Shown: positions 1-39,239, counted from the stretch's first letter. The stretch is 39,239 nt of DNA from Phycisphaerae bacterium (GCA_012729675.1 JAAYCR010000079.1:1-39239); one strand, 5' to 3'. A program made the numbers and translations. Notes: generated by a model from the sequence alone, not told the origin.

Positions 1-2
1 CC

Positions 3-1640
3 GAAATCCTCAAAGAGCATAGAAACGACTTAAGCGAAAATTCGCCTAAGTTACCGACAGGCGGAGTAGATAAAACGCAAGTTTGCGTATTACCGACAGG
101 CGATGTAGATAAATCGGAAAATTCCGATTTACCGACACGCAAGAACGGCAATTCAACAAATGCGTCTTCGAAGACGCAATTCAAAAGTATTGATGACATT
201 TTCCGGATAATGCAGGACAAGCACGGCGGCGAACTCGAAGCCCTTCACGAATACCACAATCCCGACGGTACACACAATCAGTATGTTATCCGATGGCGCG
301 GACAGGACACCAAAAAATATATATGGCCTTGCGTTCACACACCGGCAGGGTATGAACTCCGTTTCCCTGAAAGCCGGGTCTTGTACCGACTGCCGACGCT
401 GGCCGATGCAAAGACGGTTATTGTTTTGGAAGGCGAATTCAAAACCGATATTCTGGCCGGGTATGGATTCCCGGCCACCACGTCGAGCGGCGGCAGCAAG
501 GCGGCAGGTCGTACCGACTGGCGACCGCTGGCCGGAAAGAATGTTATTCTATGGCCGGACTACGACACACCGGGCAAGGGGTACGCCGATGACGTGAAGC
601 GGATACTTGAAGGGCTGGGATGCCGGGTCAAGATTATACACCCTTCAGAGCTTGACCTTGCCGTATCAGAGGACGCGAAGGACTATATCGACCAGTTACG
701 AAACGCCAAATATAACGAGCTTGAAATAAAAGAAAATCTGACAAGGGTCTTTGCACGGGCAAAATCGACCGGGGCGGGTCAAGAGGTTGTTTCTGTTTTG
801 TCGTCTATCGCGGCGGGTCAATATGAACCAATCGAGACGGGCTTTCATACGCTTGACGACGTGATGCAGATTCTTCCGGGGTCTTTGAATCTGGTTTGTG
901 GTAGTCCGGGGTCAAGTAAGAGCCTTTTAATGCTTCAGCTTGCGGCGCGATGGTACAGAGAGAAGATCAAGACGGCTGTTTTTGAACTCGAAAAGGATAG
1001 GGTTTTTCATTTACGCAGAGCATTAGCACAGGAAAGCGGGCTTGCAATGCTGACAAATAATAAATGGACAAAACGCAATGCCGAACTTGCCCAAAAGACG
1101 GCATTGGAACATTTAGACTGGATGGATAATTTTGGACGGATGATTTTTGCATATCCCGAAAAGATTATCTATCAGCGCGACGTTATCGAATGGACACGAC
1201 AAAGAGCCGACGCTGGATGCCGGGCGGTCGTTATCGACCCGGCGACCAAAGCGGAACGTCAAGACGAACCCTATAAGGCCGACGGTCTTTTTGTGCAACA
1301 GCTTGCACAGATCGCAACAATGACAAGGTTGGTTATCTTTTTGGTTTTACACCCTACAAAGTCTTTGGTTGCGATGCCGGATTTATCACAGATCGCAGGC
1401 GGCGCGTCTTATGGTCGTTTTGCTGATAATGCCGTATGGCTTGAAAACCACGAAGCCAAAACATCATCGGTCAAGACCTGTTGCGGGACAACGGACACAC
1501 AACACGACAGGACGCTATGGATATTGAAATCACGCGACGGCGCGGGTACAGGGTCACGAATAGCGTTCAAATTCAATAACGATAATCTGACATTAAGAGA
1601 GCTTGGAAAAATTGATAAAAGGAAAAAAGGCAATGAATGA
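3..1640 (+). CDS. Primase-helicase of the mobile element (TOPRIM plus RecA-like ATPase), 5' end missing
   Basis: The frame is open from the left edge, so the true start lies outside the window; an internal ATG at 210 gives a 476-residue protein. Counting from that ATG, a TOPRIM-like domain covers about residues 65-150 (VIVLEGE near 70, WPDYDTPG near 115). A RecA/DnaB-like ATPase follows, with Walker A GSPGSSKS at 231-238 and a Walker B-like AVVIDPAT near 340. This pairing is typical of element-encoded replication proteins that prime and unwind their own DNA. The segment before residue 1 is coded by a palindromic repeat array (29-137) and is probably a linker behind an N-terminal primase or zinc domain not seen here. 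The 3' end overlaps the next small gene. Confidence 0.85.
   Translation, partial: EILKEHRNDLSENSPKLPTGGVDKTQVCVLPTGDVDKSENSDLPTRKNGNSTNASSKTQFKSIDDIFRIMQDKHGGELEALHEYHNPDGTHNQYVIRWRGQDTKKYIWPCVHTPAGYELRFPESRVLYRLPTLADAKTVIVLEGEFKTDILAGYGFPATTSSGGSKAAGRTDWRPLAGKNVILWPDYDTPGKGYADDVKRILEGLGCRVKIIHPSELDLAVSEDAKDYIDQLRNAKYNELEIKENLTRVFARAKSTGAGQEVVSVLSSIAAGQYEPIETGFHTLDDVMQILPGSLNLVCGSPGSSKSLLMLQLAARWYREKIKTAVFELEKDRVFHLRRALAQESGLAMLTNNKWTKRNAELAQKTALEHLDWMDNFGRMIFAYPEKIIYQRDVIEWTRQRADAGCRAVVIDPATKAERQDEPYKADGLFVQQLAQIATMTRLVIFLVLHPTKSLVAMPDLSQIAGGASYGRFADNAVWLENHEAKTSSVKTCCGTTDTQHDRTLWILKSRDGAGTGSRIAFKFNNDNLTLRELGKIDKRKKGNE
29..137 (+). repeat. Coding cluster of three hairpins on a roughly 39-nt unit
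   Basis: Hairpin arms are 29-38/41-50, 71-80/83-92 and 110-119/122-131, each with a 2-nt loop (AA, GT, AA). The first two stems have one mismatch and the third is perfect. A near-identical 24-nt direct repeat occurs at 51-74 and 90-113, and its first nine bases recur at 129-137. Repeat plus palindromic spacer makes a 39-nt unit, a multiple of three, so the primase frame stays open. The peptide contains two LPTGxVDK copies. The stems differ in sequence while the frame around them is constant. Confidence 0.85.
161..178 (+). repeat. Perfect 18-bp palindrome inside the primase gene
   Basis: TGCGTCTTCGAAGACGCA is self-complementary over its full length. It lies about 25 bp after the coding hairpin cluster but lacks the 2-nt loop and flanking bases of that family. 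It may be a related element or a protein-binding site. Confidence 0.6.
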
Positions 1641-1755
1641 TAGAAGTAGAATTATTAATGCCGTTGCCAACTATATCATCGATAAAAGGCGTCGGCGCGA
1701 CCCACCAAAACGGCGACGGCAGGATAAAAACAAAAATCAGAGAACACTATTTTAA
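1633..1755 (+). CDS. Small basic protein, 40 aa, unknown
   Basis: The ATG lies inside the last codons of the primase-helicase gene, an overlap typical of translationally coupled phage genes. The stop is followed within 12 bp by the next ATG, with GGA just before it. The product is rich in Arg and Lys, with runs such as KRRRRDPPKRRR, and could bind nucleic acid. A second frame starting at 1637 (ATGA overlap, 49 aa) is also open. I prefer the 1633 frame because its stop fits the next gene. No family recognised. Confidence 0.4.
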   Translation: MNDRSRIINAVANYIIDKRRRRDPPKRRRQDKNKNQRTLF

Positions 1756-1766
1756 GGAAACAAACT

Positions 1767-2348
1767 ATGAAAACGGTAAAGATTGATCTGAAAATTCACG
1801 ACGGGTATCGAACCGAAAATGAAAAACTGATGAGGTTGTATGAAAAAAGAACATCGACGGAAGCGGAAATTCGACGGCTGACAGAATTTCTCGAATTGGG
1901 AAAACCCGCCACTAAAACGGAAATAAGCGTCGACGACATTCTGGCGGCGGACTGCCCCGGAAAAGAAATCGAAAGTACGACGGCACAACGCGAAGCCATT
2001 GAACAATTAAAGGCGGCGCGGCGGTCTGTTTCATTGATTGAGGCAGCTGTCGAGAAGCAGCGGCAAAAAATCGAAGAGCAACGTTTTCCGGCGAGCCGAC
2101 AGGTCGTCAAGGAGCTGTTGGAACCGGAAATGACACCAATTCTTAAAGAGATTAGACGCAGCGGAGCATCACTGATTGAAGCGTTCCGCAAGCGCGAGGA
2201 GCTGCTTGACGCATTCGAGCAAGCGGGCGGCGGAATCAGCACGCTACCGGAAAGTTATCAGCGGACAAGTCTCGAATTTTGGCTTAGAAAAATCGCCTGC
2301 CCCGGAAATCCGGCAGACATTTTCTTGCAGCAGATTGGAGCTAAATAA
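1767..2348 (+). CDS. Coiled-coil protein of the element, 193 aa, unknown
   Basis: The protein is mostly charged helix. Residues about 15-45 and 75-145 are rich in Glu, Lys, Arg and Gln with heptad-like spacing, suggesting a coiled coil. There is no signal peptide or membrane segment. The stop overlaps the next start by one base (TAATG), so the two genes are probably translationally coupled. Its position between the primase and a terminase-like gene fits a phage or satellite replication or packaging accessory, but I recognise no family. Confidence 0.75.
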   Translation: MKTVKIDLKIHDGYRTENEKLMRLYEKRTSTEAEIRRLTEFLELGKPATKTEISVDDILAADCPGKEIESTTAQREAIEQLKAARRSVSLIEAAVEKQRQKIEEQRFPASRQVVKELLEPEMTPILKEIRRSGASLIEAFRKREELLDAFEQAGGGISTLPESYQRTSLEFWLRKIACPGNPADIFLQQIGAK

Positions 2349-2542
2349 TGAACTTGCAGATGAACTTGAAGCAGCGAAAATTGTTCGAATTGTCTTGCGG
2401 TCAATTTAACAAGCGCGACGTTTACGACCCCAAAAACCCGTCGGATTTACAGAGGGAAATAATCCGTTTAGTGAGCAAGAACGATAGACCGACGCTGGAG
2501 ACAATGCGAAGGCGGTTGCGGCTGGCGCTGGCCGATGATTAA
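2348..2542 (+). CDS. Small element protein, 64 aa, unknown
   Basis: It starts in a TAATG overlap with the preceding coiled-coil gene. A second in-frame ATG at 2357 could also be used. The product is basic at its C-terminus (METMRRRLRLAL-like helix) with no recognised domain. The tight coupling and shared strand argue that it is real. Confidence 0.55.
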   Translation: MNLQMNLKQRKLFELSCGQFNKRDVYDPKNPSDLQREIIRLVSKNDRPTLETMRRRLRLALADD

Positions 2543-2561
2543 CGATGCGATTCCTTTGTGG

Positions 2562-2589
2562 CCTGCCGCTGCTGGCGTAGGGCGGCAGG
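2562..2589 (+). terminator. Hairpin in the 164-bp gap after the small element gene
   Basis: CCTGCCGC and GCGGCAGG form a perfect 8-bp stem around a 12-nt loop, followed by TTTATAAAG. It could be a weak intrinsic terminator or an attenuator separating the replication genes from the terminase-like gene. Nothing else clear is seen between 2543 and 2706. Confidence 0.45.
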
Positions 2590-2706
2590 TTTATAAAGCC
2601 GACCGGGGGGGCCTTCTTTTCTGGGGATGCAGGCTACCGAGACCGGGGTGTAAGCTTCAACAAAAATTCGGTACACGATTGAATTAAGTTGAATAATGGA
2701 GTTAAA

Positions 2707-3012
2707 ATGTCAAAAAGAAAAAGTACATTCCAATCAGAAGCGGCGCGATTGCTTTACGAACGGACGATTGAGACCTTCGAGCTTGACCAGCACCACATCG
2801 AAACGCTGAAGCTGGCTTGCGATACCTTGGATAGAATCGCAGCGGCACAGGCGGCATTGCACCGCGACGGCGATATTATCAAAGACAGATACAACTGCCC
2901 GAAAGCGCACCCGGCACAGAGGATGCTGGAATCAAATAAAATAATATTTAGCCGTTTGCTTCGAGAATTAAGGCTTGACGACGGCCAAACACATAATGAA
3001 ATGGAGCTATAA
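2707..3012 (+). CDS. P27-family-like phage terminase small subunit, 101 aa
   Basis: The pattern matches the P27 terminase small-subunit family as I know it: an N-terminal helix, then FELDQHHIETLKLACDTLDR, a short stretch ending KDRYNCPKAHPAQ, and a C-terminal RLLRELRLDD helix. Members recognise viral DNA for packaging together with a large terminase. I start at 2707 (MSKRKS) because AATGGAGT sits just upstream; an ATG at 2689 would add six residues. No large terminase is visible, which is usual in satellites that borrow the helper's. The family call is by pattern memory, not a search. Confidence 0.7.
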   Translation: MSKRKSTFQSEAARLLYERTIETFELDQHHIETLKLACDTLDRIAAAQAALHRDGDIIKDRYNCPKAHPAQRMLESNKIIFSRLLRELRLDDGQTHNEMEL

Positions 3013-3013
3013 A

Positions 3014-3190
3014 ATGCCACGACGTAAAATAATGAGAAGACGCAAAGACACTGCTTTTGACCCTTTTGAGGAAGTTTGCACCAGAGCCAAACGGCGACGG
3101 CTGGCGGGGAATGACCCGGTAAAGCTGGCCGAGTGTGAACGGTTGCAACGGCTAACGGCGGACTTTATCGAAGCAACCCGGTCGAAGTAG
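3014..3190 (+). CDS. Small basic protein, 58 aa, unknown
   Basis: It starts two bases after the terminase-like stop, with GGAG overlapping the end of that gene as a ribosome site. The N-terminus is strongly basic (MPRRKIMRRRKD) and the rest looks helical. It may act with the upstream packaging gene, but no family is recognised. It is the last gene before the non-coding hairpin cluster. Confidence 0.6.
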   Translation: MPRRKIMRRRKDTAFDPFEEVCTRAKRRRLAGNDPVKLAECERLQRLTADFIEATRSK

Positions 3191-3198
3191 AGACCTCT

Positions 3199-3364
3199 CG
3201 GAAAATTCCGGAAAGTTACCCGGCTGGCATTCAGACCGGGCGGCGTAGGTAGGCCGCAAAATTGCGGGCTACCTGTCAGACAAAAGAGTAGCTTAACAAA
3301 TGTTACGCTACCTACTTGGTAGGACATAATCCCCAAAAGAGTAGGTCGGAAAATTCCGAGCTAC
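3199..3364 (+). repeat. Non-coding cluster of four hairpins with constant frame and variable stems
   Basis: Arms are 3199-3203/3206-3210, 3249-3259/3262-3272, 3288-3298/3301-3311 and 3341-3351/3354-3364, all with an AA loop. The last three have 11-nt arms that begin GTAG and end CTAC, while the middle of the stem changes: GTAGGCCGCAA, GTAGCTTAACA and GTAGGTCGGAA. Each has one mismatch at stem position 5 or 6. Hairpins 2 and 3 are exactly 39 nt apart, the same unit as in the coding cluster at 29-137. The flank GGCGGCGTAGGTA resembles the GGCGATGTAGATA of that cluster. Confidence 0.85.
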
Positions 3365-3544
3365 CTACTTGGTTGGACTGGTTGGAATCCAAAGGAATCT
3401 CCGACAAGGCCACTGGGAGCCGTTTCTGACGGCGATCACGGGAAAAGGGTACTGCGGCAGGGGTCTTGCGGTCGATTGATTGACGGGGCTTGTATGGGCG
3501 TTTATCGACGGGGAGCTGGAAAAGTGTGAGACGTGGGAAGATGT

Positions 3545-3574
3545 TAGGTCTAATAAATCTATTAGACCTATTTT
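3545..3574 (+). terminator. Perfect 11-bp inverted repeat followed by TTTT
   Basis: TAGGTCTAATA and TATTAGACCTA flank a 4-nt loop, then TTTT. The stem is AT-rich, so termination would be weak. A dimeric repressor operator, for example for the nearby Xre protein, is an equally good reading. Confidence 0.45.
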
Positions 3575-3635
3575 AACCACAGAGCCAGAGTTGTCTAACA
3601 AATATATTAAACAACTTTGTTGACAGGTTACAAAT

Positions 3636-3797
3636 ATGACTTTTTCGGATGATAGGACACCGGAACAACGGGAACGGGACATTGAATCCCACCAGCTACG
3701 GATACAACAGGCGTTTCGGCAGTTGCGGCGGGCTGGATATAATCCCCAAACGACACCGGCCAAAACAGCGGATAAAATCTTGGAAAATAATAGTTGA
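3636..3797 (+). CDS. Small protein, 53 aa, unknown
   Basis: An ATG frame encodes a charged, Gln- and Arg-rich helical protein. No good ribosome site precedes the ATG. Its stop overlaps the -35 box of the regulator promoter at 3794. The amino-acid make-up is protein-like, but no family is recognised. Confidence 0.4.
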   Translation: MTFSDDRTPEQRERDIESHQLRIQQAFRQLRRAGYNPQTTPAKTADKILENNS

Positions 3798-3822
3798 CAC
3801 TTGTAAGCATATCGGATAATAT
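3794..3822 (+). promoter_or_regulatory. Strong sigma70-type promoter for the xre-int pair
   Basis: TTGACA (3794-3799), a 17-bp spacer and TAATAT (3817-3822) give a near-consensus promoter. The predicted start of transcription falls at about 3829, the A of the first ATG of the regulator gene. The mRNA would be leaderless, or translation starts at the next ATG (3838). Confidence 0.8.
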
Positions 3823-3828
3823 AGCGTT

Positions 3829-4024
3829 ATGGACACGATGAAAACAATTCGAAAAGAGATTGAAGACAGCCCTTTATCACAACGGGAAATCAGCCGCCAA
3901 ACGGGAATTAACATAGCGGCGATTCATCGGATTATGGTACAGGGTACGGGGCTGACAGCGGCAAGTTGCGATAAGCTACTGAACTTTTTTGGCTATGAAC
4001 TCAAAAAGAAAAAAGGAAAGAAAA

Positions 4025-4041
<17 letters not shown>
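3829..4041 (+). CDS. Xre-family helix-turn-helix regulator, 70 aa
   Basis: Residues about 14-60 form a Cro/C1-type helix-turn-helix: SQREISRQTGINIAAIHRIM as helices 2-3, then GLTAASCDKLLNFFGYEL. The C-terminus is a lysine-rich tail. The promoter puts the transcript start on the ATG at 3829, so either that codon is used leaderless or the start is ATG 3838 (MKTIRK), with a GGA upstream inside the ORF. It overlaps the integrase gene, so the pair is co-transcribed and the protein probably controls integrase expression and possibly other element genes. Confidence 0.8.
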
Positions 4042-5391
<1,350 letters not shown>

Positions 5392-5550
5392 TAAGTCAAT
5401 TATTTATAAAAGCTTAACCTGATTTTAGGATACTGTTCTTGGGTGTCGCAGCCCAAAAGTTCGCTAACCTTACATAAAACCTGCGCATTTTGCAAGAAGA
5501 TAATCGAAAAACCCTTTTGTTTTTGTCAGAAAAATACAGTTCGTCTATCC

Positions 5551-6678
5551 TCAATCCAACAATGACCCAATGTGCGCAGAAAAACAAACATCGACGCCGA
5601 AATTATGCACTTGGACGCCATTCAGCTTGCAGGCGGCGGCCAGCGCGGCCAGAGGCTCGGAAATATCGGCGTGGCCGTTTGCGCCAAGCAATAGTGGAGC
5701 GATATAGATGCGGACTTCGTCGGCAAGGTTCTGACGCAAAAACTCGGCCAGCAGCGTCGGCCCGGCCTCGATGAGAACCTGCTGGACACCGCGTTGCCCC
5801 AGTGCCGCCAGCGTCTCGGCTAAATCGCAGCGGTTGTCGGTCTCGCGTACCGTTAGCACCTCAACGCCGGCGTTGCGGAATTTTTCCACCTGCTGAAACT
5901 CCACTTGGGCGGTGTGCTGCGTGGTTACGATCATCGTCGGCGCTTCGGGCACGGTAATCAGCCGACAATCCCACGGCAGCCGCAGATGGCTGTCCAGCAC
6001 CACCCGCAGCGGCGGCCGCTCGACAGCGTCCCCGTCAATCCGCACCGTCAGCTTCGGGTTGTCGGCCAGGACCGTGCTGATGCCGGTGACAATCGCCTGC
6101 ACCCGTTTGCGAAGCCGATGCACATCCTGCCGGCTCTGTGCGTTGGAAATCCACGGTCCCTCGGCGGGCGGATTCTTCCACGCAAGCTTGCCGTCAATCG
6201 ACTGCGCCCACTTGAGAATCACCCACGGTTGCCCCGTTCGCGCATGCTTATAGAACGGCGCGTTCAGTGCCTCGGCCTCATCCCGGCAGACGCCGACTTG
6301 GACGTCGATTCCGGCAGCGACAATCTCTTTCATCCCGCCCCCGGCCAGCCGCGTCGGGTCGCCGGAGGCGATGACGACCTGCGCAACCCCGGCGGCAATG
6401 ACCGCCCGGCTGCACGGCCCCATCTTGCCCGTATGGCAGCACGGCTCCAGCGTCACATACAGCGTCGCGCCCCCCGGGTCGTGCCCCTTGGCGCGGCAAT
6501 CGGCCAACGCCTCAATCTCCGCGTGCGGCCCGCCGAACTTTTTGTGCCATCCTTCGCCGAGGATATGACCGTCCCGGACGACGACGCATCCGACCGCCGG
6601 ATTCGGCTCCACCTCCCCGAGGCCCCGCGCCGCCAGTTCCAGCGCCCGCCGCATATAGCTCTCGTGATTCTGCTGCAT
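5551..6678 (-). CDS. ribD: Bifunctional riboflavin deaminase/reductase RibD
   Basis: RibD performs the deamination and reduction steps that follow GTP cyclohydrolase II in riboflavin synthesis. The N-terminal deaminase has the zinc motif HAE (H52, E54) and PCC...C (C80, C89). The C-terminal reductase contains ILKWAQSIDGK, SRQDVHRLR and a late LIEAGPTL strand. Length (375 aa) is normal. I start at ATG 6678 because GAGG lies upstream; ATG 6693 adds five residues. It is the last gene of the - strand run that starts at the exonuclease, 16 bp after the SWIM gene. Other riboflavin genes are not in the window. Confidence 0.95.
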   Translation of the reverse strand: MQQNHESYMRRALELAARGLGEVEPNPAVGCVVVRDGHILGEGWHKKFGGPHAEIEALADCRAKGHDPGGATLYVTLEPCCHTGKMGPCSRAVIAAGVAQVVIASGDPTRLAGGGMKEIVAAGIDVQVGVCRDEAEALNAPFYKHARTGQPWVILKWAQSIDGKLAWKNPPAEGPWISNAQSRQDVHRLRKRVQAIVTGISTVLADNPKLTVRIDGDAVERPPLRVVLDSHLRLPWDCRLITVPEAPTMIVTTQHTAQVEFQQVEKFRNAGVEVLTVRETDNRCDLAETLAALGQRGVQQVLIEAGPTLLAEFLRQNLADEVRIYIAPLLLGANGHADISEPLAALAAACKLNGVQVHNFGVDVCFSAHIGSLLD

Positions 6679-6694
6679 CTTACTAAGCCTCATT

Positions 6695-7051
6695 CTAGGA
6701 CTTGTGTATTTTACCCAATAGCACTTTTTCTAAATTTTTCTTCGCCTTTTTGGCATTTCTCTTTGCTTCTTCCAAAAGGTCTTCAGTATTCTTTATTTCC
6801 GATACAAGCAAAGGGATCGCAGTCTCCGGCAAATGATTGCATATTTGCTCCAACTCTTTTTTCTGCTTTGTGTCATACAGAATAGTGTCATCGCCATTAA
6901 TAATCCCTTTTACGTGTTTACAAAGCATCCCATTTTCTCCCGCTTGGCAGGAGCAGTAAGCAAGGATATTGTTTTCTTCAAAATATACTTCAACATTATA
7001 AAAATAACCGGAAGAACTTTTTGCCAATAATGTAATGTGTTTTTTTGCCAT
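6695..7051 (-). CDS. SWIM zinc-finger protein, 118 aa
   Basis: Residues about 30-50 carry CSCQAGENGMLCKHVKGII, a CxC...CxH arrangement that fits a SWIM zinc finger, a fold used for DNA or protein binding. The C-terminal half is a charged Lys/Glu-rich helix (LLEEAKRNAKKAKKNLEKVL), probably coiled coil. The gene is AT-rich and begins three bases after the ligA stop, so it should be co-transcribed with the ligase. A role with the ligase is inferred from position only. Confidence 0.75.
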   Translation of the reverse strand: MAKKHITLLAKSSSGYFYNVEVYFEENNILAYCSCQAGENGMLCKHVKGIINGDDTILYDTKQKKELEQICNHLPETAIPLLVSEIKNTEDLLEEAKRNAKKAKKNLEKVLLGKIHKS

Positions 7052-7054
7052 CGC

Positions 7055-9343
<2,289 letters not shown>

Positions 9344-9826
9344 TTATCGACTTGAAATATCATCGTCAAAAAGGCTTTTTTGATCTCTATTGCTATTCTT
9401 TTCCACCATATACAGTAGTCTATCTTTGCACGATTGCACTTCTTGTTCACTTGGAATTTTGGGGCTATTGTGATGATTATCTGCCAACATTTCAAGGTCA
9501 GATAGACGGCTTATAGTGCTACCGCTATGTTTGCATAAAAACAAGCACTGACCGCCGGTATGAGCAAGTGGGCATTCATCATATCCCCATGCAGTAAAAA
9601 ATCCAAGCCTTATCAGTTGTTTTTTCTTATCCTTCCTGACTTTAACCTTATTAGTTTTGATTAGCTCCATCAAATCTAAATTAAGCAGGGATGAGTATAC
9701 TAGCGCATCTTTTATGGAAAGCCACTTGTCGCAATACAAACCTTCACGAAGGTTTTTGTGATCAATTATAAACTTACACTTCTCGAACCGAGGAAGAAAA
9801 TTATTACAATTATAACCAAACTGCAT
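9344..9826 (-). CDS. Hypothetical protein in the exonuclease-ligase run, about 160 aa
   Basis: I recognise no family. The protein has several Cys and His residues (YDECPLAHTGGQCLFLCKHSG near the middle), a possible metal site, and an acidic C-terminus (SLFDDDISSR). I start at ATG 9826; a TTG at 9853 would add nine residues. It is AT-rich like the exonuclease before it and the second half of ligA after it. It ends 15 bp before the ligA ATG. A DNA-repair role is suggested only by its neighbours. Confidence 0.65.
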   Translation of the reverse strand: MQFGYNCNNFLPRFEKCKFIIDHKNLREGLYCDKWLSIKDALVYSSLLNLDLMELIKTNKVKVRKDKKKQLIRLGFFTAWGYDECPLAHTGGQCLFLCKHSGSTISRLSDLEMLADNHHNSPKIPSEQEVQSCKDRLLYMVEKNSNRDQKSLFDDDISSR

Positions 9827-9859
9827 TTCAGATGGCTGCCTTTCTTTTATCAAGCAGGG

Positions 9860-10789
9860 TCATTTAATTCTTTCGAAGAAATCGAATTGATTGAGTAGCT
9901 GCAAGTTACATCCTTGATGTTGGAGTTCGATAGCTCTTTTAAGCTTATTGGTTTTGGCTTTGCCGGTTTTTCTGTAAAAATCCCATTCACTACATCCTAC
10001 AACAACAACGTCTGTTTGTTTCGACACAGCACTTGTAACCCTTCCTCCAAAATATTCTATCCATTCAATTGCCTGCTCTCGCTTAAGCAAATCCATTTCG
10101 CCGGTCAAAACAAAACGCATGCCCTGAAACCTTGAATCGGTTGGCAATAAAGCGGGGGTATTAAAAGAGAACAACAAGTCTAAAATATCTGGCGCAAGGT
10201 TTTCTATCAACGTCGTCTTATTACAGGAAACATGCGTCAGGCAGGCAGAGGAGATTTTCGTGTATTGGTTGAGTTTGCCCATCTGAATAATAGGTTTTGT
10301 ATTACGGTGTAGTTCAATTGCTATTTGTGCACATGCAATTGCATCCGACAATGCATCATGATGTTCAATCGGTATTTTCAAAAGTCTCGAAATTGTTCCA
10401 AGTCTGTGGTTCGGAAGTTCGGGTAACAAGGCACGACACATCTGTAAGGTGCAGAAATATTCTATATCTGGTACAGGTTTGTTGATTTGTCGAAGTGATT
10501 GAGTCAGCACTCTTATATCAAAGACGGCATTGTGGGCAACCAACGGGCCCCGCCCCATACGTGTTTGGATTTCAGGATAAATCTCTGCAAACGTGGGGGC
10601 ATCTACTACCATCTCTTCTCGAATTCCATGTATCCTGACGTTCCATGAACAAAAGATGTTGCTCAAAGGGCGAAGTAATGAATAAAACTTATCAACAACA
10701 GTGCCATTGCTGACAACAGCCATTCCAACTGCACAAGCACTTGTTGGATCGCTATTTGCTGTTTCAAAATCAATAGCAACAAAGTTCAT
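9860..10789 (-). CDS. DEDDh 3'-5' exonuclease with C-terminal BRCT domain
   Basis: Residues 1-165 are a DnaQ/epsilon-like exonuclease: Exo I is AIDFETA (D7, E9), Exo II is LVAHNAVFDIRVL and Exo III is HHDALSDA. Residues about 215-309 resemble a BRCT domain (FQGMRFVLTGEMDLLKREQA...GGRVTSAVSKQTDVVVVG), much like the BRCT of LigA. Such proteins are repair or proofreading exonucleases that act alone. It is the first gene after the strong - strand promoter at 10939-10967 and heads the run through ribD. It is AT-rich compared with the ruv genes on its other side. Confidence 0.88.
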   Translation of the reverse strand: MNFVAIDFETANSDPTSACAVGMAVVSNGTVVDKFYSLLRPLSNIFCSWNVRIHGIREEMVVDAPTFAEIYPEIQTRMGRGPLVAHNAVFDIRVLTQSLRQINKPVPDIEYFCTLQMCRALLPELPNHRLGTISRLLKIPIEHHDALSDAIACAQIAIELHRNTKPIIQMGKLNQYTKISSACLTHVSCNKTTLIENLAPDILDLLFSFNTPALLPTDSRFQGMRFVLTGEMDLLKREQAIEWIEYFGGRVTSAVSKQTDVVVVGCSEWDFYRKTGKAKTNKLKRAIELQHQGCNLQLLNQFDFFERIK

Positions 10790-10879
10790 TTCTTATAACC
10801 TCATGCAAATTTCGCTAAAAACAGCCCTGATTACCTTTTTTGTCGTAAACTTAAAATATCTTATCGGACTTGGAAATAT

Positions 10880-10924
10880 TCACATCCCTGTCTCATCTAA
10901 GTCGTTGTTTTTTGACATTTTCAT
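10880..10924 (-). CDS. Possible 14-residue leader ORF
   Basis: AAGGAG is followed by ATG 10924 and 14 codons to a TGA. The predicted transcript start falls within the AAGGAG, so a ribosome site may not be complete. It is more likely incidental, but it could be a leader peptide before the exonuclease gene. Confidence 0.15.
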   Translation of the reverse strand: MKMSKNNDLDETGM

Positions 10925-10938
10925 TATAATTGCTCCTT

Positions 10939-10967
10939 ATTATACCCCTTTAATACACAGATGTAAA
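10939..10967 (-). promoter_or_regulatory. Strong promoter for the exonuclease-ligA-ribD run
   Basis: On the - strand TTTACA (10967-10962), a 17-bp spacer and a perfect TATAAT (10944-10939) are present. The predicted start near 10932 leaves a leader of about 140 nt before the exonuclease ATG at 10789. Confidence 0.75.
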
Positions 10968-11062
10968 TTGTTTATATCACAACACGCTGATTTGATCCGG
11001 CAGACACGACGTCGGGAAGCGACACGTCGGAATAGGATATGGAATCCCGGATAGGAATTCCA

Positions 11063-11079
11063 GGTTGCCGCCGGCAACC
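11063..11079. repeat. Short GC hairpin upstream of ruvC
   Basis: GGTTGCC and GGCAACC flank a 3-nt loop, 55 bp before the ruvC start. The rest of the divergent gap (10968-11133) shows only the - strand promoter at its left end; no clear + strand promoter is seen. Confidence 0.4.
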
Positions 11080-11133
11080 GCTTCGGATATACTTGCAACC
11101 ATTATAACCTTCTTTATTCGAATATTCGATACT

Positions 11134-11628
11134 ATGATACTGTTAGGCATTGATCCCGGATTACAGGTGTGCGGCTATGCCCTCGTCAAGAAAGAGTTGC
11201 TGCGGCAGACGCTGATCGAGGCGGGGGTGTTCCGCACGGACGGCAAGGCGGCTCTGGAAGAACGGCTAAACCAGATCGCCGAGGACATCCAGACCGTGCT
11301 GGCCGCGCATAAGCCCGACGTGGTGGCGGTCGAGCAGCTCTACGCCCACTACAAGCACCCCCGCACAGCCATCCTCATGGGCCACGCCCGCGGGGTCATC
11401 CTGCAGCGGGCGGCCCAATCCGGCGCAACGGTCAGGAGTTATTCGGCCACCCGCATCAAAAAATCCCTCACCGGCAACGGCCACGCCTCCAAGGGCCAGA
11501 TGCAGCGGGCCATCCAGACCGTGCTGGACCTGCCGAGTGTCCCCGAACCGCCGGACGTGGCCGACGCGATTGCCGTGGCCCTATGCTGCGCCAACGAGAG
11601 AAAACCGCAATACCAGAGTGTCAAATAA
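11134..11628 (+). CDS. ruvC: Holliday junction resolvase RuvC
   Basis: RuvC cuts Holliday junctions. Acidic catalytic residues are visible: D7 in GIDPG, a Glu in VVAVEQLYAHY, and Asp residues in PPDVADAIAVAL near the C-terminus. The length of 164 aa is normal. The start at 11134 (MILLGIDPG) matches the family N-terminus; upstream in-frame ATGs only add unrelated residues. It lies 70 bp before ruvA, followed by ruvB, a common ruvCAB order. Confidence 0.95.
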   Translation: MILLGIDPGLQVCGYALVKKELLRQTLIEAGVFRTDGKAALEERLNQIAEDIQTVLAAHKPDVVAVEQLYAHYKHPRTAILMGHARGVILQRAAQSGATVRSYSATRIKKSLTGNGHASKGQMQRAIQTVLDLPSVPEPPDVADAIAVALCCANERKPQYQSVK

Positions 11629-11698
11629 ATAAATCGCGGGAATATTTTGACTTTTAAGTTGTGGTTTTGCATTTTGGACTTTAACCTTTAGGTTATCT

Positions 11699-12325
11699 AT
11701 GATTGCACAAATTGAAGGTAAACTGGTCGGACTGGACGAAGACAGCGCCCTGGTGCAGACGGGGGCGGTCTGCTACGAGCTGATGCTGCCGGGGTACGCC
11801 GTGATGCAGTTGGGCGGCCGGATCGGCCAGCCGGTGACCTTCTGCACATTCGAGTATTACGAAGGCACGCTGGGCGGCGGTAACCTGATCCCGCGGATGG
11901 TGGGGTTTTTGAGCCGGGCAGAGCGGGACTTTTTCGCGATTTATACCACCGTCAAGGGGATGGGCATCAAGAAAGGCCTCAAATCGCTCGCCCTGCCCAT
12001 CGACCGCATCGCCGCCGCCATCGAGACCGGCGACGAAAAGCTGCTGGCCACCCTGCCGGGCATCGGCAAAAAGATGGCCCAGATGACCGTGGCCGAGCTG
12101 GGCGGCAAGCTGAAGACCTACGCCCTCGACACCGGCCAGACACAAAGCCGCTCGGCCTTCAGCGTCTTCCAGACCGAGGCCCTTGAAATCCTGATCGCCT
12201 GGGGCGAAAAACGCGCCGAGGCGATGGAATTGATCGAGCTGACCTGCCGCAAGCACCCCGACATCAAAACCGCCGAGGAGCTTGTCCCCCTGGTCTATCG
12301 CGTCAAACAAGGCGTCGAAGCCTGA
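11699..12325 (+). CDS. ruvA: Holliday junction DNA helicase subunit RuvA
   Basis: RuvA binds four-way junctions and loads RuvB. The N-terminal OB fold starts MIAQIEGKLVGLDEDS. The HhH region contains KGMGIKKGLKSLA and LPGIGKKMAQMTVAEL, and the C-terminal helical domain follows. Length (208 aa) is normal. The first HhH reads GMGIKKGLKSL where the family usually has GIGPKLALAIL, so it is mildly divergent. It is followed by heptad repeats and a hairpin before ruvB. Confidence 0.95.
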   Translation: MIAQIEGKLVGLDEDSALVQTGAVCYELMLPGYAVMQLGGRIGQPVTFCTFEYYEGTLGGGNLIPRMVGFLSRAERDFFAIYTTVKGMGIKKGLKSLALPIDRIAAAIETGDEKLLATLPGIGKKMAQMTVAELGGKLKTYALDTGQTQSRSAFSVFQTEALEILIAWGEKRAEAMELIELTCRKHPDIKTAEELVPLVYRVKQGVEA

Positions 12326-12327
12326 TG

Positions 12328-12362
12328 AATGTAAAATGTATAATGTAAAATGTATAATGTGT
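12328..12362. repeat. Five exact-register heptads (AATGTNN)
   Basis: Directly after the ruvA stop, five consecutive 7-nt units begin AATGT; units 1 and 3 are identical and units 2 and 4 are identical. It belongs to the degenerate heptanucleotide repeats scattered through this window's gaps. Confidence 0.8.
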
Positions 12363-12365
12363 GGA

Positions 12366-12395
12366 CGAGCCGAAGGCTCGGACTTCCTTTTTTTT
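12366..12395 (+). terminator. Hairpin with T-run between ruvA and ruvB
   Basis: CGAGCC and GGCTCG flank GAA, followed after a short GACTTCC by eight T's (12388-12395). It may terminate ruvA transcription. The same hairpin-plus-T arrangement occurs before cls at 21265, so it may be part of a repeat element. Confidence 0.55.
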
Positions 12396-12421
12396 GATTT
12401 TTGATTTTTAATCTTTGATTT
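12394..12421. repeat. Four heptads (TTGATTT type) before ruvB
   Basis: The units TTGATTT, TTGATTT, TTAATCT and TTGATTT follow in strict 7-nt register, ending six bases before the ruvB ATG. A homologous tract lies just before cls (21290-21317). Confidence 0.8.
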
Positions 12422-12427
12422 GCAAAT

Positions 12428-13471
12428 ATGGCGATAGATCGAGTATTGAGTGCGGATAGTCGCGGCGAGAAGGAAGAGGTCTTCAACAACGCCCTTCGGC
12501 CAAAGCGTCTAAGCGAGTGCATCGGGCAGACGAACGTCAAGGAAAAACTGGCGATTGCCATTGCCGCCGCCCGGCAGCGCGGCGAGCCGCTGGAACATAT
12601 CCTCTTTTACGGCCCGCCCGGCCTGGGCAAGACCACCCTGGCCAACGTCATCGCCAACGAGATGAACGCCGCCATTCGCACCAGCTCCGGCCCGGCCCTG
12701 ACCAAACAAGGCGACGTGATGGGGCTGTTGTCCAGCATCAACACCGGCGATATCCTGTTCATTGACGAAATCCACCGCCTCAGCGCCCCCGTCGAGGAAT
12801 TTATCTATCCGGCAATGGAGGATTTCAAGGTGGACTTTACAGTGGACAGCGGGATGCACGCCAAGACCATCAATTTCCCCCTCAAGCGGTTTACGCTGAT
12901 CGGGGCGACCACGCGGGCCGGCCTGCTCAGTTCGCCGCTGCGCAGCCGCTTCGGGATGCTGTACCATCTGGAATTTTACACGCTGCCGCAATTAACCGAC
13001 ATCATCGGCCGCTCGGCCCGGCTGCTGGAGTTAAGCTATGACGACGGCACGCTGGAGATGATCGCCGCCCGCTCGCGGGGCACGCCGCGCATCGCCAACC
13101 GCCTGCTCAAGCGCGTCCGCGACTACGCCCAGGTCAAGGGCACGGGACGATTGACCGGCGAGATCGTCATCAAATCGCTGGAGATGGAACGCATCGACGC
13201 CCTCGGCCTGGACGATCTGGATCGGGCGTTCATGCGGGCGCTGATCGAGGTCTATGACGGCGGCCCGGCCGGCATCGAGGCCATCGCCGCCACGCTCGGC
13301 GAAGAACGCGACACGCTCGAAGACGTCGTCGAGCCGTACCTCCTGCAGATCGGCTTCGTCCGCCGCACCAAACGCGGCCGCGAAGTCACCCGCGCCGCCT
13401 GCGACCACCTGAAGATGAAACTCAAAACCCCGCGAAAAGATGCGAGTGATGAGACATTGTTTGAGGAATAA
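12428..13471 (+). CDS. ruvB: Holliday junction branch-migration ATPase RuvB
   Basis: RuvB is the hexameric AAA+ motor that drives junctions through RuvA. Visible motifs: ECIGQTNVKEKL near the start, Walker A GPPGLGKTTLAN, Walker B LFIDEIHRL, the sensor GATTRAGLLSSPLRSRFG with its arginine finger, and the C-terminal winged helix (TPRIANRLLKRVRDYAQ). Length 347 aa is normal. The ATG sits directly behind an AT-rich heptad repeat without a clear ribosome site. The stop overlaps a tiny ORF (13472). Confidence 0.96.
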   Translation: MAIDRVLSADSRGEKEEVFNNALRPKRLSECIGQTNVKEKLAIAIAAARQRGEPLEHILFYGPPGLGKTTLANVIANEMNAAIRTSSGPALTKQGDVMGLLSSINTGDILFIDEIHRLSAPVEEFIYPAMEDFKVDFTVDSGMHAKTINFPLKRFTLIGATTRAGLLSSPLRSRFGMLYHLEFYTLPQLTDIIGRSARLLELSYDDGTLEMIAARSRGTPRIANRLLKRVRDYAQVKGTGRLTGEIVIKSLEMERIDALGLDDLDRAFMRALIEVYDGGPAGIEAIAATLGEERDTLEDVVEPYLLQIGFVRRTKRGREVTRAACDHLKMKLKTPRKDASDETLFEE

Positions 13472-16788
<3,317 letters not shown>

Positions 16789-16910
16789 TTAGGGTTGTGA
16801 AATTTCCTCCCCGTTCCCATCGGATAGCTCCTCAACAGGCGATCAACAGGTATGGCGACACCGGAATAACCAGCAAAAAGAATGTCCGGCCGGTACCTGC
16901 CAAGCCGTCA

Positions 16911-16950
16911 GGCCGGCATCAACGCCAACAGTTGCGCATTGATGCCGGCC
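16911..16950 (-). repeat. Perfect 12-bp stem hairpin between GH10 and GH2
   Basis: GGCCGGCATCAA and TTGATGCCGGCC flank a 16-nt loop, with GTCCGG/CCGGAC pairing further out. No T-run follows on either strand. It could protect the GH10 mRNA 3' end or be a dispersed palindromic repeat. Confidence 0.6.
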
Positions 16951-16981
16951 CGGACAGAATCAGAGGGTTTCTGTGGGACGA

Positions 16982-18133
16982 TTAATCCGTTTTAGGGGCT
17001 GCCTCGTTCTTAGCAGCTGACTCGTTCTTAGGGGCTGCCTCGTTCTTAGAGGCTGCCTCGATAAGGGCATGGAACGCCGGTTTTGGCTCCAACCGGCCGG
17101 TGAACAGCAGCGCATTTTGACGTCCGCGCCACGACCGAGTGTCACTGATGCCCCAGAACGTCACGCGATCGATCACATCCGCGTGACGCAGGAAAATTTC
17201 AAACAGCTTGCGATAGACCTCGGCCTGTTTCTGGTAATTCTCTTCCGGAATCGTCCCGCCGCCGCGTACGTTGAATTCGCCGCTGTTGTCGCCCGTTGCC
17301 GTCACGTCCAGCTCGGTAATGGCGACTCTCAGTCCCAAAGACGCGTAGTTGGTAATCGCCTTTTCCACGTCCGCCAGGTTGGTATCCAGATGCCAGTGAC
17401 CCTGGATGCCTACGCCGGTGATCGGGGCGCCCTCTTCAATGAGACGCTTGAGCAGCATCATCGAGCTGGCGTGTTTGCCAGTGTTTGCAACGGCACCTTG
17501 CTCAATATTGTAGTCGTTATAATATAATTCCGCGTCGGGGTCTGCCTCACGTGCCCATTTGAACGCCTGGGTCAATACATCCGGACCGACCGCCGTGTAC
17601 CAACTGCTTCTGCGAAGATTCTCCGTCCGGCCTGTGCCGCGGTCGTCGATTGCCTCGTTGACCACGTCCCAGCCGACCACACGGCCTTTGTATCGTTGGG
17701 CGACAGTGAAAATGTGTTTTTTAAGCCGTTCCAAGGCCAGTTCCCGAGATGCAGGCTGACCGTCGGGACCCTCAAAGAACCAGCGGCCTGTCTGGGCGTG
17801 CCACAGCAGGGTATGCCCCCAAACCTTGACATCATTTTTCATGCACCAGTCAACCATCGCGTCGGGGGTGGAGAAATTGAAGTTGTTTTCCGTGGGCTGG
17901 GTCGGCTGCGGCTTCATTGAGTTTTCCGGGGTCACGATGTCGTAGTGCATCTTGATATTGGCCAGTTCGTCACTGGAATATCCCCTCAAATCGCCGGCTG
18001 CGCCTATGAGAAATTTCCCGGCGTACGCTTCTTTGAGTGACTTGAGGTCCGCCTCAGCTTTATCCTCGCCATACACGGTTGCCGCCGCTGCCGCACACAC
18101 GATCAAACACGATATCAGTATTCTCTTGTTCAT
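16982..18133 (-). CDS. Exported GH10 endo-beta-1,4-xylanase
   Basis: A Sec signal peptide (about residues 1-21) is followed by one GH10 barrel. The acid/base is E160 in WDVVNEA and the nucleophile E274 in AITELDV; other GH10 signatures are NSMKPQPTQ, HTLLWHAQTG and TFWGISDTRSW. The start is ATG 18133 (or 18136), with AGGA just upstream; the longer open frame overlaps GH67 and is not convincing. After the barrel a low-complexity tail of repeated NEAAPK-like units (coded by 16985-17062) replaces any binding module. It cuts the xylan backbone and lies downstream of GH67 in one run. Confidence 0.94.
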   Translation of the reverse strand: MNKRILISCLIVCAAAAATVYGEDKAEADLKSLKEAYAGKFLIGAAGDLRGYSSDELANIKMHYDIVTPENSMKPQPTQPTENNFNFSTPDAMVDWCMKNDVKVWGHTLLWHAQTGRWFFEGPDGQPASRELALERLKKHIFTVAQRYKGRVVGWDVVNEAIDDRGTGRTENLRRSSWYTAVGPDVLTQAFKWAREADPDAELYYNDYNIEQGAVANTGKHASSMMLLKRLIEEGAPITGVGIQGHWHLDTNLADVEKAITNYASLGLRVAITELDVTATGDNSGEFNVRGGGTIPEENYQKQAEVYRKLFEIFLRHADVIDRVTFWGISDTRSWRGRQNALLFTGRLEPKPAFHALIEAASKNEAAPKNESAAKNEAAPKTD

Positions 18134-18257
18134 CATGTTCCTTTTTCTATTAAGGGTTTCACAACACCTTCCGGCCTGCAACGTAACAGGCTTCAGTTTC
18201 CAATGCAATGAACATACGGGAGTTGTATTCCGGAATTCACCCCGACAGCACTCTCCG

Positions 18258-20396
18258 TCAGCCTGAATGCGGAACAGGCCGCTGGCTGAAACGCCCGAAA
18301 TATTCCAGAATCTGGTCACGCCATTTTGCGGAATCCGTGACCTGAATAGTCAGTCGGTCATCAACTTCCCGGTGCCGCTGCGAATCGATTTTTCCACTCA
18401 GCGATTGCCAGGTCTGCTGTAACACCGCGGCCTCGGCGGCGCCCTGCTGATATTTTTCGCAGAGTTCATCCCACAGGGTCTTGCCGGATTTCATCCGGTA
18501 ATCCCATGCACAGCGATGGAACCACAGCAGAAACGTTTCCGGGCATTTCGTGATATCGTCAAACAGGTCGCAGACGGGAGGGAAGTATTGTTCGACCGCA
18601 CCGTTGCCGCGGCGGCTTCGGTCAAAGCCGATCCCGTCCGCAGACGCCTGATGATAATAAGTCGCGGTCCAATCGGCCCTCGAAGCGCGGTCGTTCCAGG
18701 GCATTGGCGCGTAATGATCGCCGCCGATCAGGTGATGCAGACCCAGCGGCATCGTATAGTTTACATACGTCTCGTGGGAGCTCATCATCATGTCGCGGAT
18801 GACCCCAACCGTCTTTTCATCGTTGGTAAAGGTCATGCGCGTCCATTCGTCGGCGATAGCTTCGGCGGACAACTCCGGATTCCAGGCCAGTCGCCCGAAA
18901 GCATACCAGTTCGACTGCGAAAAATGATGCCCGCACCAGTTGGTGTCCAGCCCGGGATTCGTCACGGAAACCATTCCGGTGATGGGATAGGGATAAACCT
19001 TGCCGGCCAGCACCTTGGCAACGGTCGAACCACGTCCCTTGGCGTGCGTATCCGAGTCCAGAAACTCCTTCCACATGGTCCCGTGGTAAACCAAATGCCG
19101 GGCATGGCCGAGATATTCCTGCGTTCCCTGGATCTCGGCGATGACGGGGGTATGTTTCATCCCGCCAAAGAGCGGATGGAACGGTTCGCGCGGCTGAAAA
19201 TCAATGGCGCCGTTTTTCACCTGCACCACAACATTGGGGCGAAACTGCCCGTCCAGCCGCGTAAACTCCAGGTACGCACGTTTTGCGCGATCCGGATCCA
19301 CATCCTCATCATATACGAAGGCACGCCATATCACATTGCCCTTGTGCGGGGCCAGCGCATCAGCCAGCATGTTGGCCCCTTCGGCATGGGTACGGCCGTA
19401 GGTCTTCGGCCCAGGCTGTCCTTCGGAGTTGGCCTTGACCAGAAAACCGCCGAAATCGGGGATCAATTCGTAAATTTCATCCGCCTTTTTCTTCCACCAG
19501 TCCATCACGGACGTATCGAGCGGATCGGCGGTTCGCAGTCCGCCCAGCCGCACCGGCGACGCAAAGTTTACGCTCAGGTACATACGCACGCCGTACGGCC
19601 GCCAAACCGTCGCCAGCGCGGTAACCTTGTCAAGATATTCCGGCGAGAGAATGCGCGGATCGGCGTTGACGTTGTTGATGGCGGCACCGTTAATCCCGAC
19701 AGAGGCACAGGCTCGTGCATAATCGGTATAGCGGGGACTGAGTATTTCCGGCAGTTCATTCCACTGCCAGAGGCTCCGTCCGGCATACCCGCGTTCAATG
19801 GAGCTGTTGGGATTGTCCCAGTGGTTCATCAGCCGAAGCTGGATCGCAGGCCGCTCGGTGATGTTAAGCGAATCAATCGGCCGGGCAGTCTGCATCAGCC
19901 GCAGAAAATGATAACCGCCGTACAGCATGCCCTGCTCGCTGTTGGCGGCGATGACGGTCACCGGTTTATTACCGATGCGGGTCGAACGGATGATGTATCC
20001 CTCCTCGCCCACGGCCGCCATGTCGGCAACCCGGTTCCAGTCACGAATGATGGCCGAATTGCCCGGGGTGCCCAGAATGACCGTGCCTGGCCCGAATTGA
20101 TGATCGCTCAGCGTCACCTCGCTATCCAGCAGGGATCGGATCGCCGACTGGCATTCACTGCGAAGGATTTCGCAGGTTGCCGAATCGCCCTCCACGCAGA
20201 GCTGCTGCACGGTCTTGCGATACCGCTGGGCCACACTGCCCGGCGACGCATACCGAAGCCAAAGCCGATACCCGTCTTCGTCCGACAGCGGCAATTGAGA
20301 TGCCTGTGATTGGTAATGGTTTGTGTGGCAGCCGACGTAAACCCCTGCGGTACCTGCCAACCCCGATGCGATAAATTGTCTTCGAGATATTTTCAT
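18258..20396 (-). CDS. Exported GH67 alpha-glucuronidase
   Basis: The enzyme removes (4-O-methyl)glucuronic acid from xylo-oligosaccharides. The start is ATG 20396, giving a Tat signal SRRQFIASG and a Cys at the end of the signal that may be lipidated, though Tyr at -3 is not canonical. Likely catalytic residues by family pattern: E325 in KANSEGQPGP, D399 in GAIDFQPREP and E427 in TQEYLG; the spacing (74, 28) closely fits characterised GH67 enzymes. Length 712 aa is normal. It is the first gene of the GH67-GH10-GH2 run, with 124 bp to GH10. Confidence 0.94.
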   Translation of the reverse strand: MKISRRQFIASGLAGTAGVYVGCHTNHYQSQASQLPLSDEDGYRLWLRYASPGSVAQRYRKTVQQLCVEGDSATCEILRSECQSAIRSLLDSEVTLSDHQFGPGTVILGTPGNSAIIRDWNRVADMAAVGEEGYIIRSTRIGNKPVTVIAANSEQGMLYGGYHFLRLMQTARPIDSLNITERPAIQLRLMNHWDNPNSSIERGYAGRSLWQWNELPEILSPRYTDYARACASVGINGAAINNVNADPRILSPEYLDKVTALATVWRPYGVRMYLSVNFASPVRLGGLRTADPLDTSVMDWWKKKADEIYELIPDFGGFLVKANSEGQPGPKTYGRTHAEGANMLADALAPHKGNVIWRAFVYDEDVDPDRAKRAYLEFTRLDGQFRPNVVVQVKNGAIDFQPREPFHPLFGGMKHTPVIAEIQGTQEYLGHARHLVYHGTMWKEFLDSDTHAKGRGSTVAKVLAGKVYPYPITGMVSVTNPGLDTNWCGHHFSQSNWYAFGRLAWNPELSAEAIADEWTRMTFTNDEKTVGVIRDMMMSSHETYVNYTMPLGLHHLIGGDHYAPMPWNDRASRADWTATYYHQASADGIGFDRSRRGNGAVEQYFPPVCDLFDDITKCPETFLLWFHRCAWDYRMKSGKTLWDELCEKYQQGAAEAAVLQQTWQSLSGKIDSQRHREVDDRLTIQVTDSAKWRDQILEYFGRFSQRPVPHSG

Positions 20397-20695
20397 GGCG
20401 TCATCATACCCCATCTGTTGTGTCATTTCAACCCCAAAAAATCGGGTCATCCGACGAATACGCAGTCTTTTTTGTAGATATTTTGGGTCTCGTAGCCTTG
20501 GTATTATGAGTCAAGCTCGCCCTGACTGTTTCTTCAATTTGCGTAATTCCGCGTCATCATGGTTTCGATGTGTTTATTCACGCAAAAATAACGTGAACTG
20601 CGAACGGGTGTTCTCGACGGTTTTGGGGTTGACATTATGTCGATATGTTTTACCCTAAGAGAAAATTCAGCGAGACGAACTGATAAAGGCGGATT
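20397..20695. other. Divergent gap between GH67 and the deaminase
   Basis: About 300 bp without a convincing gene. The right part holds a TTGACA box (20629-20634) with TACCCT 16 bp further, a weak candidate + strand promoter for the deaminase. No clear - strand promoter for GH67 is seen. Confidence 0.35.
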
Positions 20696-21256
20696 GTGGG
20701 GCAATCGAACATCATTATTGCGGTGCCGAGATGGCTGAGGGCGGTTGAGGCGGCCCAAGCGGGCACATTCCCGTCGGTCGAGGCGCGGGTGGCGCTGGCC
20801 GTGGAACTGGCGCAGCGTAACATCGACCAAGGCACGGGCGGGCCGTTTGGGGCGGCCGTCTTTGACCTGACGACCCACACGCTCGTCGCCGCCGGGGTCA
20901 ATCTGGTGACCAGCGCCGCCTGTTCGATCGCCCATGCCGAGATGATTGCCTTGGCACGCGCCCAGCAGCGGCTCAAGACGTGGGATCTGTCCGCCGTGGA
21001 CCGCTTCGAGCTGGCGACAAGCTGCGCCCCGTGCGCGATGTGCCTGGGTGCGATGCCGTGGTCGGGCGTTTGCGCGCTGGCCTGCGGCGCCCGCGACGAA
21101 GATGCCCGTGCGATCGGCTTTGACGAAGGCGCCAAACCCGCCGACTGGGCGGGCGAACTTGAAAAACGCGGCATCACCGTCACGCAGGACATCCTTCGCG
21201 AGCGAGCCGCCGCAGTCTTGCGCGCCTACGCCGCCGCGGGAGGGAAGATATACTGA
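20696..21256 (+). CDS. Nucleoside/guanine deaminase-like protein
   Basis: A zinc-dependent cytidine deaminase fold is visible: HAEM supplies the His and catalytic Glu, and CAPCAMC supplies the two zinc Cys. GGPFGAAVFD matches the substrate-side loop of guanine deaminase/TadA relatives. It starts with GTG at 20696 behind AAAGGCGG, a good ribosome site. At 186 aa it is somewhat longer than the 150-160 of typical members; the first 25 or so residues look like an extension. It probably deaminates a purine or nucleoside base in the cytoplasm; the exact substrate cannot be read. Confidence 0.82.
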   Translation: MGQSNIIIAVPRWLRAVEAAQAGTFPSVEARVALAVELAQRNIDQGTGGPFGAAVFDLTTHTLVAAGVNLVTSAACSIAHAEMIALARAQQRLKTWDLSAVDRFELATSCAPCAMCLGAMPWSGVCALACGARDEDARAIGFDEGAKPADWAGELEKRGITVTQDILRERAAAVLRAYAAAGGKIY

Positions 21257-21264
21257 AATTAACT

Positions 21265-21317
21265 TCGGCCAAAGGCCGAGTCCTCATTTTTGATATTTGA
21301 TTTTAAATCTCTAATTT
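21265..21317. repeat. Hairpin plus heptad tract before cls, homologous to the one before ruvB
   Basis: TCGGCC and GGCCGA flank AAA (21265-21279). TCCTCATTTT follows, then four heptads TTGATAT, TTGATTT, TAAATCT and CTAATTT (21290-21317). The whole arrangement parallels 12366-12421 and ends six bases before the cls ATG. Confidence 0.75.
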
Positions 21318-21322
21318 AATGT

Positions 21323-22735
21323 ATGGATCCTGAAGTCGTTGACACATTGGTCATTACGTCGATCTTGACGTACTTGTTTCTGATCGGCTCGTTTCTGCTG
21401 GGTGTGGTGCTGATTGCGCATATTTTGCTGCAAAAGCACTCGCCATCCGGCACGATCGCGTGGCTGCTGGCGATTCTGCTGATGCCCTATGCCGGCGTGC
21501 CGCTCTATCTGGCCTTCGGCGGACGCAAGCTGCTCCGCCGCGCCGAACGAAAAAGCCGCCTCGGCCTGGACACCTCCGAGGCCATCGCCGAAGACAAGGC
21601 CTGCATCACCGATCGTATCCTGCGCAGCTATCACATCCCCGGCGCCCAGGACGGTCACCGCCTGACGCTGTGCACCACCGGCCAGCAGCGGTTTGACGCT
21701 CTGGCAAGCCTGATCGACAACGCCCAAAAAAGCATCCACATCTCGACCTTCGTCTTTCGCCCCGACGCTGTCGGCCGGATTATCCTCAATAAGCTGGCCG
21801 AGCGCGCCGCCGCGGGTGTGTCCGTACGTCTGCTGATGGACGGCGTCGGTTCGCTGCACACCCGGCCGCGTCATCTTCGCCCACTTCTGGACGCCGGGGG
21901 CAAGGTCGCCTGGTTTATGCCCGTGCTGCACCGCCCGTTCCGCGGCCGCGGCAATCTCCGCAACCACCGCAAAATCTACATCGCCGACTACACCACCGTC
22001 ATCGGCGGCGGGGCCAACATCGGCGCCGAATACATCGGCCCGACCCCCCTTTCCGGCCGATGGAAAGATCTGGCGTTTGTGCTTGAAGGCCCGACCGTCC
22101 GCCACTGGGAAGAGGTGTTCTGCCGCGATTGGGAGTTTGCCAGCGGCGAAACGCCGTCGCTGCCCCCGCTGGACGACCGCCGCCCCGCCCCGGCCGGCAG
22201 CGCCGTCGTGCAGTTTGTTCCGTCCGGCCCCGACATTGTAGGCGACCCGCTCTATGACGCGATTCTGTCGATGATCTACGCCGCCCGGCGGCGGCTGTGG
22301 GTGGTGACGCCGTATTTTGTGCCCGATGAGCCGCTCTGTCAGGCCCTGATGCTGGCGGCGCGTCGCGGCGTCGATGTCCGCGTGCTGCTGCCGAAAAACT
22401 CCAACCACCCGCTGCCCGACATCGTCCGCGGCAACTGGCTCCGCCAGATCCAGCAGGCCGGCGGATTGATCCTCTTTTACACCGAAGGCATGATGCACGC
22501 CAAAATCTTCCTGATGGACGACGAAGCCGCCGTCCTCGGCTCGGCCAATATGGACATCCGCAGCTTCTTTTTCAACTACGAATCCGCAATGTTCGTCTAT
22601 AGCCGCCCCGAAATCGCCCACACCGCCGACTACATCGAACAGCTTGCCGCCCACTGCCATTGCGGCATCGGCCGCGCCGGGCTGGCCCGCAGCCTGGCCG
22701 AGAGCGTCGCCCGCCTGGCCGCCCCGCTCCTGTAG
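21323..22735 (+). CDS. cls: Cardiolipin synthase (phospholipase D superfamily)
   Basis: Two N-terminal membrane segments (about residues 9-33 and 44-64) anchor a pair of PLD domains. The HKD motifs are NHRKIYIADYTTVIGG and MHAKIFLMDDEAAVLGSAN, each followed by the usual Gly/Ser. At 470 aa it matches ClsA-type enzymes, which join two phosphatidylglycerols to cardiolipin in the inner membrane. The ATG lies directly behind a heptad repeat without a clear ribosome site, like ruvB. Confidence 0.93.
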   Translation: MDPEVVDTLVITSILTYLFLIGSFLLGVVLIAHILLQKHSPSGTIAWLLAILLMPYAGVPLYLAFGGRKLLRRAERKSRLGLDTSEAIAEDKACITDRILRSYHIPGAQDGHRLTLCTTGQQRFDALASLIDNAQKSIHISTFVFRPDAVGRIILNKLAERAAAGVSVRLLMDGVGSLHTRPRHLRPLLDAGGKVAWFMPVLHRPFRGRGNLRNHRKIYIADYTTVIGGGANIGAEYIGPTPLSGRWKDLAFVLEGPTVRHWEEVFCRDWEFASGETPSLPPLDDRRPAPAGSAVVQFVPSGPDIVGDPLYDAILSMIYAARRRLWVVTPYFVPDEPLCQALMLAARRGVDVRVLLPKNSNHPLPDIVRGNWLRQIQQAGGLILFYTEGMMHAKIFLMDDEAAVLGSANMDIRSFFFNYESAMFVYSRPEIAHTADYIEQLAAHCHCGIGRAGLARSLAESVARLAAPLL

Positions 22736-22841
22736 AGGCCCTGCTTGAATACGCCCGAAGGACTGAAACAATCGTCACGCGGGACGACCGACAAATGTCC
22801 TCCATACCTGTAAATTAGCTTTGTTTGGGTTCGTTTTTATT

Positions 22842-22876
22842 CAGTTAACAGTGAGCAGTTATCAGTAAACAGTTGA
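22842..22876. repeat. Five exact-register heptads (CAGTNNN)
   Basis: CAGTTAA, CAGTGAG, CAGTTAT, CAGTAAA and CAGTTGA follow with no break in the 7-nt register. It is the first of three such tracts in the 458-bp gap 22736-23193. Confidence 0.85.
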
Positions 22877-22933
22877 TGAATAAGAGTTTACGTTTTATTC
22901 AGAATGGAAAATTGGGTTTGTTTGTTCATTTTT

Positions 22934-22968
22934 CAGGAGTCAGAAGTCAGGAGACAGGATTCAGAAGG
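22934..22968. repeat. Five heptads (CAGGAGT type)
   Basis: CAGGAGT, CAGAAGT, CAGGAGA, CAGGATT and CAGAAGG are in exact register. It is followed by a weaker related tract near 22995-23015 (AGGACAC, AGAGGAT, ACTGAGG). Confidence 0.85.
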
Positions 22969-23028
22969 TCGAATTTTACTTATTTTTACCGCCGAGGACA
23001 CAGAGGATACTGAGGGTAGAGATAGCTC

Positions 23029-23077
23029 TTAGTTCGTAGTTCATTGTTCGTAGTATTTGGTTCTTAGTTTTGGGTTG
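23029..23077. repeat. Seven heptads (TTAGTTC type)
   Basis: TTAGTTC, GTAGTTC, ATTGTTC, GTAGTAT, TTGGTTC, TTAGTTT and TGGGTTG are in register. The same unit type recurs at 26947-26981. No gene is seen in 22736-23193 apart from these repeats and a hairpin. Confidence 0.8.
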
Positions 23078-23108
23078 GGTCGGAATATCTGTTCACATTC
23101 TCCTCCAT

Positions 23109-23125
23109 TCGGGCGCTGCGCCCGA
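23109..23125. terminator. GC hairpin between cls and the lipocalin gene
   Basis: TCGGGCGC and GCGCCCGA flank a single T. The genes are convergent, so it could serve as a shared terminator, although there is no long T-run on either side. Confidence 0.4.
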
Positions 23126-23193
23126 CTGAGGGGTATTATATCGAAAAGTTTTGTGTTTGTCAAACTGTATTGAACCACTGATCCCGGGGATTT

Positions 23194-23724
23194 TTATTCT
23201 TCCGCGTCGTGTTCGGGGTAAATCAATTCATCCACCGCATAATTCCATGCCGCTGCCTTGGCCAGGAGGTCGTTCAGCACGGTCTCGTCAAGCGTCGGCG
23301 TACGGGACAGAATCCACAAATACCCCCGGCTGCTGCTGGCAACCATTGCGTATTGGTAATCGACTTTGTCGAGGGCGATGATGTGGTAGTCGGCCCAGAA
23401 CGGACGAAAGAAGCTGACTTTCAGGCTGCCGACGGATGAATCGCCAGCCGGCCGGGCAACGGCACGGGCGGAGCGCCACTGCTCTTTGGCGTCATCATAG
23501 CCGCGATTGACCACATCGATTCGCCCGTCCTCACGCAGCGAATACTCCGCCGTCACCCGCGACAGCCCCCGCTGAAACGAATGATCCAGGCGGGCAATCT
23601 CATACCACGTCCCCAAGTACCGCTCCAGTTCAAACCCCTCAACAACCGTTACCCCATCCGGAACCCCCGAACACCCGATCAGTATCAATACCGTCACGAT
23701 TAACAATGCGATTCGCTTTTTCAT
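23194..23724 (-). CDS. blc: Outer-membrane lipocalin, Blc type
   Basis: A lipoprotein signal ends in LILIGC (Cys18), with Ser at +2 favouring the outer membrane. The lipocalin GxW motif is LGTWYEIARLDHSFQRGL, followed by VTAEYSLREDGRIDVVNRG and the second signature YLWILSRTPTLDE. Length (176 aa) matches bacterial Blc proteins, which bind fatty acids or lysophospholipids and help maintain the envelope. It is convergent with cls, also a lipid gene, but no operon link exists. Confidence 0.92.
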   Translation of the reverse strand: MKKRIALLIVTVLILIGCSGVPDGVTVVEGFELERYLGTWYEIARLDHSFQRGLSRVTAEYSLREDGRIDVVNRGYDDAKEQWRSARAVARPAGDSSVGSLKVSFFRPFWADYHIIALDKVDYQYAMVASSSRGYLWILSRTPTLDETVLNDLLAKAAAWNYAVDELIYPEHDAEE

Positions 23725-23742
23725 TTTACAGCCTTTCTTGAA

Positions 23743-23775
23743 ACCACAGATTTCACAGATTGACGCAGATTATTC
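23743..23775. repeat. Degenerate CACAGATT repeat
   Basis: CACAGATTT, CACAGATTGA and CGCAGATTAT repeat with a 9-10 nt step, just upstream of the lipocalin gene. The remainder of 23776-23962 shows no gene. Confidence 0.6.
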
Positions 23776-23962
23776 TCTGGTAATGATCAGTAAAGCCAAT
23801 ATACATTGCGTGGCTGGATAGGTTGATCACTCTTTGAGCATATTTTCAATCAATATTCGATAGCCCTCTCGTTAATAACCCATTCACTATTTGCCACGTT
23901 CGAATTTCTGTTCCCATTATTTCTGCCCTTTCTGTTACGGTATAAGTGCTCCTCAAACATTT

Positions 23963-24928
23963 TCAATCCGGCTGGTTTTGGAGGAGCATGAGGATGTCTT
24001 CTTTTTTGGGCAGTGCATCGTGGAGGCCGAAGCGGCTTCGGGCGAGTGTCTCGGCGGCAACGGCGAATTTGACGGCCATGTCGGGGTTATCGCCGCAGCC
24101 GTAGCAGGCGGCCAGCGCCCCGGCAAAGGCCGATTCGCAGCCGGTCTGATCCACCACCTCCAGCATTATGCCGGGGATGCGGCGATACCCCTGCCGGTCG
24201 ATGACCAATGCCCCGTGCCAGCCCATGCTGATGACGACGCACTTGGCGCCGCAGGCAATGATTTCGGTGCCGATTAATTTGAGATCGCCTTCGCCGCTGG
24301 AGCCGAGTTCCGAGCCGCAAACGACGCCATCAAACCGGAGCACCACGACATCGGCGTTGTAAAAATCGACCGACCAGTCGATGGTATGTAACACACGGCG
24401 ATCCACGGCGGGCAGACGGGCTTCGAGGACGACAGGCGTGTTGTGCATATGGGCGGTGCGAATGGCGGCGACAGCGGCGACGGGCGAAACCCCGTCACTG
24501 ATAAGACACACATCCGCGGCCTGAATAAGCTGCTCGGCGGCGGCGTATTCGATCTCATCGCGTCCCAGAACACGGTTGGCCCCGGCCGAGCGGCAGCTTC
24601 GGTTTTCGCCGTGGGCGTTGACCAGCGTTACGACGATGCCGGTGCTGATGGCCTGGGTCAGATAGACCAAGTCGGTACTAACGCCGAACCGCCGCAGGGC
24701 TTGCTTGATCATCTCTCCGAAGGCGTCCTCGCCGATCCGCGCCAGCAACCACACCTCACAGCCGCATAACGCCGACTGAATCGCCTCATTGACGCCAGCG
24801 CCGGTCGGCATACAGGAAAAGCCCGACCCTTCGACCGCCTTGCCCGGTTCGGGAAACGTGTCACATTTAACGGCCATGTCCACATACGCCGGGCCAATTA
24901 CCAAGACTTTGGGAATCCGTTCTGCCAT
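23963..24928 (-). CDS. PfkB/ribokinase-family protein lacking the catalytic Asp
   Basis: The PfkB sugar-kinase fold is clear: VIGPAYVDMAV at the N-terminus, PTGAGVNEAIQSALCG, and a late DQTGCESAFAGAL. In active members that last motif reads DTxGAGDxF with Asp as catalytic base. Here D260 is kept, but the Gly and catalytic Asp are E265 and S266. The protein may be inactive, a sugar sensor, or a kinase using another base. I start at ATG 24928 with GAGG eight bases upstream; a GTG at 24934 is also open. Length (321 aa) is normal. No adjacent sugar gene indicates a substrate. Confidence 0.8.
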   Translation of the reverse strand: MAERIPKVLVIGPAYVDMAVKCDTFPEPGKAVEGSGFSCMPTGAGVNEAIQSALCGCEVWLLARIGEDAFGEMIKQALRRFGVSTDLVYLTQAISTGIVVTLVNAHGENRSCRSAGANRVLGRDEIEYAAAEQLIQAADVCLISDGVSPVAAVAAIRTAHMHNTPVVLEARLPAVDRRVLHTIDWSVDFYNADVVVLRFDGVVCGSELGSSGEGDLKLIGTEIIACGAKCVVISMGWHGALVIDRQGYRRIPGIMLEVVDQTGCESAFAGALAACYGCGDNPDMAVKFAVAAETLARSRFGLHDALPKKEDILMLLQNQPD

Positions 24929-24978
24929 TGTCACATCCTCGTTTGCTCACTCTGAATTCATTGTGTATTCTATTCGTC

Positions 24979-25022
24979 CCGCCGGCATGCTGCATGTACA
25001 AGCCGGCTGGACGCCGGCGGTA
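24979..25022. repeat. CCGCCGGC/GCCGGCGG palindromic segment
   Basis: CCGCCGGC near 24980 pairs with GCCGGCGG near 25013-25020, with AGCCGGCT inside, in the gap between queC and the PfkB gene. It looks like a dispersed GC hairpin similar in style to those at 11063 and 16911. Confidence 0.45.
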
Positions 25023-25087
25023 CGGTCTTGCCACGATGCCATACTATAACGCGATTTGGCCGGGGATTAAAGTATTTTTTATCGGAA

Positions 25088-25774
25088 TCAGGCGTATTCC
25101 AGCGGGTCGGTCAACCCGGCCTCCTGAAAACCTTTTAGTCGCAGACGGCAAGCGTCGCAATGTCCGCAGGGTTGGCCGGACGGGGCCGGATCGTAGCAGC
25201 TATGCGTCAGGGCGTAATCTACCCCCAGCTCGACGCCCTTCCGAATAATCTCTGCCTTGCTCATCTCGATAATCGGCGTCTGAATCCGCAGATACCCCTG
25301 CCCCTGAACCGCCTTGGCGATGGCGAGATTGGCCATTGTCTCAAACGCGGCGATGTAGGCCGGGCGGCAATCGGGATAGCCGCTGTAATCGAGGGCATTG
25401 ACGCCGATGAAAATATCCCACACGCCCAGTACCTCGGCCCACGCAAGTGCGTAGCTGAGAAATATCGTGTTTCGTGCGGGAACATAAGTAATTGGAATAT
25501 CTTGATTTAGAGAATTTCTGTCTTTGGGGACGGCCAGTTTGACATCCGTCAAGGCCGAGCCGCCGAACGCAGCCAGATCGACGTCGACAATTCTGTGCTC
25601 CGCAGCCTGCATGGCGCAAGCAACACGGCGTGCGGCCTCGATCTCGCCGCTGTGCCGCTGGCCGTATCGGAAGGTCATCGCATAGCACCCAAACCCCTCC
25701 TGCTTTGCAATCGCCAGCGTGGTGGCCGAATCCAGCCCGCCGCTGAGCAAGACAATTGCGGATTTTGAAACCAT
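25088..25774 (-). CDS. queC: 7-cyano-7-deazaguanine synthase QueC
   Basis: QueC makes preQ0 from carboxydeazaguanine, ammonia and ATP in queuosine synthesis. The PP-loop is SGGLDS at about residues 11-16. [14 protein letters not shown] and [18 protein letters not shown] are family signatures, and four Cys (HSCYD...[10 protein letters not shown]) bind zinc at the C-terminus. The start at 25774 ([10 protein letters not shown]) fits the family; an upstream frame adds eight residues. It is divergent from queF, so both steps share one promoter region. Confidence 0.96.
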
Positions 25775-25788
25775 TTTTGTTGAATTCC

Positions 25789-25817
25789 TTGAAAACAATT
25801 GTGATTCTGACTACAAT
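25789..25817 (+). promoter_or_regulatory. Promoter for queF
   Basis: TTGAAA (25789-25794), a 17-bp spacer and TACAAT (25812-25817) point to queF, leaving a leader of about 55 nt. I looked for a preQ1 riboswitch in the leader and saw none. Confidence 0.6.
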
Positions 25818-25879
25818 ACTGATTAGTTTAGCAATTTATTGAGCGAAAACCTATTATTTTTTGACAAAACGGCGAGATT

Positions 25880-26245
25880 ATGAGCGATAAACCGACCCTT
25901 GAACTCTTTGAAAACCCGCGACCCGGCAGGGATTATACGATTACGATTCACTGTCCGGAATTTACCAGCGTCTGCCCCAAGACGGGACAGCCGGATTTCG
26001 GGGAGATTGTGATCGACTATATACCGGACAAGATGTGTATTGAATTGAAAAGTCTGAAATTTTATTTGCAGAGTTTTCGTAACCAAGGTATTTTTTACGA
26101 ACGATTGACCAATGATATCCTGGACGATCTTGTCTCGGCGTGCCGGCCGCGGTGGATGCGGATCACCTCGGCGTTTACGCCGCGCGGAGGCATCACGACT
26201 GAGGTACGCGCCGATTACCAGCAGGAATACGCTGCTGAACAATAA
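25880..26245 (+). CDS. queF: NADPH-dependent preQ0 reductase QueF
   Basis: QueF reduces the nitrile of preQ0 to preQ1. The short single-domain form (121 aa) is present, with the nucleophile C32 in [13 protein letters not shown], the nearby Asp, and the [16 protein letters not shown] motif that binds NADPH/substrate. GGCGAG precedes the ATG. It is divergent from queC and followed after 47 bp by the zinc-ribbon gene, possibly in one transcript. Confidence 0.96.
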
Positions 26246-26292
26246 AAGCCGCTGAGGCTGTCGCGGAAACCCCAAAAAGTGAGGGTAACATT

Positions 26293-26805
26293 ATGACAAT
26301 CAGCTTTCACTGTGAATCATGCAAGCAAAAAATCAAGGCGCCGGACGCTACGGGCGGCAAGTGGGGCAAGTGCCCCTATTGCAAACACCGATGCTATATC
26401 CCCCTGCCGCCGTCGGACGATGAGCCGGAATTAAAGCTGATGCCGATCGATGATGCGGAAGAAACGCAGATGACCGATCTGATGCGTCAGACGCATGAAC
26501 TGTCCCAAAAAATTTTGCGTCAGCGCGAGGCCATGGAAGACGCTCAGGAGAGCGACCCCAATACCCAAAAAGATATCGAGAAAGATATGATCAAAAAAGG
26601 CATTTTGTACCTGAGGCTGATGGCCGACGGGGAACTGACACAGGCGGAGAAGATATTTGAACAGCTACGACGGCACAAAAAGGCTTCGCTGCGGATTCTC
26701 GGCAGTATGGCGCGGGCCGAGCGACCGGAGCCGGAGTTGGCCGACATTGCCAACGGCGTGCTTCAGGGGCTGATTCGGGATGCATCGGGGAAGTTGAGTT
26801 CGTAG
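26293..26805 (+). CDS. Zinc-ribbon protein, 170 aa, unknown role
   Basis: An N-terminal Cys4 ribbon (CESCKQKIKAPD...CPYCKHRC) occupies about residues 8-35. A proline-rich linker and a long acidic helical region follow (about 55-165), with no membrane segment. Such short ribbon-plus-helix proteins are common in Planctomycetota, but no function is known to me. A good ribosome site (GAGGGTAA) precedes the ATG. Confidence 0.75.
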   Translation: MTISFHCESCKQKIKAPDATGGKWGKCPYCKHRCYIPLPPSDDEPELKLMPIDDAEETQMTDLMRQTHELSQKILRQREAMEDAQESDPNTQKDIEKDMIKKGILYLRLMADGELTQAEKIFEQLRRHKKASLRILGSMARAERPEPELADIANGVLQGLIRDASGKLSS

Positions 26806-26946
26806 CTTTTGCTGTCATTTCGCGTAAAAGCGTTTTATGTTTTTTCGGCCATAGGAAAACGTAAAAGATGGGGGCTGGGTCGGGAAACGAAAATACTTGG
26901 GAGACTCTCCCATCGGTCTGCTGCGCAGAGCCGATGCCACCCAACC

Positions 26947-26981
26947 TTAGTTCGTAGTTTATAGTTCGAAGTTTGTAGTTG
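26947..26981. repeat. Five heptads (TTAGTTC type)
   Basis: TTAGTTC, GTAGTTT, ATAGTTC, GAAGTTT and GTAGTTG are in exact register in the convergent gap before comF. A degenerate hairpin (ATCGGTCTGC/GCAGAGCCGAT) lies just to the left near 26913-26936. Confidence 0.8.
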
Positions 26982-26992
26982 CAGCAACGACG

Positions 26993-27766
26993 TTATTTGG
27001 GGTCGGAATAGGCGACGGCGGCGACGACGGCATAGACGTGTTTGGCCCCGGCTGCTTTGAGGACTTTGGCGCATTCGGTCAGCGTGGCGCCGCTGGTGGT
27101 GATATCATCGACCAGAGCGATGGTTTTGCCGTCGAAGGGGTGTCCCTGCCGCACGGCAAAGGCATTTTTGACGTTGCGTCGGCGCTGGGCTTCGGAGAGA
27201 TTCCACTGGCGTTTGGTATAGCGGGTGCGCACCAAGTCGGTGCTGATGCGGGCGGGGGCAGCGCAGAGGCCGCGGGACAGATAGAGCGACTGATTAAAGC
27301 CGCGTTCGAGACGGCGACGCCAATGCAGGGGAACGGGGACAAAATAATCTATGCGGCGTGCCCAACCACTGACGGCCAGGGCGTCTTTCATCATGCCGCT
27401 GATTCGCCCGGCGTACTCGGTGCGCTGGTGGAACTTGAAGGCCAGCACAAGGCTGCGCAGCGCCGACTCATACAGCCCGGCGCGGATCGTGCCGTCAAAG
27501 GCCAGGTCTTCGTCCTGACAGGCCCCGCAGCGATTGTTGACGATGCCGAAGGGGCTGGCGTTGCGTCCGCACCGTCGGCAATAGTCGGCGGCGGTGCAGC
27601 GGGTCAGTTCCTGCCAGCAAGCGGGACACAGCCCGTCGTCGTCGCGGCGGATGGGCGTCTGACACAGCACACAATGTGGGGGAAACAGCAAACATTCCAG
27701 CCCCTCGACCCCCCGCGAGAGAATGCCCTTGAGCCGCGCAACCGGATTGGACTGCCGTGTTTGCAT
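26993..27766 (-). CDS. comF: ComF-family phosphoribosyltransferase-like protein
   Basis: An N-terminal Cys4 zinc finger (CVLCQTPI...CPAC) and a second Cys cluster (CRRCGR...CGAC) precede a type I PRTase-like domain. Its VDDITTSGATL loop binds phosphoribosyl groups in relatives. The motif PVPLHWRRRLERGFNQS is characteristic of ComF. Length (257 aa) is usual. ComF proteins help bring transforming DNA into the cytoplasm. It lies 70 bp behind the pseudopilin gene on the same strand and may be read with it, though the pseudopilin belongs to the B12-linked group. Confidence 0.92.
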   Translation of the reverse strand: MQTRQSNPVARLKGILSRGVEGLECLLFPPHCVLCQTPIRRDDDGLCPACWQELTRCTAADYCRRCGRNASPFGIVNNRCGACQDEDLAFDGTIRAGLYESALRSLVLAFKFHQRTEYAGRISGMMKDALAVSGWARRIDYFVPVPLHWRRRLERGFNQSLYLSRGLCAAPARISTDLVRTRYTKRQWNLSEAQRRRNVKNAFAVRQGHPFDGKTIALVDDITTSGATLTECAKVLKAAGAKHVYAVVAAVAYSDPK

Positions 27767-27835
27767 ACACGAAACTATACACGGCGAGGCGACAAAAGGA
27801 AAGTGAAATGTGTGATCGAAAAACGCCGTGCCCCC

Positions 27836-28693
27836 CTACCGGGTTTTGTAGGCGGAGTTGTCGGGAGAAAGAAAACCAATGGGCGAACGAAGATTCTGAA
27901 GGTTGTAGTCCTCAAGGATTTGCTGATGACGAGCAGGGTCGATATGGGTAGAGATGTCGGACGATGACGAAACGCTGCCGTCCGCCCAAGCGACATTGGT
28001 GCGCCGGTTATGGCGAAAGCCCTGTGCGCCGGCGTATCGACCGCTGAAGGACAAGTCCCCCTCGCTGCGTAAAGGGGCACGCATAAATTTGTTGGCTCCG
28101 TTTGTGCTTTGTCCGTCGCCGAAGACCGCCGTGGAGGCCAGTTGGGCCATTCGGTCGCGTCGGGCAGGTTGTGTGATCGTTTCCCATTGGCCGTGTCCAA
28201 TGTAGCTGGTGTTGTAGTTGTAGCCGGTGTAGGGGTCATAAGCGGTGTTGGAAGCGCCGCGAAAAGAGGGGCATTGATGAATTTTGTCGATGGTTTCGCC
28301 CTGCCATAAGAGGCCCGGCTCCACCGTCACAGCGGCAGGAGCGTCCGGCAGGGTGAGCGGGTCAACGACACCGAGATCCGCATTCAAGGCGGCTGGGGCG
28401 GGTGTACGCAGGGTGAAATCCCAGTTGTATTGAATGGTCTCGTTGTCACCGTGCCAGGTATAATAGGCAATGGGAAAAAAACCGTTGTTGTTTTCAGTAT
28501 AAACCACCGCGGCGATCATCATCTGGCGGAGATTGCTTTGGCAATAGATGGATTCGGCCTGCTGCTTGGCACGGTTCAGCGAGGGCAGCATCACCGAAAG
28601 CAGAAGCGAAATAATGGCAATCACGACCAGAAGTTCAATCAGCGTAAAGCCATTTTCTTTGCGGCCAAGATTCAATCGCTTGTTCAGCATCAT
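27836..28693 (-). CDS. Pseudopilin of the H-X9-DG type, third gene of the B12-linked operon
   Basis: The type IV pilin-like leader RKENGFTLIELLVVIAIISL places the prepilin cleavage site after Gly (about residue 14), followed by one hydrophobic helix. Near the C-terminus RHNRRTNVAWADG fits the planctomycete H-X9-DG motif exactly. Such proteins are envelope or secretion-system pseudopilins found in many copies in Planctomycetota. The start is ATG 28693 or 28690. It lies 41 bp behind the dockerin-tailed gene, so it should be under the same cobalamin riboswitch. Two Cys (IYCQSN, HQCPSF) may form a disulfide. Confidence 0.88.
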   Translation of the reverse strand: MMLNKRLNLGRKENGFTLIELLVVIAIISLLLSVMLPSLNRAKQQAESIYCQSNLRQMMIAAVVYTENNNGFFPIAYYTWHGDNETIQYNWDFTLRTPAPAALNADLGVVDPLTLPDAPAAVTVEPGLLWQGETIDKIHQCPSFRGASNTAYDPYTGYNYNTSYIGHGQWETITQPARRDRMAQLASTAVFGDGQSTNGANKFMRAPLRSEGDLSFSGRYAGAQGFRHNRRTNVAWADGSVSSSSDISTHIDPARHQQILEDYNLQNLRSPIGFLSPDNSAYKTR

Positions 28694-28734
28694 GATTTGT
28701 ATCGCCTTAAGGGCGTAACGGCTCAATCACAGGG

Positions 28735-29685
28735 TTACGGGTCGCAATTCCAAGTACACGTCATCCAGTTTTCGGCGAGAACCGCAAAATCCGCCAGATC
28801 GACACGGCAGTCGCGGTCAATATCGCCCGGTGGAAAGGGGTGTTTGTAATCGCCGCAGGCGGCAACATCGGCAATCGCATCGACCTCGCCCCATTCGTCG
28901 CTGGTGAGCTTGACATACTTGAACCACCTGCGCCCGGTTTCAGGATCAATCCTGAGGGCGTCGTAATCGTTGGGATCGAGCCATTGCAGATCGAAGCCCG
29001 CTCCCCCTGCCGAGCCGTCGTAAAGCGCAATGGCTTCGGGAACGGACAGGCCGGCAAAGTCGGCCAGCGTCAGAGTCGGATCGACAGGCCGAAGAAAATC
29101 CAGCGGCTTGCCCCATTGCCTGCTGACGCTGTCCCATGCAAAAGCCTGGGTCGGAAACAGCCCACCGGCGACAATGCCTTCGGGGAATGTAAACCAAGGG
29201 CCGTTGGGGTCTTGGGCGACACTGACCGTGACCCATTCGTCATTGATTGACGCCGGATGCGTCAGATAGACCGAGTTCATATCGGTTGTCGGCGTCAGGT
29301 AGTCGTTCGCTCCGCTCCATTGTCGTTCGAAAAAAGTATTGCTGAACACAATGAAATCAATGCCATGCGGATTGTTTATATCGTCGGCGATTATATGGTT
29401 AAACCCCACGATCACTTCACTGCCGAAGCCAAGGGTCAAAACGGTGCGGCCCCCTTCGGGCGTTACGTTCCATGCGCCATAGACCAGCGACACAGGGAAG
29501 TTTTTGCCTGTATCGCGTACATAGGGAGTCGGCGGGCCGAGTACTGCGCCGGGTTGATCATAAGGATATGAGCCAAATGGTCCGCTGTACGAAATCAGCG
29601 TGTCTGCGAAATCCGAGCCGGCAGACAGACCGCTTAGAAACACCCACAGGGCAACGATACAGAATGTTAATGTCATTTTTCTCAT
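28735..29685 (-). CDS. Exported surface protein with dockerin-like tail, second gene of the B12-linked operon
   Basis: A signal peptide (about residues 1-24) precedes a beta-rich domain in which a bracketed region reads YGAWNVTPEGGRTVLTLGFG, then NNPHGIDFIVFSNTFF and SINDEWVTVSVAQDPNGPW. The last 30 residues, GDIDRDCRVDLADFAVL plus ENWMTC, match the Ca-binding dockerin-like tail common in Phycisphaerae exported proteins. The family is not named to me, but proteins of this shape are often surface-exposed. AAGGAA seven bases before ATG 29685 supports the start. A strong hairpin lies between it and the PEP-CTERM gene. Confidence 0.82.
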   Translation of the reverse strand: MRKMTLTFCIVALWVFLSGLSAGSDFADTLISYSGPFGSYPYDQPGAVLGPPTPYVRDTGKNFPVSLVYGAWNVTPEGGRTVLTLGFGSEVIVGFNHIIADDINNPHGIDFIVFSNTFFERQWSGANDYLTPTTDMNSVYLTHPASINDEWVTVSVAQDPNGPWFTFPEGIVAGGLFPTQAFAWDSVSRQWGKPLDFLRPVDPTLTLADFAGLSVPEAIALYDGSAGGAGFDLQWLDPNDYDALRIDPETGRRWFKYVKLTSDEWGEVDAIADVAACGDYKHPFPPGDIDRDCRVDLADFAVLAENWMTCTWNCDP

Positions 29686-29703
29686 TGTCAGGTTCCTTCA
29701 CAA

Positions 29704-29732
29704 CCGGGGCAGGCTGCCTCAGCCCGCCCCGG
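29704..29732 (-). repeat. Strong hairpin between the first two genes of the B12-linked operon
   Basis: CCGGGGC/GCCCCGG encloses GGCTG/CAGCC with one A-C mismatch, making a 13-step stem and a 3-nt loop. It has no T-run and lies 18 bp before the next ATG. It could stabilise the upstream mRNA or lower expression of the following genes. Confidence 0.65.
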
Positions 29733-29743
29733 CCGGAGATGAT

Positions 29744-30298
29744 TTACGTTCTGCGCATACGCCCCCGCATGGCCGCCCCGCACCCCATCAACACCGCCGT
29801 TATCGGTTCGGGAATCGGCATTTGGCCGGGTTGGCGATAGGCGTCCCAGTCGGGCGAATAATTCGTCCAAACCCAGCTATCCCAGCTTCCATCCGTCAGG
29901 TTACGCATATCGACGGCGCCGCCGCTCTGCTGCCAGTCTTGACCATTTGCGCTGATGTAATAGTGCCAGCCTGCAAAGTCCTGACCATAATCGTACGCCA
30001 CCGCGCCGGGATACTCAAACCCCGTCACCATAAAACCCCAGGAGTACGTCGTAATCAGAACGTTCAAATCGCCCGCCGCATCCACTGCCTGCAGCGCATC
30101 CCATCCTGTCGCTTCTCCGTCCCAGCGGTACTCAAACACAAACGCCTGAGTGTAATCAAAATCAATGACAATCGTTGCCGTCTGGCTGCCGTCTCCGGCA
30201 GAGTACTCTGCCGGGCCCGTATAGATTATCCCGGCAGACAGGACTGTCGAAATCAGCATGACCATTACAAACTCCAACACGATAGTATTACTTTTCAT
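29744..30298 (-). CDS. PEP-CTERM surface protein, first gene of the B12-linked operon
   Basis: 184 aa from ATG 30298, with GGAG four bases upstream. A signal peptide covers about residues 1-22. The core is rich in Trp, Tyr and Gly (FEYRWDGEATGWDALQAVDA, then GWHYYISANGQDWQQSG). The C-terminus PIPEPITAVL...RGRMRR is a PEP-CTERM sorting tail (PEP, short hydrophobic stretch, basic end). An exosortase should cut it and release or anchor the protein at the surface. The W/NG pattern faintly recalls DUF4430/transcobalamin-like domains, which would suit B12 binding; that is an inference. The riboswitch lies about 390 bp upstream. Confidence 0.85.
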   Translation of the reverse strand: MKSNTIVLEFVMVMLISTVLSAGIIYTGPAEYSAGDGSQTATIVIDFDYTQAFVFEYRWDGEATGWDALQAVDAAGDLNVLITTYSWGFMVTGFEYPGAVAYDYGQDFAGWHYYISANGQDWQQSGGAVDMRNLTDGSWDSWVWTNYSPDWDAYRQPGQMPIPEPITAVLMGCGAAMRGRMRRT

Positions 30299-30340
30299 TG
30301 TACTCCAAAACCTTTCCTGATGTTTATTGTATTCCATTTA

Positions 30341-30481
30341 TTACCATTTAACATTCCTGTGCCGGGTTGGCTGCGGTCGTCGGCAGACCCAAACGACCGC
30401 AGCCTCCCTGCTTGCTTCGATTTTCGGCATCCGACCGAAAATCACGGAAATAATAACGCAACCTTTTGAACAGTTGTACAT
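30341..30481 (-). CDS. Possible 46-aa leader ORF
   Basis: A perfect AAGGAGGT lies 12 bases before ATG 30481, farther than usual. The frame runs for 46 residues, rich in Arg and with three Cys, and ends 42 bp before the PEP-CTERM start. Its DNA contains the 30369 hairpin. It may be a leader peptide or chance; there is no family. Confidence 0.2.
   Translation of the reverse strand: MYNCSKGCVIISVIFGRMPKIEASREAAVVWVCRRPQPTRHRNVKW
30369..30404 (-). repeat. Perfect 12-bp hairpin in the PEP-CTERM leader
   Basis: GGCTGCGGTCGT and ACGACCGCAGCC flank a 12-nt loop, between the riboswitch terminator and the PEP-CTERM start. It may influence mRNA stability or translation; no T-run follows. Confidence 0.6.
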
Positions 30482-30537
30482 AATCTGACGGGCACCTCCT
30501 TTTGCGGCTCTGTTTGGCGAAGGGTCCGACACAGGCA

Positions 30538-30576
30538 ATAAAAAAAGCCGCTGCTCCCGCGAAGGGAGCAACGGCT
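30538..30576 (-). terminator. Intrinsic terminator below the cobalamin riboswitch
   Basis: AGCCG/CGGCT with TGCTCCC/GGGAGCA around a short loop forms a strong stem with one mismatch. On the - strand it is followed by a T-run (about seven T's). It stands about 110 nt after the aptamer and before the PEP-CTERM gene, as expected if bound cobalamin stops transcription. The long distance could mean the link is indirect. Confidence 0.85.
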
Positions 30577-30683
30577 TATGCGTTGTCTATCTGAATCAGC
30601 GTCCGACCCGGCAAATCAAACCCCTTGCCGCCGGCCAGCCGACGCACTACCCTGTTCCAATCGCGAGAACACACGTACACGTG

Positions 30684-30898
30684 TTGGTACTAAGGCAGGT
30701 TTTCTGACTCGCATCCTACCGCCAGGCCCCTTCCCATCCGCGGCAGCGGACAGTGGGACGAAATGCCTGTCGGATTCGGCCAAGGAAACGCCCTTGACCG
30801 GCGAACGCACACAGCGGCGCGACCGTCACGGATTTTCACCGTGTTCCCGTTTATGCATATTCAGCCGCACACAAGCGGCCGAACCTTACACCAATAGT
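30684..30898 (-). ncRNA. Cobalamin (B12) riboswitch aptamer
   Basis: The - strand reads through the conserved parts of the RF00174-type aptamer: AACGGGAACACGGTG, AAATCCGTGACGGTCGCGCC, CCCACTG (30757-30751), GGGAAGG, and the B12 box AGTCAGAAAACCTGCCT (30709-30693). It lies downstream of its own candidate promoter (30923-30950) and upstream of the terminator and the three surface-protein genes. With B12 present, such switches usually shut off transport or synthesis genes. Confidence 0.92.
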
Positions 30899-30922
30899 TA
30901 GAGTTTTCAAAGAACAAACGCT

Positions 30923-30950
30923 ACTGTATCGGACATCGCAGATTTTGCAA
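30923..30950 (-). promoter_or_regulatory. Candidate promoter of the riboswitch operon
   Basis: TTGCAA (30950-30945), a 16-bp spacer and TACAGT (30928-30923) on the - strand would start transcription near 30916, just before the aptamer. The terminator of the exopolysaccharide operon lies directly upstream, so the two operons are separate. Confidence 0.5.
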
Positions 30951-30986
30951 TAAAAAAATCCTGCGGCTCGAAAAAACAGCAGGATT
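30950..30986 (-). terminator. Intrinsic terminator of the exopolysaccharide operon
   Basis: AATCCTGC and GCAGGATT flank a 14-nt loop. On the - strand a run of T's follows (30957-30951), 28 bp after the sugar transferase stop. Confidence 0.85.
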
Positions 30987-31013
30987 GGAACAATTCATTA
31001 TGTAAGCCGTCTA

Positions 31014-32624
31014 TTATCCAAACTGGTCGAGAAACGTATTGATCAGCTTGGAGGCCGTTCTTAAGCAGATTGACAAATCCTGCCGAAATGACAGATTCCG
31101 AACATAGCGGGTGTCGTAATAAATCCATTCCTGAAAATCCATCTCGGCCTGCCGTGTGCGGCAGATCTGCCAGAGGCCGGTGATGCCGGGGCGTACCGAC
31201 AGCCGGGCGTCTCGCCAGGCGGGGCAGGCCTCGTTTTCATGTTCGGGCGAAGGACGCGGGCCGACCACGCTCATCTGGCCGAGCAGGACGTTGAAAAACT
31301 GCGGCAGCTCGTCGATGCAGGTGTCGCGCAGAAACTTGCCCACACCGGTGATGCGGGGGTCGTTGTCGATTTTAAACTGCGGGCCATCCACCTGATTGAT
31401 GCCGCGGAGCCGCTCCTGAAGGCTGTCGGCCTGCACCATCATTGTCCTGAATTTGAGACAGTCAAAATCCTTCCCCTGCCGACCCTGCCGCCGGGCGCGA
31501 TAAAAGATCGGGCCGGGACTGGTCAGCTTGAGCATCAGGGTGACCACCACCAAGAGCGGACTGATCAGCAGCAGAATGCAGGATGAAAATACGAGGTCAA
31601 ATATCCGCTTGCCGAAACGGGGATAGGAGAACCGCGGCCAATCGCGATGCGGGCGTGTGCCTTTGCCGTCGTCGGCCAAAGCGGGCAAAAAGCTGGTTTC
31701 CTGCCGTTTGACATTGTCGGACAGATACAGGGCATTCCGAAGACGGTCGCCCGCTTTGACGGTTACCCTCGGCGCGATAATCGAATTTTGCACGACGGCC
31801 TTCGGGCCGATATGTACGCCGTCACCGAGAATGGACGGGCCTGTCACCACAGCCTGTTCGTCAATCTCAACATTGTCGCCCAGCCACACCGGACCGATCA
31901 GCCGTGCAGATGGGGCAATCTTTGCAGCGGCAGACACTCGGTGCAGCCGGTCGGCAGGCATTTGCCGCAGCAGGAACAAGAGCCCCTGGGGCGTGTCGAG
32001 ATCATACACACATCCGCCGAGGCGAAACAGCCGCATCGAAACCCCTTGCTCATTCAGGGTGCGCCGCAGCGCCTCAAACTCAAGGGGAATGCTGCCGCCC
32101 GGTCTGAAACATCGCAGCGCCGCCGGTGGAAAATAGAGGAAAGCGGGAAAATCTGCCTCCAGTTCGGCCGCGGGTTCTTCCATATCGTTTAGAATGCGGC
32201 GATACCCGACAAGATGATTTTGGGGGGTCACGCTGATCAACTCATTCGGTGCGGCCAGTTCCTGCGTGATCTCGACGGCGACGACAGCGGAATCAGACGA
32301 TGAATTCAGCAAGGCTTTGAGCTTTTCACGGTCATAGCGGCATATCACGCGAGCATTGGAAATCAAAAGCCCCTCGCGCATGGCGCCGCTCAGCGAATCG
32401 ACAGAAAGCATCCCGGAATCGAAACGCTCTACCGGGGCGACACTATTATCAACGCGGTCGCTCCATTGAGACGGCACATAAAGCCGCTTTTCAGGAGCGT
32501 CTGTGCCGTCTGTCTGTTCCAGAATCTGCTGTATCAATACGCTTCCAACGCCCGTCAGACAGAACGCCTCCCTGAGACAATCCATTGCCTCTATCTGACG
32601 CGGAGGTATAAGTTTCAGATGCAT
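31014..32624 (-). CDS. Sugar-phosphate transferase with an N-terminal nucleotidyltransferase-like/left-handed-helix module
   Basis: The C-terminal 200 or so residues are an initiating polyisoprenyl-phosphate sugar transferase (WcaJ/PglC family): [85 protein letters not shown]. It transfers the first sugar phosphate to undecaprenyl phosphate. About residues 215-300 contain left-handed-helix repeats ([31 protein letters not shown]). The first 200 residues look like a degenerate nucleotidyltransferase. The exosortase fusion upstream carries a similar module. Length 536 aa, last gene of the operon. No good ribosome site precedes ATG 32624. Confidence 0.9.
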
Positions 32625-32638
32625 AACATTCAGGATGT

Positions 32639-34897
32639 TTATGTGGGTTCGTTGGACTCCGGCGCCGCCGTGATCAGCAGCATCTTCTTGTGTTTTTTCT
32701 TATGCGGCGCTTGTCGGACTTGTTCCTTTTCGCTGTAGCCATAGCCATACCCATATCCATAGCGGCGATAGCTGTGCGCCGTTTTAACATTGTTGACCAC
32801 GGTGCCGATGATGTTGGCTTTGATTTCATTGAGGCGCTGAATGGCCTCTTTCATTTCCTCTTTGGACGTATGTCCGATATAGCTGGTCAGAATAACGCCG
32901 TCGGCCATTTTGGCCCACACCATCGCATCCGAAAACGCCAGCACCGGCGGCGTGTCAATGATAATATAGTCGAAGCTGTCCTTGAGGCGGCGAATACGCT
33001 TCGGCGTTTCAGGGATGGACAGCAGTTCCAGTGCATCCTGACTGTTGCGGACATCCGAGGCCAACACCGACAGACTTGTTCCCTCGACGGGACAGACCGC
33101 TTTATAAATATCGGCGCCGAATAAATAATCCTGAATGCCGCTAAGCGATTGGGGTAAATCCAGCATCAAGGCGATATCCGGTTTGCGAAGATCGCCGTCG
33201 ATTAATAGGGTCTTTCGGCCGGAGCGGGCAAAACTGGTGGCCAGATTGACCGCCAGCGTCGTCTTGCCGTCGCCCATCCCGGGACTGGTGACGACCAGCA
33301 GTTTGGTGCTGCCGTCGCCGTTGAGCAGGCCGAGATTGGCGCGAATGGTCTGATAGTCGTCCATCAGTTGACGGCCCAGCATCTTTCGGCTGACGTGATC
33401 GGGCCCGGTCGTGGTGCCGATGATACGCACGCCGATGCGACTGGCCACCTGATCCGGCGCCAAAACCCGGCGATCCAGCTTGGCCAGCAGCAGCGCCAGC
33501 GCCACGCCCATCGCAAGACCGCCGAAGGGCGCCGCCATCGCCAATTTCATCTTTTTGCCTTCCGCCGAGACGCTTCTGGCCCACGAGGCGACGGAAATAC
33601 GGGGCCGCCGGTCGCGTTCAATGTTGAGTTCCTCGATGCGGCGGCTTATTTCATTGTAGATTTGTCGCGTATTTTCATATTGCTCGCGCAGATCGTCAAT
33701 ATCCAACTGTGTGCGGCCGATACGAACCGTGCTGTCATCGTGCAGTTTGAGCTGTTCCTGAATCTTTTCCTCATAGGTGATCAGTTGGTTCAATTCCGCC
33801 TTGAGCGCGTCCAGTTCGGCCTCTCGCACCCGTCGTGCATCGGCCAGTGCCGTCTGCTCATGGCGCGCGGTCACGTCGGCCTGTTGTCGTTCGAGTTCGG
33901 CCTGCAGTTCGGCAAGAATCTGTGTTCGCCGCTGCATTTCGGGGTTGGTATCGAGCATGGTCGCCTGGCCGTCTCGAATCAGTTGATTGTACCGCTGGAT
34001 ATCCTGACGCAGGGCAAGGATATCCGGATCGCTTTCGACACGGGCCTGCACCTGATCGGCAATATCGGCCAGCGTCAATTCATCCTGCAGTTGATCTTCG
34101 CGGGTCATCACGCGGGCTTCCATCAGCATACGCTGGACGCCGATTGAGACCTGCTCGCGCTGAAGCGTGGCCACCTGCTGGAGGGCAATTTCCTGACGTC
34201 CGGTCAACTCCTGTGTGCCGTATTCGTCCACCCGTTCCCGAATTTGGACCCGCTGGCGGCGCATCTGTTCTTCCAGTGTGCGGCGCTGGGTCTCAAGCCG
34301 GGACAGGCGATCGTCGAGAGCAGTGATTTCGTCGGTCTTGACCACCGCCTCATAGCTGCGCAGAAAGGCATCAATGAGTTTTTCGGCATCGGACGGATGT
34401 TCCGATGTCATCCGGACCACGAGAAATTCGGTGTCTCTTTCGGGAATGACCTGAACATCTTTTTTGACGACCTTGGTACGCAGCGCCTGGAGTAGATTGT
34501 CCTCTGGGTCAAAAAAGGCCAAACGGCTGTCTTTGACCGCATCGGCGACGCGATTAAGGATCACATCGCTGGTCATGACGCCGGCTTGCGTATTTTTATA
34601 CGTCAAATACGCCCCACTGCCCCCGGTGGTGGTCGTTTCAAACATAATCGGGGCAACCACCGGCGAAATCTGTACATACCCGTGCGTGTCGAACTTATCG
34701 GGCATCTTAAACCAAATCGCCGCCGCGCCGCCGCCGCCAAAGACAATCGCACAGAACAACACAAGAAACCAGCGGCGCAAGACCGCCTTGACCAGCTCGA
34801 ATAGGTCATCGTGGGATTGGGATCCGTGGACCGGCTCGCCAAACTCCACCACCTCGCCTTGCACCGGCATATAAGGTTGTTTCTCTATATCGTTCAT
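32639..34897 (-). CDS. Wzc-like chain-length regulator and tyrosine kinase, 752 aa
   Basis: An N-terminal Wzz domain has a membrane segment near residues 42-63 and a second near 480-500, with long coiled coils between them (about 195-460). The C-terminal BY-kinase has Walker A SPGMGDGKTTLAVNLA (K545), the A' motif LLIDGDLRKPD and Walker B FDYIIIDTPP. A Tyr-Gly tail, SYRRYGYGYGYGYSEKE, is the expected autophosphorylation cluster. It controls polymer length and export at the inner membrane. It starts 20 bp after the exosortase fusion and ends 14 bp before the sugar transferase, so all are in one operon. Confidence 0.94.
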   Translation of the reverse strand: MNDIEKQPYMPVQGEVVEFGEPVHGSQSHDDLFELVKAVLRRWFLVLFCAIVFGGGGAAAIWFKMPDKFDTHGYVQISPVVAPIMFETTTTGGSGAYLTYKNTQAGVMTSDVILNRVADAVKDSRLAFFDPEDNLLQALRTKVVKKDVQVIPERDTEFLVVRMTSEHPSDAEKLIDAFLRSYEAVVKTDEITALDDRLSRLETQRRTLEEQMRRQRVQIRERVDEYGTQELTGRQEIALQQVATLQREQVSIGVQRMLMEARVMTREDQLQDELTLADIADQVQARVESDPDILALRQDIQRYNQLIRDGQATMLDTNPEMQRRTQILAELQAELERQQADVTARHEQTALADARRVREAELDALKAELNQLITYEEKIQEQLKLHDDSTVRIGRTQLDIDDLREQYENTRQIYNEISRRIEELNIERDRRPRISVASWARSVSAEGKKMKLAMAAPFGGLAMGVALALLLAKLDRRVLAPDQVASRIGVRIIGTTTGPDHVSRKMLGRQLMDDYQTIRANLGLLNGDGSTKLLVVTSPGMGDGKTTLAVNLATSFARSGRKTLLIDGDLRKPDIALMLDLPQSLSGIQDYLFGADIYKAVCPVEGTSLSVLASDVRNSQDALELLSIPETPKRIRRLKDSFDYIIIDTPPVLAFSDAMVWAKMADGVILTSYIGHTSKEEMKEAIQRLNEIKANIIGTVVNNVKTAHSYRRYGYGYGYGYSEKEQVRQAPHKKKHKKMLLITAAPESNEPT

Positions 34898-34917
34898 ATT
34901 CTCCCTATTCGGGCAAA

Positions 34918-36903
34918 TTATCCATCGCTACTATTTCGACTGAAAACGAGCTGATGTTCAACTCTTTTTGGCTTTTGAAATAAAACTTTTAAAAGCCATA
35001 ACTGGAAAACGACCACTCCTATCGCCAATGGCATCATGGCCAGGCCGCCGAAGTCGTGGAATAGTTCCTCCAGTGCCTCCGTGCGGAGATACGTAAAGGC
35101 CAAAGAGGTTAGGGTCAAGCGTATCGTATTACAGAGTAAGGCAATTGGAATTGTAGAAACAAGAACTACCGCCTTTTCCCATCTTTTTCGAGTTGAAATT
35201 AATACGATAAAGCCACTGATGACAAAAAAGGCCGTCAGCATCCGTAAGCCATTACAGGCTTCTGCAACGGCCACGATGGTCTCACCGATCTGAATGATAT
35301 TGCCCTGACGGACGGCACTGTAGCCCAAGGCCTCGAGTGAAAAGACCGCCGACACGGTCGCCCACTCCTGAAGGGGAAGCGTGACCCTTGACTCGACCCG
35401 ATTGGGTAATGGAAGCATCAAAAACAAGAAGATAAAGACAGGTGCAAAGCGCCCGAAGAAACGCCATCCGAAGAGCAACAGGACGATGCCGCCGATTGAA
35501 AGAACCAAGGCCAGACGCTCGGCTGAGGCAAACATATAATACAGGCCAAAGAGGCGAAATGCCTGCGCCGCCAGCAGCAGTCCCAGCCCTGTCCAGGCGG
35601 GACGGACCGGACAATCCAAATAACGATCCCGACGAGACCAGAGTACGTAAGCGGCCAAAAAGGGAACGAGCAGTCCGCAGGAATACTCATCGCTTTCCAG
35701 CCAGATATGCCATAGCTGAACGATTGTCGGACGCCAGTAAGTGGCGATCAATCCGCCCAAAAGAAGTGCCGCTAAGGTAATCAGCGTCCACTTCAAAACA
35801 GGCTGACGCAGATAATCGGCCAGTGTTCTCGATTTGTCTTCTGCCTCGACAGGACGACGAACCGGTTGTTTTAGCCGCAGCCGAAGCGATTCAAAAGGCG
35901 CCACCAGGCGATTTTTCGGTTTCGGCGCTAATTGTCCATCCAATTTGACGCTGGACGGAATCGTCCGCTCCTGATCGATCAGTGACTGGCGAATATGGCA
36001 ATTGCGGCCAATTTTTGCATTTTCCCAGATCACGGCCTGTTCGACACACGAATTATGTCCGATTGTGACACCCTTGCCGATCAGTGTCGGGCCAAGAATG
36101 ATCGCATCGGATGCAATGCGAGCGCCGGATTCAATCAGCACCGGGCCGCATATTCGGACAGAGTCGGCAATCTGAACATCCCGACCCACCCATACATCCC
36201 GGCCGGCCTTCCACGGCTCAACGCCGGAGGGCGGGGACTGCGCTGATTGAAGCTTCGTTAGAAATTGACTGGCGGCACAGAGATACTGCGGCCATCGTAC
36301 AAACGTTCCCAAATCGCAAGAGACACGCGCTGAGAAGATTTTTTTATCCGCGGCCACCAGAGACGGGACGAGTCCTTCTTTGATGTCGCAATAGCCCTTT
36401 GGGGGGATCGCGTCAAGTATCGACGGCTCGCACATATAGAGTTGGGCGTCGTGTAACCGCTTGGCATCGGGTTCAACCGCATTGAAAAAGATCGTCATTG
36501 ACGCATCGCCGGACTGATGGGTCCGTATCAGTTCGTCAACATCCGGCGGCATCAGCGTACAGGCCGCAAAGGCAAGCAAGAGCTCATCGCGTCCCGGTTC
36601 GGCGGCGTCGCGGATGCAGCCGGCGGTGCCGCGCGGCATCGTCGCCTCAATAAACCGCACATCCAGATGCGCGGGCAGTTGGATGTTTTCGCGAACCTGG
36701 TCGGCGCTGTTTTCACAGCACAGCACAAACCGCCGGAGGCCTTGCGCAGCTAGCCCCTCAATCAGATGCTGCACAACAGGCTTGCCGGCGACGGGCCACA
36801 GCGCGCGGTTCAGCCGGGTGGCCGTCGGGCAGCGTCCGAAGTCCCGCGCGCCGATGAGAATCACCGCTTTCACTTGCTCCATAGAATATGATGGGTTCGC
36901 CAT
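34918..36903 (-). CDS. Nucleotidyltransferase/left-handed-helix protein fused to an exosortase
   Basis: Residues 1-230 resemble a sugar-nucleotide pyrophosphorylase (VKAVILIGARDFGRCPT..., KPVVQHLIEGL), but the GGxGTRL signature is altered, so activity is doubtful. About 230-320 are left-handed-helix repeats (VWVGRDVQIADSVRI, TLIGKGVTIGHNSCV). After a linker, 375-645 is an exosortase with eight or so membrane segments and the catalytic triad C550 (VAEACNGLRML), R595 (CNTIRLTL) and H616 (FHDFGGLAMM). Exosortases cut PEP-CTERM proteins. The fusion would tie sorting to a polymer-sugar module. It starts in a TAATG overlap with the SDR gene. Confidence 0.88.
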   Translation of the reverse strand: MANPSYSMEQVKAVILIGARDFGRCPTATRLNRALWPVAGKPVVQHLIEGLAAQGLRRFVLCCENSADQVRENIQLPAHLDVRFIEATMPRGTAGCIRDAAEPGRDELLLAFAACTLMPPDVDELIRTHQSGDASMTIFFNAVEPDAKRLHDAQLYMCEPSILDAIPPKGYCDIKEGLVPSLVAADKKIFSARVSCDLGTFVRWPQYLCAASQFLTKLQSAQSPPSGVEPWKAGRDVWVGRDVQIADSVRICGPVLIESGARIASDAIILGPTLIGKGVTIGHNSCVEQAVIWENAKIGRNCHIRQSLIDQERTIPSSVKLDGQLAPKPKNRLVAPFESLRLRLKQPVRRPVEAEDKSRTLADYLRQPVLKWTLITLAALLLGGLIATYWRPTIVQLWHIWLESDEYSCGLLVPFLAAYVLWSRRDRYLDCPVRPAWTGLGLLLAAQAFRLFGLYYMFASAERLALVLSIGGIVLLLFGWRFFGRFAPVFIFLFLMLPLPNRVESRVTLPLQEWATVSAVFSLEALGYSAVRQGNIIQIGETIVAVAEACNGLRMLTAFFVISGFIVLISTRKRWEKAVVLVSTIPIALLCNTIRLTLTSLAFTYLRTEALEELFHDFGGLAMMPLAIGVVVFQLWLLKVLFQKPKRVEHQLVFSRNSSDG

Positions 36904-37865
36904 TATTCCTTCTTTGCCGCTTCAATAATCAATTCAAGTGTTTGTTGAAGATCGTATCGCGGCTGAAAACCGATCTGACTTCGGATGCGTTCCAGGCTCG
37001 GCACGCGACGCATCATATCGTCAAAAGATCGGCCATACGCCTCTTCGTAACTGACCAATTCTTTTTGGCTCCGGCTGACGGTCATCGCAATGATCCTGTC
37101 GGCCAGGGCTTCCATTGAGATCTCTTCGTCAGAGCCGATATTATAGACCCGTCCAGCGGCCTGGGGACAGTCCATCAGGCCGGTCAGCCCGTCGATCACA
37201 TCAAACACACAAGAGAAACATCGCGTCTGACGGCCGTCGCCGTATATCCGGATCGGTTCGTTCTTGATCGCTTGCTCCACAAATCGCGGGATGACCATCC
37301 CGTACCGTCCTGTTTGACGCGGGCCGACGGTATTGAACAACCGGGCGATCACGACCGGCAGGCCGTACTGCTGATGATACGCCAAGGCGAGAAATTCGTC
37401 AATGGCCTTGCTGCACGCATACGACCAGCGGCTGAAGCGCGTACTACCCAGGACGGTGTCATCGTCTTCGTGGAAGGGAATCGCCTCGCTCTTGCCATAG
37501 ACCTCGCTGGTGGAGGCGATGAGGACTTTTTTGCCGAATTTGTTGGCGATGGACAGGACGACCTCGGTGCCGTGAATGTTGGTCTCGATGGTGTGGACGG
37601 GCTGATCGACGATGAGCTGAACGCCGACCGCCGCGGCCAGATGATACACCACATCGCAGCGCTCGATCAACAGGTGCATTGTGTCGGTGTTGCGGACTGA
37701 GTCCAGCACGAAGGAGAAGTTGGGAAGCCCCCGCACCGCCGCCAGATTGTCCAGACTGCCGGTGCTGAGGTCGTCAATAACCACAACGTGATGCCCCTGC
37801 CCCAGCAGCCGCTCGGCCAAGTGCGATCCGATAAACCCCGCCCCGCCGGTAATGAGAATTGTCAT
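36903..37865 (-). CDS. NAD-dependent NDP-sugar epimerase/dehydratase (extended SDR)
   Basis: The Rossmann motif GGAGFIGSHLAERL near the N-terminus binds NAD, and SYACSK near 150 holds the catalytic Tyr and Lys. Extended-SDR features NTVGPRQTGRYGMV and YGDGRQTRCFSCV match UDP-glucose epimerase/UDP-xylose synthase-like enzymes. It is the first gene of the operon, so it likely makes a sugar nucleotide for the polymer. The start is ATG 37865 (MTILITGG); an upstream ATG adds five residues. The stop overlaps the exosortase start. Confidence 0.9.
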   Translation of the reverse strand: MTILITGGAGFIGSHLAERLLGQGHHVVVIDDLSTGSLDNLAAVRGLPNFSFVLDSVRNTDTMHLLIERCDVVYHLAAAVGVQLIVDQPVHTIETNIHGTEVVLSIANKFGKKVLIASTSEVYGKSEAIPFHEDDDTVLGSTRFSRWSYACSKAIDEFLALAYHQQYGLPVVIARLFNTVGPRQTGRYGMVIPRFVEQAIKNEPIRIYGDGRQTRCFSCVFDVIDGLTGLMDCPQAAGRVYNIGSDEEISMEALADRIIAMTVSRSQKELVSYEEAYGRSFDDMMRRVPSLERIRSQIGFQPRYDLQQTLELIIEAAKKE

Positions 37866-37894
37866 CGTCTTGGTACTCACTTGTTTGTTATTTC

Positions 37895-37930
37895 AAAATG
37901 GGTTCGTTTCGTAATTTTTGATTTTTACGC
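37895..37930. repeat. TGGGTTCGTTT motif upstream of the SDR gene
   Basis: AAAATGGGTTCGTTTCGTAA followed by TTTTTGATTTTT resembles segments at 22824-22843 and 22905-22936. It may be a dispersed short repeat lying in the leader of the exopolysaccharide operon. No clear promoter is seen in 37866-37995. Confidence 0.45.
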
Positions 37931-37947
37931 CTAAATACAGGATTTTC

Positions 37948-37983
37948 ACCCAGAAAATATATTAATAAAGCTATATTTGGGTG
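37948..37983 (-). terminator. AT-rich hairpin after the 297-aa gene
   Basis: CACCCA...TATA and TATATTTGGGTG form an imperfect stem of about 12 pairs, 13 bp beyond the stop of the upstream gene. No long T-run follows, so it is a weak terminator candidate. Confidence 0.5.
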
Positions 37984-37995
37984 ATTAAGTTTTAT

Positions 37996-38889
37996 TTAAG
38001 TTTCTGTTTTAAGGCCGTCAATGTTCAGGTCCACCTGCACCGGCGCCGGGACATAATCCCCCTTGCGCTGTCGCTGGCAGCGCTCTAACTGGCTGATGGC
38101 CTTGTAGAGCTGGCGCTCGATGGCGGTTTCGTAGCGCAAGAGGTTGTCCATCTCGGATTTGGGGGGTAGAGAGCCTCTTTGTTTGAGGGCTGACAGCCGG
38201 AGGCGGTTTTGGGTCTTGTCTTTTTGGAGTTTGGGAATCATCGTTTTCGCTCTATCGAACTGTTTTTGACACGATTCGATCAGCAACTGCCAGATTTGCA
38301 TATTGGTGAAACCCTTTCGCGTCAAGGCATCCTTGATTCCCCGTGGACTGTAATCCGTCGCACCGATCAAAAGGTAAGAATATGTTTCACTCAATCCGTC
38401 CCAGATTTCATCGTCAGTGTAAATCTCTTCAAGACTGGCCTCTTTTTCAAACAGTTGGGATAATTTATCGAGATCATATTGCCAGTTCTTTAGTGCTTGC
38501 TGGCATTCTAATATTTTGTCGTCGATTTGTGCATCCGTGTCATGGCTTTTCTTATAGTAGTCATCCGTGGCCGTGTCGAGATGTTGACGAAGGACACCGA
38601 CTTCGTAGCGATGGGCGCGGCCAAGCCGCCAGTAGCAGACGGCGATTTTTTCAACCAGCATCTCTTCTAAAGAACCCACGGGGTTGAATTGATCAATAAA
38701 ATCGGCCAGCAAGTCATCAAAGGCCTGCTGGTCTTCGGCGCCCTCTCCTTCGGTGATCACGACGTTCTTGGCCAAAAGGCCGTGCTTGAGCGAATTGCGG
38801 GAGGCGAGGGCCTTGCCGGCTTCACTGGTCGGGCCGGTGGATTTTAGCGCATTTTGCTGATTGGCGGCTAATTGTTTTTCTGAAATCAT
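37996..38889 (-). CDS. Conserved hypothetical protein, 297 aa
   Basis: The N-terminus NQQNALKSTGPTSEAGKALA followed by SLKHGLLAKN matches a widespread bacterial family of unknown function, frequent in Planctomycetota and often near mobile or repeated DNA. The rest is helical and charged, rich in Gln, with no membrane segment. AAGGAG eight bases before ATG 38889 fits the start. It lies upstream of the exopolysaccharide operon on the same strand but is separated from it by a hairpin. I assign no function. Confidence 0.75.
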   Translation of the reverse strand: MISEKQLAANQQNALKSTGPTSEAGKALASRNSLKHGLLAKNVVITEGEGAEDQQAFDDLLADFIDQFNPVGSLEEMLVEKIAVCYWRLGRAHRYEVGVLRQHLDTATDDYYKKSHDTDAQIDDKILECQQALKNWQYDLDKLSQLFEKEASLEEIYTDDEIWDGLSETYSYLLIGATDYSPRGIKDALTRKGFTNMQIWQLLIESCQKQFDRAKTMIPKLQKDKTQNRLRLSALKQRGSLPPKSEMDNLLRYETAIERQLYKAISQLERCQRQRKGDYVPAPVQVDLNIDGLKTET

Positions 38890-38954
38890 CGTTTGACTCC
38901 TTTCAAAACTGAAAGTTCATAATAGAGATGTAGAACACCACTGCCCTACACTCT

Positions 38955-38983
38955 ATTATAGCCTATTTTCATCAGAAGTGAAA
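38955..38983 (-). promoter_or_regulatory. Candidate promoter of the 297-aa gene
   Basis: A perfect TATAAT (38960-38955) on the - strand has TTTCAC or TTCACT at a spacing of 17 or 16. The predicted leader to ATG 38889 is about 60 nt. Confidence 0.5.
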
Positions 38984-39043
38984 GGATTTTTTACAGAAAA
39001 TCATGAGATCAATACGTTAATTATCGGACGCCATTGTAACCAT

Positions 39044-39070
39044 GAAGCACACGAAGAACTCGAAGATTTT
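39044..39070. repeat. Three 9-nt repeats (GAAGNNNNN)
   Basis: GAAGCACAC, GAAGAACTC and GAAGATTTT follow in strict 9-nt register. A small GAGGCG/CGCCTC hairpin lies just after (39091-39106). The gap 38984-39239 otherwise shows no convincing gene. Confidence 0.6.
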
Positions 39071-39162
39071 GTTATGAAGCAAGAAAAATGAGGCGAGAGC
39101 GCCTCTATACTAACAGGCCCGATAGATCCTGCTCGAAAAACATTTCTGTGCGGACTGACCGG

Positions 39163-39200
39163 GTCTGCCAGAGCGTCTTGGCAGACGGTTTTTCTTTTTT
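39163..39200 (+). terminator. Intrinsic terminator near the right edge
   Basis: GTCTGCCA and TGGCAGAC flank an 8-nt loop, followed by a run of T's broken by one C (39189-39200). The + strand gene or RNA it ends is not identified; nothing clear precedes it inside the window. Confidence 0.75.
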
Positions 39201-39239
39201 CCCCGCTGATGTAAATATCGATGTCCGAAGCCATATAAA

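Follow-up and report, generated by a model that had tools for sequence, protein, structure and literature searches.

Arm-variable palindromes in a shared frame on a small tRNA-Val-integrated element of a Phycisphaerae bacterium

Two clusters near one end of a 39,239-nucleotide stretch of DNA from a Phycisphaerae bacterium (the whole stretch is called the window below) together hold seven short palindromes, three in positions 1–150 and four in positions 3181–3380. The first-pass annotation had described them as hairpins with variable stems in a constant frame, with one cluster inside a gene. All seven hairpins were recovered where they had first been placed (Table 1), with loop centers at 39.5, 81.5, and 120.5 in cluster 1 and at 3204.5, 3260.5, 3299.5, and 3352.5 in cluster 2. 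The observation is sound and unusual.

Table 1 Positions of the palindromes and neighboring features of the element, in window coordinates.
Feature	Position	Strand	Remarks
h1, CTTAAGCGAA-AA-TTCGCCTAAG	24..55	+	in frame, primase linker; peptide DLSENSPKLPT
h2, TAAAACGCAA-GT-TTGCGTATTA	66..97	+	39-nt unit; peptide KTQVCVLPT
h3, TAAATCGGAA-AA-TTCCGATTTA	105..136	+	39-nt unit; peptide KSENSDLPT
Extra palindrome, AAATGCGTCTTCGAAGACGCAATT	158..181	.	same primase linker as cluster 1; sequence differs, membership uncertain
h4, core CGGAA-AA-TTCCG	3187..3220	+	TAG of its GTAG is the stop of an ORF ending at 3190
h5, GTAGGCCGCAA-AA-TTGCGGGCTAC	3245..3276	+	
h6 unit, GTAGCTTAACA-AA-TGTTACGCTAC	3281..3325	+	near-duplicate of 3334-3378
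h7 unit, GTAGGTCGGAA-AA-TTCCGAGCTAC	3334..3378	+	compared with 3281-3325: flanks 28/29 identical, core 6/16
CHC2/Toprim/DnaB-like primase-helicase, C-terminal 545 of 627 aa	3..1640	+	start on contig C23, L021:347
Terminase small subunit-like protein	2704..3012	+	PF05119, E 1e-5
Small HTH regulator-like protein	3829..4041	+	below Pfam cut-offs
Tyrosine integrase	3989..5380	+	
att core, 26 bp, inside tRNA-Val	5315..5340	.	second copy on contig C23, at the opposite end of the element

The window is contig C70 of its assembly, and its first 103 bases duplicate the end of contig C23 (L021) from the same genome. Joining both contigs yielded a 7,722-bp element in which a 26-bp part of tRNA-Val is present at both ends. 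Its genes encode two HTH_17 excisionase-like proteins, an O-like winged-helix replication protein, a primase-helicase, a terminase-small-like protein, small ORFs, a small HTH protein, and a tyrosine integrase, and we regard it as a 7.7-kb tRNA-Val integrative, satellite-like element. Within the primase gene, cluster 1 falls in frame in the linker that separates the zinc domain from the Toprim domain. The reading frame indeed stays open through this cluster, as had been proposed, and joins contig C23 to give the complete 627-aa protein. Cluster 2 is located between the terminase-small-like operon and the HTH/integrase pair.

The frame shared by the hairpins was only in part as first described. 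The 2-nt loop, with AA in six of seven cases, was borne out (the exception, at 71–92, is GT), and TACC follows the core in all seven. A preceding GTAG is present in six, 0–8 nt from the core, but h1 lacks it; this GTAG pairs with CTAC in the hairpins at 3249, 3288, and 3341 and is free or partly free in h2–h4. All seven hairpins have the same orientation, an AAAATT center is found in h1, h3, h4, h5, and h7, and the units are arranged in direct tandem order with common spacers. Tandem 39-nt units exist as reported, but the distances between loop centers had to be corrected to 42 and 39 nt in cluster 1 and 56, 39, and 53 nt in cluster 2. The statement that the stem cores differ completely was too strong: five of the seven contain CG[CG]AA-NN-TT[CG]CG, three of them in identical form (CGGAAAATTCCG). 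The core consensus, nCGSAA-AA-TTSCGn, sits between GTAG and TACC; h1 and h6 deviate from it, and the other five hairpins fit CGSAA-NN-TTSCG, including the weak h4 (3199–3210), whose core has only 5 bp. Cores bearing CGGAAAATTCCG or the consensus occur in three different flank types. On the entire element the core consensus is found at five sites, each of which is a hairpin.

The hairpin density was compared with dinucleotide-preserving shuffles (n = 1000), counting hairpins with a 2-nt loop and a score of at least 7. Positions 1–150 contained three such hairpins versus a shuffle mean of 0.018, and positions 3181–3380 also contained three (shuffle mean 0.006). These counts were reached in 0 of 1000 shuffles for both clusters, so that chance, which the first-pass annotation had named as a possible refutation, does not yield this density. 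Among the nine strongest 2-nt-loop hairpins of the 39-kb window, eight are located within the first 3.6 kb. When the seven copies were aligned about the loop, two-sided changes were seen in 10 of 11 stem pairs, and 88% of the cells were paired versus 61% after shuffling (88% reached in 0 of 500 shuffles), a result that must be read with the caveat that the copies had been picked for pairing. Sliding the partners by 1–3 columns abolished the signal. The comparison of near-duplicate units is cleaner in this respect: between 3281–3325 and 3334–3378, 1 of 29 flank positions but 10 of 16 core positions differ, with pairing kept (p = 2e-5), and units 51–89 and 90–128 (h2 and h3) follow the same trend (2 of 28 flank and 7 of 15 core positions; p = 0.005). 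Both tests support the view that variable arms are kept complementary within a conserved frame. Only 1 G-U pair was found among 68 pairs, and this scarcity, although the numbers are small, speaks against RNA-level selection and points to pairing at the DNA level. The occurrence of one DNA unit in both coding and non-coding context likewise suggests that the constraint acts on DNA.

Our first-ranked, tentative interpretation, to which we give somewhat less than an even chance, is that the hairpins are tandemly expanded, diversified, semi-palindromic, A-tract-centered iteron-like DNA sites of the element's replication module. We count in its favor the hairpin density above shuffles, the covariation, the contrast between flanks and cores, the scarce G-U pairs, the confinement of the core consensus to hairpins, and the occurrence in coding and non-coding DNA, together with the in-frame repeats in O-like genes of relatives, the precedent of phage lambda, and a nearest primase relative without the insert. 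The iterons of the lambda origin are located in the O gene (PMC4488673); like cluster 1, they are repeats of dyad symmetry that lie in frame within a mobile element's replication gene. The lambda repeats, however, are close to identical and are part of the initiator gene, whereas here a primase-helicase gene and an intergenic region are involved and the repeats of the O-like gene are separate and different ones. RepA_N iterons are semi-palindromic direct repeats that converge on a poly-A tract (PMC7145576, PMC8263062), and such iterons are reported to have been restructured under selection in a satellite attacked by a phage nuclease (PMC8263062). The semi-palindromic iterons of PLE of Vibrio cholerae and of RepA_N replicons resemble the hairpins in being direct repeats whose inverted arms converge on an A-tract, and those of satellites such as PLE may also resemble them in lying within the replication region of a satellite-like integrative element. 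In contrast to these systems, the arms vary strongly within one element, the clusters are 3 kb apart with one inside the primase gene, and, unlike RepA_N replicons, the element has no RepA_N protein and binding is putative.

A candidate element protein, namely the O-like initiator, the primase-helicase, or the small HTH protein, would dock on these sites, either as duplex or as extruded hairpin, and its binding may serve replication or the control thereof. The first-pass suggestion of recognition hairpins for an element-encoded protein comes close to this reading. Of the two clusters, cluster 1 would act close to the origin, which is probably in the O-like gene, and the other would be a second site. 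Selection that favors the palindrome could keep the arms complementary, with template switching, in which one arm is copied onto the other, as an aid, and the primase may tolerate cluster 1 because the insertion site is a presumably flexible linker. Several points count against the iteron-like reading. First, h1 and h6 are off consensus, a deviation that a sequence-specific protein would dislike. Second, the spacings of 39–56 nt are not helically phased. Third, the O-like gene of the element contains its own repeats (TTTACTTTGAC and GACCCCCACGTC), which adjoin an AT-rich stretch and are of a type common to the relative L036; judging from these sequence features, the origin of replication is probably in the O-like gene and not at the hairpin clusters, which would then be additional sites. 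If the iteron-like reading is true, this is a replication module whose palindromic sites have diversified arms yet keep their symmetry, and an open frame, inside a replication enzyme. The locus would then provide a direct test case for structure versus sequence recognition and a natural record of arm homogenization or of an arms race. It would also point to little-studied small tRNA-integrated elements of Sedimentisphaerales/Phycisphaerae with in-frame iteron-like repeats in replication genes.

Comparison with related primase genes, which had been suggested as a check, showed that the nearest relative (L036; 54% identity) has a shorter linker without hairpins, while the primase of the window carries the insert. 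Homologous elements in genome G014 (L037, L038) adjoin tRNA genes and contain the same pair of O-like and primase genes as well as an integrase-like gene. In-frame palindromic repeats, some of them converging on A-rich centers, were found in the O-like gene just upstream of homologous primases, including four copies of ATAGGGC-cAAAAAATA-GCCCTAT and variants (L046, 7421–7533), GCAACAAAATGTTGCC and GCAACGAATCGTTGCC (L045, 7446–7563), and four copies of GTAACC-AATTCA-GGTGAC and variants (L048, 7519–7601). Arm covariation was not significant in the repeats of L046, the relative tested in this respect, a result that also weighs against the iteron-like reading, and we therefore treat the iterons of the relatives as analogs and not as homologs.

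A covariance model built from the seven hairpins recovered these seven in the own genome and no other convincing match, in agreement with the earlier statement that the chromosomal part contains no copies. In 397 genomes of the class, searched with stricter filters that can lose weak matches, no convincing copy was found either, so that convincing matches were confined to this element. The single matches outside the own genome look like a terminator (L205) and an isolated perfect palindrome (L206), each alone and without an array. In the own genome, a weak match near a degraded IS200-type gene (C74; E 0.84) was rejected owing to its long loop and missing GTAG. The pattern GTAG-N2-8-CGSAANNTTSCG-N3-6-TACC matched eight times in the own genome, always within the element; among 161 genomes of the order it gave a single, chance-like match, and the search of 392 genomes of the phylum added none. 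Among 160 related primase loci from genomes and viral contigs that were scanned for hairpin clusters, shared flanks with variable stems occurred only in the window's own locus; the best model match among these loci (L105; E 0.017) was an AGTTGGC palindrome array and not convincing. Degenerate frame patterns gave 102 and 37 stretches in viral contigs, with a few single palindromic matches (L230, L232/L293) and no arrays, and BLASTN searches of cluster 2 against phage and plasmid records and of cluster 1 against phage records returned no hits.

Second in our ranking, and unlikely although to be taken seriously, is an explanation without any function. In this view, tandem duplication of 39 nt within a linker that tolerates it, combined with template switching at quasi-palindromes, would make and maintain the palindromes, and cluster 2 would be a decayed copy. 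Such switching makes arms alike and produces changes of several nucleotides. There are documented cases in coding genes of arms homogenized by template switching (PMC8604942), and the Watson-Crick-only covariation agrees with this process. In addition, all seven units read (S/T)(E/Q/T)(N/V)(S/C/V)..LP in one register, and cluster 2 may therefore derive from a coding copy that was frameshifted later. Unselected duplication and arm homogenization are harder to reconcile with the recurrence of one core in differing flanks and of differing cores between shared, nearly unchanged flanks, with pairing kept in two separate clusters, and with three identical cores.

We consider it improbable that the signal is the paired shape and not the sequence. 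An element protein such as the primase-helicase would then read extruded DNA hairpins in the GTAG...TACC frame, and the arms would be actively diversified, for example as an escape from the nuclease or repressor that a competing element or helper phage brings.

A REP-like origin, third in the ranking after the iteron-like reading and unselected duplication, is of similarly low probability. The hairpins would be GTAG-REP-like single-strand hairpins that a host transposase of IS200/RAYT type moves, or formerly moved, and that then expanded locally. GTAG-REPs are known in Planctomycetes, where they occur inside replication and repair genes and often end the ORF upstream with their TAG (PMC3733652). 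RAYT-associated GTAG-REPs share with the hairpins the 5′ GTAG (present in six of seven), short palindromes with short loops, a location within replication genes, and TAG stops, as supplied here by h4 for its upstream ORF. The hairpins differ from them in the additional conserved 3′ TACC, the tandem arrays, and the restriction to one element. The host genome carries a classic GTAG-REP, GTAGGATGGGCTTTAGCCCATC, in 19 exact-pattern copies, and in a 447-kb chromosome sample no tetranucleotide is more enriched beside host hairpins than GTAG (20 versus 4.6 expected), an enrichment owed largely to the GTAGGATGGGCTTTAGCCCATC family; yet this REP has no stem in common with the hairpins of the element. 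Likewise, the host genome has four Y1_Tnp matches, but none of these genes has a GTAG hairpin beside it, none lies in the element, and the two that were scanned were both below the REP-transposase cut-off. The high-copy chromosomal dispersal expected of a GTAG-REP was not observed, as copies were found only in the element; the direct tandem order with common spacers speaks against such an origin, and GTAG is paired with CTAC in three of the seven hairpins and missing in one. The first-pass reading of a mobile palindrome family thus retains some backing from the GTAG-REPs and IS200-type transposases of the host, but the single element, the direct tandem order, and the frequently base-paired GTAG weigh against it. 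Its comparison with Rickettsia palindromic elements captures the maintenance of a palindromic sequence in frame within a gene but fails on copy number and dispersal, since those elements are dispersed over many genes whereas the hairpins have no copy outside the element in their own genome, and their units are shorter.

Very unlikely, in our view, are RNA hairpins in the transcript with a role in its processing, in regulation, or in the binding of a protein. The predicted folds of the two clusters are more stable than those of shuffles (z = −4.6 and −4.9), but the DNA fold is equally extreme and there are hardly any G-U pairs; in an Rfam scan of positions 1–5400, a tRNA alone reached its family cut-off and the hairpins had no match. 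Least probable of all is that the terminase-small-like protein uses a packaging (pac/cos-like) or centromere-like site here, because, although the PF05119 gene ends ~180 bp before cluster 2, cluster 1 sits 3 kb off in the primase, the match of the PF05119 protein is weak, and no helper phage is known.

Another palindrome within the element is located at 3545–3570. The contig break coincides exactly with cluster 1. Two further contig-end pairs that were inspected in this assembly have 120 and 126 bases in common, as at assembly-graph junctions, and from this kind of overlap a second array allele in the sampled population is possible.

The 103-nt overlap of the window's contig, C70, with C23, the contig carrying the left part of the tRNA-Val element, falls inside hairpin cluster 1 (window 1-103; L021:1-103 on C23). 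Since two other pairs of contig ends in the assembly share 120-126 nt, this junction looks like an assembly-graph branch. The hairpin array is possibly polymorphic within the population.

At the other end of the element, the integrase ORF (window 3989-5380) extends across the att site in tRNA-Val. Once the element has been excised as a circle, this frame would probably continue into a 98-aa ORF of the opposite element end (L021 about 2150-2450), and excision would therefore alter the integrase C-terminus. The peptide RVQKSAH is present at both element ends.

The repeats of the O-like gene are followed by an AT-rich stretch; together they probably represent a lambda-like origin of the element. 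L036, the locus of the closest primase relative (54% identity), has an arrangement of this type. Palindromic arrays were also observed in Ferrovum and Stutzerimonas, where they open the ORF immediately downstream of related primases.

A reading frame resembling a gene remnant (window about 3370-3620) is interrupted by one TGA, between LTAITGKGYCGRGLAVD and LTGLVWAFIDGELEKCETWEDVRSNKSIRP; a 47-aa part of it, compared with Pfam, had no match. The perfect palindrome at window 3545-3570 is a possible terminator or operator.

The host's GTAGGATGGGCTTTAGCCCATC family is a classic GTAG-REP. This genome has 19 copies of it, and two genomes from its genus have 1-3.

Positions of repeat and palindrome features in the element, the host contigs and loci with related primases
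Feature	Position	Strand	Setting
Perfect 11-bp palindrome TAGGTCTAATA-AATC-TATTAGACCTA	window 3545-3570		followed by T-run
Repeats TTTACTTTGAC / GACCCCCACGTC	L021 about 485-585	minus	within O-like gene, upstream of window position 1
AGTTGGCA palindromic array	L105:2202-2340		start of ORF 3' of related primase
AGTTGGCA palindromic array	L094:9749-9890		start of ORF 3' of related primase
GTAG-REP GTAGGATGGGCTTTAGCCCATC, example copy	L372:7779-7800		host contig
GTAG-REP GTAGGATGGGCTTTAGCCCATC, example copy	L376	minus	host contig
GTAG-REP GTAGGATGGGCTTTAGCCCATC, example copy	L382:8858-8879		host contig
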